From Cognatilysobacter tabacisoli (GTDB taxonomy: Bacteria > Pseudomonadota > Gammaproteobacteria > Xanthomonadales > Xanthomonadaceae), in contig NZ_QXJI01000004.1 of assembly GCF_003586305.1 (NCBI RefSeq), forward strand, positions 248,001-312,000: a stretch of DNA of 64,000 nt. Reading direction: 5' to 3'. How positions within the stretch are numbered: position 1 is the stretch's first letter; the number at the start of each line of letters is the position of its first letter. Below are positions 1-64,000 of the stretch, piece after piece. Under the pieces are notes generated by a model, which was given only the letters and a program-made list of their open reading frames with translations, did no database searches and was not told where the DNA came from. The position numbers and the translations under genes were made by a program.

Positions 1-834
1 CTTTCCGGTTCCCGGTCCGCCTTTGATGATCAACACCTGCTTGCTCTCAGGGGAGGCTCGACGAGCAATGGCAATCGCGTTCTCAAACACGACCTTTTGG
101 TCATCGACCAGCACGAACTCGCGGTTGCCCTTGATCATCTTGGCCAGGCTGTCGACCAGCATCTTCGACGGCCGGATGCGACCCTGCTCAATCTTGAAGA
201 GCAGTTCGGCGTTGTCGCCTTTCTTGACATGCTGCTTGATGAACTCGCGCAGGCGCTTGCGTTCCGCCTCGCCCTTCAGGAACAGCGGCGCCTTCTCGAT
301 GTAGGGCGCGTAATGCGCGTTATCGATGACGTCGTCCGCGACGTAGTTGTGCAGGTAAGCGCAAGGTCGCAATGCGACCCCGCCGTCATAGACCGCTTCG
401 TTGAAGCCCTCCAGCAGGGCGGCGTAGGACCACGCCTGGTAGGACGGATGGGCGCCTTCGCGCGGGCCCGTGCTGCCACCCCGACGCGCCAGGATGATGC
501 AGTCCTTGTCGCTCAGAAATGATTCCGACCACTGCTTGAGCTCGACGATGATGACGTGCTCCACGTCGTCGTCCGAGCGACCGGACAAGAGGAAGTCGAT
601 GCGCTTGGAGGTCTGCGGTATGCCGAACTCGATGCCGACCCCCATGTCGTCGGGAAGGTCCTTGTCGCGCAGGACGTTCGCCATCTGGCCGAGCGAGTGC
701 TGCCAAGAGCGGTACTCGGCATCCGTCGCGTAGCGCCCCGTCGACTTGAGGTATTCGGTGTGGACGATGTCCTCGATGACGCGGTCGGTCACGTCCTCGA
801 GGAAGCGCAACTTGGTGTGCTGGTAGACGATCAC
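1..834 (-). CDS. PD-(D/E)XK nuclease-helicase, DUF2075 family (C-terminal part lies off the left edge)
   Basis: The 278 visible residues open with VIVYQHTKLRFLEDV, the usual N-terminus of DUF2075 proteins. A nuclease-like signature follows: IDFLLSG (D80) and HVIIVELKQW (E98, K100), which fits a PD-(D/E)XK fold. The last visible residues contain the Walker A loop GGPGTGK (272-278), so a superfamily 1 type helicase/ATPase domain starts here and continues past base 1. The chosen start is GTG at 834, preceded by AGGGGGAG at good spacing; an in-frame TGA lies just upstream. The neighbour upstream ends 23 bases away on the same strand, so the two are probably co-transcribed. Nuclease plus helicase beside a nucleotide pyrophosphohydrolase suggests phage defence, but that is inference. 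The missing C-terminus cannot be judged. Confidence 0.85.
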   Translation of the reverse strand, partial: MIVYQHTKLRFLEDVTDRVIEDIVHTEYLKSTGRYATDAEYRSWQHSLGQMANVLRDKDLPDDMGVGIEFGIPQTSKRIDFLLSGRSDDDVEHVIIVELKQWSESFLSDKDCIILARRGGSTGPREGAHPSYQAWSYAALLEGFNEAVYDGGVALRPCAYLHNYVADDVIDNAHYAPYIEKAPLFLKGEAERKRLREFIKQHVKKGDNAELLFKIEQGRIRPSKMLVDSLAKMIKGNREFVLVDDQKVVFENAIAIARRASPESKQVLIIKGGPGTGK

Positions 835-857
835 GAAAGGCTCCCCCTGCCTGCCGT

Positions 858-1208
858 TTACAGCTCAGTGTACTTGGCGCTCTTTCCCTTCGATTTCTCA
901 ACCGGGTACTTCAGCGCGTTCTTCTGAAGCTTTCGATCAGCGGCGGTCGGCAGGTCAATCCCGAGCTTGTCGGAAAGGCGCACGAGGTAGAGGAGAACGT
1001 CCGCAAGCTCTTCAGCGACGTCCTCCCGCTTCTCTTCAGGAAGTGAGCGGCTCTGCTCGTCGGTGAGCCACTGGAAATGCTCGAGGATCTCGGCCGCTTC
1101 GACCGCCAGCGCCGTGGCTAGGTTCTTGGGGGAGTGGAACTGATCCCAGTCACGCTCAGCCGCGAATAGCCGGAGTGAGGCCTATAGGGAAGGAATGTCC
1201 GTCGGCAT
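858..1208 (-). pseudogene. MazG-like nucleotide pyrophosphohydrolase interrupted by an amber codon
   Basis: Read through, the frame gives a complete small pyrophosphohydrolase of 115 sense codons: MPTDIPSL, a TAG at 1184-1182, then ASLRLFAAERDWDQFHSP and onward to a normal stop at 860-858. The all-alpha NTP pyrophosphatase metal motif is present: VEAAEILE, then EELADVLLY (the ExxE...ExxD pattern). Family members of the dCTPase/RS21-C6 type usually begin with a short helix running straight into FAAERDW, often with Gln where the TAG sits, so a single CAG to TAG change explains the break. No ATG, GTG or TTG lies between the TAG and the first metal-binding helix, so a functional restart is unlikely. 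It sits 23 bases upstream of the nuclease-helicase. It is either a recent pseudogene, a suppressed stop or a sequencing error. Confidence 0.8.
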
Positions 1209-1358
1209 GGTTGTCGCCCGATTTGTCTGGCAGCATCGTAGTGCACTTGGCGAGCCCGGCAGATCGGTGCCCGCCTTGGCGGATGTTCGGCGGTGGCGAG
1301 ATGCCGATTCAGGCCTTCCTGATGCGAGCAGCCGACAACGTGGCACAGGGGAGACATC

Positions 1359-2006
1359 GTGAAGCGCGTTCTGCTCTTGGTCGTTCTGGCGGCAACTTCC
1401 TGTACCCAAGCGTCTTCAGACCGCGCCGCCGCCCGCCCCGAACAGGCGGGCCAGCCCATGAACCCGGTTGCCACCGCAGCGCGCATCGCCGCCGTGCGTG
1501 CCAATGCGGCCGTCGGCAACCAGGCCGGGGTGAAGCGCGAGATGGAGGCCTTCCACGAAGACTTCCGCAAGTCGATCAAGCGCGCCGACCCGGGTCGGCG
1601 CGTCGATCGCGACGCGGCGCGCGCCGCGGCCCGCTCGATCGACGGCGTGCGGTCGGTGGTCTGGGTCGACCACGAGAACCTGCTGGCCATCGTCGAGGCC
1701 AACGAGCTGCGCAGCCAGGCCACCATCGATTCGATCTGCATGGCGCTCGAGCCGCTTGGCGACACCCTCGGGGTCGTCGTCAACCTGCAAAGCGGCGCGG
1801 CCCGCACCGGCGACGAGCTGGAGGTGCTCAGCCGCAACTGTCAGCTTGCACCCGGCGATCGGGCGATGCTGCAGCGGAACCGGCAGATCGACGTGATCGC
1901 GCCCGAGGTGAGGAGGCAGCACCGCGCGAATCAGCGCGACAGCGGCGATCAGGCCAGCGCTGACGCGGCGATCGACGTCCTGAAAGACAGCACGCCGGAG
2001 ATGTAG
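1359..2006 (+). CDS. Putative lipoprotein of unknown function
   Basis: 215 residues. The N-terminus MKRVLLLVVLAATSC has a positively charged start, a hydrophobic core and a Cys at 15 in a loose lipobox (ATSC), so membrane anchoring after signal peptidase II cleavage is likely but not certain. The rest is soluble, helical and charged, with no domain recognised. Residues about 95-140 (SIDGVRSVVWVDHENLLAIV and a following SICMALEPLGDTLGVVVNLQ) resemble small alpha/beta folds in which a Cys faces a conserved surface. The start is GTG at 1359, preceded by AGGGGAGA. Convergent genes are absent and the next gene follows on the same strand after 120 bases. Function unknown. Confidence 0.6.
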   Translation: MKRVLLLVVLAATSCTQASSDRAAARPEQAGQPMNPVATAARIAAVRANAAVGNQAGVKREMEAFHEDFRKSIKRADPGRRVDRDAARAAARSIDGVRSVVWVDHENLLAIVEANELRSQATIDSICMALEPLGDTLGVVVNLQSGAARTGDELEVLSRNCQLAPGDRAMLQRNRQIDVIAPEVRRQHRANQRDSGDQASADAAIDVLKDSTPEM

Positions 2007-2126
2007 TTCTGCCGCGGTTGTGCGGGCGAATGTTCACGCCATTTCCACGCAAATCGCCCCCGTTCCGCGACGAGACAGCTTGAGTTGGCAATCCTGCTTG
2101 CGTCACCACCGAAGCAGGAGGTCGTA

Positions 2127-2414
2127 ATGTCCACCGACACCAAGACGCCGTTCGATCACGTGAACGACACGCTGACGCAGCTCAAGGAGATGCGTCACTA
2201 CTCGAAGAACAACGTCGAGCGGCTGACCACGCAGTGGCTGCTGTTCGACAGCGAGCTGAAGAAGCTCAAGCAGGCCGAGCGCATCGAGGACCTGATGGTC
2301 CGCGCCGGCGAGCTGCACGAGGCGATCGAGGCGGAGATCACCGAGCTCGAGGAGCTGGCGGTCAAGCTGCAGCCGGCCGGCGACGACGGCGAGGGCGGCG
2401 GCACGATGCACTGA
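2127..2414 (+). CDS. Small coiled-coil hypothetical protein
   Basis: 95 residues starting MSTDTKTPFDHV. The ATG at 2127 follows a strong GCAGGAGGT ribosome binding site, so the longer frame upstream was rejected. Almost the whole protein is predicted helix rich in Glu, Leu and Lys (FDSELKKLKQAERIEDLM, then a run of EITELEELAVKL), which suggests a homodimeric coiled coil. It ends in a Gly/Asp-rich tail. No signal peptide and no known domain. A strong intrinsic terminator lies 28 bases after its stop. Confidence 0.6.
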   Translation: MSTDTKTPFDHVNDTLTQLKEMRHYSKNNVERLTTQWLLFDSELKKLKQAERIEDLMVRAGELHEAIEAEITELEELAVKLQPAGDDGEGGGTMH

Positions 2415-2441
2415 TCCGCCGGCGTCCCATGCACCAGCGAG

Positions 2442-2465
2442 AAGGCCCCGGAAACGGGGCCTTTT
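2442..2465 (+). terminator. Intrinsic terminator after the coiled-coil gene
   Basis: A 9-bp perfect stem (AAGGCCCCG / CGGGGCCTT) closed by a GAAA tetraloop and followed by TTTT on the plus strand. The same hairpin occurs upstream of purD at 8192-8217. Confidence 0.85.
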
Positions 2466-2580
2466 CGTTGCAGCGGTTCTGGGTCGGGATGCGAGCGCGC
2501 ACGGACCGGGCATTCGACCCCGCCATCCGGCACCGCCTGGGGTCGCCCCCAAGGGTGCCGTCGGTGGCCGCTGCCGCGCG

Positions 2581-5346
2581 TCAGCGGGTCTGCAGCGACA
2601 CGTCGTCCAGCAGGAACGACGTGGCCACCTGCGCGCCCTCGACGCCCTCGAAGTACACGCGCACGGTCTGGCCGCGGTACGCCGACACGTCGAAGCTGCG
2701 CTGCACGTAGGTGCTGCCCTTGTCGAGGTTGGAGTACGTGCCCAGCGTGGCGATCACCGCGTTGCTGCCGTTGCGCAGCTGCACCTTGACCGTGTCGAAG
2801 GCCGTGGTCGTGGTGGTCTCGGCGCTGGCGACGCGCAGCCAGAAGCCCAGCGTGGCGCTGGTCGCTGCGGCCGGGATCGCCACCGACTGGTACACGAACT
2901 CGGTGTTGGCACTGCCGTAGCCGTTGAGCCACGCCTTCCACGTGCCGGTGCGGGCGGCATACGTGGTGTTCTTGGTGATCACCCCGTTGCTGGCGGTCCA
3001 GCCGGTCTTGCCGGCCTCGAAGCCGCCGTTGGTCAGCCGCTCCACCGCCGGCGCGGTGTTGGTGACCGTGAACGCCGCGGCGGCCGACGTGGCGCTGTTG
3101 CCGGCGGCGTCGAACGCGCGTGCGGTCAGGCTGTGGCTGCCGTCGGCGACGGTGGTGGAGTCGAACGCGATCGCGTACGGCGCCGCGGCGTCGGAACCGC
3201 GCAGCACGCCGTCGACGTAGAAGTCGACCAGCGTCACGCCGACGTTGTCCGACGCGCTGGCCGACAGGGTGATGCTGCCGCTGCCGCCGGCGGTGCTGGC
3301 GCTGACCGTCGGCGCGACGGTGTCGGCCGGGGCGGCGTTGTCGACGGTGAACGCCACGCCGGCGGAGGTCGCGCTGTTGCCGGCGGCGTCGAACGCGCGG
3401 GCCGTCAGGCTGTGGCTGCCGTTGGCGACGGTGGTCGAATCGAACGCAATGGCGTACGGGGCGGTGGTGTCGCTGCCCACCAGCGCGCCGTCGACGAGGA
3501 ACTCAACCCGGGTCACGCCGACGTTGTCGCTGGCGGTCGCCGCCAGCGTGACCGTGCCGCTGGTGCCGGACGTGCTGGCGCTGACGGTGGGCGCGACGGT
3601 ATCGGCCGGGGCGCTGCCCTGGCTGACCCACACCGGCGCCGACCACAGGCGCAGCCCGTTGGCCTGGGTGACCAGCGCGTAGAAGAAGTGCTCGCCGTTG
3701 GCCGGGGTGAAGGTGTGGGTGGTGCTGCCCTCGGCCAGCTGCGCCACGGTGCCGTTGCGGCCGGGCACGCCGGCGAAGAACTGCACGCGCTGCACGGTCT
3801 GTCCGGTGGTGCTGGCGAAGTTGGCGGTCAGGGTCAGCGGGCCGCTGTTGGCGAAGCTCTCGCCCATCACGCGCCCGTTGCCGGTCAGCACCAGCTGGCC
3901 GGACTTGTCCTCGGTCGCGAACACGCGGCGCGCGCGCAGGGCGTCGGTGAACGTGGTGGTGTCGAGCGCGGCGCTGTCGGGCAGAAGCACGCCGGTGCGG
4001 TTGGTGAACGACAGGCCCCAGTTGGCGCAGTGGTTGTCCTGGTTGGTCGACGGCGCGACCTTGTAGCCGGCCTCCAGCAGTTTGTTCCAGGCGCCGACGT
4101 AGCTGCTGCGGCTGGTTTCGGTCTCGGTGGTGTTGGTCGAGAACGCGGAGCTGTTGAGCACCTCGGTCATCACCATCACGTCGGCGCCGTTGGCGTCGAA
4201 GCCCAGCGGCACGCCGCCGACGAGGAACTGGCCGGTGGTGGCCGGGTGGTTGAACTGGCCGATCCAGCCGCGCGCCTTCATCGTCGCGTACAGGGCCGGG
4301 TAATCGCTCTTGGGCGTGTCGACCTCGCCGATCAGCTGGCCGGAGCTGTTGTATTCCCAGTTCGGCAGCGCGTCGGCATTGACGATGTTCAGGTGGCCGC
4401 CGTTGCTGATGACGCCCCACTCCAGGCCATACAGCGCCATGAAGGACGGGTGTGCGGCGCGGTAGTCGGCGGCGGCCTGCAGGCCGCTGTCGAACAGGGC
4501 GATGGCGGTGGCGGGACTGGCCGACGTCGCGGTGCTCGTCGAGCCGTCGTACATGTGGTTGTGCTCGGAGTTGAGCAGGAAGTCGCCGCCGGCTTGGGTG
4601 CGCATCGTGGCGTAGGCGTCGGTGGGGCCGAACGCGCCGTTCTGCGGGCCCTGCGAACTGGTGCAGGTGGCCAGGTCGCCGCCGCCGTCGCTGTGGTTCG
4701 TCTGGGCGTGGAAGTTGCCGTAGTAGATCGTGTACGGCAGGCCCGAACCGGACGCGATCGCCTGCGTGCTGAGGCTGCTGTCAGCGGTGGTGCTCGGCCC
4801 GGCGTCGCGCTGGCGGGCCGTGCGCAGCGGCGCCATGGCGCGGCCGTTGGCCGGACGGACGTCGCCGACCATCACGTCGTAGTCCTGTTCGATCACTTCG
4901 TCGGCGAAGGCGGCCATCGACACGGCGATGCGCTCGCGCTCCGGTCGCGCCGCGTCCTCGGCCTGGTCCATCGCCGGCACGGCGCGCAGCCGCAGGGTGT
5001 AGTAGCCGGCTGGCAGTCGCTGGCCACGCTCGTCGCGGCCGTCCCACGCCAGCTCCACACGGCCGCGCGGGCCGTCGAGTGTGCGGATGCCCTGCCACTG
5101 CCGCACCACGCGGCCGTCGGGCGCGATCGCCTCGAGCGTCCACGCACCGGCCACGGCGCCGTTCGCGTACGGATAGGTGAAGTCCAGCCGGACCGGATAC
5201 TGCCCGCCGCGCGCGCGGAACGGCGCGTCGAGCGTGGCGCCGAACTCGGCGTGGTCGGGATGGGCCAGGTCACTGGCGACCACGGAACCGCACAGCAACA
5301 TCAGCGCGGCGGCAAGCGCGCGCCGGCGCAGGGCAATCGACGTCAT
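2581..5346 (-). CDS. Secreted PHP-type (CehA/McbA-like) metallohydrolase with two Ig-like repeats
   Basis: 921 residues. Residues 1-25 form a signal peptide (MTSIALRRRALAAALMLLCG, cleavage near VVASD). A beta-rich domain holds to about 200. A metal-dependent domain then begins with YYGNFHAQTNHSDG (HxxxNH...D, around 210-225), with more metal-type His motifs at NSEHNHMYDG and GQFNHPATTG, and NQDNHCANWG near 435: the arrangement of PHP-fold phosphoesterases of the CehA/McbA group. Two bacterial Ig-like repeats follow (about 581-673 and 674-765, nearly identical over VGVT...AFDAAGNSATS), then a C-terminal jelly-roll domain that may bind carbohydrate. The start at 5346 gives the signal peptide, with GGGGAG upstream at slightly long spacing. 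Substrate unknown; export to periplasm or medium is likely. Confidence 0.75.
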   Translation of the reverse strand: MTSIALRRRALAAALMLLCGSVVASDLAHPDHAEFGATLDAPFRARGGQYPVRLDFTYPYANGAVAGAWTLEAIAPDGRVVRQWQGIRTLDGPRGRVELAWDGRDERGQRLPAGYYTLRLRAVPAMDQAEDAARPERERIAVSMAAFADEVIEQDYDVMVGDVRPANGRAMAPLRTARQRDAGPSTTADSSLSTQAIASGSGLPYTIYYGNFHAQTNHSDGGGDLATCTSSQGPQNGAFGPTDAYATMRTQAGGDFLLNSEHNHMYDGSTSTATSASPATAIALFDSGLQAAADYRAAHPSFMALYGLEWGVISNGGHLNIVNADALPNWEYNSSGQLIGEVDTPKSDYPALYATMKARGWIGQFNHPATTGQFLVGGVPLGFDANGADVMVMTEVLNSSAFSTNTTETETSRSSYVGAWNKLLEAGYKVAPSTNQDNHCANWGLSFTNRTGVLLPDSAALDTTTFTDALRARRVFATEDKSGQLVLTGNGRVMGESFANSGPLTLTANFASTTGQTVQRVQFFAGVPGRNGTVAQLAEGSTTHTFTPANGEHFFYALVTQANGLRLWSAPVWVSQGSAPADTVAPTVSASTSGTSGTVTLAATASDNVGVTRVEFLVDGALVGSDTTAPYAIAFDSTTVANGSHSLTARAFDAAGNSATSAGVAFTVDNAAPADTVAPTVSASTAGGSGSITLSASASDNVGVTLVDFYVDGVLRGSDAAAPYAIAFDSTTVADGSHSLTARAFDAAGNSATSAAAAFTVTNTAPAVERLTNGGFEAGKTGWTASNGVITKNTTYAARTGTWKAWLNGYGSANTEFVYQSVAIPAAATSATLGFWLRVASAETTTTTAFDTVKVQLRNGSNAVIATLGTYSNLDKGSTYVQRSFDVSAYRGQTVRVYFEGVEGAQVATSFLLDDVSLQTR
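3055..3610 (-). repeat. Tandem Ig-domain repeats inside the metallohydrolase gene
   Basis: Two consecutive units of about 280 bases (near 3333-3610 and 3055-3332) encode Ig-like domains that agree almost exactly in their second halves, for example APYAIAFDSTTVA in both. Similarity at the DNA level indicates a recent internal duplication or ongoing gene conversion. Confidence 0.8.
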
Positions 5347-5644
5347 GGAATGGATGCTCCCCAAGGAATCGCATCCATGCGACGTAGTCCTGCCGCGATG
5401 GTGCCGAAGCGTCGCGACAATTGCATGACGCGCTGCGACGCCGCGGGCGCGGGCCTGCCGCGGGGCAAGCCGGGGGCCGCAGCCCAGGCTGCGGCAACGC
5501 CTCCGGCCCGCATCGCGTGCCGGGGACATCGCACCGTGCGGGGGCAAGCCGGTGGCCCTGCGTTGACGCGCACCGGGCTGGTGCCGAAGATGCCTCCACC
5601 GGCCCGAGGACGAGGGCCGCGCAGTCGACAACGGAGGTCCACTG
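5347..5644. other. Divergent intergenic region with a perfect hairpin
   Basis: 298 bases between the divergent metallohydrolase and lipoprotein genes. They hold a perfect 9-bp inverted repeat at 5476-5495 (GCCGCAGCC, two bases, GGCTGCGGC) and two approximate direct copies of a GCGGGGGCAAGCCGG motif near 5458 and 5537. Both divergent promoters must lie here, but no convincing -35/-10 pair was found. Confidence 0.5.
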
Positions 5645-6277
5645 ATGCCCGGCACCACCTTCCTGCACGCCCTCTCGATCGCCGCGCTCCTCGCGCTGCC
5701 CGCGTGCACCCCCGCCAGCCCGCCCACCAAGGACGACCCCATGAGCCGAGCGCCCGCGCCCGCCGACAAGTTCAACCTGCAGCCGGTCAAGGAGTGGCCG
5801 CTGACGTTCGATTCGCATTCGTTTGGCGTCTACACCTACGACACGTACGGGGTCGAGGTGGTCTACGCCGGTCGGATCCAGCTTCAGGAGTCCGACACCG
5901 AGCTGCAGCGCTCGTCGGCCAGCTATGGACCTGATTATCGGAGCGCTTGGGGCAGCGGGCACATCGACATCCGCAACTTTCCGCCGCCGGCGGAAGTGAA
6001 GTGGCGTTCCAAGGACGGCACACCGCACCAGGCGCGGATCGACATCGCCGAGATCTTCCGTGACGAGGTGGTTCGTCACAACGTGGCGCGCGACGAAATG
6101 AGCGACGTGCCTCACGGCGAGTATCGGTTTGATCCGCATGTCGCGTTGGAGATCAACGACCGAACGCTTCGTGTGTACATGCAGGCATTCGTGCCGACGA
6201 AGCACCTACAGATTCCAGGCAACCGCTATAGCGGCTCACGGGATGAGCCTGTGCTGGTGAAGACCTACAACTACTGA
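5645..6277 (+). CDS. Lipoprotein, probable immunity protein (X-Tfi type) for the downstream lipase effector
   Basis: 210 residues with a clear lipoprotein signal: hydrophobic segment ending in LPAC (Cys21). The ATG follows GGAGGTCC at ideal spacing. The mature part is soluble and beta-rich (VYTYDTYGVEVVYAG, HIDIRNFPPPAEVKWR), with no recognised domain. It ends 16 bases before the lipase effector gene and shares its strand, so they form one operon. In Xanthomonadales, periplasm-acting T4SS effectors are usually preceded by a lipoprotein immunity gene, which protects the cell and its siblings. The immunity role rests on lipid anchor and gene context, not on sequence similarity that can be seen here. 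Confidence 0.65.
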   Translation: MPGTTFLHALSIAALLALPACTPASPPTKDDPMSRAPAPADKFNLQPVKEWPLTFDSHSFGVYTYDTYGVEVVYAGRIQLQESDTELQRSSASYGPDYRSAWGSGHIDIRNFPPPAEVKWRSKDGTPHQARIDIAEIFRDEVVRHNVARDEMSDVPHGEYRFDPHVALEINDRTLRVYMQAFVPTKHLQIPGNRYSGSRDEPVLVKTYNY

Positions 6278-6293
6278 GACAAGGAGTGTCGCC

Positions 6294-7949
6294 ATGGGTG
6301 GAACCCTAGCGGGCGGAGCCTCGCGCCCGGTCACGGAACACGAGCTGGTCGAGTACGGAGCGATGCAGGCACTGCAGGCGCGGCAGCGCGTCCCGCTGCT
6401 GCAGCCCAAGAATGATCCAAACGCGCACGTGTTCGCCGCGCTCTTCGACGGCACCGGACAGGATCTCGGCGACCCCAAGCAACTTCCCACAAACGTCGGC
6501 CACCTCGCTCGCCAACTTCAGTCGCTTTCGGAAGACCCCGGCCGCCGCGTCCGCTTTACCTACGTGGAAGGGATTGGCACCCAGTCGAATCCAATCGGTC
6601 GTGCGTGGGACGGAGCCGTCGCGCACTCGTGGGACGAGAAGATCGAGAAGGCTTACGTCCAGATGGCGCGCGACGTCGCCCGCTGGAAACAGGCCAACCC
6701 CGAGGCGGAGGTCAGGGTGATGTCGGTCGGGTATAGCCGCGGCGCCGTCTTGGCACCGGGCTTCGCCCGGCTGGTTGACCGCTACGGCATTGCCGATCCC
6801 GACGGCCTCACCTTCGGCCGCGACGAACACGGCAACATCACCGTCGAATCGCCGCGCCCGCCGCTGATCGCACCCGGTCAGGTCGCGCAGACGCTGGCGC
6901 TGATGGACCCGGTCGGCACCAACCTGCCGCGCAACTACGACGCCCGGCCGCCGGCGTCGGTGCTGGCGACGTTCTCGCTGCTGGCCGGCGACGAGAACCG
7001 CGAGTTGTTCCCGCACTTGGCCATCGCCGACCTCGAGCTGTCGGCCGACCGCCGCCACCTCGGCGCTGTGGTCGCGGGCGGCCACTCCAACGTCGGCGGC
7101 GGCAACCGCGAGGCGGGGCTGGAGACGCTGGCGTTCAACGCGATGGCCGACTTCCTCAACGCGCAGGTCGAGCGGCCGCTGGTCGCGTACCGCGCGCCGC
7201 CGGCCGAGCGGGCGCAGTACACCGTGTTCCAGGCCGACGGCGCGACCGCGGTGTTCGGCCTGCGCGTCGACCGCGACGGCCAGCGCAACGTGCGCGAGGA
7301 GCTGGCCAACTGCGTGATCGTGAACCCGTGCCGCGACGCCGAGCCGGTCGACGCGGCGCTGGCGTCGCGCTTCGCGTGGCGGCCGGTGACGCCGGGCTGG
7401 ACGGTGCCGACGCTCGATCAGCTGCGCGCGCCCGGGCTGACCGCGGCGCTGCCGCCGGAGCATCCGTCCGCGGGCACGCTTCGGCACGCCGCGGCGCCGT
7501 CGCCCGCCGATCCGTCGCACCCGGACCACGCGATGCTCGAGCAGATCCGCCACGGCGTGCGCGGGCTCGACGCGCAGGCCGGCAAGCCGTTCGACGAGGC
7601 CAGCGAGCGGCTCAGCCGCCACCTGCTGGCCGCCAGCAAGGACGGCCGCGACCTGTACCCCGACCGCGGCGGGGCGCCGCTGGACGCGGTCGCGCTGCGC
7701 CGCGTCGATCACGTCGTGGTCGGCACCGACGGGCGCTTCGCGTTCGCGGTCGAAGGCCGGCTCGACGACCCGGCCCACCGCCGCGCCGCCGTGCTGCTGG
7801 CCGATGCCTTGAAGACCCCGCTGGAGCGCGCCGACGCGCGGCTCGATGACGCCAACCGCGCGCTCGCGCAGGAGCTGGGGCGCGCGCCGACGCAGGTGCA
7901 GGCCGAAGAGCGCGTGCGCGAACCGGTGCACGCGGCGCCGGTGCGCTAG
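6294..7949 (+). CDS. Lipase-type antibacterial T4SS effector with C-terminal XVIPCD (X-Tfe)
   Basis: 551 residues, no signal peptide. The N-terminal half is a DUF2235/Tle1-like alpha/beta hydrolase: FDGTGQD at 51-57, the nucleophile elbow GYSRG with Ser148, an Asp in LMDPVGT (D205) and a His in GGHSNVGGG (H264), consistent with a phospholipase triad. The C-terminus from about 405 to 525 has the hallmarks of the XVIPCD secretion domain: PSHPDHAMLEQIRHGVRGLD, then RVDHVVV, FAVEGRLDDPAHRRA and a final Ala/Gln-rich helix. XVIPCD recruits cargo to the VirD4 coupling protein of the bacteria-killing X-T4SS. Ribosome binding site AAGGAGTG. The T4SS itself is not in the window. Domain assignments are by motif; phospholipase specificity is inferred. 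Confidence 0.82.
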   Translation: MGGTLAGGASRPVTEHELVEYGAMQALQARQRVPLLQPKNDPNAHVFAALFDGTGQDLGDPKQLPTNVGHLARQLQSLSEDPGRRVRFTYVEGIGTQSNPIGRAWDGAVAHSWDEKIEKAYVQMARDVARWKQANPEAEVRVMSVGYSRGAVLAPGFARLVDRYGIADPDGLTFGRDEHGNITVESPRPPLIAPGQVAQTLALMDPVGTNLPRNYDARPPASVLATFSLLAGDENRELFPHLAIADLELSADRRHLGAVVAGGHSNVGGGNREAGLETLAFNAMADFLNAQVERPLVAYRAPPAERAQYTVFQADGATAVFGLRVDRDGQRNVREELANCVIVNPCRDAEPVDAALASRFAWRPVTPGWTVPTLDQLRAPGLTAALPPEHPSAGTLRHAAAPSPADPSHPDHAMLEQIRHGVRGLDAQAGKPFDEASERLSRHLLAASKDGRDLYPDRGGAPLDAVALRRVDHVVVGTDGRFAFAVEGRLDDPAHRRAAVLLADALKTPLERADARLDDANRALAQELGRAPTQVQAEERVREPVHAAPVR

Positions 7950-8013
7950 GGGTCGGCCCTGGCGCGTGCTCTGGATGCCAAGGCACTCGCAGTGGACGTG
8001 GTCCTGGGGTTTG

Positions 8014-8118
8014 CTCCTTCCCCCGCTGGCGGGGGAAGGCCGGGATGGGGGCGCACGGTGCCGACGTTCGCCGCGAGGGTCGCCCCCACCCCAACCCTCC
8101 CCCGCAGGCGGGGGAGGG
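8014..8118. repeat. Long imperfect inverted repeat (intergenic palindromic element)
   Basis: Two arms of about 38 bases (8014-8053 and 8081-8118) are inverted copies with roughly 80% identity, separated by 27 bases. Each arm contains its own hairpin of the form CCCCCGC ... GCGGGGG. The architecture is that of a REP-like or MITE-like intergenic element, with no coding potential. It lies between two convergent genes. Confidence 0.7.
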
Positions 8119-8191
8119 AGTCGAAAGCGCGGCTCCGGGATGTCTCGCGGCCTTGCCAGCGGGGCCTTCTGTTCAAGGCTGGCGAGTCACG

Positions 8192-8217
8192 AGAAGGCCC
8201 CGGAAACGGGGCCTTCT
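8192..8217. terminator. Bidirectional terminator between effector and purD
   Basis: An 11-bp perfect stem (AGAAGGCCCCG / CGGGGCCTTCT) with a GAAA loop, the same core as at 2442-2465. The right arm plus TGTT is duplicated at 8160-8173. It lies between the converging effector gene and purD and can serve both. Confidence 0.7.
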
Positions 8218-8244
8218 GTTTGGATCCGATGCGTGTCGCGCGCG

Positions 8245-9537
8245 TCAGCCGCCCGAACGCTCGCGTTCGATCGCGCGCCAGCCGATGTCGTGGCGGTGGA
8301 ACTCGCCGTGCCACGAGATGCCGGCGACTTCCGAGTACGCCTTGCGCTGCGCGTCCTCGACGGTGTCGCCGAGCGCGCACACGCACAGCACGCGGCCGCC
8401 GCTGGTGACGACCTGGCCGTCGACCAGCGCGGTGCCGGCGTGGAACACCTTGGTGTCGGCCACGTCGGGCACGTCCCACTCGCTGATCGCATCGCCCAGC
8501 CGCGGCGTGCCCGGGTAGTTCTCGGCGGCCATCACCACGCCGAGGCTCGGGCGCGGGTCCCACTGCGCCTGCACGCTGTCGAGCCGGCCGTCGATCGCGG
8601 CCTCGACCAGCTCGAGCAGGTCGGACTGCAGCCGCAGCATCACCGGCTGGGTCTCCGGGTCGCCGAAGCGCACGTTGTACTCGATGACCTTCGGCGCGCC
8701 GGCCTTGTCGATCATCAGGCCCGCGTAGAGGAAGCCGGTGAACGGCACGCCGTCGGCGATCATGCCGCGCACGGTCGGCTCGACGACCTCGCGCATGACC
8801 CGCGCGTGCACCTCGGGCGTGACCACCGGCGCCGGCGAGTACGCGCCCATGCCGCCGGTGTTCGGGCCGGTGTCGCCATCGCCGACGCGCTTGTGGTCCT
8901 GGCTGGTCGCCATCGGCAGCGCGGTGGTGCCGTCGACCATCGAGATGAAGCTGGCCTCCTCGCCGTCGAGGAACTCCTCGATCACCACGCGCGCGCCGGC
9001 GGCGCCGAACGCGTAACCGCCGAGCATGTCGGTGACCGCGGCCTCGGCCTCGGCCAGCGTCATCGCGACGATCACGCCCTTGCCGGCGGCCAGGCCGTCG
9101 GCCTTGATCACGATCGGCGCGCCCTTGAGCTTGATGTACTCCAGCGCCTCGTCGACGTGGGTGTGCACGGCGTAGTGCGCGGTCGGGATGCCGTGGCGGG
9201 CCAGGAAGTCCTTCGCGTAGGCCTTGCTGCCCTCGAGCTGCGCCGCGGCCGCGGTCGGCCCGAACACGCGCTGGCCGGCGGCGCGGAAGCGGTCGACGAC
9301 GCCGGCCACCAGCGGCACCTCGGGCCCGACCACGGTCACCGCGACGCCTTCGCGCTGCGCGAGCGCGAGCAGGCCGTCGAGGTCGTCGGCCTTGACCGCG
9401 ACGTTGCGGCACTTGGCCTCGGTCGCGGTGCCGGCGTTGCCCGGCGCGACCAGCACGTCGGTCACGCGCGGCGACTGCGCGAGCTTCCAGGCCAGCGCAT
9501 GTTCGCGACCGCCGGAACCGATGACGAGGACTTTCAT
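8245..9537 (-). CDS. purD: Phosphoribosylamine-glycine ligase
   Basis: 430 residues, the normal length of GARS. PurD joins glycine to 5-phosphoribosylamine with ATP in the second step of purine synthesis. The N-terminal dinucleotide-like loop [17 protein letters not shown], the ATP-grasp segment [16 protein letters not shown] (near 135-150), the signature [16 protein letters not shown] and [12 protein letters not shown] are all intact. It lies 54 bases downstream of purH on the same strand and is probably read with it, the usual purHD arrangement. Confidence 0.97.
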
Positions 9538-9591
9538 GGCAGGGAATCCTGGTGAGTTGCGCGCTTGCGGCGAGGCATCGTGTGGCTCGGG

Positions 9592-11178
9592 TCAGTGCCT
9601 GAAGTGGCGCACGCCGGTGAACACCATCGCCAGGCCGTGCTCGTCCGCGGCGGCGATGACCTCGGCGTCGCGCATCGAACCGCCCGGCTGGATCACCGCC
9701 TTGATGCCGGCGGCGGCGGCGGCGTCGATGCCGTCGCGGAACGGGAAGAACGCGTCCGACGCCATCACCGAGCCCGGCACCACCAGCCCGGCTTCGTCGG
9801 CCTTGAGGCCGGCGATCTTGGCCGACACGACGCGGCTCATCTGCCCGGCGCCGATGCCGATCGTGCGCTGGTCACGTGCGTAGACGATCGCGTTGGACTT
9901 GACGTACTTGGCCACGCGCCAGGCGAACAGCAGGTCGTCCATCTGCTTGTCGGTCGGGGCGATCTTCGTGACGACTTTGAGCTCGTCGCGGCCGACCTCG
10001 CGGATGTCGCTGGTCTGCATCAGCAGGCCCGAGCCGACGCGCTTGACGTCCATGTTGTTGCGGCCGTCGCCGTGCGGGATCTTCAGCACGCGGACGTTGG
10101 CCTTCTTGGTGCAGTAATCGAGCGCGCCTTGCTCGTAGTCGGGCGCGATCAGTACCTCGACGAACTGGCGGTCGAGGATGGCCTTGGCGGTGGCGGCGTC
10201 GAGCGTCGTGTTGAACGCGAGGATGCCGCCGAACGCGCTGGTCGGGTCGGTCGCGTAGGCCAGCTCGTAGGCGTCGCCGCACGACACGCCCTGGGCCACG
10301 CCGCACGGGTTGGCGTGCTTGACGATGACGCAGGCCGGCTGCTCGAACTGGCGCACGCACTCCCACGCCGCGTCGGCGTCGGCCAGGTTGTTGAAGCTCA
10401 GCTCCTTGCCCTGCAGCTGGGTGAACGTCGCCAGCGTGCCGGGCACCGGCCACAGGTCGCGGTAGAACGCGCCGTGCTGGTGCGGGTTCTCGCCGTAGCG
10501 CAGGTCCATGACCTTGACGAAGTTGCTGTTGCTCTGCGCCGGGAACAGCTGCGGCGTGCCGGCGTCGTCGAGCCCCGAGAGGTAGTTGCTGATGCACGCG
10601 TCGTAGAACGCGACGCTGTTGAACGCGGCCACCGCGAGCGCGAAGCGGGTCTTGGCCGACAGCGCGCCGTCGTTGGCCTCGAGCTCGGCCAGCAGGCCGG
10701 CGTACTGCGACGGGTCGGTGGCGACGGCGACGCGGGCGAAGTTCTTCGCCGCCGAGCGCAGCATCGCCGGGCCGCCGATGTCGATGTTCTCGATGATCTC
10801 GTCGAACGTGCTGGCCGGGTTCGCCGACACCTGCGCGAACGGGTACAGGTTCAGCACCAGCAGGTCGATCCTGCCGATGCCGTGCGCAGCCATCACCGCG
10901 TCGTCGACGCCGGCGCGGCCGAGCAGGCCGCCGTGCACGATCGGGTGCAGGGTCTTGACCCGGCCGTCCATCATTTCCGGGAAGCCGGTGACGTCGCTGA
11001 CGTCGCGCACCGGCAGGCCGGCGTCGCGGATCGCTTTCGCGGTGCCGCCGGTCGACAGCAGCGCCACGCCGCGCGCGGACAGCGCCCGGGCCAGGTCGAT
11101 CAGGCCGGTCTTGTCGGAGACGGACAGCAGCGCGGTGCGGATCGGTACGGCCGTGTCGGGCGAGGCGTCGGCGGTCAT
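9592..11178 (-). CDS. purH: Bifunctional AICAR formyltransferase / IMP cyclohydrolase
   Basis: 528 residues, full length. The N-terminal MGS-like cyclohydrolase domain (about 14-150) shows [15 protein letters not shown] and [13 protein letters not shown]; the C-terminal transformylase has [14 protein letters not shown] and the catalytic KHANPCG segment. It catalyses the last two steps to IMP. The start at 11178 leaves a 5' region with a TATAAT box at 11216-11211, about 33 bases upstream of the ATG, so purH-purD seems to have its own promoter downstream of fis. Confidence 0.97.
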
Positions 11179-11210
11179 GCGGGCGAGGGCGGGCAGCGAG
11201 GGAGCCGCGA

Positions 11211-11216
11211 ATTATA
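11211..11216 (-). promoter_or_regulatory. Candidate -10 box of purHD
   Basis: A perfect TATAAT on the minus strand in an otherwise GC-rich gap, 33 bases before the purH ATG. No good -35 hexamer is found 16-18 bases upstream, so the promoter may be activator-dependent. Confidence 0.45.
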
Positions 11217-11295
11217 GCGGCGGCCCCGGGCGCGGGCCTGGCGCTGCAAACGTCGTCAGTCGCATCGCACGCCCGCAGGGCGGGCGCGGCGCGGC

Positions 11296-11568
11296 TCAGC
11301 CCAGGCCGTAGTCGCGCAGCTTCTTGCGCAGCGTCGCGCGGTGGATGCCGAGCATCGCCGCGGCGCGGCTCTGGTTGCCGTCGCAGTGCTCGAGCACTTC
11401 GGCGAACAGCGGGATCTCGAGTTCGCGCAGCGCGATCTCGTAGAGGTTCTCGGTGCCGCAGCCGTTGAGGTCGCCGAGGTAGCGGCGGATCGACGTGGCC
11501 ACGTGGTCGCGCAGCGGTACCCGCGGACCGGGGCGGGCGGAGTCGGTGCGGTCGGCGGCTGCGTTCAA
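11296..11568 (-). CDS. fis: DNA-binding protein Fis
   Basis: 90 residues. The C-terminal helix-turn-helix is unmistakable: [20 protein letters not shown] followed by [11 protein letters not shown], as in Fis and NtrC-type C-termini. The N-terminal arm ([14 protein letters not shown]) is short and variable. Fis bends DNA and controls rRNA promoters, nucleoid structure and recombination. Here it is placed between purH and a DUF3426 gene, the usual Xanthomonadaceae arrangement, rather than behind dusB as in enterics. A GC hairpin (about 11271-11288) follows the stop and may be a weak terminator. Confidence 0.93.
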
Positions 11569-11733
11569 ATCGGTCCCCTGCGGTGCACCGTCGTCGGCTC
11601 GACCGGACGACGGGAGCGGGAGTCTAGCGCGCGTCCGTCGCGCGGAACAACGCGACCTCGGTCCAGTTGCGTCGCATGCGGCCGCGTGCCGACGGGCGGC
11701 AGTGCGACTGACGCATTCAGCGGGCTGAAGCGG

Positions 11734-12615
11734 TCATTCGAACTCGAACGAGAACGCCACGATGTTCGGCGCCGGTTCGATCACGTCGAACTCGACCAGC
11801 GCGCTCTGTCCCGGCGCGAGCACGTCGGTGGGTGCGTGGCCGCGGCGGTATTCGGTCGGCGCGAACGCGCGCGCGCCCGCTTCGCGGCCGTCGACGTCGG
11901 ACAGGCTCAGCCGCAGCGTCGGCCACGGCTGCGCCCAGCGCGCGTCGTTGCGGAAGCTCGCGCTCACCCGCAGCACGCCGACGGCGCCGGGTTTGGGCTG
12001 CACGCTGCGGTCGAGCAGCGCGAACGCGGCCGGCTCGCGCCACGCGGGCAGGTCGCAGCGCAGCACCGCGCACACGCCGGTCAGCAGCGGGCGCCAGCGC
12101 GCCTGGGTGGCGAGTTCGTCGCGCTGCGCGAGCAGCAGCTGCAGCGGCAGCAGCGCGGCGAGCACGCCGAGCACGATCCACTCGCGCCGCTGCGTGCGGC
12201 GCGCGGCGGGCACCGGCGCGTCGCCGCGGACGAAGCTGGGCGCGGCGCGGCCGCGCGGGGCCGACGCGCGCTTCGCGGCTGGTGCCGGAGTCGCGATGGC
12301 TGCGGATGGGGTTGCGGTTTCGCTCGCCGGGGCGGGCGGAGAGTCGGCCTGCGGCGCGATGCCCGCGTCGGTCGCGGCAGGTGCGGCGGATGCGACGGCC
12401 GCGTCGGGATCTGGCGCTCGCGCGCCGCCGTCAGCGGCGGCGGCATCGGTCGAGGGCTGCGCCACGTTCGCGTCGTCGCCGTCCATCGCGTTCTCGGCCG
12501 CGGTCTCGTGCGGTCCGTCGAGCAGGCCGCCGCAGCGCGGGCAGCGCGGCTCGTCGCCGTCGCCGGGCGCGGTGGGCGCGGTCAGGAAGCCGCAGTGCGG
12601 GCAGGTCACGAGCAT
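11734..12615 (-). CDS. Zinc-ribbon DUF3426 membrane protein
   Basis: 293 residues. The N-terminus MLVTCPHCGFLT...EPRCPRCGGLLDG has two CxxC pairs, a zinc ribbon of the MJ0042 type. A long Ala/Pro/Asp-rich low-complexity linker (about 35-145) follows. A single membrane helix (REWIVLGVLAALLPLQLLLA, near 165-185) leads into a DUF3426 domain with RCDLPAWREPAAFALLDRSV and a beta-sandwich end. The ribbon would be cytoplasmic and the DUF3426 domain periplasmic. The family is commonly found between prmA and fis in Xanthomonadaceae; its role is not known. Confidence 0.85.
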   Translation of the reverse strand: MLVTCPHCGFLTAPTAPGDGDEPRCPRCGGLLDGPHETAAENAMDGDDANVAQPSTDAAAADGGARAPDPDAAVASAAPAATDAGIAPQADSPPAPASETATPSAAIATPAPAAKRASAPRGRAAPSFVRGDAPVPAARRTQRREWIVLGVLAALLPLQLLLAQRDELATQARWRPLLTGVCAVLRCDLPAWREPAAFALLDRSVQPKPGAVGVLRVSASFRNDARWAQPWPTLRLSLSDVDGREAGARAFAPTEYRRGHAPTDVLAPGQSALVEFDVIEPAPNIVAFSFEFE

Positions 12616-12730
12616 CGACCGGAGTGTACGGCGCGCGCGCCCGGCCCCGTCGACCGGACGCGGCGCGGCGCAGTGCGCGCGGTCGCAGATCGCGCCGGTC
12701 GCCGATCGATCGCGTGCCGCACGCGCGCGC

Positions 12731-13651
12731 TCAGCGGCGGCGCACGCCGGTGACGCGCATCCAGTCGTCGAGCCGGTCGGCGCGCAGGTCGTCGAAATGC
12801 GCCGCGTACGCGGCGATCACCTCGTCCTCCTGCCCGGCGAGGATGCCGGACATCGCCAGCACGCCGCCGGGTGCGACGCGCGCGGTGATCGTGTCGGCCA
12901 GTGCGACCAGCGCGGAGGCGAGGATGTTCGCGACCACGACCGGGTAGGTCGCGGCCGGCTCGTCGTCGGGCAGGTACACCTCGAGGCGGTCGTCGACGCC
13001 GTTGCGCTGCGCGTTGTCCCGCGTCGCGGTGACCGCCTGCGGGTCGTTGTCGACGCCGATCGCTTGCGCAGCGCCGAGCTTCAGCGCGGCGAGTGCGAGG
13101 ATGCCGCTGCCGCAGCCGAAGTCGAGCACGCGCGCGTCGCGCAGCGCGCCGGCGTCGGCCAGGCCGTCAAGCCACTGCAGGCACAGCGCGGTGGTCGGGT
13201 GCGTGCCCGAACCGAACGCCAGCCCCGGGTCGAGCCGCACCACCGCCGCGTCGGCCGCGTCGGCGCCGTCGGGCAGGTCGTGGTTCCACGGCACGATCCA
13301 GGTGCGCCGGCCGAACTGCAGCGGCACGTACTGGTCCATCCACGCGCGCTCCCAGTCCTGGTCGGCGACGTCGCGGAACTCGGCGCGCGACCAGTCGAGG
13401 CCCGCGTCGGCGGCGCTCAACGCATGCAGCAGCAGCTCGCGCGGCGTTTCGGCCGGGAACAGCGCGGTCAGCACCATCTCGCCCCACAGCGGCTGCTCGC
13501 CGACGCCGGGCTCGAAGATCGCCTGCTCGTCGGGCGCGTCGGCGTGCGCGTCGGCCAGCGTGACCGCGAGCGCGCCGACGTCCTCCAGCGCGCGCTCGTA
13601 GCGCGGCTGCTGGAGTTCGGTGCAGGGCAGGGTGAGTTCGAGGAAGGGCAT
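12731..13651 (-). CDS. prmA: Ribosomal protein L11 methyltransferase
   Basis: 306 residues, near the usual 290-310. The SAM-binding core [19 protein letters not shown] and [16 protein letters not shown] identifies PrmA, together with the conserved [13 protein letters not shown] and [12 protein letters not shown]. It trimethylates L11. The ATG at 13651 begins 3 bases after the stop of the mrr-like gene upstream, so translation is probably coupled to it. Confidence 0.95.
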
Positions 13652-13654
13652 GGG

Positions 13655-14578
13655 TCATGCTTCCTCGAAGTAATCCGAATCGATACGCTTGACGACGTAG
13701 CTCGCAACCGGCGAAACGCCGACATTGTGGTCGATCATGAGACGCGTGATTTGGCGACCATCCAGCAAGACCACCCGCGGATCGATGCGCGTCACATAGT
13801 CCGTCGCTTCTGCCGAGAACGACGAAGTTGTCATGAACACGCCTTTACGAGCTCGCTGCCCCTGCAGTGCGCCGACGAATTTCTGAATGTCGGGCCTGCC
13901 CACATTGCCTTGCCATCGTTTGGCTTGGATATAGATCGCGTCGAGCCCCAAGCGGTCCTCTTTAATAATTCCGTCGATCCCGCCGTCGCCGCTCTTCCCT
14001 ATGCGTCGCCCCGCGTCTTCTAGGGAGCCGCCATAACCCATGGCGACGAGGAGCTCGACGACGACACGCTCGAAGAACTCCGGGGATCCGGCGAGCAATC
14101 TGGACAGCAGTTCAGACGCCAACTCGTCCGTAATCGACGCGTGCGCGGACTCAAGAATTTCATCAGGAGTGCGTGAGTCTGCCGCCATAGGTTCCGCGGC
14201 AGAGATAGTCGCTTCTCCCCCCTGTGCTGCGCCCCCCTTGAGGTAAAAGGCTCTGAATTCGGGAAACCTGGACAGGTACTCAAGATCGATCTTGTGAGGC
14301 GCCTCCGCCAACACCTGCTGACCACGAGAAGTGATGAAGAACTGCCCGCGCTTCGGCTTCTCGAGCAGGCCAGCGTTCTTGAGATAAAAGCTCGCCCATC
14401 CGGCCCTATTGCGAAGCGTGGTCTGCTGACCGCTGGGGAGGCGTGCCTGTCTGTCCTCGTCGGAGAGGCCAAACTCGCTCGCGAGAAGTGCCTCCGCCTG
14501 TGCGAGCGTTTGGGCCCGCTTTTCACCGGCAAGGCGGAGTAGGGGCAGGAGCAGGGTTTGGTAGTCGGGAACGGCCAT
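13655..14578 (-). CDS. mrr: Mrr-type restriction endonuclease
   Basis: 307 residues. An N-terminal winged-helix domain (Mrr_N, about 1-95: ATLRNRAGWA-like segment and GQFFITSRGQQVL) is followed by the nuclease domain (about 165-285) with the altered PD-(D/E)XK core seen in Mrr: GDGGIDGI (D202) and IYIQAKRW (Q218, K220). Mrr enzymes cut methylated foreign DNA. The gene lies between accC and prmA, which are otherwise neighbours in this family, with 15 bases to accC and 3 to prmA. Its base composition is visibly less GC-rich than the flanks, with many AT-ending codons. Both points suggest acquisition by transfer. Confidence 0.9.
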   Translation of the reverse strand: MAVPDYQTLLLPLLRLAGEKRAQTLAQAEALLASEFGLSDEDRQARLPSGQQTTLRNRAGWASFYLKNAGLLEKPKRGQFFITSRGQQVLAEAPHKIDLEYLSRFPEFRAFYLKGGAAQGGEATISAAEPMAADSRTPDEILESAHASITDELASELLSRLLAGSPEFFERVVVELLVAMGYGGSLEDAGRRIGKSGDGGIDGIIKEDRLGLDAIYIQAKRWQGNVGRPDIQKFVGALQGQRARKGVFMTTSSFSAEATDYVTRIDPRVVLLDGRQITRLMIDHNVGVSPVASYVVKRIDSDYFEEA

Positions 14579-14593
14579 GGGGTGCTCGCAGAA

Positions 14594-15961
14594 TCAGACG
14601 ATCGACAGCGCCTTTTCCTTCTGTTCCTTCAGCCGCTTTTCCAGGTAGTGGATGTTCATTCCGCCCTGGGCGAAGCCGGCGTCGGACAGGATGCGCTGCT
14701 GCAGCGGCACGTTGGTCTTGATGCCGTCGACGACCATCTCGCTCAGCGCCACGCGCATGCGCGCGATCGCGGTCTCGCGGTCGCGGCCGTGGACGATCAG
14801 CTTGCCGATCATCGAGTCGTAGTTCGGCGGCACGCGATAGCCCTCGTAGATGTGGCTGTCGACGCGCACGCCGGGGCCGCCGGGCGCGTGGAAGTGCGCG
14901 ATCAGGCCGGGGCACGGCATGAACGTCTCCGGGTCCTCGGCGTTGATGCGGCATTCGATCGCGTGGCCGTCGAGGACGACGTCCGACTGCTTGATCGTCA
15001 GCTTGTGGCCGGCGGCGATCAGCAACTGCTCGCGGACCAGGTCGATGCCGGTGACCATTTCGGTGACCGGGTGCTCGACCTGGATGCGGGTGTTCATTTC
15101 GATGAAGTAGAAGCGGCCGTTCTCGTACAGGAACTCGAACGTGCCGGCGCCGCGGTAGCCGATGCGGATGCAGGCCTCGGTGCAGACCTTGCCGATCTGC
15201 GCGCGCTGTTCGGGCGTGATGCCCGGCGCCGGCGCTTCCTCGACGACCTTCTGGTGGCGGCGCTGCATCGAGCAGTCGCGCTCGCCGAGGTGGATCGCGT
15301 TGCCCTGGCCGTCGGCGAGCACCTGGATCTCGACGTGGCGCGGGTTCTCGAGGAACTTCTCCATGTAGACCATGTCGTTGCCGAAGGCCGCCTTGGCCTC
15401 GGACTTGGTCGTCAGGATCGCGTTGTTGAGGTGCGCCTCGGTGTGGACCACGCGCATGCCGCGGCCACCGCCGCCGCCGGCGGCCTTGACGATCACCGGG
15501 TAGCCGATCTCGCGCGCGATCTTGACGTTGGTCGCCGCGTCGTCGCCGAGCGGGCCGCCGCTGCCGGGCACGCACGGCACGCCGGCCTCCTTCATCGCGC
15601 GGATCGCCTCGACCTTGTCGCCCATCAGCCGGATGGTGTCGGCCTTCGGGCCGATGAACACGAAGCCGGACTGCTCGACGCGCTCGGCGAAGTCGGCGTT
15701 CTCGCTGAGGAAGCCGTAGCCGGGGTGGATCGCCTGCGCGTCGGTGACCTCGGCGGCGGCGATGATCTGCGCCATGTTGAGGTAGCTGTCGGTCGACGGC
15801 GCCGGGCCGATGCAGACCGACTCGTCGGCCATCGCGACGTGCTTGAGGTTGCGGTCGACGGTGGAGTGCACCGCGACCGTGCGGATGCCCAGCGCGTGGC
15901 ACGCGCGCAGGATGCGCAGCGCGATCTCACCGCGGTTGGCGATTACGACTTTGTCGAGCAT
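14594..15961 (-). CDS. accC: Acetyl-CoA carboxylase, biotin carboxylase subunit
   Basis: 455 residues, standard length. An ATP-grasp enzyme that carboxylates the biotin on AccB. Motifs: [20 protein letters not shown] at the N-terminus, the glycine-rich ATP loop [14 protein letters not shown] (about 159-172), [15 protein letters not shown], and [16 protein letters not shown] in the active site. Lies 102 bases downstream of accB with two hairpins between them. Confidence 0.98.
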
Positions 15962-16000
15962 GAAGAGTTTCCATTGAGCTGAGGCGCCTGAAACGTCCGG

Positions 16001-16052
16001 CCGATCGGCCTGCAGGCCGATCGGCGTTCGCGGGCCCGCGGCATGCCGCGGG
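16001..16052 (-). other. Two intercistronic hairpins between accB and accC
   Basis: A perfect 10-bp palindrome (16001-16024, CCGATCGGCC, TGCA, GGCCGATCGG) and a second 8-bp one (16035-16052, CCCGCGGC, AT, GCCGCGGG). Neither has a T-run. Such elements between cotranscribed genes often block 3' decay and so change the ratio of the two products; AccB is needed in excess over AccC. Confidence 0.5.
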
Positions 16053-16063
16053 ACAGCCCCCGC

Positions 16064-16543
16064 TTACCCAATCACGAACAGCGGCTGGTCGAACTCGATC
16101 GGCTGGCCGTTCTCGACCATCACCTTGAGCACGGTGCCGGACACGTCGGCCTCGATCGGGTTGAACATCTTCATCGCCTCGATGATGCCGAGGGTCTCGC
16201 CGGCCTTGACCGCCTGGCCGACGCTGACGAACGCCGGCTTGTCCGGCGAGGCCGACGCGTAGAACGTGCCGACCATCGGCGCGCGCACGACGTGGCCGTC
16301 GGGCAGGTCGTGCGCCGGCTTGGCGTGGCCGCCGGTCGCCGCCTCGGTCGGGCCCTGCATCGGCATCACCGGCGCGGCCGGCGCCGCGGGCGCCGGGTGG
16401 TAGGCCGGGGCCGCGGCGGCCACGGCGACGCCGCGCGGGGTGCGCGCCAGGCGGACCGACTCCTCGCCCTCCTTGATCTCGATTTCGGCGAGGTTGGATT
16501 CCTCGAGCAGGTCGATCAGCTTCTTGATTTTGCGCAGGTCCAT
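16064..16543 (-). CDS. accB: Acetyl-CoA carboxylase biotin carboxyl carrier protein
   Basis: 159 residues. The N-terminal helix [20 protein letters not shown] and the Ala/Pro-rich linker (about 40-65) are typical of BCCP. The biotinyl domain has the thumb sequence PMVGTFYAS and the biotinylation site EAMKM with Lys125. It shuttles carboxybiotin between AccC and AccAD. Located between aroQ and accC on one strand, the widespread aroQ-accB-accC operon. Confidence 0.98.
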
Positions 16544-16601
16544 CGAACGGGCCTCTGGGTCGGGCGCCCCGGCGACCGGGGCGGGAAGATCGGGAAAGGG
16601 G

Positions 16602-17054
16602 TCAGCCCGCCGGCGCCGCCGCGAGGCGTGCCAGCGCGGCGTCGAGGGCGTAGCGGTAGCTGTCGGCGCCGAAGCCGCAGACCACGCCGACGGCGAGGTC
16701 GCTGACGTAGCTGGCGTGGCGGAACGGCTCGCGGGCGTGCGGGTTCGACAGGTGGACTTCGACGAACGGCACCGCGACCGCGGCCAGCGCGTCGCGGATC
16801 GCCACGCTGGTGTGGGTGAACGCGGCCGGGTTGATCACGATGAAGGCGGTGCCGTCGGTGCGCGCGGCCTGGATGCGGTCGACCAGCACGTGCTCGGCGT
16901 TTGACTGCAGGCTGTCGTAGATGTGACCGGCGGCCTCGGTGCGGGCGCGCAGGTCGGCGTCGATCTGCGCCAGCGTGGTGTGGCCGTAGACCCCCGGCTC
17001 GCGCGTGCCGAGCAGGTTGAGGTTGGGGCCGTGCAGGACCAGCAGCTGCGCCAT
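16602..17054 (-). CDS. aroQ: 3-dehydroquinate dehydratase, type II
   Basis: 150 residues. Type II DHQase signature at the N-terminus: [20 protein letters not shown], containing the catalytic Arg18 and Tyr23. [17 protein letters not shown] carries the active-site His and [22 protein letters not shown] the lid region. It dehydrates 3-dehydroquinate in the shikimate pathway. First gene of the aroQ-accB-accC unit. Confidence 0.97.
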
Positions 17055-17130
17055 TCGGGACCGGGACCGGCGACCCGGGTTCGGGTCGAAAGGCCGGCAG
17101 TGTGCGTGACGGGTCGCAGGGTGTCCAGAC

Positions 17131-17152
17131 GTTCGGCGCCATATCGCCGAAC
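17131..17152. promoter_or_regulatory. Perfect palindrome upstream of aroQ-accBC
   Basis: GTTCGGCG, six AT-rich bases (CCATAT), CGCCGAAC: an 8-6-8 perfect inverted repeat 77 bases before the aroQ start and 47 bases after the tlpA-like stop. No T-run follows on either strand, so a protein-binding site is more likely than a terminator. The binding protein cannot be named. Confidence 0.5.
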
Positions 17153-17198
17153 TTGTCGCGATTTAAGCAGTTGTTTGAGTGGCGGCTCTAAACCCGCG

Positions 17199-17792
17199 TC
17201 AGCGCTGTGCCCAGCCGTCGATTTCGCCGCGCGCGAACGGCCCCAGGCGCTGTTTCAGCAGGCGCCCGTCGGCGTCGACCAGCACGCTGTACGGCAGCAC
17301 GCCGTTGCGGTTGCCGAGCTGCACGCTGCTGTCGCGCGGGCCGGCGGTGTCGAGCGCGATCGGGTAGGCGACCGGCACCTGCTGCAGGAATGCGCGCACC
17401 GCGTCGGCGTCGTCGAGCGCGATGCCGACCACTTGCGTGCCGTCGGCGCCCTGCGCCTTGGCGTAGCGGTCGAGCTCGGGCATCTCCTCGATGCACGGGC
17501 CGCACCAGCTGGCCCAGAAGTTGATCAGCAGCGGCTTGCCGTCGTTGCGCGGCAGTTCGACGACGTTGCCGTCGAGACCGCGCAGTCTCAGCAGCGGTAT
17601 CGGTTCGCCGCGACTGGCGACCGGCAGGTCGGCCGGTGGCGCCGGCTGGGTGGCCGCGCCGACGGCCTGCAGCGCGCGCTGCCCGGCCTCGGTGCGCCAC
17701 AGCGGGCCGGGCCGCTGCACCAGCACGCCGGCGACCACGCCGAGCACCGCGGCCGCCAGCGCGACCGCCAGCACCTTGCCGTTGCCCGGCAT
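17199..17792 (-). CDS. TlpA-like membrane-anchored thiol-disulfide oxidoreductase
   Basis: 197 residues. One N-terminal membrane segment (VLAVALAAAVLGVVAGVLV, about 7-25) anchors a periplasmic thioredoxin fold with the active site FWASWCGPC (Cys97, Cys100) and the cis-Pro region VLPYSVLVD. It overlaps the dsbD stop by one base (TGATG), so it is translated in concert with DsbD and is a natural acceptor for the electrons DsbD exports. The exact client, for example cytochrome c maturation or other periplasmic thiols, is not shown by the sequence. Confidence 0.9.
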   Translation of the reverse strand: MPGNGKVLAVALAAAVLGVVAGVLVQRPGPLWRTEAGQRALQAVGAATQPAPPADLPVASRGEPIPLLRLRGLDGNVVELPRNDGKPLLINFWASWCGPCIEEMPELDRYAKAQGADGTQVVGIALDDADAVRAFLQQVPVAYPIALDTAGPRDSSVQLGNRNGVLPYSVLVDADGRLLKQRLGPFARGEIDGWAQR

Positions 17793-20203
17793 CAGCGCGC
17801 CGCCACCGGCGCGGTCGACGCGGCGGCGGCCTCGGCCAGCGCGTCGCGCGCGACCTCGGGGGTCAGCACCGTCGGCAGCACCCGGCCTTCGCCACCGCCG
17901 GCCGGAAACACCACGTAGAGCGGCACGCCGACGGCCTTGTAGCGCTGCAGGAACGCGGTCAGTTCGGGCTCGACGTTGGTCCAGTCCCCTTCCATGTAGA
18001 CCGCATTGGCGGCCTCGAGCGCGTCGCGGAAGCCGTCGCGGGCGAACACCGCCTTCTCGTTGGCCTTGCAGGTCACGCACCAGTCGGCGGTGACGTTGAC
18101 GAACACCACGCGCCCGCTGGCGCGCAGGTCGGCCAGGCGCTGTTCGGAGAACGCGACCTTGGCGAAGGCGGCGTCGTCGGCCACCGCAACTGCAGCGGCG
18201 GCCGGGCGCGGCACCTGGTGCAGCTGGGCCAGCGGCCAGATCACCGCCAGCATCGCGGCGCCGGCCAGCGCGGCCAGCCGCGGACGGCCGGTGGCGCGCG
18301 CGCGGGTCCAGGCCCAGGCGGCGAACGCGAGCACGATCGCTGCGACCATCCACCATCCCACCGCGTCGGCGCCGCGCTGGCGCGCGAGCACCCATGCCAG
18401 CCACGCCGCGGTCAGGTACAGCGGGAAGGCCAGCACCTGCTTCAGCGTTTCCATCCACGCGCCGGGGCGCGGCAGGCGGTGCGCGAGTGCGGGAATGAAG
18501 CCGATCAGCAGGAACGGCAGCGCCAGGCCGAGGCCGAGGGCCAGGAACACCGCCAGCGCGACCGCGGTCGGCGCGGTGAATGCCCACGCCAGCGCCGCGC
18601 CCATGAACGGCGCGGTGCACGGGGTCGCGACGACGACGGCGAGCACGCCGGTGAAGAAGTCGCCGGCAGGCCCGGACTGCGTCGTCAGCCCGTGGCCGAC
18701 GCCGGTCCAGCGCCCGCCCAGATGCCACACGCCCGACAGGCTGAGGCCGAGGCCGAACATCAGCAGCGCCAGCACCGCGACGACCAGCGGCTGCTGCAGC
18801 TGGAAGCCCCAGCCGAGCGCCAGCCCGGCCGCGCGCAGGCCCAGCGCCAGCGCGCCGAGCGCGAGGAAGCTCAGCAGCACGCCGGCGGTGTACCAGAGCG
18901 CGTGGCGACGGGCGCGCGCCGGGTCCTGGCCGTTGCCGGCCAGCGACAGCGCCTTCAGCGACAGCACCGGCAGCACGCACGGCATCAGGTTGAGGATCAG
19001 GCCGCCGAGCAGCGCCAGCAGCAGGGCCGAGCCGAGGCCGAGGTCGGCCCCGCGCGGCGCGGCGCTGCCGGCCGCGGCGCCGTTGCCAGTGTTGGTCGCG
19101 CTGGCGTCGGCGGCGCTGTCGGCGGCCGACACGGTGCTGACGGTCGCGCCGCCGGCGGGCTGCGCGGCCGGCGCGTCGGCCGCGGCGGGTGACGGGTCGG
19201 TTGCGACGGCCGTCCCCGTCGCCGCGCGTGCGTCGGCGGGTGCGGCCGGGTCGGTGGCGACGATGCCGCCGGCCGGCAGCGTCAGCGACACGGTGCGGGT
19301 CATCGGCGGGTAGCAGATGCCGTCGGTCTGGCAGCCCTGGAAAGAGGCCGTCAGCGTCAGCGGCGTGGCCGCGGTCGATGTGCGCTGCAGTGGCACCGGC
19401 ACGTCGATCTGGTCGAAGTACACCGCGACCTGGCCGAAGTACTCGTCTTTCCACGGCGTCGCCTTCGGCCACGTCGGGCGGCCGAGGGTGACCCCCGCCG
19501 CTTCGGCGCGCAGCGTCAGCGAGGTCTTGTCGCGGTACAGGTAATAGCCGCGCGCGGGGGTGAAGCGCAGCAGCAGGGTGTTGGCGTCGCCGACGATCGC
19601 CTCGAAGCCGAACGCCTGCTCGGCCGGCAGCGGCAGCGCTTCGGTGCCGCCGGCGGTGCCGGCCAGGCCGCCGAGCAGGCCGCCGCCGGCCGCCGGCGCG
19701 CCGCTGCCCGCGCCGAACGCGACCGTCGGCGCGGCATCGCCGCCGGCCAGCGCGACGGTGACGGTGCGGGTTTGCGGCGGGTAGCAGATGCCCAGGTCCG
19801 CGCAGCCCTGGTAGCGGATCTTCAGCGTCGCCTGCGACGCGGTCGCGCGGCCCGGCAGCGTCGCCTCGAGCGTGCCGCGATAGGTCTCGACGTCGCCGAA
19901 AAATTCGTCGCGGTACGCCTTGCCCTTCGGCAGCTGCAGCGGCTGCGCGGCGAAGCCGGCATCGGCGGTGACCGACGTGCGGTGCCGGTAGAGGTAGTAG
20001 CCGTCGGCGATCTTCCAGCGGATCGCGATGCGGTCCGGCGCGACCGCCTCGGTGCTCAGCACGAACGCCTCGTCGACCGGCAGCAGGTCGTCCTGGCTGA
20101 CCGCCGCGGCCGCCACGGCGGGCAGCAGGCCGGCGAGCAGCAGCGCAGCGGACATCAGGCCGGCGCGGAGGCGTCGGCCGGTGCGGATGGAGGAGTCACT
20201 CAT
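17792..20203 (-). CDS. dsbD: Thiol:disulfide interchange protein DsbD with two alpha domains
   Basis: 803 residues, long for DsbD (about 565 in E. coli). After a signal peptide (1-34) come two homologous N-terminal DsbD-alpha domains: 36-155 with C134 and C140 (YQGCADLGICYPP) and 190-312 with C291 and C297 (FQGCQTDGICYPP). An Ala-rich linker follows (about 315-390). The membrane part has the two redox Cys segments MPCVLPVLSLKALSL and ATPCTAPFMGAALAW. The C-terminal thioredoxin domain carries ADWCVTCKANEKAVF. Electrons pass from cytoplasmic thioredoxin through the membrane to periplasmic partners. Two alpha domains could serve two client sets. The 5' end overlaps cutA by 8 bases. Confidence 0.95.
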   Translation of the reverse strand: MSDSSIRTGRRLRAGLMSAALLLAGLLPAVAAAAVSQDDLLPVDEAFVLSTEAVAPDRIAIRWKIADGYYLYRHRTSVTADAGFAAQPLQLPKGKAYRDEFFGDVETYRGTLEATLPGRATASQATLKIRYQGCADLGICYPPQTRTVTVALAGGDAAPTVAFGAGSGAPAAGGGLLGGLAGTAGGTEALPLPAEQAFGFEAIVGDANTLLLRFTPARGYYLYRDKTSLTLRAEAAGVTLGRPTWPKATPWKDEYFGQVAVYFDQIDVPVPLQRTSTAATPLTLTASFQGCQTDGICYPPMTRTVSLTLPAGGIVATDPAAPADARAATGTAVATDPSPAAADAPAAQPAGGATVSTVSAADSAADASATNTGNGAAAGSAAPRGADLGLGSALLLALLGGLILNLMPCVLPVLSLKALSLAGNGQDPARARRHALWYTAGVLLSFLALGALALGLRAAGLALGWGFQLQQPLVVAVLALLMFGLGLSLSGVWHLGGRWTGVGHGLTTQSGPAGDFFTGVLAVVVATPCTAPFMGAALAWAFTAPTAVALAVFLALGLGLALPFLLIGFIPALAHRLPRPGAWMETLKQVLAFPLYLTAAWLAWVLARQRGADAVGWWMVAAIVLAFAAWAWTRARATGRPRLAALAGAAMLAVIWPLAQLHQVPRPAAAAVAVADDAAFAKVAFSEQRLADLRASGRVVFVNVTADWCVTCKANEKAVFARDGFRDALEAANAVYMEGDWTNVEPELTAFLQRYKAVGVPLYVVFPAGGGEGRVLPTVLTPEVARDALAEAAAASTAPVAAR

Positions 20204-20519
20204 GCGGTCGGGTCTGCTCGGTTACCCAGGCGAGGTACGGCGCGAGGCCGCCAGCGGCTTCGACCGCGACCAGCTCGGGCAGTTCATGGGGGTGCAGGGC
20301 GCGCACGCGCGCGATCAGCGCGTCGAGCCGGTCGTCGCGGGTCTTGGCGATCAGCAGCACCTCGTCGGCCTGCTCGATCGCGCCGTCCCAGCGGTACGTC
20401 GAGCGCATCCCCGGCAGCACCTGCACGCAGGCGGCGAGTCGCTCGGCTACCAGCGCGCGGGCGATCGCGTCGGCGGTCGCGGCGTCGGGGCAGGCGCTGT
20501 GGACGATCAGGACGGGCAT
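20196..20519 (-). CDS. cutA: CutA divalent-cation tolerance protein
   Basis: 107 residues from the ATG at 20519. The trimeric CutA1 fold is recognisable from AIARALVAERLAACVQVLPG, STYRWDGAIEQADEVLLIAKT and ALHPHELPELVAVEAAGGL. Linked to copper tolerance in E. coli, although its biochemical role is unsettled. It overlaps dsbD, which lies immediately downstream in E. coli too. Confidence 0.95.
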   Translation of the reverse strand: MPVLIVHSACPDAATADAIARALVAERLAACVQVLPGMRSTYRWDGAIEQADEVLLIAKTRDDRLDALIARVRALHPHELPELVAVEAAGGLAPYLAWVTEQTRPHE

Positions 20520-20646
20520 CGCCGCGATTGTAGCGGCGCGGCGCCGTCGGCCCGGCGCCCCCGGCATCCCGCAGCGTTCCGCCGTGCGGCCGGCACGAAG
20601 CGCCCGGGCGCGGGCCCGGGCTTTTCGATGCAGCGGCGGGGCCGGC

Positions 20647-22401
20647 TCAGTTGAGCTGGCAGCTGCTCGGCTTGGTCGAGGTGAACAGCGCCGAGGTCGC
20701 CCACTCGGGGTGGTCGATGAACGGGTTGCGGTTGCCCTGGAAGCTGTAGATGACCTCGTTGCGCTCGCGCTCGGCGGCGTCCGGCGGGTCGGCCTGGTGC
20801 CAGGCGAGCAGGTTCGACAGCAGCCCCATGTACGCCGGCGACGCCGAGGTGATGACGATCCGGCTGCGGTCGTCGGTCAACTCGAGGTCGGGCTCGGACT
20901 GGTTGTTGACCGGGTGGCGGCCGCCCTCGTAGCGGATCGCCATGTACAGGATCGCCCGGGCGATGTCGCCCTTGCGGTGGCCCCAGACCTCGAACGAGCC
21001 GGCGTTGCCGTCGGGCCCCTTCACCCAGTTCGAGTTGCCCGGGTACATGCCGGTGCCGCCGCCGAAGCCGGCGTTGGCCTCGGTCGGGCGCTCGCCGCAT
21101 CCGCCCGACAGCGCGCAGCTTGCGTACGGCTTGTTGCCGCGGTCGGCGTTGAAGGTCGTGTCGCTGAGGTACAGCATGTGCGTATCGGTGTACGGCGCGT
21201 ACGGCAGGCCGAGGTCGCCGGTGGCGCTGCCGAAGCCGAGCGAGTTCGGCCAGGTGTGCTCGCGGTTGTAGGTGATGCCGGTGCCGGTGCCCGCGCGCTC
21301 GCTGCCCTTGACGTAGCTGCGGTTGCGGTAGACGTCGAGGACGCGGCCCGGGTTGTTCGGGTCTTCGTCGGCGATCTCGAGGATGTCCCAGCTGTCGGTC
21401 GTGCTGGCGCTGTACGGGTACGCGGTGTGGCCCTTGATCGTCTCGTGCAGCGAGCAGCGCAGCTGGCTGGCGCTGGAGGTGTTGACCCGCGCGTAGTAGC
21501 CGCTGCCGCCGCTGGCCGCGACGGTGAAGCCGACCACCTTGTTCTGCGCGAGCTTGGCGCCGCCGGCGTCGGTGACCCGGGTCGCGTCGATCGTGAAGGT
21601 GCAGCTTTCACCGCCGGCCAGCGTCGCGCCGGTGGTGATCGTGAAGTTCGTGCTGCTGGCCGGGTAGGCTAGGCCGACCGCGCCGGACTGCGTGCACTGC
21701 AGCGCGAACGCGCCGGCGGACAGCGTCACCGATTCGCTGAAGCCCGCGGCCAGGTCGGTGGCCGGCGCCACGCCGGTCGCGCCGTCGGCCGGCGCGGTCG
21801 ACACCACGGTCGGCGGCGGGTTCGGCGCGGAGAAGCTCTGCGCGGTGTTGCATGCGCCGAAGGTCTGCGTCGCCGACGCGCGCCAGCTGAAGCCCGCGTA
21901 GCCGGTGCCGGTGCCGCCGAGCTGCAGCGACGTGTTGGCCGGCGATTCGTTCTCGGCCACCGGCAGGTTGACGCTGGTGCGCCCCGCGGCCGGTCCGTTG
22001 GAGCCGGTAACCGTACCTTCGTAGCTGAGGAACTGCACCAGCTGTCCGCTGCCGTTGACCAGCGCGATCGCATCGGGCGCGCCGTTCTGGATGCCGTTGG
22101 CGGCGTAGCTGACGGTCGCGATGCGCACGCTGGCGCCGCATGCGACGACGCTGCCGGCCGGCACCAGGTCGTTGTCGTAGAAGGTGGCGGCCGACGGCGT
22201 GGCGCCGTTGTACAGGTAGATGCGGTAGCTGGAGAGGCTCTCGCCGGCGGTGGCGACGACTTCGATCCGTTCGCCGGTGTCGCTGCCGCTGTTGTCGTAG
22301 TGGATCTCGTTGATGAAGACCTCGGCCGACGCCGCCAGCGGCAGCAGACCCAGCACGGCAACCCACAGGCGGCGCGCGGCGCCGCGGTCCAGCTTCGACA
22401 T
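20647..22401 (-). CDS. Secreted endonuclease I with an N-terminal lamin-tail domain
   Basis: 584 residues. A signal peptide (LWVAVLGLLPLAASA) precedes a lamin-tail domain (EVFINEIHYDNSGSDTGERIE, about 25-150), then a bacterial Ig-like domain (TVVSTAPADGATGVAPATDL), then an endonuclease I domain (about 330-580) with TYNREHTWPNSLG, whose His belongs to the beta-beta-alpha metal site, CGERPTEANAGFGGGTGMYPGN, WGHRKGDIARAILYMAIRY and EVIYSFQGNRNPFID. Two in-frame ATGs lie 6 bases apart; the second (22401) sits at ideal distance from GGAAGGG and is preferred. Likely degrades extracellular DNA or RNA for nutrition or biofilm remodelling. Confidence 0.88.
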   Translation of the reverse strand: MSKLDRGAARRLWVAVLGLLPLAASAEVFINEIHYDNSGSDTGERIEVVATAGESLSSYRIYLYNGATPSAATFYDNDLVPAGSVVACGASVRIATVSYAANGIQNGAPDAIALVNGSGQLVQFLSYEGTVTGSNGPAAGRTSVNLPVAENESPANTSLQLGGTGTGYAGFSWRASATQTFGACNTAQSFSAPNPPPTVVSTAPADGATGVAPATDLAAGFSESVTLSAGAFALQCTQSGAVGLAYPASSTNFTITTGATLAGGESCTFTIDATRVTDAGGAKLAQNKVVGFTVAASGGSGYYARVNTSSASQLRCSLHETIKGHTAYPYSASTTDSWDILEIADEDPNNPGRVLDVYRNRSYVKGSERAGTGTGITYNREHTWPNSLGFGSATGDLGLPYAPYTDTHMLYLSDTTFNADRGNKPYASCALSGGCGERPTEANAGFGGGTGMYPGNSNWVKGPDGNAGSFEVWGHRKGDIARAILYMAIRYEGGRHPVNNQSEPDLELTDDRSRIVITSASPAYMGLLSNLLAWHQADPPDAAERERNEVIYSFQGNRNPFIDHPEWATSALFTSTKPSSCQLN

Positions 22402-22478
22402 GGTCATCCCTTCCCCGGAAAGAGCCCGGACTCTAGCCGCGGCAGATGACAGTCCGCACGCGGCAGTGCGGCAGCGGG

Positions 22479-22895
22479 CTAGCGCAGCGCGCGCTTGCCC
22501 GGCTCGGCGGCGAGGCGGGCGCGGCCGGTGCGCTGGCTGGCGAGCTGCTCGGCGATCTCGACCAGCGGCGCGCGCGACATCGTCGGCGCGTCGCGAAAGG
22601 CGGCCAGCAGGCGCAGTTCGAGCGGGTCGTCGACCAGCAGCGCGTCGGCCGCGGCCACCGAGTCGAGCGCGGTCTCGGCCGACAGGGTCATCCGGCCGCG
22701 CCCGGTGGCGAGCCACTCGAACTGCACGCCGGTCGCCATCGCGACGGTGCGCAGGTGCTCGACGCTCGCGTGCTTGCCGCGCGCGGCTTCCCAGTGGCTG
22801 ACGGCGCTGCGCTGCACGCCGACCGCCGCGCCGAGGGTGGCCTGGGACATGCCGGCGTGGCGGCGTGCGAGTCGAATGCGCTGCTGCGGGGTCAT
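22479..22895 (-). CDS. XRE-family transcriptional regulator
   Basis: 138 residues from the ATG at 22895, preceded by GGAG. The Cro/CI-type helix-turn-helix covers residues 3-60: QQRIRLARRHAGMSQATLGAAVGV, then QRSAVSHWEAARGKHASVEHL. LATGRGRM closes the domain, as in many short phage-like repressors. The C-terminal half is helical, without a peptidase-type cleavage site. A perfect palindrome with an additional half-site lies 84 bases upstream, suggesting autoregulation. Possibly a remnant of a prophage regulator; no other phage gene is nearby. Confidence 0.85.
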   Translation of the reverse strand: MTPQQRIRLARRHAGMSQATLGAAVGVQRSAVSHWEAARGKHASVEHLRTVAMATGVQFEWLATGRGRMTLSAETALDSVAAADALLVDDPLELRLLAAFRDAPTMSRAPLVEIAEQLASQRTGRARLAAEPGKRALR

Positions 22896-22960
22896 CGAAC
22901 GGCTCCGAGGTCGCCGGCGGGCGGGTGGCACGGCGAATGCTACCAATCCTCACGCAGCGA

Positions 22961-22997
22961 GTGATAGACACCCCACTCTGTCTACCAACGGTAGACA
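22961..22997. promoter_or_regulatory. Probable operator of the XRE regulator
   Basis: TGTCTACC AAC GGTAGACA at 22979-22997 is a perfect 8-3-8 inverted repeat. A third half-site, GATAGACACC, lies 10 bases away at 22963-22972, with the same GTGTCTA core. The position upstream of the repressor start and the two-site layout match Cro/CI-type autoregulation. Confidence 0.65.
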
Positions 22998-23128
22998 CTC
23001 GCCAAGCCTGTCGACCGCTGTGCAATGGTTTGAGCCGAATTTGAGGGACCCGCGGCTACCGATGGTCAACACCTGGAGCGCGTCGCCCCCCTAGCGCGGA
23101 GTGACGCAGCGCGCACAAACTTGCCCCC

Positions 23129-23255
23129 AGCCGACACGGACGTCGGCTCTAGACAGGGTGTCAGGTCAGGGGAGGGGCGCAGGAAGTGCCGAGCTGAGGA
23201 TCAGCCGTCTCCGCACCAGAAGAGCGCGACCCTCGGGCCGCGCTCTTCTTTTTTT
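23129..23255 (+). ncRNA. Candidate small RNA ending in an intrinsic terminator
   Basis: No open frame on the plus strand explains the strong terminator at 23218-23255. Upstream of it lie a perfect 7-bp hairpin (AGCCGAC, ACGGAC, GTCGGCT at 23129-23148) and a smaller one near 23189-23207 (GAGCTGAGGATCAGC). This is the layout of a structured non-coding RNA of about 110-150 nt. The 5' end is not determined; a TTGAGG at about 23040 is a possible -35. It was compared mentally with 6S and SRP RNA and matches neither. Confidence 0.35.
23218..23255 (+). terminator. Strong intrinsic terminator upstream of groES
   Basis: An 11-bp perfect stem (AGAAGAGCGCG / CGCGCTCTTCT) with a 10-base loop, then seven T on the plus strand only. 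It isolates groESL from any upstream plus-strand transcript. Confidence 0.9.
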
Positions 23256-23297
23256 GCTCCTGTCGGTGGCCGTGGGCGCCCATCGGGCCCCCTCCCC

Positions 23298-23325
23298 CTT
23301 GAAAGCCCGCCGGATGCCCACAGAT
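23298..23325 (+). promoter_or_regulatory. Candidate heat-shock sigma-32 promoter of groESL
   Basis: A perfect sigma-32 -35 box, CTTGAAA preceded by CCCCC (23298-23304), is followed after 12 bases by GCCCACAGAT, a weak match to the CCCCATNT -10. Transcription would begin near 23331-23333, about 122 bases before the groES ATG. Confidence 0.55.
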
Positions 23326-23335
23326 CCCGGCCACC

Positions 23336-23357
23336 CCCGGCGCGCCGGGTCTTTTTT
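23336..23357 (+). terminator. Terminator-like hairpin in the groESL leader
   Basis: The palindrome CCCGGCGCGCCGGG (23336-23349) is followed by TCTTTTTT. It lies after the putative sigma-32 start site and before CIRCE, so it is either a second terminator for upstream RNA or an attenuator-like element of the groESL leader. Confidence 0.6.
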
Positions 23358-23367
23358 GCGCGCAATG

Positions 23368-23394
23368 CTGGCACTCGTCATGTGCGACTGCTAA
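23368..23394 (+). promoter_or_regulatory. CIRCE element (HrcA binding site)
   Basis: CTGGCACTC, nine bases, GACTGCTAA: 15 of 18 arm positions agree with the consensus TTAGCACTC-N9-GAGTGCTAA and the spacer is exactly nine. It is 60 bases before groES. HrcA binding here would repress groESL until heat shock. Confidence 0.75.
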
Positions 23395-23454
23395 CGTTTC
23401 GCGCCTTTGTCGATCCGCTTCAATCACTTACGAACGTTCTCGGAGGTTGTCCCC

Positions 23455-23742
23455 ATGAATATCAAGCCGCTCTATGACCGCGTGGTCCTCAAGCGCATGG
23501 AAGAAGAAAAGATGTCCGCCGGCGGCATCGTGATCCCGGACTCGGCGACCGAGAAGCCGATCAAGGGTGAAGTCATCGCCGTCGGCGAGGGCAAGGCGCT
23601 CGACAACGGCAGCCTGCGCGCGCCGAAGGTCAAGGTCGGCGACAAGGTGCTGTTCGGCAAGTACAGCGGCACCGAAGTGAAGCTCGACGGCACCGAATAC
23701 CTGGTGGTGAAGGAAGACGACATCTTCGCGGTGCTCGGCTAA
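23455..23742 (+). CDS. groES: Co-chaperonin GroES
   Basis: 95 residues, the standard length. [20 protein letters not shown] at the N-terminus, the mobile loop [15 protein letters not shown] (about 22-36) that docks on GroEL, and [15 protein letters not shown] are diagnostic. The ATG at 23455 has CGGAGGTTG upstream. It caps the GroEL barrel. First gene of groES-groEL, 139 bases before groEL. Confidence 0.99.
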
Positions 23743-23797
23743 GCCGACCTGCGGCGGCGGAGCCTCGCCGGCGGACCGGTTCCAGCGCCTGCGCTGA

Positions 23798-25519
<1,722 letters not shown>

Positions 25520-25542
25520 GTCCCCGCGTCGCGCGACACCCG

Positions 25543-25574
25543 ACAGGCCCGCTTCGGCGGGCCTGTTTTTTTTT
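25543..25574 (+). terminator. groESL terminator
   Basis: A 10-bp perfect stem (ACAGGCCCGC / GCGGGCCTGT) with an exceptionally stable TTCG tetraloop, followed by nine T, 23 bases after groEL. Confidence 0.95.
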
Positions 25575-25659
25575 GGGCAGCGTGCAGACACTCGAACGCA
25601 GCACGGCGGTGCGGGCTTGGCGCCCGGCCGCGGCTGAACGGGTCAGCCAGCGCGTTCTT

Positions 25660-25679
25660 GAACCGGCCGGTTCTTTTTT
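25660..25679 (+). terminator. Second terminator-like hairpin after groEL
   Basis: GAACCGGCCGGTTC (25660-25673) followed by TTTTTT. No open frame or known RNA lies between it and the groEL terminator. Confidence 0.6.
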
Positions 25680-25751
25680 GCGCTGCAGCGTGCAAAGGCT
25701 GTAACGAATCCTTCACGATCGCCCCGCATCCCGACGTGGGGGAGGGAGCAG

Positions 25752-25788
25752 GCCCGCAACCGGTTCGACCGGGGCGGGCTTTTTATTT
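25752..25788 (+). terminator. Third terminator-like hairpin after groEL
   Basis: Outer stem GCCCGC/GCGGGC with inner stem CCGGT/ACCGG (25752-25779), then TTTTTATTT. It precedes the subtilase gene by about 200 bases. The remaining bases 25789-25984 hold no other feature that could be recognised. Confidence 0.6.
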
Positions 25789-25984
25789 GCGCAGCGCGCG
25801 GTCGCTCGCCGTGCCTCCGCGCCCGCGTGTTCCCTGACCTGTTCACCCGACGCGCCAGCAAATGGCCGTTCGCGCGACCGGTTTGCGTGCACTTGCGCCC
25901 GAATCCGCGGCCGCTAGAGTCGATCGCGAAGTCGCGTACAGGGGCGCCACTTCGTCGTGATCACTCACCACGTAGGGGACATCC

Positions 25985-27406
25985 ATGAAGCTTTTGACGC
26001 GGGCCATCGTCCTGGCCCTCGGTAGCATCGGCGCGGCCGCCTCGGCCCACGCCGCCACGTACGTCGTCACCGCCAACGCCCAGTCGTTCGACGCCTCGCT
26101 GGCGAAGAAGATCGAGGCCGCCGGCGGCCGCGTGACCGCACGCCTGCCGCAGATCGGCGTGGCGATCGTCGAATCGGGCGACAGCAACTTCGCCAGCCGC
26201 GCCTCGCGCGTGCCGGGCGTGCGTTCGGCGGTCGCCGACATCACGCTGCAGTTCGACATCCCGGAATCGAGCGACGTCGTCGACATCGACATCGCCAATC
26301 CGCCGGCGTCGGGCGACAACGACACCCGTTTCGACCTGCAGTGGGGCAGCGCGGCGATCGACGTCGCCGGGGCGTGGAACGCCGGCTACCGCGGTGCCGG
26401 CGCGACGGTCGCCGTGCTCGACTCGGGCGTGGCGTGCAACCACCCGGACATCGCCGGCAACCTGCTGCTCGCCCAGTCCGCGTCGTTCGTCGCCGGCGAA
26501 GGCGTCTGCCGAGCGTTCGTGAACGGCTTCAACCACGGCACGCACGTGGCCGGCACGATCGCCTCGCCGGACAACGGCACCGGAACGATTGGCGTCGCGC
26601 CGCAGGCCAAGATCATCGGCGTCAAGGTGCTGTCGGAAGTCAGCGGCAGCGGCAGCTTCGGCGGCATCATCCAGGGCATCGTCTACGCCGCCGACCAGGG
26701 CGCCGACGTGATCAACATGAGCCTCGGCGTGCGCGGCGGCCTGCCGGTCAGCGGCAAGGGCGCCAACGACGTCGTCGAGCTCGTCAATGCGACCAAGCGC
26801 GCGGTGCAGTACGCGCGCTCGCAGAACGCGCTGACGGTCGTGTCGGCCGGCAACGACGGTCGCGACCTCGACCACGACAGCGGCACCCAGGTGTGCGACG
26901 TCGACGGCTGCTACCGCCTGAACCTGCGCGCGTTCCCGGCGCAGCTGCCGGGCGCGCTCGCGATCTCCGCGACGGCCCCGACCGGCTGGGCCAAGGCGCC
27001 GGCGACCACCAACCTCGACGGGCTGGCGTCGTACTCGAACTACGGCCAGTCGGCCATCTCGTTCGCCGGCCCGGGCGGCGACAGCGCGTACCCGGGCAAC
27101 GAGAACTGCACGATGGCCGGCCTCGTGCGTCCGTGCTGGGTGTTCGATCTGGTGTTCGCCGCCGGCGGCTACTCGATCTCGGGTGGGCAGGTGTTCGCCT
27201 CCTACTCGTGGTCAGCCGGCACCAGCATGGCCGCCCCGCACGTGTCGGGCGTGGCTGCGCTGATCATCGGCAAGCACGGCGGCGAGCTGGCCCCGGCCGA
27301 AGTCGAGCGCATCCTGCGCGCGTCCTCGGACGACCTGGGCAAGCCGGGCGTCGACGACGCCTACGGCAGCGGCCGGGTCAACGCGGCGCGCGCCGTGACC
27401 TACTGA
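25985..27406 (+). CDS. Secreted subtilisin-like serine protease (S8)
   Basis: 473 residues. Signal peptide 1-23 (ending SAHA), then an inhibitor-like propeptide (about 24-95, [20 protein letters not shown]), then the S8 catalytic domain. The triad is complete: Asp146 in VAVLDSGV, His184 in NHGTHVAGT and Ser414 in [11 protein letters not shown], with oxyanion Asn290 in SAGNDG. Six Cys in the catalytic domain may form disulfides. Full maturation gives an extracellular protease of about 38 kDa, a typical predatory or nutritional enzyme in Lysobacter relatives. GTAGGGGA lies before the ATG. Confidence 0.95.
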
Positions 27407-27431
27407 TCCACCGCGTCGGGTTCGACTTGCA

Positions 27432-27455
27432 GCGGCCGCCTCCGGGCGGCCGTTT
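27432..27455 (+). terminator. Terminator after the subtilase
   Basis: An 8-9 bp GC stem (GCGGCCGCC / GGCGGCCG) with a 4-base loop and a short TTT, between the subtilase stop and glnE. Confidence 0.6.
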
Positions 27456-27482
27456 GCATGCTGCGTGCCACAATCGGCCGCG

Positions 27483-30326
27483 ATGAACGATGCATCGCCC
27501 GATCCGCCCCACGCCGCGCGCGAGGCCGCCGTCGCGCACGCCGACCGCGCGCTGGAGCGGCTGCGGCGCAGCGACGCCGCGCTCGCGTCGCGGCTCGAAG
27601 AGGGCGCGACCGCCGAGGCGGTGCGCGCCGTCGCCGTCGCAAGCGACTTCGCGATAGAGACGTTGTTGCGCCAGCCCGAATTGCTGGCCCGCCTGCTCGA
27701 TGCACCCGATGCGCCAAGCCCCGAGCCGGTGCTCGACCCCGCGGCGCGCGAGACGTGGCCGGCGCAGCTGCGCCGCTACCGCGCGGCCGAATCGACGCGC
27801 CTGGTCTGGCGCGACGTGCTCGGCATGGACGACGTCGCCGCGACGCTGGCCGGCAGCACGCGGCTGGCCGAGCGCTGCCTGGCGCTGGCCCTCGACGCGC
27901 TCGAGCGCGAATTCGCGCTGCGTCACGGGCGCGTGCGCGCGGCCGACGGGACGGAGCAGCGGCTGGTCGTGTTCGGCCTCGGCAAGCTCGGCGGCGAGGA
28001 GCTGAACTTCAGTTCCGACGTCGACCTCGTCTACGCCTACGAAAGCGACGGCACGTCGGACGGGCCGCGCGCGCTCGACGCCGAGACCTATTTCGCCCGG
28101 CTCGGACAGCAGTTGGCCAAGCTGCTCGACGAGCCCACCGCCGACGGGTTCTGCCACCGCGTCGACCTGCGCCTGCGGCCGTACGGCAATGCCGGGCGGG
28201 TGGCGTGGTCGTTCGCGGCGATGGAGCAGTACTTCCAGCGCGAGGGCCGCGACTGGGAGCGCTACGCGTGGCAGAAGGCGCGGCCGGTCGCGGGCGACCG
28301 CGACGCCGGCGAGCGCTTCCTCGCGACGCTGCGGCCGTTCGTGTACCGGCGCTACCTCGACTTCGGCGCGCTCGACGGGCTGCGCGCGATGAAGGCGGCG
28401 ATCGCGGCCGAAGTCGCGCGCAAGGAGCTCGCCGACGACATCAAGCGCGGGCCCGGCGGGATCCGCGAGATCGAGTTCCTGGTGCAGGCGCTGCAGCTGA
28501 TCCACGGCGGGCGCGACGCGGCGCTGCGCGGGCGCCGCCTGCGCGACGGGCTGCGCGCGCTGGTGGCGGCGCGGCTGGTCGCGGCCGATGCGGCCGGCGC
28601 GCTGCAGGACGGCTACGACTTCCTGCGCCGGCTCGAGAACCGCCTGCAGATGCTGCGCGACGCGCAGACCCACGGGCTTCCGCCGGGCGATGGCGATCGC
28701 GTGCGGCTCGCCGCCGGGCTCGGCTTCGACGACTGGGCGGCGCTGCGTGCGGCGCTCGATGCCCACCGCGCGCGGGTGACGGCCGAGTTCGACGCGCTGC
28801 TCGCGCCGCGGCGCCGCGACGCCGCCCCGGACGCGCTGGCGATCTACTGGCGCGCGCTGCCCGACGCCGGCGACGCCGACACCCTGGCCGCCGCCGGCTT
28901 CGTCGAGGCCGGCAATGCCGACGGCCTGCTGCGCGACTTCGCCCGCAGCCCCGGCGTACGCACCCTGTCGGACGCCACGCGCGCGCGGCTCGACCGCTTG
29001 ATGCCGGCGCTGCTGCAGGCGGCCGCCGCCTCGGAGCAGCCGATGCTCGCGTTGAAGCGGCTGCTGGCGATGCTGGCCAACGTGCTGCGCCGCAGCGCCT
29101 ACCTCGCCCTGCTCGACGAGCAGCCGGCCGCGCTCGCGCGGCTGGTCGACGTGGTCGCCCGCAGCGCGCTGCTGGCCGAGCGCTTGGCGTCGTACCCGGT
29201 GCTGCTCGACGAGCTGCTCGACGCGCGGATCGGCGGCGCGCTGCCCGGCCGCGACGCGCTGCACGCGGCCTGCGCGGCGGTCGGCGATGACGACGACGCC
29301 GAGGCGACGCTGCAGGCGCTCAACGAAGTGCGCCAGGCGCTGAGCTTCCGCATCGCGATGGCCGTGCGCGACGGGCGCGAGACCGCCGCCGCCGGCGCGC
29401 GCCAGCTGGCGTGGCTGGCCGACGGCGTGGTCGCGCGGGTGCTGGCCCTGGCCACGCACGAGGTCGTCCACGCGCACGGCCGGGTGCCGGACGCGCGCTT
29501 CGCGGTGCTCGGCTACGGCAGCCTCGGCGGCGAGGAGCTCGGCTTCGGCTCCGACCTGGACCTGGTGTTCCTGTACGACGCCGCACGCGATGCGCAGTCC
29601 GATGGCGCGCGCCCGCTCGACGCGACGCGCTGGTTCGCGCGTCTGGCGCAGAAGGTCGTCGCGCTGCTCGGCGCGGTGACCGGCGCCGGGTGCCTGTACG
29701 ACGTCGACGTGCGGCTGCGACCGGACGGCGCCAAGGGCCTGCTGGTGTCGTCGCTGGCGAGCTTCGCCGAGTACCAGCGCGAGCGCGCGTGGACGTGGGA
29801 ACACCAGGCGCTGGTGCGCGCGCGCTGCGTTGCCGGTGACGCCAGCCTGGCGGCGGATTTCGAAGGGGTGCGCACCGCGACGCTCGCGCGCGCGCGGCCG
29901 CCCGACGCGCTGCGCCACGACATCGAGTCGATGCGCGCGCGGATGCGCGCCGAGCTCGACCGCAGCGACGCCGCCGGCGGTTCCGGCGGCATGTTCGACC
30001 TGAAGCAGGGCGAGGGCGGGCTGGTTGACCTGGAGTTCCTGCTGCAGGCGCTGGTGCTCGGCCATGCCCACGCCGACGCCGGCCTGCTCGCGCCGCGCGA
30101 CACGCCGGGGCTGATCGGGGCGCTGCATGCGGCCGGCCACCTCGACGCGGCGACCGCGGCCTCGCTGCGCGAAGCGCACGGGGCGCTGCTCGCGCTCGGC
30201 CTGGCGTGCACGCTGGACCGGCGCGCGCGGCGCGTGCCGCACGACGACGTCGTCGCGGCGGCGCGGGCGGCGATCCGCGCGGCGCTGCGCGCGCACGCGC
30301 TCGACTTCGGCGCCGCGGCCGCCTGA
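27483..30326 (+). CDS. glnE: Bifunctional glutamine synthetase adenylyltransferase/adenylyl-removing enzyme
   Basis: 947 residues, the usual size. Two nucleotidyltransferase domains are visible: an N-terminal deadenylylating one with [20 protein letters not shown] (about residues 160-180) and a C-terminal adenylylating one with [20 protein letters not shown] (about 675-695). The linker [20 protein letters not shown] and the C-terminal [20 protein letters not shown] motifs occur in both halves. GlnE adds and removes AMP on glutamine synthetase in response to glutamine and PII. Start at 27483; the ribosome binding site is weak. Confidence 0.97.
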
Positions 30327-30339
30327 GCGGCCGTCGTGA

Positions 30340-31323
30340 TCAGCCGTGCGCCAGCCGCTGGCGCACGGCCTCGGCCACGCGCGCGGTCTCGCGCAGCGGC
30401 TCGGCGAGGTGCGGCGCCCAGGCGCCGTCGCCGACCGGGTCGAACGGGCACACCCGGCCGCTGGCCAGCAGCGCATCGACGAACGCGCGCGGCCGGCCGC
30501 CGAGCGCGTCGATGCCGGCGACGTGGACCGGGACCCGCGTCGCCGCGGCCTCGGACAGCATGTTGACCGAGTCCGCGGTGCAGACGATCCGGTCGGCCCA
30601 GCCGAGCAGCCCCGCGTACGGGTTGGCGCCGTCGCGCTCGTCCCGCCAGACGATGCCCGGCACGCCGTCCAGATGATTCGCCAGGCGCTCGCGCACCGGC
30701 GCCGGCGTTCGGCGCGACGCGGTCGCGAGCACGCTGCCGCCGTCGGCGCGGACGCGTTCGACCACGGCTCGCACCGTCGCGTCGAGCGCGTCGGCGTCGA
30801 GTCGGGAGTGTGCGCTCGCGCCGCCGAGCAGCAGCGCCGTGCGCGGCTGCGGCAGCGCGCCGAGCGCGTGGAAGGCCTTGCGCGCGGCGTCGAGCCACGC
30901 GTCGTCGATGGGGTGCAGGCTGCCGAGCAGGGTGATCACGTTGTCGCCGCGCAGGCGGTCGTGCGCCGGCACGATCACCGCGTCCCACGCGCGCGGGTCG
31001 ACGCGCGGATCGAGGATCTGGACCGCACGCGCGCCGCGGGCGCGCAGCAGGCGCGTCGCCAGCGCGCCCTGGCGGCCGCAGCCGATCGCGAGCAGCGTCG
31101 AGGACGGCGTGATGCCGCCCAGCTGCGCGGCGAAGCTCGCGCCGAACGCGGACGCCGCGCCTGGCAGCGGGCGCGGCGCGAGCCAACGCCATGGCGCGCG
31201 GGTCGCCAACGTCCAGTCGTGCGTCGGCAGCGCCAGCGCGGCGGCCAGCGCCTGCGCCTGGCGCACGTTGCCGGCGTGGCCATCGGTCAGCGTCCAGGCG
31301 TGGTCGGGCGACGGGCGTTGCAT
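30340..31323 (-). CDS. ELM1/DUF1022-family protein (GT-B-like)
   Basis: 327 residues. WTLTDGHAGNVRQAQALAAAL, LLAIGCGRQGALATRLLRARG, FHALGALPQPRTALLLGGAS and VCTADSVNMLSEAAATRVPV mark the family named after plant ELM1 (mitochondrial fission), which has a GT-B-like two-domain shape. The bacterial function is unproven; location beside LPS genes is common. Convergent with glnE and divergent from the nitroreductase gene. Confidence 0.85.
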   Translation of the reverse strand: MQRPSPDHAWTLTDGHAGNVRQAQALAAALALPTHDWTLATRAPWRWLAPRPLPGAASAFGASFAAQLGGITPSSTLLAIGCGRQGALATRLLRARGARAVQILDPRVDPRAWDAVIVPAHDRLRGDNVITLLGSLHPIDDAWLDAARKAFHALGALPQPRTALLLGGASAHSRLDADALDATVRAVVERVRADGGSVLATASRRTPAPVRERLANHLDGVPGIVWRDERDGANPYAGLLGWADRIVCTADSVNMLSEAAATRVPVHVAGIDALGGRPRAFVDALLASGRVCPFDPVGDGAWAPHLAEPLRETARVAEAVRQRLAHG

Positions 31324-31343
31324 GCGTGCGGCTGATCCGTTCT

Positions 31344-31360
31344 GAACCGGGCGACGGTTC
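31344..31360. promoter_or_regulatory. Inverted repeat between ELM1-like and nitroreductase genes
   Basis: GAACCG, five bases, CGGTTC: perfect 6-5-6 inverted repeat 21 bases upstream of the ELM1-like start and 117 upstream of the nitroreductase. A possible operator in the shared promoter region; no binding protein can be named. Confidence 0.35.
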
Positions 31361-31476
31361 TTAACGAAGCGGACTCTACACTTGCCCGCCTCGGCCACGA
31401 CGCCGACGCAGCTACCGCCCCGTGTGCGACGGGCCGCGACGCCCGCGTCGGCACGGCCCCCGAACCGGAGATCCCG

Positions 31477-32067
31477 ATGACGCACGCCCTGTCCGACGCC
31501 GCCCTCGACCAGCTGTTCCGCACCGCGCGCACCCACAACGTGCTCGGCGGCGGGGTCGGCGACGACACGCTGCGCGCGCTGTACGAGCTGCTGAAGTGGG
31601 GTCCGACGACCGCCAACGCGTCGCCGGCGCGCTTCGTGTTCGTCAAGTCCGCCGAAGCGAAGGCGCGGCTTGCGCCGGCGCTCGACGAGGGCAACCGCGC
31701 CAAGACCCTGGCCGCGCCGGTGACGGCGATCGTCGCCCACGACCTGGCGTTCTACGAGAAGCTGCCCTACCTGTTCCCGCACACCGACGCGCGCGGCTGG
31801 TTCGACGGCAAGCCCGAGGCGGCGCTGGAGACGATCTGCCTGCGCAACGGCAGCCTGCAGGGCGCGTACCTGATCCTGGCCGCGCGTTCGCTCGGCCTGG
31901 ACTGCGGCCCGATGTCGGGCTTCGACAACGCCAAGGTCGACGCCGAGTTCTTCGGCGGCACGCGCTGGCGCTCGAACTTCCTGGTCAACCTCGGCCACGG
32001 CGACGCCTCGCAGCTGTTCCCGCGTTCGCCGCGGCTGGCGTTCGACGAGGCCGCGCAGATCCTCTGA
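31477..32067 (+). CDS. Nitroreductase family, malonic semialdehyde reductase RutE-like
   Basis: 196 residues, the length of RutE/Had[21 protein letters not shown] near residues 40-60 and [31 protein letters not shown]-type segments match the RutE subgroup, with the FMN site around the Arg/Ser residues of the first motif and [16 protein letters not shown] near 145. RutE reduces malonic semialdehyde to 3-hydroxypropionate in pyrimidine breakdown. No other rut gene is nearby, so the physiological substrate here is open. Confidence 0.88.
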
Positions 32068-32123
32068 GCTGCCGCGCGCCGCGCTGCGATTCCACTGTTT
32101 GTTCCACCCCACGGAGACCGACC

Positions 32124-32714
32124 ATGTTCAAGCGCCTGACCCTCGCCGCCGCGCTCGCCGCCGCGTCGTTCGCCGCCACCGCCGCGCCGGTGGCCTACAA
32201 GATGGACGCCAACCACACCAGCGTCGTCGCCAGCTGGAGCCACTTCGGCTTCTCCAACCCGATCGCGAACTTCGGCCAGGTCGATGGCGTGATCAACTAC
32301 GACCCGCAGAACGTCGGCCAGTCGTCGGTCAACGTCACGATCCCGCTCGCCGGGCTCGACACCCGCGTGGCCAAGTTCGACGAGCACCTGCGCAGCGCCG
32401 ACTTCTTCGACGCGGCCAAGTTCCCGACGATCACCTTCAAGAGCACCCGGGTCGAGGCCGCCGGCGACAGGAAGCTGCGCGTGTTCGGCGACCTGACGAT
32501 CAAGGGCATCACCAAGCCGGCGGTGCTGGACGTGACGATCAACAAGATAGGCGAGCAGCCGATGGCCAAGCGCCCGGCGGCCGGTTTCGACGCGAGCACG
32601 GTGATCAAGCGCAGCGACTTCGGCGTCGACAAGTACGCGCCGAACGTCAGCGACGAGGTCACGATCACGATCACCACCGAGGCGGTCGTGGCCAAGGCCG
32701 ACGCGGCCAAGTAA
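32124..32714 (+). CDS. YceI-family periplasmic lipid-binding protein
   Basis: 196 residues with signal peptide 1-21 (ending ATAA, mature PVAYKMDANH). The YceI barrel is evident from HTSVVASWSHFGFSNP, LRSADFFDAAKFPTITFKST and FGDLTIKGITKPAVLDVTIN. The family binds polyprenoid or fatty amide ligands and is often stress- or alkaline-induced. ACGGAGACC precedes the ATG. Next in line is the pirin gene, 4 bases away, so the two are co-transcribed. Confidence 0.93.
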   Translation: MFKRLTLAAALAAASFAATAAPVAYKMDANHTSVVASWSHFGFSNPIANFGQVDGVINYDPQNVGQSSVNVTIPLAGLDTRVAKFDEHLRSADFFDAAKFPTITFKSTRVEAAGDRKLRVFGDLTIKGITKPAVLDVTINKIGEQPMAKRPAAGFDASTVIKRSDFGVDKYAPNVSDEVTITITTEAVVAKADAAK

Positions 32715-32718
32715 GCGC

Positions 32719-33420
32719 ATGCGGATCGAACGCCCCTCGGCCGCGCGCGGCCGCGTGCAGGCCGGCTGGCTCGACAGCCGGCACACGTTCTCGTTCGGGC
32801 AGTACTACGACCCGGCATGGATGGGCTTCGGCCCGCTGCGGGTGATCAACGAGGACCGCGTCGATCCCGGTGCGGGCTTCGCCCCGCACCGGCACGCCAA
32901 CATGGAAATCCTCAGCTACGTGCTCGACGGCGGGCTTGCCCACCGCGACAGCACCGGCGGCGGCGGGGTGATCCGGCCCGGCGAACTGCAGTGGATGAGC
33001 GCCGGGCACGGCGTCGAGCACAGCGAATTCAACGCGTCCGACGCCGAACCGGTGCACTTCCTGCAGATATGGATCCAGCCGTCGCGGCTGAACCACGCGC
33101 CGGCGTATGCGCAGCGCGCGGCGACGCCGCTGTCGTCGGCGTGGACGGTGCTGGCCAGCCCCGATGGCGCCGACGGCAGCATCGCGATCCGCCAGGACGC
33201 CCGCCTGCGCGCCGTGCGGCTGGCGGACGGCGACGCGGCGGCGTTCGAGCGCGATCCGTCGCGGCTGTACTGGCTGCACGTCGCCCGCGGGACGGTCGAC
33301 GTCGACGGCCAGGCGCTGTCGGCGGGCGATGCGCTCGGCTGGGCCGACGAAGCCGGCCCGCTGTCGGTGCGCGGGGCCGGGTCCGACGCCGAGGTGCTGC
33401 TGTTCGACCTGCCGCGCTGA
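32719..33420 (+). CDS. Pirin-family bicupin
   Basis: 233 residues. The N-terminal cupin has the metal set PHRHANMEILSYVLDG (two His near 56-58 and Glu62) and GHGVEHSEFN (His near 101). GWLDSRHTFSFGQYYDPAWM opens the fold. YhhW/YhaK-type pirins bind a metal and some have quercetinase activity; others act as redox sensors. The start is ATG at 32719, just past the YceI stop. Confidence 0.93.
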   Translation: MRIERPSAARGRVQAGWLDSRHTFSFGQYYDPAWMGFGPLRVINEDRVDPGAGFAPHRHANMEILSYVLDGGLAHRDSTGGGGVIRPGELQWMSAGHGVEHSEFNASDAEPVHFLQIWIQPSRLNHAPAYAQRAATPLSSAWTVLASPDGADGSIAIRQDARLRAVRLADGDAAAFERDPSRLYWLHVARGTVDVDGQALSAGDALGWADEAGPLSVRGAGSDAEVLLFDLPR

Positions 33421-33478
33421 ACGCGGCCGGTGCGGGGCGGCTGGTAAACTCCGCGTCCCCGCGTTGCCGACCGCCGCC

Positions 33479-33676
33479 ATGACCACCACGCCCGCCCATC
33501 CGACCCAGGCCAACGCGCAGCAGCGCTACGTCGTCCATCGCGCCGACCTACCGCTGAGCTGTCCGCTGCCGTCGATGGCGCTGTGGAATTCGCACCCGCG
33601 GGTGTACCTGCCGATCGAGGCCGAGCACGAGGTGCAGTGCCCGTACTGCGGCGCGCATTTCGTCCTCGGGGACTGA
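33479..33676 (+). CDS. Small zinc-finger protein (NDUFS6/zf-CHCC type)
   Basis: 65 residues. Cys28, His39, Cys54 and Cys57 (LSCPLPSM, NSHPRVYLPI, VQCPYCGAHF) form the CHCC zinc site of the zf-CHCC family, related to the complex I subunit NDUFS6. Gene-sized and conserved next to LPS genes in this family; exact function unknown. Confidence 0.85.
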   Translation: MTTTPAHPTQANAQQRYVVHRADLPLSCPLPSMALWNSHPRVYLPIEAEHEVQCPYCGAHFVLGD

Positions 33677-33748
33677 TCGCGGCCACGCGATGACGCGGCC
33701 GGCCGCCGTTTCGAACCGCCGCGCGGCCGCGTGCCCGGACCGGCCCGC

Positions 33749-34861
33749 ATGCGCCGGCTGACCGTCGTCCAGCTGCTGCCGGCGCTGGAATCCGGCGGCG
33801 TCGAGCGCTCCACCCTCGAAATCGCCGCCGCGCTGGTCGCGGCCGGCCACCGTGCGATCGTCGTCTCGGCCGGCGGCCGGCTGGTGCCGCGGCTGGACGC
33901 GATCGGCGCAGAACACGTCGCGCTCGACATCGGCCGCAAGTCCCTGCTGACGCTGCGCCACGCGCGCACGCTGCGCGCGCTGTTCGCGCGCGAGCGCGCC
34001 GACATCGTGCACGCGCGCTCGCGGCTGCCGGCGTGGCTGGCGGTGCTCGCGCTGCGCGGCACGTCGACCGGCACGCGCCCGCGCTTCGTCACCACCGTGC
34101 ACGGGCTGAACTCGCCGTCGCGCTACAGCGCGGTGATGGCGCGCGGCGAGCGGGTGATCTGCGTGTCGCGCACCGTGCGCGACTACGTCCTGCAGCACTA
34201 CCCGGACACCGACCCCGCCCGGCTGCGGGTGATCGACCGCGGCATCGACCCGGTCGACTTCCCGCGCGCGCCGCATCCCGACCGCGAGGCGCGCGCCTGG
34301 GCCGCCGCGCAGCACCCGGCGATCGGCGGCGACGGCCCGCTGCTGCTGCTGCCCGGTCGCGGCACGCGGCTGAAGGGCCACTCCGACGCGCTGGAACTGC
34401 TGGCCCAGCTGCGTGCCGACCGCCTCGACGCGCGGCTGTGGCTGCCCGGCGCGCGCGAGCCCGGCCGTGCCGAGTACATCGTCGAACTGGAGGCGCTGGC
34501 CGCGCGCCGGGGCGTCGCCGACGCGGTCGCGTTCACCGCGCCGACCGACGCGATCGCGCGCGCGTACGCCGCCAGCGACCTGGTGCTGCAGCTGTCGCGC
34601 AAGCCGGAGGCGTTCGGGCGCACGGTGATCGAGGCGCTGTCGGTCGGTCGCCCGGTGCTGGGCTGGGCCCACGGCGGCGTCGGCGAATTGCTGGCCCAAC
34701 TGCAGCCCGATGGCGAGGTCTCGCCGTTCGATACGCACGCGCTGCATGCCCGCGCGCGCGCACTGCTGGCGCGGCCGCCCGTCCCAGCCGTTACGATGCC
34801 GCACACCTTGCGTGCGATGCAGGAGGCCACGCTTGCCGTCTACGACGAACTCCGCCGCTGA
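33749..34861 (+). CDS. GT-B glycosyltransferase (GT4 type), probably LPS core
   Basis: 370 residues from ATG at 33749 (an in-frame GTG at 33731 is possible). TVVQLLPALESGGVERSTLE is the donor-side N-terminus common in GT4 LPS transferases; DRGIDPVDFPR and LLLLPGRGTRLKGHSDALELL follow, and the retaining GT motif is PEAFGRTVIEALSVGRPVLG with both Glu residues, about 290-310. It overlaps an operon with an O-antigen ligase one base downstream, with lpxL and waaA close by. It likely adds a core sugar. Confidence 0.85.
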   Translation: MRRLTVVQLLPALESGGVERSTLEIAAALVAAGHRAIVVSAGGRLVPRLDAIGAEHVALDIGRKSLLTLRHARTLRALFARERADIVHARSRLPAWLAVLALRGTSTGTRPRFVTTVHGLNSPSRYSAVMARGERVICVSRTVRDYVLQHYPDTDPARLRVIDRGIDPVDFPRAPHPDREARAWAAAQHPAIGGDGPLLLLPGRGTRLKGHSDALELLAQLRADRLDARLWLPGAREPGRAEYIVELEALAARRGVADAVAFTAPTDAIARAYAASDLVLQLSRKPEAFGRTVIEALSVGRPVLGWAHGGVGELLAQLQPDGEVSPFDTHALHARARALLARPPVPAVTMPHTLRAMQEATLAVYDELRR

Positions 34862-34862
34862 C

Positions 34863-36191
34863 ATGCCTTCCGCCGCGCCGGCGACGCCGCCGGCCGGCTG
34901 GCGCTGGGCGCCGGCGTGGATCCTCGCGTACGTCGCCCTGTGGCCAGCGCCGGGCTACGCCGAGGGCGTGCTCGTGCTCGGCGCGCTGGTGGCGATCGTC
35001 AAGCTGCTGTCGAGCCGGTTCCGCGGCGGCACGCAGCTGCTCAGCGGCCCGGCGTGGGCGCTGACCAGCGTGCTGTTCTTCGCGTACTGGCTGCCCGAGC
35101 TGGTCTCGGCGTTCGACGCGGTCGACCGCGGCCGCGCCCTGCGCGAGGCCGCTGCGGACCTGCGCTACCTGCCGTTCCTGTGGCTGGCGGCGATCGCGGT
35201 CGCCACCGAGCCGGGCCGTCGGCGCACCTTCGGTGGGCTGGCGATCATCGTCGGCATATGGACCGTCGACGCGCTGCTGCAGGCGCTGTCGGGCACCAGC
35301 CCGCTGTTCTTCGGCCTGGATTCGATCAAGCACGCGATCAGCGGGCGCGGCATGTGCTCGGCCGCGGAGGTCGCCGCGGTCGACCGCCTCAGCGGCGTGC
35401 TCGGCCCGTGCAACCTGAAGCTAGGACAGGTCATCGCCAGTCTGTCGCCGTTCGTGCTGCACGCCGCGCGCCGGCGCTTCCACGTCGCCGGCTGGATCGC
35501 GGCCGCCGCGGCGGTCGGGCTGGTGATCCTGCTGGCCGGCTCGCGCGCGTCGTGGATCACCTACGCGCTGGTGCTGGTGTGGTCGGGCTGGCGCGTGCTC
35601 GGCTGGAAGCGACTGGCCGCGGTGTTCGCGTTCGGCGCGGTGACGCTGGTCGCGCTGAACTTCACCGTTCCGCAGGTGCGCGACCGCATCGACCGCACGC
35701 TGCACGCGATGCGGGCCAGCGAGGATGGCGTCGACACGGCGCTGTCCGGGCGCGCGCGCATCTGGGGCGCCGCCGCGTGCATGGCGCGCGAGCACCCGGT
35801 CAACGGCGTCGGCGCGCGCGGGTTCCGCGAGGCGTTCCCGGCCTGCGATCCCGAGCCGGGCGAACCGGCCGCGTGGGGCGAAGGCCCGGCGTTCCACGCG
35901 CACCAGATCGTGCTCGAGGTCGCCAGCGAGACCGGCGGCTTCGGCCTGCTGCTGTGGCTGGCCGGCGTCGCGCTGGGCTGGCGCGCGTGGCGGTACGCCG
36001 AGCGCAGCGCCCGCGACGCCGCGCGCCCGGCGATGCTGGCGCTGGCGGTGACGGTGTTCCCGCTCAACACGCATCTGGCGTTCTATTCGACGTTCTGGGG
36101 CGGACTGACGCTGCTGCTGGCCGCGCTGTACGCTGGCAGCCTGCTCGCCAACGACCGCGTCGCGCCCGCGACCGACACCGCGGCGCGCTAG
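34863..36191 (+). CDS. O-antigen ligase family membrane protein
   Basis: 442 residues with about 10-11 hydrophobic segments (for example VAIVKLLSSRF, LAIIVGIWTVDALLQAL, WIAAAAAVGLVILLAG). The Wzy/WaaL signature GSRASWITYALVLVWSGWRV around 230, with the Arg needed for activity, and the large periplasmic loop ending in GEGPAFHAHQIVLEVASETG with a conserved His, fit the WaaL/Wzy_C fold. It would attach O-polysaccharide to lipid A-core. ATG at 34863 directly follows the glycosyltransferase stop (TGACATG). Confidence 0.88.
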   Translation: MPSAAPATPPAGWRWAPAWILAYVALWPAPGYAEGVLVLGALVAIVKLLSSRFRGGTQLLSGPAWALTSVLFFAYWLPELVSAFDAVDRGRALREAAADLRYLPFLWLAAIAVATEPGRRRTFGGLAIIVGIWTVDALLQALSGTSPLFFGLDSIKHAISGRGMCSAAEVAAVDRLSGVLGPCNLKLGQVIASLSPFVLHAARRRFHVAGWIAAAAAVGLVILLAGSRASWITYALVLVWSGWRVLGWKRLAAVFAFGAVTLVALNFTVPQVRDRIDRTLHAMRASEDGVDTALSGRARIWGAAACMAREHPVNGVGARGFREAFPACDPEPGEPAAWGEGPAFHAHQIVLEVASETGGFGLLLWLAGVALGWRAWRYAERSARDAARPAMLALAVTVFPLNTHLAFYSTFWGGLTLLLAALYAGSLLANDRVAPATDTAAR

Positions 36192-36201
36192 CCGTCGCGC
36201 G

Positions 36202-37149
36202 CTAACTGTCGCGGGGTGCCGGGCCGTCGTCGCGCCGGTACGGCGACGCGAGGCCCGGCGGCCGCCGCTTGAAGCGGCGGTGTATCCACAGGTACTGGCT
36301 CGGCGCCTCGCGCACCATCGCCTCGATCGCCGCGTTGACCCGCGCGCTGTCGGCGGTCGCGTCCTTCGACGGAAAGTCCTCCAGCGGGGGCGCGATCCGC
36401 AGCACGTAGTCCGCCCCGTCGCGGCGGTGGAAGAACGGCACCACGGCGCAGCCGGCGACGCGCGCGAACTGGTGGGTGGCGGTGATCGTCGCCGCGGGCA
36501 CGCCGAAGAACGGCGCGAACACCGTGTCCTTGCCGCGCATGTCCTGGTCCGGCGCGTACCACAGGAAGCCGCCCTGCTTGAGGTGGCGCATCGCCGCGCG
36601 CAAGTCGTCGTTGGTGAACATCGCGCGCGCGTAGCGCAGCCGGCCGCGCTTGACCGCCCACTCCATCACCGGGTTGCGGTGGCGGCGGTACATGCCGGCG
36701 AGCGGCACGTGGTCGCATAGCAGCCGGCCGCACATCTCCAGCGTCAGGAAGTGGCCCGACACCATCAGCACGCCGCGGCCCTGCGCCTGCAGCGCGCGCA
36801 GGTGCTCGAGGCCCTCGATGCGTACCGTGCGCCGCATCGGCGCGGCCGAGCCCCACCATGCGCGCGCGAACTCGAACAGGCCGATGCCCAGGTCGCGGAA
36901 GCTGTCGCGCAGCAGCCGCGCGCGCGCGGCGTCGTCGAGTTCGGGGAAGCACAGCGCGAGGTTGACCAGCGCCGCGCGCCGGCGTTCGCCGGCGACGCGC
37001 AGCGCGAGCGCGCCGACGCCGGCGCCAAGCCAGCGCTGCAGGCCCCACGGCAGCGCCGCCGCGACGCACATCCCCGCATAGCCGAACCATGCCGGCCACA
37101 GGCGTGGCGAGGTCAGCGGGGGGCGGGGCGGCAGGGCGGGGTCGGCCAT
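36202..37149 (-). CDS. lpxL: Lipid A lauroyl acyltransferase
   Basis: 315 residues. HtrB/LpxL family with an N-terminal membrane anchor (about 20-50), the acyltransferase motif H133-X4-E138 (SGHFLTLEM), and YRRHRNPVMEWAVKRGR, APDQDMRGKDTVFAPFFGVP and YLWIHRRFKRRPPG. Adds a secondary acyl chain to Kdo-lipid A. Convergent with the O-antigen ligase, divergent from waaA. Confidence 0.93.
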   Translation of the reverse strand: MADPALPPRPPLTSPRLWPAWFGYAGMCVAAALPWGLQRWLGAGVGALALRVAGERRRAALVNLALCFPELDDAARARLLRDSFRDLGIGLFEFARAWWGSAAPMRRTVRIEGLEHLRALQAQGRGVLMVSGHFLTLEMCGRLLCDHVPLAGMYRRHRNPVMEWAVKRGRLRYARAMFTNDDLRAAMRHLKQGGFLWYAPDQDMRGKDTVFAPFFGVPAATITATHQFARVAGCAVVPFFHRRDGADYVLRIAPPLEDFPSKDATADSARVNAAIEAMVREAPSQYLWIHRRFKRRPPGLASPYRRDDGPAPRDS

Positions 37150-37239
37150 CGCCGTAGTTTAGGCGCTGTGCGCAGCCGCGACGCCCCGTGCGCGCGCCCG
37201 TCGCGCCGCCCGATGCGCCGCACCGCTTATCCTTGGCGC

Positions 37240-38541
37240 ATGCCGAAGGACCCGATCGAACGCCTGCTGCGCGCCGCGTATTCGGCCGCGCTGTACCTGC
37301 TGGCGCCGATCACGATCTACCACCTGATCTGGCGCGGCTTCCGCCAGCCGGCATACTTCCAGCGCTGGGGCGAGCGCTACGCGACGTTCCGCGACGCGCC
37401 GCATGCGAGCACGCTGTGGCTGCACGCGGTCTCGGTTGGTGAGGTCAACGCGGCGGTGCCGCTGGTCAACGCGCTGCGTCGCGAACGCCCCGACCTGACG
37501 CTGCTGGTGACGACGATCACGCCGACCGGCTCGGAGCGCGTGCGGGCGCTGTGGGCCGACGCGGTCGAGCACGTGTACCTGCCATACGACCTGCCCGGCG
37601 CGGTCGGCCGCTTCCTCGGCCACTACCGCCCGCACGCCGCGCTGATCATGGAAACGGAGCTGTGGCCGAACCTGCTGTTCGGCTGCCGCGACCGCGGCGT
37701 GCCGGTGTTCATCCTCAATGCGCGGCTGTCGGCGCGCTCGCTGCGCGGCTACCGCGTGCTGGCGCCGCTGGTCGGGCGCGCGCTGCGCACGGTGCGCACC
37801 GTGGCGGCGCAGTCGCACGCCGACGCGCGCCGCTTCGTCGTGCTCGGTGCCCACGCGCACCAGGTGGTCGAGGCCGGCAACCTGAAGTTCGACGTTGCCG
37901 TGCCCGACACGCTGGCGGCGTTCGCGCGCGAGTGCAGAGCGCACGCCGGCGCGCGGCCGGTGTGGATCGCCGCGAGCACGCACGAGGACGAGGAGGCCGA
38001 GGTCATCGCGATCCACCGCCGCCTGCGCGCGCGGCACCCGGACCTGCTGCTGCTGTGGGCGCCGCGCCACCCGGAGCGGTTTCGCGCCGTGGCCGAGCAG
38101 GCGCGCGCGGCCGGCTGGCGGGTCGCGACCCGCTCGCAGGCGCGCTGGCCGGGGCGCGACGACGCGGTGTTCGTGGTCGACACGCTCGGCGAGCTGATGG
38201 CGTTCTACGCGTGCGCCGACGTCGCCTTCGTCGGCGGCAGCCTGCAGCCGGTCGGCGGCCACAACCTGCTCGAGCCGGCCGCGACCGGCACCGCGATCGT
38301 CACCGGACCGCACCTGCACAACTTCGTCGAAATCGCGCACCGGCTCGAATCGGCCGGCGCGCTCGTGGTCGCGGGCGACACGGCGGCCGTCGGCGACGCT
38401 CTGGACCAGCTGCTCGGCGACGAAGCCGAGCGAATCGCGATGACCCGCGCCGGGCACGAGCTCCTCGACAGCGGGCGCGGTGCACTGGCGCGCACGCTGG
38501 ACCTGCTGCGCCCGGCGTTGCCGCCCGCGCCCGCGCCCTGA
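37240..38541 (+). CDS. waaA: Kdo transferase
   Basis: 433 residues. LYLLAPITIYHLIWRGFR is the membrane anchor; HAVSVGEVNAAVPLVNALR includes the catalytic Glu68; METELWPNLLFGCRDRGVP, LNARLSARSLRGYRVLAPL and FVGGSLQPVGGHNLLEPAAT are family hallmarks. WaaA transfers Kdo to lipid IVA. Start at 37240; divergent with lpxL over 90 bases, so the two lipid A-Kdo genes likely share a control region. Confidence 0.97.
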   Translation: MPKDPIERLLRAAYSAALYLLAPITIYHLIWRGFRQPAYFQRWGERYATFRDAPHASTLWLHAVSVGEVNAAVPLVNALRRERPDLTLLVTTITPTGSERVRALWADAVEHVYLPYDLPGAVGRFLGHYRPHAALIMETELWPNLLFGCRDRGVPVFILNARLSARSLRGYRVLAPLVGRALRTVRTVAAQSHADARRFVVLGAHAHQVVEAGNLKFDVAVPDTLAAFARECRAHAGARPVWIAASTHEDEEAEVIAIHRRLRARHPDLLLLWAPRHPERFRAVAEQARAAGWRVATRSQARWPGRDDAVFVVDTLGELMAFYACADVAFVGGSLQPVGGHNLLEPAATGTAIVTGPHLHNFVEIAHRLESAGALVVAGDTAAVGDALDQLLGDEAERIAMTRAGHELLDSGRGALARTLDLLRPALPPAPAP

Positions 38542-38547
38542 AACGAC

Positions 38548-38570
38548 GATGCCGGCGCGGGGCCGGCATC
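38548..38570. terminator. Hairpin between waaA and tolC
   Basis: 9-bp perfect stem (GATGCCGGC / GCCGGCATC) with a 5-base loop between the two convergent genes. No T-run on either side, so any termination would be weak or factor-dependent. Confidence 0.45.
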
Positions 38571-38594
38571 GGGCGTTACGTCCGTCGGCAGCCG

Positions 38595-40004
38595 TCAGGG
38601 CGCCGTCGGCGTGACCTGGGCGGCGGTGTCGACGGTCAGCAGGCGGTTGACGTCCTGCACGTCCTCGACGTCGAGCGTGCCGGCGGCCTGCTCGAGCAGC
38701 AGGCGGTTCTGCAGGTAGTTGTAGCGCGCCAGCGCATACGCCTGCTGCGCACTGAACAGGCTGCGCTGGTTGTTGAGCACGTCGAGCACGGTGCGCGTGC
38801 CGACTTCCAGCCCGACCTGCGATGCGTCGTAGGCGCTCTGGGCCGAGAACAGCGCCAGCCGCCGCGCCTCGACCTCGCTGACGCCGGCGACCAGCGTCTG
38901 GTACGCGTTGCGCGTGTTGCGCTCGAGCGCGCGCTTCTGCTGCTCGTACTCGTCCTGGGTCACGTCACGGCGGGCGATCGCCTCGCGCACGCCCGACTGC
39001 GTGGCGCCGCCTGAGAAGATCGGCACGCGCAGGGTCAGGCCGATGCTGCGCGATTGGCTCTCGTTGTCGAAGTCGGTCGCCGCCTGGGTCAGGTTGTTGG
39101 TCGAGGTGCCGTCGGACGAACGGTCCGAGTACTGGCCGCCGAAGTACAGCGTCGGCCAGTGGCCGGCGCGTGCGGTTTCGACGTTCGCCTCGCTCGACTC
39201 CAGCTGGAACTGCTTGGCCTTCAGCGCGGGGTTGTTGTCGACCGCGCTGGCGACCCAGTCCTGCACGCCGCGGGCGGCCGGCAGCTCGGGCTGGAAGTCC
39301 TGCGGCAGGCCCTTGAGGTTGCGCACCGGCTGGCCGGTGATCTCGGCCAGTGCCTGGTAGGCGTCCTCGACCGCGTTGCGCGCCAGGATCGTGTTGGCGC
39401 GGGCCGTGTCGTACTGCGCGCGCGCCTCGTGCACGTCGGTGATCGGCGCCAGGCCGACCTCGAGCCGCTTGGAGGCGAAATCGAACTGCTTCTTCAGCGC
39501 CGTCTCGGCCGCTTCGGCCGCGGCCAGCGTCTCGAGCTGGACGAGCACGTTGAAGTAGGCGGCCGACGTGCGGGTGATCAGGTTGTCGTTGGCCGACTCC
39601 AGCGAGAAGTCGCTGGCCTGGCTCAGCGCGCGCTGGCTGCGGAGAGTCGTGAAGCGCGAGCGGTCGTAGACCATCTGGTTCAGCGTGACGCCGATCGACT
39701 CGCTGGTCTGGTCCTGGTCGTTGTCGCTCGGAAACAGCTGGCTGCCGAACACGCTGGTGCCGCTGGATTCGCTGTCGCTCTTGCTGTAGCTGGCCTCGCC
39801 GTCGATCTGCGGAAGCATCGCCGCGCGCGCCTGCACCGCGCCCTCGCGCGTGGCCAGTCGGGTCGATTCGGCCGCGGACAGCTGCGGATCGCCGGTGCGG
39901 GCCAGTTCGTAGGTCTGCAGCAGGTCTTCTGCCGCGGCGGTCGGCGCGAAGGCCGAGGCGGCAACGGCGGCGGCGAGGGCGAGGGCAAGCGGACGGGAGG
40001 TCAT
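38595..40004 (-). CDS. tolC: TolC-family outer membrane efflux channel
   Basis: 469 residues with signal peptide 1-24 (SAFAPTAAAEDLL). The internal repeat of the TolC trimeric barrel/alpha tunnel is clear: ARTGDPQLSAAESTRLATRE in the first half and DNNPALKAKQFQLESSEANV in the second, each followed by long helices (FSLESANDNLITRTSAAYFN; RNAYQTLVAGVSEVEARRLA). Serves as outlet for RND and type I exporters. Followed downstream by nothing for 53 bases; upstream is the methyltransferase gene, 15 bases away on the same strand. Confidence 0.95.
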   Translation of the reverse strand: MTSRPLALALAAAVAASAFAPTAAAEDLLQTYELARTGDPQLSAAESTRLATREGAVQARAAMLPQIDGEASYSKSDSESSGTSVFGSQLFPSDNDQDQTSESIGVTLNQMVYDRSRFTTLRSQRALSQASDFSLESANDNLITRTSAAYFNVLVQLETLAAAEAAETALKKQFDFASKRLEVGLAPITDVHEARAQYDTARANTILARNAVEDAYQALAEITGQPVRNLKGLPQDFQPELPAARGVQDWVASAVDNNPALKAKQFQLESSEANVETARAGHWPTLYFGGQYSDRSSDGTSTNNLTQAATDFDNESQSRSIGLTLRVPIFSGGATQSGVREAIARRDVTQDEYEQQKRALERNTRNAYQTLVAGVSEVEARRLALFSAQSAYDASQVGLEVGTRTVLDVLNNQRSLFSAQQAYALARYNYLQNRLLLEQAAGTLDVEDVQDVNRLLTVDTAAQVTPTAP

Positions 40005-40018
40005 GCGGCTTCCTTGTT

Positions 40019-40675
40019 CTAGAACTCGAAGGCCGGCGCGGGCGCCGCGCCGACGAGGTAGGGGAGGTCGGTTTCGAACAGTGATTCGATGCGCTGGACG
40101 CCGTGTTCGTTGCGCACGCGCACCGCTTCCATCGCCGGCGAGCGGCCGCGGACGACGACCATGCGCCCGTCGGGCTGCAGCCAGTCGAGGAAACGCTGGG
40201 GGATCGCGTCGACCGCGCCGGTGACCACGATGGCGCTGAAGCGCCGCTCGTTGGCCCACGAGAACGCGTCGGCGGCCTCCACGTTGACGTTGCCGATGCC
40301 CTGCGCGGCCAGACGGGCACGCGCCGTGTCGGCGAGGTCCGCGTGGCGCTCGAGGCTCACCACCTCGCGGGCCAGGCGACCGAGGCAGGCGCTGACATAG
40401 CCGCTGCCGGTGCCGATCTCCAGCACGTGGTCGGCCGGCGACAGGCCCAGGGAATGAAGCAGGCGGCCGGCCACGACGGGCTTCAGCATCGACTCGCCGT
40501 GCGCGAGCGGCAGCGGAATGTCGGTGTAGGCCAGCGTGCGGTGCGCGGCATCGACGAACGCTTCGCGCGGCAGGTTCGCCAGCACGTCGAGCACGCGCGG
40601 GTCGAGCACGTCCCACGGGCGGACCTGCTGTTCGACCATCAGTTCGCGGAGCTTGGCGTAATCGAGCATCGTCAT
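40019..40675 (-). CDS. Protein-L-isoaspartate O-methyltransferase family
   Basis: 218 residues. MVEQQVRPWDVLDPRVLDVL and FVDAAHRTLAYTDIPLPLAHGESMLKPVV are the PCMT N-terminus; LEIGTGSGYVSACLGRLARE is the SAM loop, followed by GNVNVEAADAF. PCMTs repair isoaspartyl damage; this shorter, TolC-linked type is a standard neighbour of tolC in Xanthomonadaceae, and its true substrate is not settled. Upstream stop region overlaps nothing; the ATG at 40675 is the first good start. Confidence 0.9.
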   Translation of the reverse strand: MTMLDYAKLRELMVEQQVRPWDVLDPRVLDVLANLPREAFVDAAHRTLAYTDIPLPLAHGESMLKPVVAGRLLHSLGLSPADHVLEIGTGSGYVSACLGRLAREVVSLERHADLADTARARLAAQGIGNVNVEAADAFSWANERRFSAIVVTGAVDAIPQRFLDWLQPDGRMVVVRGRSPAMEAVRVRNEHGVQRIESLFETDLPYLVGAAPAPAFEF

Positions 40676-40992
40676 GGCGGGCAGAGGGGGGCGAAGGAAC
40701 CGCGAATTCTACCGCCGGCGCGGGTTCCCGGGCGGCGACAGGATCGCCGCGGGACGCGCGCCGACTGAGTGCCGGAAGTAACCGGGACTGTCGTAACCGG
40801 GACTGATGCCGCCGGGGTTGGCGCTGCCGGCGCGAGCCGCTGGGTGATCGATGCCGGCGGGACGGGCCGGGTCGGGCACGATGAAAGCGCAAGCCCGGCA
40901 CATGCCGGGCGCGCGGGCGCGCCTTTCCCGGACGTTGCGTCGATGGGCCCGAGAGGCGAGGCGGGCGCACGCCTGACCGCGCGCCGCCGGCA
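40676..40992. other. Intergenic region between the methyltransferase and tetR
   Basis: 317 bases without a convincing gene. It contains a 15-bp tandem duplication (GTAACCGGGACTG plus two bases) at 40778-40792 and 40793-40807 and a hairpin at 40893-40910. The promoter for the methyltransferase-tolC pair is expected here but no box is clear. Confidence 0.6.
40893..40910 (-). terminator. Possible terminator of tetR
   Basis: GCCCGGCA, CA, TGCCGGGC: perfect 8-bp inverted repeat 83 bases downstream of the tetR stop; on the minus strand it is followed by a modest TTGCGCTTT. Confidence 0.4.
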
Positions 40993-41688
40993 TCAGCGGG
41001 CCGCCACCGGGCGCACCGCGTAGGCGCGCAAGAACAGGTCGACCGACGCGTGCAGGTGCGCCTCGACCTGGGCCGGATCGAGCCCGCCGCAGCCGAACAC
41101 CAGCAGCGCGTGCGCCTCGCCCTTGACCAGGGTGAAGAACTGCGCGGCCGCGCGCGGCACGTCGTCGATCGCCAGCTCGCCGGCGGCGATGCGGCGCTCG
41201 AGCAGCGCGGCCATGTCGCCCTGCACCCGGCGCGGGCCGGCGTCCCAGAACAGCTGGGCCATCGGCGTGCACGCCAGCTGCGGCGAGCACAGGATGCGGT
41301 GCCCGGCGACGGCCTCGGGCGCGCTGACCATGGTGTAGAACGCACGGGCGATCGTCAGCAGGCGTTCGTACAGCGGGGTGTCGGGGTCGGCCTCGAACAG
41401 CGCCGACGGCAGGCCCAGCTCGCAGTGCGACTTCACCGCCGCGGCGAACAGGGCCTCCTTGTCGCCGAAGTGGCTGTACACCGTCAGCTTGGACACGCCG
41501 GCCTCGGCCGCGATCTGGTCCATGCTCGCGCCGTCGAAGCCCTGCTGGGTGAACATCCGCTTCGCCGCGTCGAGGATCGCGGCGCGCTTGCCGAGGTCCT
41601 TCGGGCGGCCCGGGCCGAGCGCCCGCGCGCCGTCGGACTTGGCGCGGGGCTTGGCGGGTGCGGCGGTCGAGCGCGTGCGGGTCATCAT
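40993..41688 (-). CDS. TetR-family repressor of the adjacent RND pump
   Basis: 231 residues. The N-terminus is a basic extension (about 1-30). The TetR DNA-binding domain covers about 33-80: AAILDAAKRMFTQQGFDGAS and IAAEAGVSKLTVYSHFGDKE. The C-terminal ligand domain is of the AefR-like kind (FYTMVSAPEAVAGHRILCSP). Two adjacent ATGs (41688, 41685). Divergent from the RND operon across 73 AT-rich bases containing two CCCGGTA repeats, so it most likely represses the pump and itself. Confidence 0.92.
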   Translation of the reverse strand: MMTRTRSTAAPAKPRAKSDGARALGPGRPKDLGKRAAILDAAKRMFTQQGFDGASMDQIAAEAGVSKLTVYSHFGDKEALFAAAVKSHCELGLPSALFEADPDTPLYERLLTIARAFYTMVSAPEAVAGHRILCSPQLACTPMAQLFWDAGPRRVQGDMAALLERRIAAGELAIDDVPRAAAQFFTLVKGEAHALLVFGCGGLDPAQVEAHLHASVDLFLRAYAVRPVAAR

Positions 41689-41761
41689 TGAATACTAGAC
41701 TACCGGGTTCGTTATTTATACAGTACCGGGAAGTTCATTAATTCAGCCTGAGGCCGCCGCG
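41689..41761. promoter_or_regulatory. Divergent promoter/operator of tetR and the RND operon
   Basis: The only AT-rich stretch in the area. TTGAAT at 41688-41693 and TTATTT at 41712-41717 (18-base spacing) can serve the pump. The repeat ACTACCGGG (41699-41707) and AGTACCGGG (41722-41730), 23 bases apart (about two helical turns), straddle the putative -10 and are a plausible TetR operator. Confidence 0.5.
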
Positions 41762-42919
41762 ATGCCGACGCATCCGATCACTCCCGTCCACGCTGCCGCC
41801 GGCCCCGGTGCCGATCGTGGCCGAGCGGCCGGGCGGACGGCTTTGCCGTTCGTGGCGGCGTGCCTGCCGCTGCTGCTGCTGATCGGCTGCGGCGGCGACG
41901 CCGAGGTCGAGGAGGCCGCGCGTCCGGTGCTGGTCGCACGCCCGGTCGGCGCGGCGGACGCCGCGTCGGCGTTCGCCGGCGAGGTCCGGGCCCGCGAGGA
42001 AAGCCCGCTCGCGTTCCGCGTCGGCGGCAACCTCGTCGAGCGCCGGGTCGACGTCGGCGACGCGGTGCGGCGCGGCGACGTGCTCGCCGTGCTCGACCCG
42101 GGCGATTTGGAGGCGCAGGCCCGCGCGGCGCAGGCGCAGCTGGGCGCCGCCGAAGCCGAGCTGTCGCGCGCGCGTGCCGACCAGGCGCGCTACGCCAAGC
42201 TCGCCGACGGCCAGCTGGTCAGCCGCTCGACGCTGGACGCCGCCAACGCTGCGGCCGCGGCCGCGCAGGGGCAGGCCAACGCCGCGCGCGCGAACCTCGC
42301 GGTCGCCCGCAACCAGAGTGCGTACACCCAGCTGCGCGCGCCGCGCGACGGCCTGATCGCCAGCCGCAGCGCCGAAGCCGGCCAGGTCGTCGGCGCCGGC
42401 CAGACCGTGTTCGTGCTCGCCGCCGACGGCGCGCGCGAGATCGCGTTCGCGGTGCCCGAGGGCGTGTTCGCCTCCGTCAAGCCGGGCCAGCCGGTGCTGG
42501 TCGAGGCCTGGTCGAAGCCGGGCCAGCGCTGGCCCGGGCGCATCCGCGAGATCGCGCCCGCGGCCGACCCGGCCTCGCGCACCTATGCGGCGCGCGTGAC
42601 GATCGAAGCGCCCGACGGCGCGTTCGAACTCGGCCAGAGCGCGCGGGTGTTCCTGCCGCAGGCGGCCAACGGCGCGCTGAGCGTGCCGCTGGCGGCGATC
42701 CAGCGCGGCAACGGCACGACGGCGGTTTTTGTCGTCGACCCGAAGACGCGCGCGGCCATCCTCAAGCCGGTCCAGATCGGCGCGTTCGGCGAAGAGCGCG
42801 TGCCGGTGAAGTCCGGCCTTGCGCCCGGCGACTGGGTCGTGATCGCCGGCGGCCACCTGCTGCGCGACGGCCAGAAGGTCGCGCCGGTCGACCGCGACAA
42901 CCGCCCCGTGCGCCTCTGA
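41762..42919 (+). CDS. RND efflux periplasmic adaptor (membrane fusion lipoprotein)
   Basis: 385 residues. A lipobox (LLIGC, Cys43) follows a long N-terminal region, so the true start may be debated, though no internal ATG is nearby. Lipoyl-like halves (FRVGGNLVERRVDVGDAVRR; QLRAPRDGLIASRSAEAGQV) flank an alpha-hairpin with an Ala-rich coiled coil (about 115-185), followed by a beta-barrel domain (EIAFAVPEGVFASVKPGQP). Bridges the inner-membrane pump and TolC. 78 bases before the pump gene. Confidence 0.93.
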   Translation: MPTHPITPVHAAAGPGADRGRAAGRTALPFVAACLPLLLLIGCGGDAEVEEAARPVLVARPVGAADAASAFAGEVRAREESPLAFRVGGNLVERRVDVGDAVRRGDVLAVLDPGDLEAQARAAQAQLGAAEAELSRARADQARYAKLADGQLVSRSTLDAANAAAAAAQGQANAARANLAVARNQSAYTQLRAPRDGLIASRSAEAGQVVGAGQTVFVLAADGAREIAFAVPEGVFASVKPGQPVLVEAWSKPGQRWPGRIREIAPAADPASRTYAARVTIEAPDGAFELGQSARVFLPQAANGALSVPLAAIQRGNGTTAVFVVDPKTRAAILKPVQIGAFGEERVPVKSGLAPGDWVVIAGGHLLRDGQKVAPVDRDNRPVRL

Positions 42920-42997
42920 CCCTGGCCCGACGCCGACACGCCCATTCCACCTGCCGCCCGCCGACCCGCGCGGGCCGCGCCCCCAGGCACCCTCCCC

Positions 42998-45900
42998 ATG
43001 CGCTTCAACCTGTCCGAATGGGCGCTGCGCCACCGCAGCCTGATCCTCTACGCGATGCTAGTCGCGGCGATCGCCGGCACGTTCTCGTACCTGCGATTGG
43101 GCCGAAGCGAGGACCCGGCCTTCACCTTCAAGGTGATGGTGATCCGCACGCTGTGGCCCGGCGCGACCGCCGAGGACGTCGCCACCCAGGTCACCGAGCG
43201 GATCGAGAAGAAGCTCATGGAGACCGGGCAGTACGAGTTCATCCGCTCGTACTCGCGCGCCGGCGAATCGCAGGTGATCTTCGTCGCGCGCGACTCGATG
43301 CGCTCGAAGGAAGTCGACCCGCTCTGGTACCAGGTGCGCAAGAAGGTCGGCGACATCAAGGCGACGCTGCCGGCCGAGGTCGTCGGGCCGTTCTTCAACG
43401 ACGAGTTCGGCGACACCTTCGGCAACATCTACGCGCTGACCGGCGAGGGCTTCGACTACGCGGTGCTGAAGGACTACGCCGAGCGCGTGCAGCTGGCGCT
43501 GCAGGACGTGCCGGACGTCGGCAAGATCGAGCTGTTCGGCGTGCAGGACGAGAAGATCTGGGTCGAACTGTCGAACGTGAAGCTGGCCACGCTCGGCGTG
43601 CCGGCCGACGCGGTCAAGCAGGCGCTGGAGCAGCAGAACGCGGTGGTGCCGTCGGGCTTCTTCGAGACCGGCAGCGTGCGCGTGCCGCTGCGCGTGGACG
43701 GCAAGTTCACCACGGTCGAGCAGATCCGCGCGTTCCCGATCCGGGTCGGCGACCGCACCTTCCGGCTCGGCGACGTCGCCGACGTGCGCCGCGGCTTCAA
43801 CGACCCGCCGGCGCCGCGGATGCGCTTCATGGGCGAGGATGCGATCGGCATCGGAGTGGCGATGCGCCAGGGCGGCGACATCCTCAAGCTCGGCGAGACG
43901 CTCGAGGGCAAGTTCGCGGAGCTGCAGAAGACGCTGCCGGCCGGCATGGAGCTGCGCAAGGTGGCCGACCAGCCCGCGGCGGTGCAGGCCTCGGTCGGCG
44001 AGTTCATCAAGGTGCTCGCCGAAGCGGTCGCGATCGTGCTGCTGGTGAGCTTCTTCTCGCTCGGCCTGCGCACCGGCCTGGTCGTCGCGCTGTCGATCCC
44101 GCTGGTTCTGGCGATGACGTTCGCGGTGATGGACTTCTTCGACGTCGGCCTGCACAAGATCTCGCTCGGCGCGCTGGTGCTGGCGCTCGGCCTGCTGGTC
44201 GACGACGCGATCATTGCCGTCGAGATGATGGCGATCAAGATGGAGCAGGGCTACAGCCGGCTCAAGGCTGCGGCGTTCGCGTGGGAGTCGACCGCGTTCC
44301 CGATGCTGACCGGCACGCTGATCACCGCGGCCGGATTCCTGCCGATCGCGACCGCGCGTTCGGGCACCGGCGAGTACACGCGCTCGCTGTTCGAGGTCGT
44401 CACGATCGCGCTGCTGGTGTCGTGGGTCGCGGCGGTCGCGTTCATCCCGTACCTCGGCGACAAGCTGCTGCCCGACCACGGCCACGCCGCGGCGCCGAAA
44501 CCCGGCTCGCTGGCCGCGCGCTGGTACGCGATGCGCGAACGATGGGCCGACCGCCACCCGGCGCTGGCCGACTACGTGCGCCCGCCGCCGCACGACGGCC
44601 GCGACCACGACCCGTACGCGAGCGGCTTCTACACCCGCCTGCGCCGGCTGCTGACGTTCTGCGTGCGCCGCCGCTGGCTGGTGATCGGCGTGACGGCGGC
44701 CGCGTTCGTGGCGTCGGTGCTGCTGTTCCGCTTCGTGCCGCAGCAGTTCTTCCCCGACTCGACCCGGCCCGAACTGATGATCGACATGGAGCTGGCCGAA
44801 GGCAGCTCGCTGCGCGCGACCCAGGCGCAGGCCGAGAAGCTCGAAAAGCTGCTGGCCACGCGCAAGGACCTCGACAACTACGTGGCCTACGTCGGCACCG
44901 GCTCGCCGCGCTACTACCTGCCGCTGGATCAGCAGCTGCCGGCCGCCAACTTCGCCCAGTTCGTGCTGGCGCCGAAGGACCTGGCCGCGCGCGAGACCGT
45001 GCGCACGTGGCTGATCGACGAGGTCACCCCGCGCTTCCCGGACCTGCAGCTGCGCGTCACGCGGCTGGAGAACGGCCCGCCGGTCGGCTACCCGGTGCAG
45101 TTCCGCGTGTCCGGCGAGCACATCGACCAGGTCCGCGCGATCGCGCAGCAGGTGCAGGCCAAGGTCCGCGAGAACCCGCACGTGGCCAACGTCAACCTCG
45201 ACTGGGACGAGCCGAGCAAGGTCGTGCGCCTGCTGGTCGACCAGGAGCGCGCCCGCGCGCTGGGCATCAGCTCCGCGGCGCTCTCGCAGTTCCTGTCGAG
45301 CTCGCTGTCGGGCTCGCGGATCAGCACCTACCGCGAGGGCAACGAGCTGGTCGAAATGCTGCTGCGCGGACCCGAGGAGGAGCGCCTGCGACTGGACATG
45401 CTCGGCAGTCTGATGGTGCCGACGGCCAGCGGCCGCAGCGTGCCGCTGACCCAGATCGCCACGCTCGAGTACGGCTTCGAGGAGGGCATCATCTGGCACC
45501 GCGACCGCCAGCCGACGATGACCGTGCGCGCCGACATCTACGACGGCAGCCTGCCGGCGGCGCTGACCGCGGAGATCTCGCCGACGCTCGACCCGATCCG
45601 CGAGACCCTGCCGTACGGCTACTCGATCGAGGTCGGCGGCAGCGTCGAGGACTCCGCGCGCGGCTCGAAGTCGATCGCGGTCGGCATGCCGCTGTTCGTG
45701 TTCGTGGTGTTCACGCTGCTGATGATCCAGCTGCGCAGCTTCTCGCGCAGCGTCATGGTGCTGATGACCGCGCCGCTGGGGCTGATCGGCGTGACCGCGT
45801 TCCTGCTGGTGACGCGCGTGCCGTTCGGGTTCGTCGCGATGCTCGGCACGATCGCGCTGGCCGGCATGATCATGCGCAACTCGGTGATCCTGGTCGACCA

Positions 45901-46156
45901 GATCGAGCAGGACATCGCCAGCGGCATGGAGCGCTGGCAGGCGATCGTCGAGGCGACCGTGCGCCGCTTCCGTCCGATCGTGCTGACCGCGCTGGCCGCG
46001 GTGCTGGCGATGATCCCGCTGTCGCGCTCGGTGTTCTACGGGCCGATGGCGGTGGCGATCATGGGCGGGCTGATCGTCGCGACCGTGCTGACGCTGCTGT
46101 TCCTGCCGGCGTTGTACGCGGCGTGGTTCCGGGTCAAGCCGCCGCAGGCGGCGTGA
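42998..46156 (+). CDS. RND efflux transporter (HAE1 type)
   Basis: 1052 residues with the two-fold RND pattern: TM1 near 11-30, a large periplasmic loop, TM2-6 (about 330-480), a second half with TM7 near 560 and TM8-12 near 870-1035. GLLVDDAIIAVEMMAIKMEQ in TM4 carries the paired Asp of the proton relay. GPFFNDEFGDTFGNIYALTGEG and GVPADAVKQALEQQNAVVPSG are standard porter-domain sequences. Proton-driven drug or lipid export with the adaptor and TolC. ATG at 42998. Confidence 0.96.
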   Translation: MRFNLSEWALRHRSLILYAMLVAAIAGTFSYLRLGRSEDPAFTFKVMVIRTLWPGATAEDVATQVTERIEKKLMETGQYEFIRSYSRAGESQVIFVARDSMRSKEVDPLWYQVRKKVGDIKATLPAEVVGPFFNDEFGDTFGNIYALTGEGFDYAVLKDYAERVQLALQDVPDVGKIELFGVQDEKIWVELSNVKLATLGVPADAVKQALEQQNAVVPSGFFETGSVRVPLRVDGKFTTVEQIRAFPIRVGDRTFRLGDVADVRRGFNDPPAPRMRFMGEDAIGIGVAMRQGGDILKLGETLEGKFAELQKTLPAGMELRKVADQPAAVQASVGEFIKVLAEAVAIVLLVSFFSLGLRTGLVVALSIPLVLAMTFAVMDFFDVGLHKISLGALVLALGLLVDDAIIAVEMMAIKMEQGYSRLKAAAFAWESTAFPMLTGTLITAAGFLPIATARSGTGEYTRSLFEVVTIALLVSWVAAVAFIPYLGDKLLPDHGHAAAPKPGSLAARWYAMRERWADRHPALADYVRPPPHDGRDHDPYASGFYTRLRRLLTFCVRRRWLVIGVTAAAFVASVLLFRFVPQQFFPDSTRPELMIDMELAEGSSLRATQAQAEKLEKLLATRKDLDNYVAYVGTGSPRYYLPLDQQLPAANFAQFVLAPKDLAARETVRTWLIDEVTPRFPDLQLRVTRLENGPPVGYPVQFRVSGEHIDQVRAIAQQVQAKVRENPHVANVNLDWDEPSKVVRLLVDQERARALGISSAALSQFLSSSLSGSRISTYREGNELVEMLLRGPEEERLRLDMLGSLMVPTASGRSVPLTQIATLEYGFEEGIIWHRDRQPTMTVRADIYDGSLPAALTAEISPTLDPIRETLPYGYSIEVGGSVEDSARGSKSIAVGMPLFVFVVFTLLMIQLRSFSRSVMVLMTAPLGLIGVTAFLLVTRVPFGFVAMLGTIALAGMIMRNSVILVDQIEQDIASGMERWQAIVEATVRRFRPIVLTALAAVLAMIPLSRSVFYGPMAVAIMGGLIVATVLTLLFLPALYAAWFRVKPPQAA

Positions 46157-46233
46157 GCGACGCAAGGATCGGATAGCGGCGCCGCGGCGCCACCGGCACG
46201 CTGGCGTCCCCGGTTCACCCACGGAGACGCCAC

Positions 46234-46875
46234 GTGCTGACGCTGTACGACTACCTGCCGTCGCAGAACGGCTACAAGATCCGCCTGCTGCTCAGCCACC
46301 TCGGCCGGCCGTACCGCAGTGAGTACGTCAGCATCTTCGAGGGGCACGGCCAGCGGCCGGCGTACTTGGCGGTCAACCCGACCGGCGCGGTGCCGGCGAT
46401 CCGCCTCGACGACGGCCGCACGCTCGCCGAGTCGAACGCGATCCTGCAGTTCCTCGCCGACGGCACGCGCTACCTGCCCGGCGACGCGTTCGGCCGCGCC
46501 AAGGTCGCGCAGTGGCTGTCGTTCGAAGCCGACTACGTGCAGGCGACGATGGGCTCGCTGCGCTACTGGACGCTGACCGGCAAGCTGCCGCAGCGGCCGC
46601 CCGCGCTGCTGCAGATGAAGCGCGACGGCGGCCTGCGCGCGCTGGCCGCTCTGGACCGCGAGCTGGCGTCGCGGCCGTTCCTGCTCGGCGACGACTACAC
46701 GATCGCCGACCTGTCGGTGTTTGCGTACGGCCACCTCGCCGGCGACGCCGGCCTGCCGCTCGATGGGTTCGGCCACGTGCTCGCATGGATCGAGCGCGTG
46801 CGCGCGCAGCCGGGCTTCGTGCCGACGGTGCACCCGTACGCGATCGACCCGCACAGCACGGCCGAACTGCCGTAG
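46234..46875 (+). CDS. Glutathione S-transferase
   Basis: 213 residues. N-terminal thioredoxin-like domain (LYDYLPSQNGYKIRLLLSHL, NPTGAVPAIRLDDGRTLAES with the cis-Pro and glutathione-binding Glu-Ser) and all-helical C-terminal domain with LLGDDYTIADLSVFAYGHLA. Start is GTG at 46234 with GGAGACG before it. 77 bases after the pump gene on the same strand; a detoxification partner is plausible but not shown. Confidence 0.92.
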   Translation: MLTLYDYLPSQNGYKIRLLLSHLGRPYRSEYVSIFEGHGQRPAYLAVNPTGAVPAIRLDDGRTLAESNAILQFLADGTRYLPGDAFGRAKVAQWLSFEADYVQATMGSLRYWTLTGKLPQRPPALLQMKRDGGLRALAALDRELASRPFLLGDDYTIADLSVFAYGHLAGDAGLPLDGFGHVLAWIERVRAQPGFVPTVHPYAIDPHSTAELP

Positions 46876-46894
46876 CGCGTCGCCGGCGCTGCGG

Positions 46895-47521
46895 TCAGTT
46901 GCCGGCGCCCCACGGCGCCGGCGGCGCGGGCACCGGCCGGGTCAGGTCGAACTCGACCCGGAACAGCCGCTGCGGGCGCGCGAGCTCATAGACGAACGCG
47001 CGGCCCGGTTCGACTTCCATGGCCCAGGTGTTGGTGTTCGAGACGCTGCGGCCCTCGCGGGTGAACATCGCGCGCGATTCGGCGTCGACCGGGAATTCCT
47101 GCCGCGCCGCGGTGCCGGCCGCGGCGGTGTCGCCGCCGTACATCGTCACCGCATCGGGCGAGCCGTCCTGATGGCGATGGTCGTGCTTCAGGCGCAGGCC
47201 GGACGCGGTGCGGGTGACCACCCAGGTGCGCGAGCGGTCGCTGCCGACGTGGAACGGGATGCGCAGCTCGTTCGCGCTGCACTCGCGCACGTGCATCACC
47301 AGCGGCTGGTTCGCGAACGGATCCGCGCCAGTCGGCGGCGGCGTGTCGGCGACGACGCGACCGGCGAACGCCTGCCCGCACAGCGCGGACACGCGGGTGA
47401 AGAACGCGTCCTGCGGCGAGGCGGGCGCGGCGGCCGGCGCGGACGGGGTGGACGCGCAGCTGGACAGCGCCAGCGCGGCGGTCGTAGCGACGGACAGGGC
47501 CAGCAGTCGGGTGTTGGTCAT
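46895..47521 (-). CDS. Putative lipoprotein
   Basis: 208 residues with a good lipobox (LALSSC, Cys22). The mature part starts with a Pro/Ala-rich linker. VSALCGQAFAGRVVADTPPP and LRIPFHVGSDRSRTWVVTRT, with LRLKHDHRHQDGSPDAVTMY, suggest a beta-sandwich carrying a His-rich loop. Homologous lipoproteins of unknown role occur in this family. Convergent with the GST gene; upstream is thrC, same strand, 49 bases away. Confidence 0.8.
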   Translation of the reverse strand: MTNTRLLALSVATTAALALSSCASTPSAPAAAPASPQDAFFTRVSALCGQAFAGRVVADTPPPTGADPFANQPLVMHVRECSANELRIPFHVGSDRSRTWVVTRTASGLRLKHDHRHQDGSPDAVTMYGGDTAAAGTAARQEFPVDAESRAMFTREGRSVSNTNTWAMEVEPGRAFVYELARPQRLFRVEFDLTRPVPAPPAPWGAGN

Positions 47522-47570
47522 GCCCGCACGCTAGCGGCGCCGGGCGCGCGGCGCAAACCGCCGCGCCGCT

Positions 47571-48872
47571 TCAGTCCAGCAGCAGCGCGCGAAGCGCGTC
47601 GTAGTCGACCGCCATCGGCTCGGCGTGCGCCGGCCGCGCGAGCTGCGCGGCCAGCGGCGCCGGCGGCGTGACCGCATGGCCCACCAGCGGCTCCACGATC
47701 GTGTCGAACTTGGCCGGGTGCGCGGTCGCCACGACGGCCCACGGGCGCGCGTCGCCGGCGGCGCGCAGCGCGTCGAGCACGTGCAGTCCGACCGCGGTGT
47801 GCGGGCACGGCACCACGCCGTGGTGCGCGGGCGCGGTGCGGATCGCATCGGCGATCGCAGCGTCGTCGACCGCGACCGCGCGCATCGCCGCGCGCACGGC
47901 GTCGTCGCTCGCGTGCCAGGCACGCAGGCGCTCGAAGTTGCTCGGCGCGCCGACGTCCATCGCGTTGGCCAGCGTGGCGACGCTCGGCTGGGGCGCGTAG
48001 TCGGCGCCGGCGAAGTAGCGCGGCAGCACGTCGTTGGCGTTGCTGGCCAGCACGATGTCGCCGATCGGCAGGCCCATCGCCCGCGCCAGCCAGCACGCCA
48101 GCGCGTTGCCGAGGTTGCCGGTCGGGACCACGTAGTTCAGCGGCCCGCCGTGCGCGGCTTCGTGCGCGCGCGCCGAATGCGCGTAGTACGCCGCCTGCGG
48201 CAGCAGCCGGCCGAGGCTGATGCTGTTGGCCGAGCCGAGCGGGGCGCGCGCGCGCAGGTCGGCGTCGGCGAGCGCCTGCTTCACCAGCCGCTGGCAGTCG
48301 TCGAAGCTGCCGGCCACGCGCAGCGCGCGCACGTTGTCGCCGAAGCAGCCCAGGCCGTGCGCCTGGCGCGGCGACACCCGGCCGTCGGGGTACAGGATCA
48401 CCACGCGGAAGCCCGGCCGACGGTGGAACGCCGCGCCGACCGCGGCGCCGGTGTCGCCCGAGGTCGCGACCAGGATCGTGATGTCCGGATCGTCGGCGCC
48501 GCGCAGCCGCGCCATCACCTCGGCGAGGAACCGGGCGCCGACGTCCTTGAACGCGGCGGTCGGGCCGTGGAACAGCTCGAGCAGGTGGTCGCCGTCGCCG
48601 CGCTGTGGGCGCAGCGGGGTCGGGAAGTCGAACGCGGCCGCGCAGATCGCGGGCAGCGCGTCGCGCAGGCGCGAGCCGGCGAAGTACGGCGCCAGCAGCG
48701 CCGCGGCGGTCGGCGCGAGGTCGTCGGACGGCGGCGGCAGCGCGATGCGGTCGCCGTCGACGGTCGCAATGCGTTCGGGCAGGTACAGCCCGCCGTCGGG
48801 CGCCAGCCCCGCGGCGATCGCGTCGTCCAGCGACGCCGGCGCGGCGTGGCCGCGCGTGCTTACGAATCGCAC
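47571..48872 (-). CDS. thrC: Threonine synthase
   Basis: 433 residues from GTG at 48872. [20 protein letters not shown] at the start, [20 protein letters not shown] with PLP-binding Lys109, [15 protein letters not shown] and [20 protein letters not shown]. Converts O-phosphohomoserine to threonine. The GTG start lies inside the thrB 3' end (13-base overlap), so the thr genes are translationally coupled. Last gene of the superoperon before a convergent-free gap of 49 bases. Confidence 0.97.
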
Positions 48873-49861
48873 GCGATCAGCTCCGCGCGCGGGCCGTTGA
48901 CCGGCGACACGTACGCGCGGCTGCCCAGTCCCGCGCCGGCGAACGCCTGCTGCATCGCGTCGGCCGCCGCCGCGGCGTCGGCCTCGCTGGCGAACCAGCC
49001 GAACACGGTCGGCCCGGCGCCGGAGATGCTCGCGCCGAGCGCGCCGTGGTCGAGCGCGGCCTGTTTGACGTCGGCGAAGCCGGGGATCAGCGCCGCGCGG
49101 CGCGGTTCGACCAGCACGTCGCGCAGGCCTTCGCCGATCAGCGCGACGTCGCCGCGCACCAGCCCGGTCAGGAACAGCGCCAGGTACTCGCTCTGCTTGA
49201 CGAAGTCGGCCAGCGGGTACGGCTCGGCGAGCGCGGCGCGCGCGCGGCGCGTTTCCAGCACGAAGTCCGGGTGCACCGCGGCGCAGAACAGCCCCGGCGC
49301 GGACAGGCGGATCGCGCGGGTCGACGTCGCCAGGGTCACGCCGCCGAACAGCATCGGCGCGACGTTGTCGCCGTGCAGGCTGCCGCTGGCGACGGCTTCG
49401 CCGGTGAGGGCCAGGTGGTACAGCGCGTCGCGCGACAGCGGTGCATCGAGGGTCGCGTTGGCCGCGACCAGCGCCGCCACGCACGACGCCGCCGAGCCGC
49501 CCAGCCCGCTGCCGAGCGCGATGCCCTTGTGCAGCTTCAGCTCGAAGCCGTGCTCGAGGCCGTGCTGTTCGCGCAGCGCGATCAGCGCGCGGCCGCCGGT
49601 GTTGCGCTCGGCCGCGAGCGGAATGACCTCGATGCCGGCGACGTCGCCGGTGATCGCGAGCACCCGCACTTCGGGCGCGTCGATGCGGCGCACCCACGCG
49701 CGGTCGCCCGGGCCAGCCAGCGTGTGGCCGAGCAGGTCGAAGCCCACGCCGATGTTGCCGACGCTGGCCGGCGAGAACGCGCACGCCTCCCGCACCCTGC
49801 CGCCGTCCTGCACGCCCATGCCCGCTCCCGCTTCCACTGCTGCCAGATCCAAAGCGATCAC
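48860..49861 (-). CDS. thrB: Homoserine kinase (GHMP family)
   Basis: 333 residues from GTG at 49861; ATG at codon 15 would also be possible. GHMP motif: [40 protein letters not shown] opens the fold, [20 protein letters not shown] is the C-terminal motif. The GTGA overlap with thrA (4 bases) supports the GTG start. Confidence 0.95.
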
Positions 49862-52395
49862 AGCCGGGCCCCGAGGGCCTGCGCGATCGCCAGCACGTCG
49901 CCGAACACGCCGGCGGCGGTGACGTCCGGCCCGGCACCCGGGCCCTGCACCACCAGCGGATTATCGGCGTAACGCGCGGTCCGGAACTGGATCAGGTTGT
50001 CGGTCAGGCGCCCGTGGCGGCTGGCGTGGCCGTCGCCCGGCGCGACCAGCCCGACCCGCGCCCGGCCGTGGGCGTCGAGCCGGGCGAGGTAGCGCAGCAC
50101 GCCGCCGCCGGCGCGCGCCTGTTCGAGCCGCGCCAGCAGCGGCGCGTCGAGTTCGGAGGCGCGGGCGAGGAACTGCTCGCGCGGCACGTCGCGCAGCGCC
50201 GGCGGCACCAGGCTCTCGATCTCGACATCGGCCAGCGACAGCTCGCGGCCGGCCTCGCGCGCGAGGATCACCAGCTTGCGCGCGACGTCGAGGCCGGACA
50301 GGTCGTCGCGCGGGTCCGGCTCGGTGTAGCCCAGCGCCTGCGCCTCGCGCAGCAGGGTCGAGAATGGCACCGAGCCGTCGAAGCGGTTGAACAGCCACGC
50401 GAGCGTGCCCGACAGCAGGCCGTCGACCTCGGTCAGCGTGTCGCCGGTGTCGAGCAGGCCGCGCAGCGTCTGGATCACCGGCAGGCCGGCGCCGACGGTC
50501 GCTTCGTAGCGGAAGCGACCGCCGTGGCGCTCGGCGGCGCGGATCGCGCGGTAGCGGTCGAGCGGCCCGCTGCCGGCGTGCTTGCTCGGCGTCACCACGT
50601 GGATGCCCGCCGCGAGCCAGTCGGCGTAGCGCGCGGCGACCGCGTCGCTGCCGCTGCAGTCGACGATCAGCGCGTGCGGCAGGTGCTCGGCGCGCACGTG
50701 GGCGGCAAAGCGGTCGAGGTCGAGCGTTTCGGCGCCGTCGAGCGCGTCGACCGCGGCGACGGGGTCGAGCTTTCGCGCCGCCAGGTGCATGCGCCGGCTG
50801 TCGGCGACCGCGCGCAGGCGCAGGTCGAGGCCGGCGTGCCCACCGTCGCGCTGGTGCGTCGGCAGGGCGCTGGCGAACTGCGCCAGCAGCGCGCGGCCGA
50901 CGTTGCCGGGCCCGATCAGCCCGACCGACACGGTCTGCGGCGACAGCCAGAACGCCGCGTGCGCCGCGCGCAGCCCGCGCACCGCGTCGCCGGCGTCGAG
51001 CGCGACCGAGATGTTGCGCTCGCTCGCGCCCTGGGCGATCGCGCGGATGTTGACGCGCGCCTTCGCCAGCCCGTCGAACAGCCGCGCCGCCACGCCCGGC
51101 GTGCCGACCATGCCGTCGCCGACGGCCGCGAGCACGGCGATGCCGGGCGTGACCTCGACGCCTTCGACCTGGGCGTCGGCGATCGCGTCGGCGAACGCGT
51201 GCGCGACCGCGTCGCGTGCGCGCCCCGACTGCGCCGCGGGGACCACGCAGCAGATCGAGTGCTCGCTCGAGCCCTGCGAGATCACCGTCACCGACACGCC
51301 GGCCTCGCGCAGCGCCGCGAACAGCCGCTCGGCCGTGCCCGGCACGCCGATCAGGCCGGCGCCGCTGAGCTCGAGCAGCGCCAGGTCGGTGACCAGGCTC
51401 AGGCCCTTGACCGGCGACGCGGCCGGGGCCGACTCGCGCGCGATCCACGTGCCCGGCGCCGACGGGTCGAGCGCGTTGCGGATGCGGATCGGCAGGCCCG
51501 CCTGCATCGCCGGCGCCATCGTCTGCGGGTGCAGCACCTTCGCGCCGAAGTACGCCAACTCGCAGGCCTCGGCGTACGACATCGACGACAGGCACACCGC
51601 GTCGGGCACCAGCCGCGGGTCGGCGCTGAGCACGCCGTCGACGTCGGTCCAGATCGTCAGCGCGCTCGCGTCGAACAGCACCGCGAAGATCGCGCCGGAG
51701 TAGTCGCTGCCGTTGCGGCCGAGCGTGGTCGCGCGGCCGTCGGCATCGCGCGCGATGAAGCCGGTGACCACCACGTCGCGCTGCGGGTGGCCGGCGCGCC
51801 ACGCAGCCAGGTTCGCGCGGCTGCGCGGCCAGTCGACCGCCACGCCGAGCTCGCCGGGGTGCACGACCAGCACCTCGCGCGCGTCCAGCCGCGCCCAGCC
51901 GGCGGCGTCGCCGCCGAGCGCGGCGTGCAGCAACCGCGACGACCACAGCTCGCCGAGCCCCTGGATCGACGCGAACGCCGACGCGCCCAGCTCGCCGGCG
52001 TCGGCCGCGGCGCGCAGGCTGTCGTGCAGCGCGTCGAACTCGCCGTCGAGCCACGCGGCCAGCGCGTGCCGGTCGGCGCTGCTGCCGTGCCCGTCGATCT
52101 CCGCCGCGGCGGAGAGGTGCCGGGCGCGCAGCCGCGCCCAGTCCTCCTGCCACGGGGCGTGGGCGACGGCGTCGCGGGCCAGCGCGGTCAGCGCGTCGGT
52201 GACGCCCTGCATGGCCGAGACCACGGCCACGCGCGGTGCCGGGTCGTCGGCGAGCAGCGCGGCCACGGCGGCAATGCGGCCCGCGTCGGCGACGCTGCTG
52301 CCGCCAAACTTGTGCGCGCTGCAGACGGCGGCCGGCGATGCGGTGGCGACGACGCGCGCCGCGGCGGCGTCGGGGTGGAGCGGTGAAGAAGGCAT
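49858..52395 (-). CDS. thrA: Bifunctional aspartokinase/homoserine dehydrogenase
   Basis: 845 residues. Aspartokinase domain about 26-315 with [13 protein letters not shown] (29-34 in the loop) and [18 protein letters not shown]; tandem ACT domains (about 330-480) with [16 protein letters not shown] and [15 protein letters not shown] where threonine feedback acts; homoserine dehydrogenase from about 488 with [17 protein letters not shown]. The strong AAGGAG before the ATG lies behind a GC-rich hairpin. Controls entry of aspartate into threonine and isoleucine. Confidence 0.97.
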
Positions 52396-52425
52396 CGGTG
52401 CAGCTCCTTGGGGGGCCAGCGCCCA

Positions 52426-52520
52426 CCGGGTCCGCGCTCGGCACCCGGGTCGGATGCGGAGCGGGGGGTGGGGAGGTCAGTCCGTCACGTCCGTCCACAC
52501 CCGCACGTCCGTCGTGCGGG
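52426..52520 (-). promoter_or_regulatory. Candidate thr attenuator: hairpins after the leader Thr codons
   Basis: An 8-bp perfect hairpin (52500-52520, CCCGCACG...CGTGCGGG) starts directly behind the threonine codons, where a stalled ribosome would melt or protect it. A second GC hairpin (CCGGGT...ACCCGG, 52426-52448) lies between the leader stop and the thrA ribosome binding site. No T-run is present, so the mechanism may be Rho-dependent or act on thrA translation rather than a classical intrinsic terminator. Confidence 0.5.
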
Positions 52521-52644
52521 CGTCGGTGGTCGTGGTGGTCGTGGCGGTGCTCGTCGTGATGTGGGCGTCCGTGGCCGCACTCGCGCGCGCGCCGCCGGCC
52601 GCGAGGCGGCGAACGAAGGCGGCGCGGCGGTGGCGTCGGCGCAT
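52477..52644 (-). CDS. thrL: thr operon leader peptide
   Basis: A 55-codon frame in the 297-base gap between leuB and thrA. The N-terminal part is arginine/alanine-rich (MRRRHRRAAF...). Residues 29-45 are an isoleucine/threonine run, ITTSTATTTTTTDARTT, with 11 Thr in 17 positions, and two more follow before the stop. Such a run, in this place, is the signature of a threonine-sensing leader as in enteric thrL, where scarce charged tRNA-Thr stalls the ribosome. The ribosome binding site is weak. Longer than the 21-residue E. coli leader. Confidence 0.8.
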   Translation of the reverse strand: MRRRHRRAAFVRRLAAGGARASAATDAHITTSTATTTTTTDARTTDVRVWTDVTD

Positions 52645-52692
52645 GCGGCTGGATTCCGGCGGGGCGGGCGTTAGTCGATCGGTGGGGCCGCG

Positions 52693-53898
52693 TCAGTCGC
52701 GCAGCTCGGCGACGTGGCAGTGGCACTGCAGGTACTCGAGCACCGCGGCGGTGGCCTCGCGCGTGCCGATCGCGTTGCCGGCCGGCGCCAGGTCGGCGGT
52801 GAACGCGCCGGCGTCGAGCGCCAGCGCCACCGCGCGCTCGACCAGCGCCGCCTCGTCCTCCAGTCCGAGCGAATGGCGTAGCAGCATCGCCACGCTGAGG
52901 ATCGTCGCGTACGGGTTGGCGACGCCGCGGCCGGCGATGTCCGGCGCCGAGCCGTGGATCGGCTCGTACAGTCCCATCACAGTGCGCTGGCCGTCCATGG
53001 CGTTGCGTGCGGTGGTCTCGAAGGCCCCTGCCCGGCCATCCGTGGCCGGGCGTCCAGCGGCGCACGCACTGTCGATAGGACAGTGCGCAAGCGCGCCGCC
53101 GGACCCCAGCGACGCCGACGGCAGCAGCCCGAGCGAGCCGGCCAGCATCGAGGCCTCGTCGGTCAGGATGTCGCCGAACAGGTTCTCGGTGACGATCACG
53201 TCGTAGTCGCGCGGCTTGGCGATCAGGTGCATCGCCATCGAGTCGACCAGCTGGTGCTCGAGCGCGACGTCGGCGAACTCGTCGCGATGCACGCGCGTGG
53301 TGACTTCGCGCCACAGTCGCGACGTCTCGAGCACGTTGGCCTTGTCGACCGACGTCACCCGCCCGCGGCGGCCGCGGGCGAGGGTGAACGCGCGCCGCAC
53401 GACGCGCTCGACCTCGGCCACGGTGTATTCGCACACGTCGCGCGCGCGGTCGGCGCCGCGCGACTTCTCGCCGAAATACAGGCCGCCGGTCAGCTCGCGC
53501 ACGACCAGCAGGTCGACGCCGTTGAGCAGGTGCGGCTTGATCGGCGACGCGCCGAGCGCGGCCGGGTGCGGGCGCACCGGGCGCAGGTTCGCGTACAGCC
53601 CGAGCGCCTTGCGCAGGCCGAGCAGGCCCTGCTCGGGGCGCACCGGCGCGCCGGGGTCGGACCACTTCGGCCCGCCGACCGCGCCGAGCAGGACCGCGTC
53701 GGCGCGGCGGCACGCCGACAGCGTCGCGTCCGGCAGCGCCTCGCCGGTCGCGTCGATGGCCGCGCCGCCGATCAGCGCGGTCGTGGTGGTGAACGCATGG
53801 CCGAAGCGGCGGCCGATGGCCTGCAGCACCTCGACGCCGGCGGCGGTGACCTCCGGGCCGATCCCGTCGCCGGGCAGGACGACGATCTCAGCGCGCAT
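52693..53898 (-). CDS. leuB: 3-isopropylmalate dehydrogenase carrying an in-frame insertion
   Basis: 401 residues from the ATG at 53898 (GGGGAG upstream), about 40 longer than usual. LeuB motifs are present: [58 protein letters not shown] and MYEP-type [20 protein letters not shown]. Between SLGSGGA and GLYEPIHG, where relatives have 0-5 residues, lies a foreign segment of about 39 residues (270-308) translated from a palindromic repeat. It falls in a loop just ahead of a conserved active-site segment. Oxidises 3-isopropylmalate in leucine synthesis. Overlaps leuD by 11 bases. Confidence 0.92.
52975..53091. repeat. Palindromic repeat element inserted in the leuB coding sequence
   Basis: About 117 bases with two perfect inverted repeats, 53065-53087 (CGCACTGTC, GATAG, GACAGTGCG) and 53030-53051 (GCCCGGCC, ATCCGT, GGCCGGGC), and a 9-bp direct repeat ACAGTGCGC at 52979-52987 and 53080-53088. 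The reading frame stays open through it. The hairpin-rich structure is that of an intergenic repeat. Confidence 0.7.
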
Positions 53899-54508
53899 GG
53901 TGGCGCTCCCCGTGGGACTGGCCATGGTGCGACTCCTCGTAACGTTGGATGGCGGGGCGCTGCTTGAGCAGGTAGCCGAGCTGGTCGACGCCTTCGAGCA
54001 GGCAGGTCTGCGCGAACGCGTCGAGCGGGAAGCGGAACCGGCGGAAGTCCGGCAGCATCACCTCGCGCGCGGCGACGTCGACGTGCAGCGACAGCCCGGG
54101 TGAATCGAGCAGCTCGTCGACGACGGCTTCGTCGAGCACGATCGGCAGCAGCCCGTTCTTCAGCGCGTTGCTGCGGAAGATGTCGGCGATCTCGGCGCTG
54201 ATCACCGCGCGCACGCCGAGATCGAGCAGCGCCCACGGCGCGTGCTCGCGCGACGAGCCGCAGCCGAAGTTGCGGCCGGCCACCAGGATCGCGGCGCCGT
54301 CGTTGGCCGGGTCGTTCCCATGCTGGTTGAACGGGAACGCCGGGTTCGGCGCGCCGTCGGCGGTCCGGCGCCAGTCGTGGAAGGCGTGGCGGCCCAGCCC
54401 GCTGCGCTGCGTCGTCGTCAGGAAACGGGCGGGAATGATCTGGTCGGTGTCGATGTTGCGCTCGCGCAGCACGACGGTGCGCGAGGTGAAGTGGGTGATG
54501 GGCGCCAT
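53888..54508 (-). CDS. leuD: 3-isopropylmalate dehydratase small subunit
   Basis: 206 residues from ATG at 54508. [53 protein letters not shown] and [11 protein letters not shown] are the small-subunit swivel domain. With LeuC isomerises 2- to 3-isopropylmalate. The ribosome binding site lies in a palindrome, AGGAGCGCTCCT, touching the ATG. The stop overlaps the leuB start. Confidence 0.97.
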
Positions 54509-54581
54509 CAGGAGCGCTCCTGCGATGCGGGTTGGGGGCCACGACGCGAGCACGTGGTGGCGCGACAGGCGACAGCGGCCA

Positions 54582-56039
54582 TCACGCACACTCCAGCGAC
54601 GCGGAACTGCGCGGCTCGGCGTCGCTGCCGTCGATGTCGACCAGCGCACGCACGTCGGCGATCGCCCCGGCGACCGCGCACGCCGCGGCGCTGCGCGGGG
54701 AGGCCAGCACGGTGCGCGCGCCGGGGCCCTGGCGGCCTTCGAAGTTGCGGTTGGACGTCGACACCGCCAACTGGCCGGGGCCGACCAGGTCGCCGTTCAT
54801 CGCGATGCACATCGAGCAGCCCGGCTCGCGCCACTGCGCGCCGGCGGCGCGAACGATCGCGTCGATGCCCTCGGTCTCGGCCTCGCGCTTGACCTGCATC
54901 GAACCGGGCACGACCAGCATGCGCACGCGCGGGTGCACGCGGCGGCCGCGCAGCACGTCGGCGACCTCGCGCAGGTCGTCGAGCCGGGCGTTCGTGCAGC
55001 TGCCGACGAACACCACGTCGACCGGACGGCCCAGCAGCGCCTGCCCGGCGGACCAGCCCATGTAGTCGCGGGCCTTGGCATCGTCGGGGTGCGCCCCGGC
55101 CGGCACCTGCGCGTCGACGGCGGCGACCTGGCCCGGATGGGTGCCCCAGGTGACGGTCGGGCGGATGTCGCGCGCGTCGATCCGCACCTCGCGGTCGAAG
55201 CGCGCGCCGGGGTCGCTGTGCAGCGTGCGCCAGTGCGCCACGGCGGCGTGGAAATCGCGGCCCTGCGGCGCGCGCGGAGTGCGGCGCAGGTAGTCGAACG
55301 TGACCTCGTCCGGTGCGACCAGCCCGGCGCGCGCGCCGGCCTCGATCGACATGTTGCAGACGGTCATGCGCTCGTCCATCGACAGCGCGCGGATCGCGCT
55401 GCCGCGGTACTCGATTACGTGGCCGGTGCCGCCGTTGACGCCGATCACGCCGATCACGTGCAGGATCAGGTCCTTGGCGGTGACGCCCGCGCCGAGCGCG
55501 CCGTCGACGGTGATGGCCAGGGTCTTCGGCTTGCGCTGCAGCAGGCACTGGGTCGCGAGTACGTGGCCGACCTCGCTGGTGCCGATGCCGAACGCCAGCG
55601 CGCCGAACGCGCCGTGGGTCGCGGTGTGGCTGTCGCCGCAGACGATCGTCATCCCGGGCAGCGTCAGCCCGAGCTCCGGCGCGAACACGTGGACGATGCC
55701 GCGGTGCGCGCTGTTGAAGTCGAACAGCTCGATGCCGTGGCGCGCGGCGTTCGCGCGCAGCGTCTCGACCTGGTGCTCGGCCGCCGGCGTGTAGTACGCC
55801 AGCGCGCCGTCCGCGTCGGCGGGCAGGGTCGGCGTCGAATGGTCGAGCGTGCCCTTGGTGCGCCCGGGCCGGTGCACGCGCAGGCCGCGCGCGTCGAGTT
55901 CGGCGAACGCCTGCGGCGTCGTGACCTCATGGATCAGGTGCAGGTCGACGTAGAGCACCGCGGGCGCGGCGTCCGTCTCCGGGGTGACCACGTGGGCGTC
56001 CCACAGTTTGTCGAGCAGGGTGCGGGGGGTCGAGGTCAT
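54582..56039 (-). CDS. leuC: 3-isopropylmalate dehydratase large subunit
   Basis: 485 residues from ATG at 56039. [38 protein letters not shown] and [20 protein letters not shown], with Cys in [15 protein letters not shown]: these supply the three ligands of the 4Fe-4S cluster ([13 protein letters not shown]). Aconitase-family dehydratase acting with LeuD. 73 bases before leuD. Confidence 0.97.
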
Positions 56040-56175
56040 CGCGGACGATTTCCTTGGCATGTTGATGGGGTGGCGGCGGTCGCCACGGCGGCGGCGATTC
56101 GCCAAGCGGGGTGGAGCCGGTGGGCGCGGCCTCGCGGCGCGCTGCGTCGGGGGGCGGAAGCGGAGCAGCTGCGGC

Positions 56176-57752
<1,577 letters not shown>

Positions 57753-57756
<4 letters not shown>

Positions 57757-58865
57757 GCGCTGAGCTCCTGGGCGGCGGGGCGGGGGCGCCGGGGCGCGGG
57801 CGGGGCGGAGGCGGGCGCGGCCGGGGACGGCAGCGGAATCACGTCAGCGACCGGCGCGGCGTCGCGACGGCGCTGGCGCGGGCGGCGCGGCGCGCGCGGG
57901 CGCACCTCGGCCAGCAGCCGGGCGAGGACGGCGGCGTCGACGTTGCCGCCCGACACCACCGCGCACTTGCGCCGGCCGGCGACGCGGCGGCCGGCCGCGA
58001 GCGCCAGCGCGCCGGCGCCCTCGGCAATCACGTGCTCCTCGAGCGCGAGCCGGACCAGCGTCTCGCGCAGTTCGGCCTCGCGCACGATCACCAGGTCGTC
58101 GAGCAGGGTCGCCAGCAGCGCCGCGGTCAGCGTGCCCGGCACGCGCACGCGCACGCCGTCGGCCAGCGTCGCGGCCGGCACGAACTCACTCGCGTCGCCG
58201 CGCAGCACGCGCGCCATCGCGTCGACGTGCTCGACCTGCGCGCCGACGATGCGCACGCCCTGCGACTTCAGCGCCAGCGCGACGCCGGCCGCCAGCCCGC
58301 CGCCGCCGATCGGCACGATCACCACGTCCGGCCCGAGCGCGCCGAGCTCGAGGCCGACCGTGCCCTGCCCCGCGATCACGTCGGGATCGTCGAACGCCGA
58401 CAGCAGCCGGTAGCCGTGCTGCGCGGCGAGTTCGACCGCGAACGCGCGGGCCTCGTCGTAGGTGTCGCCGTGCAGCCGCACCGCCGCGCCCCAGTGGGCG
58501 ACGCCGGCGACCTTGGTGGCCGGCGCGTTGCGCGGCATCACCGTGATCACCGGCAGGCGCAGCCGGTGGCCAGCCCATGCCAGGCCCTGCGCGTGGTTGC
58601 CGGCCGACGCGGCGATCACCGGCCGGGCGTCGCCGCGCTCGCGCCCGGCCAGCAGCGCGTTGAGCGCGCCGCGCACCTTGTACGAGCCGGTGCGCTGCAG
58701 GTTCTCCAGCTTCAGCCAGCAGCCGAAGCGCTCGGCGTGGTGCAGCGGGGTGGCCGACAGGTGCGGGCGCAGGCGCGCCTGCGCGGCCAGCACGCCGGAC
58801 GCGGTGACGGCGGCGCGTGCATCGGCGCGCGCTACGTCGGGCTCGGCGCGGGCGACGTCAGACAT
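57753..58865 (-). CDS. ilvA: Threonine dehydratase, short form without regulatory domain
   Basis: 370 residues. PLP Lys63 in [53 protein letters not shown] and [10 protein letters not shown]. It ends about residue 320 in a basic, Pro/Ala-rich tail ([13 protein letters not shown]...) instead of the ACT-like domains of long IlvA, so isoleucine inhibition by that route is unlikely; it resembles TdcB in length. In this operon it supplies 2-oxobutanoate for isoleucine. Confidence 0.93.
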
Positions 58866-59793
58866 GGGTCAGCCAGTGCGCGTGCGCGCGATCTTCGCCA
58901 CGCACGACGCGGCGGTAGGCGTGCGCCAGCTCGGTGCCGATCCGGCTGGACCGGTACGCGCGGCCGTCGAGCGAGGCGATCGGGGTGACCTCGGCCGCGG
59001 TGCCGCAAACGAACACCTCGTCGGCGTCGATCAGTTCGTCCAGCGACATCGCACGGGATGCGGCGCCGGTCAGCTGACGAAGCGTGTCGCGGGTGATGCC
59101 GGCCAGCGCGTCGGGGTGTTCGACGGCGGTGATGCTGTCGCCGTGCACCGCGAACACGTTCGCGCCGGTGCACTCGACCACGCGACCGTCGGCGTCGACG
59201 AACAGCGCCTCGTCGAACCCGCGCGCCCTGGCCTCGTGCTTGGCGAGGATCGAGTTGACGTACCCGCCGCACAGCTTCAGCGGCGGCAGCGACGACGCCG
59301 GGTTGCGCCGCCACGACGACACGCCCAGCTTCACCGCGGTGCCGGCCAGGTGCACCGCAGTGGCGAAGGTGGCCACCATCAGGTGCTTGGGCTGCGGGCC
59401 GACGTCGAGTCCGATCGTGCCGCTGCCGCACCACGCCAGCGGACGCACGTAGGCGTCGCGCTGGCCGAGCGCCTCTCGGTTGGCGCACAGCACGGCGAGC
59501 GTGGCGTCGGTGGCGACGGCGACGTCGAACGCGATGCCGAGCAGCTCGCAGCCGCGCCGCATCCGCGCCAGGTGCTCGGGCAGGCGGAACACCGCGCTGC
59601 CGCCGTCGGCGGTGGCGTAGGCGCGGATGCCCTCGAACACGCCGCTGCCGTAGTGCAAGGCATGCGCGGTCAGCGGGAGCTGCGGCGCGTCGGCGTCGAC
59701 CAGCGCGCCGTCGAACCACAGTCGCGCCTGGTCGGGCTCGCGCCGCGCCGCGGGCTCGGCCGGGGCCGCCTCGGCGCTCACGTACACGACCAC
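58858..59793 (-). CDS. ilvE: Branched-chain amino acid aminotransferase
   Basis: 311 residues. Fold IV aminotransferase: LHYGSGVFEGIRAYATADGG, PLAWCGSGTIGLDVGPQPKH, LPPLKLCGGYVNSILAKHEA with the PLP Lys, RVVECTGANVFAV, EVFVCGTAAEVTPIASLDGR. Last transamination to Val, Ile and Leu. Overlaps ilvM by 16 bases and ilvA by 8. Confidence 0.94.
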   Translation of the reverse strand: MVVYVSAEAAPAEPAARREPDQARLWFDGALVDADAPQLPLTAHALHYGSGVFEGIRAYATADGGSAVFRLPEHLARMRRGCELLGIAFDVAVATDATLAVLCANREALGQRDAYVRPLAWCGSGTIGLDVGPQPKHLMVATFATAVHLAGTAVKLGVSSWRRNPASSLPPLKLCGGYVNSILAKHEARARGFDEALFVDADGRVVECTGANVFAVHGDSITAVEHPDALAGITRDTLRQLTGAASRAMSLDELIDADEVFVCGTAAEVTPIASLDGRAYRSSRIGTELAHAYRRVVRGEDRAHAHWLTHV

Positions 59794-60044
59794 GACTCCG
59801 ACGGGGCGTCGACGGCCGAGACTTCGACCGCGAGGCAGTCGTAGAGCTTTTCCAGCTGCGCCTGCAGCGAGTCGGCACTGCGGTCGCCTTCGACCGCCAG
59901 CCGCAGGTGCCAGCGGTCGCCGTCGGCCTGGGTTTCGCCGTCGACGCTGACCGGGGTGAAGCCGCGCCGCTCGGCGGTGCCGAGCACGCGGGCCAGCGCG
60001 CCCTCGGCGCGACGCAGGGTGAGGTCAAGTTGGTAGCGTTGCAT
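59778..60044 (-). CDS. ilvM: Acetolactate synthase small (regulatory) subunit
   Basis: 88 residues from ATG at 60044. An ACT-like fold: [55 protein letters not shown]. Short, like E. coli IlvM of isozyme II. Its start lies inside the 3' end of ilvG (20-base overlap). Confidence 0.88.
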   Translation of the reverse strand: MQRYQLDLTLRRAEGALARVLGTAERRGFTPVSVDGETQADGDRWHLRLAVEGDRSADSLQAQLEKLYDCLAVEVSAVDAPSESWSCT

Positions 60045-61716
60045 CGGCGTCCTCACTGTCGGCGTGGATGGGGTCGAACAGCATTTGCGCGTTGTTGCGG
60101 TTGGGCGGGACCAGCGGCCAGACGTTGGCGTGCGCGTCGATCGCCACGTGCAGCAGCGCCGGGCCGGGCATCGCCAGCAGGGCTTCGATCGCGGCGTCGA
60201 CGTCGGCGGCGCGGTCCAGCCGCAGCCCGGGCACGCCGAAGCTCGCGGCCAGCGCGACGAAGTCGGGGTTGTCGGACAGATCGGTCTCGCTGTAGCGGCG
60301 GTCGAAGAACAGCTCCTGCCACTGGCGGACCATGCCGAGGCGCTGGTTGTCGAGCAGCACGATCTTCACTGGCAGGCCGTAGCGGCCGAGCGTGGCCAGC
60401 TCCTGGATGTTCATCAGGATCGAGCCGTCGCCGCTGACGCAGACGACTTGCGCGTCCGGCAGCGCGAGCTGCGCGCCGATCGCGGCCGGCAGGCCGAAGC
60501 CCATCGCGCCGAGCGCGCCGCTGGTCAGGTGCCGGCGCGGGTCGTTGAAGCGCCAGTGCTGGGCGACCCACATCTGGTGCTGGCCGACGTCGCAGGCGAC
60601 CACCGCCGACGGCGCCGCTTCCGACAGGCGCTTGAGCAGCGCCGGCGCGTACACGTCGCGTCCGGGCGCGTCGTAGCGCGCGGCGAAGCGCTGGCGGTTG
60701 GCCCGGCACTGTGCGCGCCATGCGGCGCACTCGGGCATCGCGGTGGCCAGCGCATCGAGGCTGGTGCGCAGCTCGCCGCGCAGCGCCGCGTCGGCGACGC
60801 GCAGCTTGCCGAGCTCGGCCGCGTCGACGTCGAGGTGGATGACCTTCGCGTGCGGGGCGAACTCGGCCAGCTTGCCGGTGGCGCGGTCGTCGAAGCGCGC
60901 GCCGACCACGACCAGCAGGTCCGTTTCCTGCACCGCCTGGTTGGCCGCGCGCGTGCCGTGCATGCCGAGCATGCCGAGGTTCAGCGGGTGCGCGCCGTCG
61001 AGCGCGCCGACGCCCTGCAGCGTCAGCACCGTCGGCAGCTGGGTGGCCTCGACGAACGCGCGGAACTCCGCCACCGCATCGCCGAGCTTGATCCCGCCGC
61101 CGCCGTAGACCAGCGGCCGGCGCGCGTTGCTGAGCAGCTCCAGCGCGCGGGTCAGCTCGGCGTCGCCGGCCACCGGCTCGGGATCGACCGGCGCCGGCAC
61201 GTGCGCGGGCAGGTGCGACGCGTCGGCGGTCTGCAGGTTCTTGGGCAGGTCGACCAGCACCGGCCCTGGCCGCCCTGAGCGCGCCAGCCGGAACGCCTCG
61301 CGCACCGCGCCGGGCAGGTCGTCGACGCGGCGCACCAAGAAGCTGTGCTTGACGATCGGCAGGGTCATGCCGAACACGTCGACCTCCTGGAACGCGTCGG
61401 TGCCCATCAGCGTGGTCGGCACCTGCCCGGTCAGCACCACCATGGGTACCGAGTCGAGCAGCGCGTCGGCGATGCCGGTGACCAGGTTGGTCGCCCCCGG
61501 GCCGGACGTCGCCACGCACACGCCGACCCGGCCGCTGGCGCGCGCGTAGCCGTTGGCGGCGAACGCCGCGCCCTGCTCGTGCCGCACCAGGATGTGCTTC
61601 AGCGGCGCGTCGTACAGCGCGTCGTAGAACGGCATGATCGCGCCGCCCGGGTAACCGAACAGCGTGTCGACGCCTTCCGCGGCCAGTGCGTGCACCAGCC
61701 ACTGCGCGGCGTTCAT
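60025..61716 (-). CDS. ilvG: Acetolactate synthase large subunit
   Basis: 563 residues. Thiamine-diphosphate enzyme: [35 protein letters not shown] with catalytic Glu47, and [20 protein letters not shown] with [20 protein letters not shown] for the cofactor site. Condenses pyruvate with pyruvate or 2-oxobutanoate. ATGA overlap with ilvC. Confidence 0.97.
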
Positions 61717-62762
61717 GCAGCGGCCTGCTCGGGTTTGGCGTCGGCGTGCGCCGGCGCGGCGCTCGCGTTCGCGTTGACCGGCGCCGCCGCCGCGGCGTTG
61801 CCGAGCCAGGCCATCGCCGAGCGCAGCTTGCGGCCCGTGGCCTCGATCGGGTGCTCGAGGTCGCCCTGCTTGAGCGCCTTGTAGTTCGCGTTGCCGCCCG
61901 CGTACTCGGCGATCCACTGGCGCGCGAACGTGCCGTCCTGGATCTCCGCGAGCACCTTGCGCATCTGCGCGCGGGTGTGGTCGTCGACGATGTACGCGCC
62001 GCGGGTCAGCGCGCCGTACTGGGCGGTCTCGCTGATGAACTCGTGCATCCGCGTGATGCCGCCCTCGTAGAACAGGTCGACGATCAGCTTCAGCTCGTGC
62101 AGGCACTCGTAGTACGCGACCTCGGGCTGGTAGCCGGCCTCGACCAGCGTCTCCCAGCCGGCCTGCACCAGCTTGGTCGCGCCGCCGCACAGCACCGCCT
62201 GCTCGCCGAACAGGTCGGTCTCGGTCTCTTCCTTGAACGTGGTCCGGATCGCGTTCTGGCGCGCCCCGCCGATGCCGCCGCAGTACGCCAGCGCGAACGC
62301 TTCGGCGCGGCCGCTCGCGTCCTGGTGCACCGCGTACACCGACGGCACGCCGCGGCCGATCTCGTACTCGCGACGCACCAGCGCGCCGGGGCCCTTCGGT
62401 GCGACCAGCACCACGTCGAGGTCCGCGCGCGGTGCGATCTGGCCGTAGTGGACGTTGAAGCCGTGCGCGAACAGCAGGCACGCGCCGGGGGCGATGTTCG
62501 GCTCGATCACGTCGCGGTACAGCTGCGGCTGGACCATGTCGGGGGTCAGCACCGCGACGAGCTCGGCGCCGGCGACGGCCTGCGCGGGAGGCTGCACGGC
62601 AAAGCCGTCGGCACGGGCCTTGAGCTCGGTCGGGCCGCCGGGGCGCAGGCCCACGGTCACGTCGAAGCCGGAGTCGCGCAGGTTGAGTGCGTGCGCGCGG
62701 CCCTGGCTGCCGTAGCCGATGACGGCGATGCGCGGGCGGGGAGGGGTCACGGTGGTGGTCAT
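61713..62762 (-). CDS. ilvC: Ketol-acid reductoisomerase (class I)
   Basis: 349 residues. Rossmann motif [80 protein letters not shown] with acidic metal ligands. Mg2+ and NADPH-dependent. The C-terminus carries an extra Ala-rich tail of about 25 residues. AGGA lies 8 bases before the ATG at 62762. Confidence 0.97.
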
Positions 62763-62824
62763 CGCGGGTTCCTGGGTGGTCGAAGGTGGAAGGGCGGAAA
62801 AGTGGAAAGGCGGGGCCGGTCGAT

Positions 62825-64000
62825 TCAGGCCGGTGCCAGCGCGTCGTCGACGCGCAGCACGCTGGGAATGCCGCGGTCGACCGGGGCATCGAGCGGGCCC
62901 GGCGCGGTGACCGCGCCGCGCGAGGCCGGGCCGACGCTGCGCGCGTACTTGGCCAGCACACCGGTGGCCACGCGCGGGGCGATCCGCGCCGGCGGCCGCG
63001 CGGCGAGGTCGGCGTCGACGTCGAGCCGGCGCGTGGCGACGTCGATGCGCACCACGTCGCCGTCGCGCAGCCGCGCGATCGGGCCGCCGTGCGCGGCCTC
63101 GGGGCAGACGTGGCCGACCATGAAGCCGTGGGTCGCGCCGCTGAAGCGCCCGTCGGTCAGCAGCGCGACGTCGTCGCCGAGGCCCTGGCCGACCAGCGCG
63201 GCGGTGACGGCGAGCATCTCGCGCATGCCGGGGCCGCCGGCCGGGCCTTCGAAGCGGATCACGACAACGTCGCCGGCCCGGACCTGCCGCGCCTGCACCG
63301 CGGCGAACGCGGCCTCCTCGAAGTCGAACACCCGCGCCGGACCCTCGAAGCGTTCGCGGCCGTGTCCGGCCAGCTTGACGATGCAGCCGTCCGGGGCGAG
63401 GTCGCCGTAGAGGACGGAGTACCCGCCGCGCGGCTTCAGCGGCGCGTGCACCGGGCGCACGACGTCCTGCTGTGCCGCGGTCTCGACCTCGTCGAGCTCG
63501 GCGAAGAACCCGCGGCCGGTGACCGTCGGCACATCCTCGATCAGCCCGGCCGCGCGCAGCTCGCGCGCGACCAGCGCGACGCCGCCGTGTTCGAACATCT
63601 CGGCGGCGGTGTAGCGGCCGCCGGGCTTGAGGTCGGCGATCACCGGCGTGTGCCGCGCGGCGGCTTCGAACTCCTCGAGGTCGAACGGCACGCCGGCCTC
63701 GTGCGCGATCGCCAGCAGGTGCAGCGCGGCATTGGTCGAGCCTGCGGTGGCGGAGACCGCGCGCGCGGCGTTGCGCAGCGACGCGGGCGTCAGCAGCGCG
63801 CGCGGGCTCGCCGCGCCGTCGTGCAGCCGCTGCATCACCAGCTCGCCGCAGGCGCGCGCCGCCGCGGCCTTGCCCGGGTGCATCGCCGGAATGTCGTTGA
63901 GCTGCAGCGGCGACAGGCCGAGAAAGGTCAGCACCATCGCCATCGTGTTGGCGGTGAACTGCCCGCCGCACGCGCCCGCGCCGGGGCAGGCGTGTGACTC
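62825..64000 (-). CDS. ilvD: Dihydroxy-acid dehydratase (N-terminal part beyond the right edge)
   Basis: 391 C-terminal residues, all in one frame up to base 64000. The first visible codons read [20 protein letters not shown], which holds the Fe-S cluster Cys; [40 protein letters not shown] and [20 protein letters not shown] confirm IlvD. Roughly 200 residues are missing at the edge. First visible gene of the ilv-leu-thr string. Confidence 0.97.

Follow-up and report, generated by a model that had tools for sequence, protein, structure and literature searches.

What does a threonine-rich reading frame do upstream of thrA when no obvious terminator follows it? The window (the whole 64 kb stretch of DNA analyzed here) carries on one strand, the minus strand, where all features given below lie, the genes ilvD-ilvC-ilvG-ilvM-ilvE-ilvA-leuA-leuC-leuD-leuB-[leader]-thrA-thrB-thrC. 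The thrL-like leader peptide ORF (52477-52644) runs from an ATG at 52644 to a TGA ending at 52477 and comprises 55 codons, MRRRHRRAAFVRRLAAGGARASAATDAHITTSTATTTTTTDARTTDVRVWTDVTD before the stop, including 14 Thr codons (9 ACG and 5 ACC). Its run of Thr control codons, ITTSTATTTTTTDARTT (52510-52560), is supported by the frequency of Thr by position in the 116 leaders introduced below and has 11 Thr per 17 residues, the last two Thr codons being at -36 and -33 from the leader stop. A six-frame scan of the window ranked this run as the densest in Thr, and as the sole site with at least nine Thr in 17 residues; in the same kind of scan no leader rich in branched-chain amino acids was found before the ilv genes at the threshold used.

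The leader ATG follows the end of leuB (52693-53925) by 48 nucleotides, and 81 nucleotides, exactly the thrL-thrA spacing of Escherichia coli, separate the leader stop from the start (52395) of the presumed regulated gene, thrA (49858-52395; bifunctional aspartate kinase/homoserine dehydrogenase I, NF006959, 904 bits). The genes thrB (homoserine kinase, 48860-49861) and thrC (threonine synthase, 47571-48860) come next. An earlier, sequence-only reading had correctly described this Thr-rich ORF close behind leuB, with hairpins behind its Thr codons that our fold of the window also contains, although it counted 49 nucleotides after leuB and closed its interval at 52426. That position is the end of one hairpin (C:E, below), while the element runs on to the thrA start at 52395. 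We propose that the locus is a ribosome-mediated attenuator of thrABC responding to threonine, and to some extent isoleucine, whose output is most likely the initiation of thrA translation; we give this reading a probability of roughly 50%.

The leader is widespread in the Lysobacterales. Upstream regions of thrA were drawn from genomes sampled in the family of the window organism, where thrA N-termini were located in 230 of 297 cases, and from named genomes. A rule-based selection gave 116 non-identical leader versions, nearly all from Lysobacterales and including a few doubtful members (L109, L128). Leaders were present in Lysobacter, Luteimonas, Xanthomonas, Stenotrophomonas, Pseudoxanthomonas, Arenimonas, Rudaea, Tahibacter and Dokdonella, and in nearly all the loci read in these groups a Thr-rich ORF ends 78 to 99 nucleotides before thrA; in several other families of the order, for which few loci were read, no such leader was seen. 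Leader length is mostly 23 to 62 codons, and a Thr codon occurs at -33 from the stop in 75% of the 116 leaders. The sequence-only reading had named lack of conservation of the Thr run in close relatives as one result that would refute it, and on inspection the run is conserved. Its identification of a threonine attenuation leader is also supported, since conservation across the order extends to the Thr run, to its location ahead of thrA and to the downstream helices. Three relatives also have a TPP riboswitch (RF00059, above cut-off) near the thrA leader (L054:1259-1358, L072:860-962 and L048:1324-1425).

Which RNA structures follow the Thr codons? The relatives share a fixed order of segments: Thr codons, A (GGTGCGG...) at the ORF end, the stop codon, B (...CCGCACC), C (GGxTGCGG), E, D5, D3 and the thrA ATG. 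In the window, A (52489-52506) occupies the final leader codons and pairs with B, according to the swap test described below and the minimum free energy fold. B (52451-52461, core CTCCGCATCCG) lies past the leader stop and has A, C or D5 as partners (swap test, fold and pair counts). C (52437-52447; swap test and fold) forms with B a stem that corresponds to the terminator stem of E. coli but lacks the U-tract, and with E (52426-52434; swap test and window fold) a separate hairpin. D5 (52416-52428) is GCGGGGCTCC or GCGGGGCCTC in relatives and is remodelled in the window (CGGTGGGCGCTGG), where we placed it from a local hairpin of -12.3 kcal/mol. D3 (52396-52409 in the window) is GGAGCC or GAGGTC in relatives and contains the thrA Shine-Dalgarno (SD) sequence, AAGGAG at 52404-52409 in the window. 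One more window hairpin, CCCGCAC-GACGGAC-GTGCGGG (52500-52520), spans the end of the Thr codon run together with the 5' portion of A and would compete with A:B. Two variants of this organization were met among other genomes. In L038 (G084:C23), a close relative, B-, C- and D-like segments are kept about 100 nucleotides upstream of thrA, and the Thr codons are in a frame other than that of the usual leader end, through a frameshift, decay or a sequencing error. A Rhodanobacter MAG (L161) has a D5:D3-like SD hairpin, GCGGGGCTCC-ACAA-GGAGGCCC, directly upstream of thrA; a Thr-rich leader was not found upstream of it, where short GACCCCGTGCTC repeats stand instead.

Support for these helices comes mainly from a swap test, which compares the duplex energy of each genome's own two segments with that of segments exchanged between distant genomes. 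The own partner was better by 2.3 to 5.0 kcal/mol for A:B, B:C, C:E, B:D5 and D5:D3. On the scale where these helices have differences of -2.3 to -5.0 kcal/mol, seven named control pairs ranged from -0.7 to +1.1 kcal/mol; the t values of this test derive from non-independent samples. When the swap was mapped without bias over 73 divergent genomes, with a length filter on alignment windows, 703 window pairs were ranked, and the first 23 all fell within the five helices. Pair counts in 41 genomes agree: A:B is paired in 97.9% of cells, against 36 to 69% when one strand is slid, and B:D5 forms standard pairs in 91.2%, against 31 to 60%, with one position changing from CG to UA in eight genomes. 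For D5:D3, a one-base shift of the stem from clade to clade blocks column counts, and our assessment of it relies on the swap test and on folds of single sequences. Column covariation against a tree-based null, whose tails were very wide, gave zero significant pairs. The support for the helices is therefore that of the swap test with its controls and of the pair counts. On these comparisons, the five helices are co-evolving and partly exclusive.

The most familiar use of such helices would be transcription attenuation of the E. coli type, with A:B forming in starvation and B:C in sufficiency. The arrangement of A, B and C is that of E. coli thrL, the 81-nucleotide spacing included, and most Thr codons are situated where a stalled ribosome leaves A free to pair with B. 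The obstacle is the terminator. An E. coli-like U-tract was found in none of the 116 leaders: no run of T in the interval from leader stop to thrA exceeds 4, and only 4 of 116 have at least five T in any 8 nucleotides, against nine T in a row in the E. coli control. This rules out an intrinsic terminator at B:C or after the D segments, so that B:C would have to terminate without a U-tract, in a non-canonical or Rho-assisted manner, with D5:D3 secondary. The co-evolving B:D5 and D5:D3 helices would be left without a role, and T-stretch terminators have been reported in Xanthomonas upstream of another gene, rpsL (PMC2965389). U-tract terminators are not in excess elsewhere in the window, a result that is uninformative on terminator use in this genome. 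We regard transcription attenuation as possible but doubtful. Because the E. coli-like direction needs a terminator that is absent and leaves B:D5 and D5:D3 without a function, we favor a translational output, at about even odds. The sequence-only reading had remarked on the lack of a clear T-run terminator; this is confirmed, and since it is general to the order it points to a different output, the SD hairpin, rather than to a defect.

How accessible is the thrA SD? Among 55 divergent genomes, 50 have at least 3 of its nucleotides paired in a local hairpin. The mean cost of opening it is 7.8 kcal/mol, compared with 4.7 kcal/mol for 110 other genes and 4.5 kcal/mol when the upstream sequence is shuffled. 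This cost depends on B: it is 7.6 kcal/mol without B, 5.4 kcal/mol with B free and 7.0 kcal/mol when A and B are both present. A ribosome with its A-site at -33 abolishes A:B and lowers the cost from about 7 to 5.2 kcal/mol. In the translational scheme that we prefer, A:B, C:E and D5:D3 would be paired by default and the SD closed. When charged tRNA-Thr is scarce, a ribosome held on the last Thr codons would mask A and free B, allowing B to pair with D5 across the C:E hairpin and thereby to release the SD; B:C would compete and set the threshold. Both the direction and the output of this attenuator are what we infer, its sign and any transcriptional effect being the most uncertain parts.

Ribosome positions put constraints on this scheme. 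When the ribosome stalls at an early or middle Thr codon, A remains free, which favors A:B and a closed SD, so that, in the model, only stalls at about -33 or later would help translation, and earlier ones would act with the wrong sign. The SD cost falls just as far with a ribosome at the stop codon as with one at -33, and equilibrium SD accessibility plotted against ribosome position gave no clear switch, the SD being mostly paired at every position. The scheme would thus require that the stalled state outlast the passage of a terminating ribosome. Might the leader instead act at both levels, with early-Thr stalls or arrival at the stop altering transcription, for instance through Rho, and the SD hairpin adding translational control? 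Five helices do exceed the needs of a two-state attenuator, and the Thr codon run, C-rich and G-poor, would suit Rho loading. Yet if Rho were to load onto Thr codons left exposed, transcription would be terminated in starvation, which is the wrong sign, and we consider such dual control unlikely.

In relatives, TTGAC occurs 36 to 38 nucleotides before the leader ATG in 105 of 116 cases (107 if offset 35 is counted). The commonest class, offset 36 (56 genomes), has a TNNWCT box at -12 to -7 and a C at -1 in 96%; across the full set neither A nor T occurs at -1. Of 107 leader ATGs, 1 has an SD-like motif in front of it, as opposed to 115 of 116 thrA starts. From this TTGAC/-10-like pattern without an SD, transcription in relatives is predicted to start at or next to the leader AUG, making it a leaderless leader peptide. 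We can formulate a broader proposal, held tentatively and at slightly less than even chances: across much of this gammaproteobacterial order, a leaderless Thr leader would control thrA translation via an SD-sequestering hairpin and its anti-sequestor, an E. coli-like core having kept its sensor while the output moved from termination to translation.

The window copy departs from its relatives in its promoter and in its D segments. A scan for the sigma-70 consensus found no promoter in the window, and the counterpart of the conserved promoter (52651-52678) is degenerate and weak, reading TCGACT at -34 and GAATCC at -12 relative to the leader ATG. Furthermore, A:B (-23.8 kcal/mol), B:C (-18.0) and C:E (-17.0) are at cohort strength, whereas B:D5 is weak (-7.8 kcal/mol against a cohort mean of -16.8). 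The SD hairpin is remodelled as CGGTG...CACCG (the local -12.3 kcal/mol hairpin), and its SD opening cost of 3.8 kcal/mol is near background and, unlike in relatives, does not drop on masking A. Is the Thr-rich ORF then a relic or a low-complexity sequence devoid of regulatory function, at least in the window? The missing TTGAC box and weak B:D5 would fit such decay, as would the loss of the leader in L109 and its out-of-frame position in L038. But this copy still has a Thr run denser than any other in the 64 kb, the canonical 81-nucleotide spacing, and A:B, B:C and C:E at cohort strength, so that we hold a relic to be very improbable. The remodelled D segments and degenerate promoter rather suggest that the thr genes of the window may depend partly on readthrough from ilv-leu, which a leader only 48 nucleotides after leuB, behind a weak promoter, makes possible.

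This bears on the gene order, which the sequence-only reading had found unusual and had read as a possible switch separating thr expression from a branched-chain transcript. The order is indeed particular, but to the window genome and its subclade (L094, L095, L096), where ilv-leu lies upstream of thrABC; most relatives have the leader without leuB, and in many Lysobacter and Luteimonas (L097, L098, L099, L105 and others) thrABC lies upstream of ilv. A separating role is plausible in that a TTGAC promoter stands between leuB and the leader in relatives that share this order; in the window itself, where the promoter is degenerate, readthrough from leuB is possible. Lysobacter antarcticus GW1-59 (L109; 20.5 kb around thrA) shows the ilv-leu-thr order of the window with no Thr leader. 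Its leuB-thrA gap is 48 nucleotides and its thrA SD is open, with no SD hairpin (opening cost 1.7 kcal/mol). This natural loss of the leader is a single case, yet it links the SD hairpin to the leader.

If our reading is correct, a textbook threonine attenuator can switch its output and retain its sensor. This would explain why the leader escapes searches based on terminators or on Rfam in a large order, one to which important plant-associated bacteria belong. The Gammaproteobacteria would also gain an example of a leaderless leader peptide, and the question of which output suits GC-rich genomes would gain a natural case. We found no prior report of a Xanthomonas threonine leader in the literature searched; Vitreschak et al. 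2004 was outside our coverage and an earlier prediction is possible.

How does this leader compare with known systems? No hit over the RF00506 (Thr_leader) gathering cut-off was obtained in the window, 20 relatives or 60 family genomes, whereas E. coli, among the controls, was matched; the leader gave no match to any Rfam or NCBIfam family. With E. coli thrL it shares a Thr/Ile-rich leader ORF before thrA, A at the ORF end followed by B and C, exclusive A:B and B:C helices and 81 nucleotides from leader stop to thrA start. It differs in lacking the U-tract terminator, in the additional E, D5 and D3 segments, in having the thrA SD within a hairpin, in its predicted leaderless start and in its greater length (mostly 23 to 62 codons versus 21). 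The sensor is thus of the known thr-leader kind, and the element is outside RF00506 by score and outside the E. coli type by its terminator feature. Multi-helix attenuators of the trp and his type have a 1:2 / 2:3 / 3:4 topology, which is shared here if A, B, D5 and D3 are taken as segments 1, 2, 3 and 4; in the Lysobacterales leader, however, segment 4 is the SD and not a terminator arm, and the C:E hairpin comes between segments 2 and 3.

An established case of a leaderless leader peptide is trpL of Sinorhizobium meliloti (PMC10117765), whose mRNA starts directly with the AUG of the peptide, as we predict for the Lysobacterales leader. That system senses tryptophan and is a transcription attenuator yielding an attenuator sRNA (rnTrpL), and an SD-sequestering output is not described in that article. 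In Actinobacteria, the LEU element and the ileS T-boxes with SD-sequestering hairpins have a similar output, in that amino acid control is predicted to work by way of the SD at the level of translation initiation, and the LEU element likewise involves a leader peptide (PMC1262725). Both belong to another phylum and have another fold: the Leu codons of the LEU element pair directly with the SD, and the ileS T-boxes sense tRNA without a leader peptide (PMC1262725).
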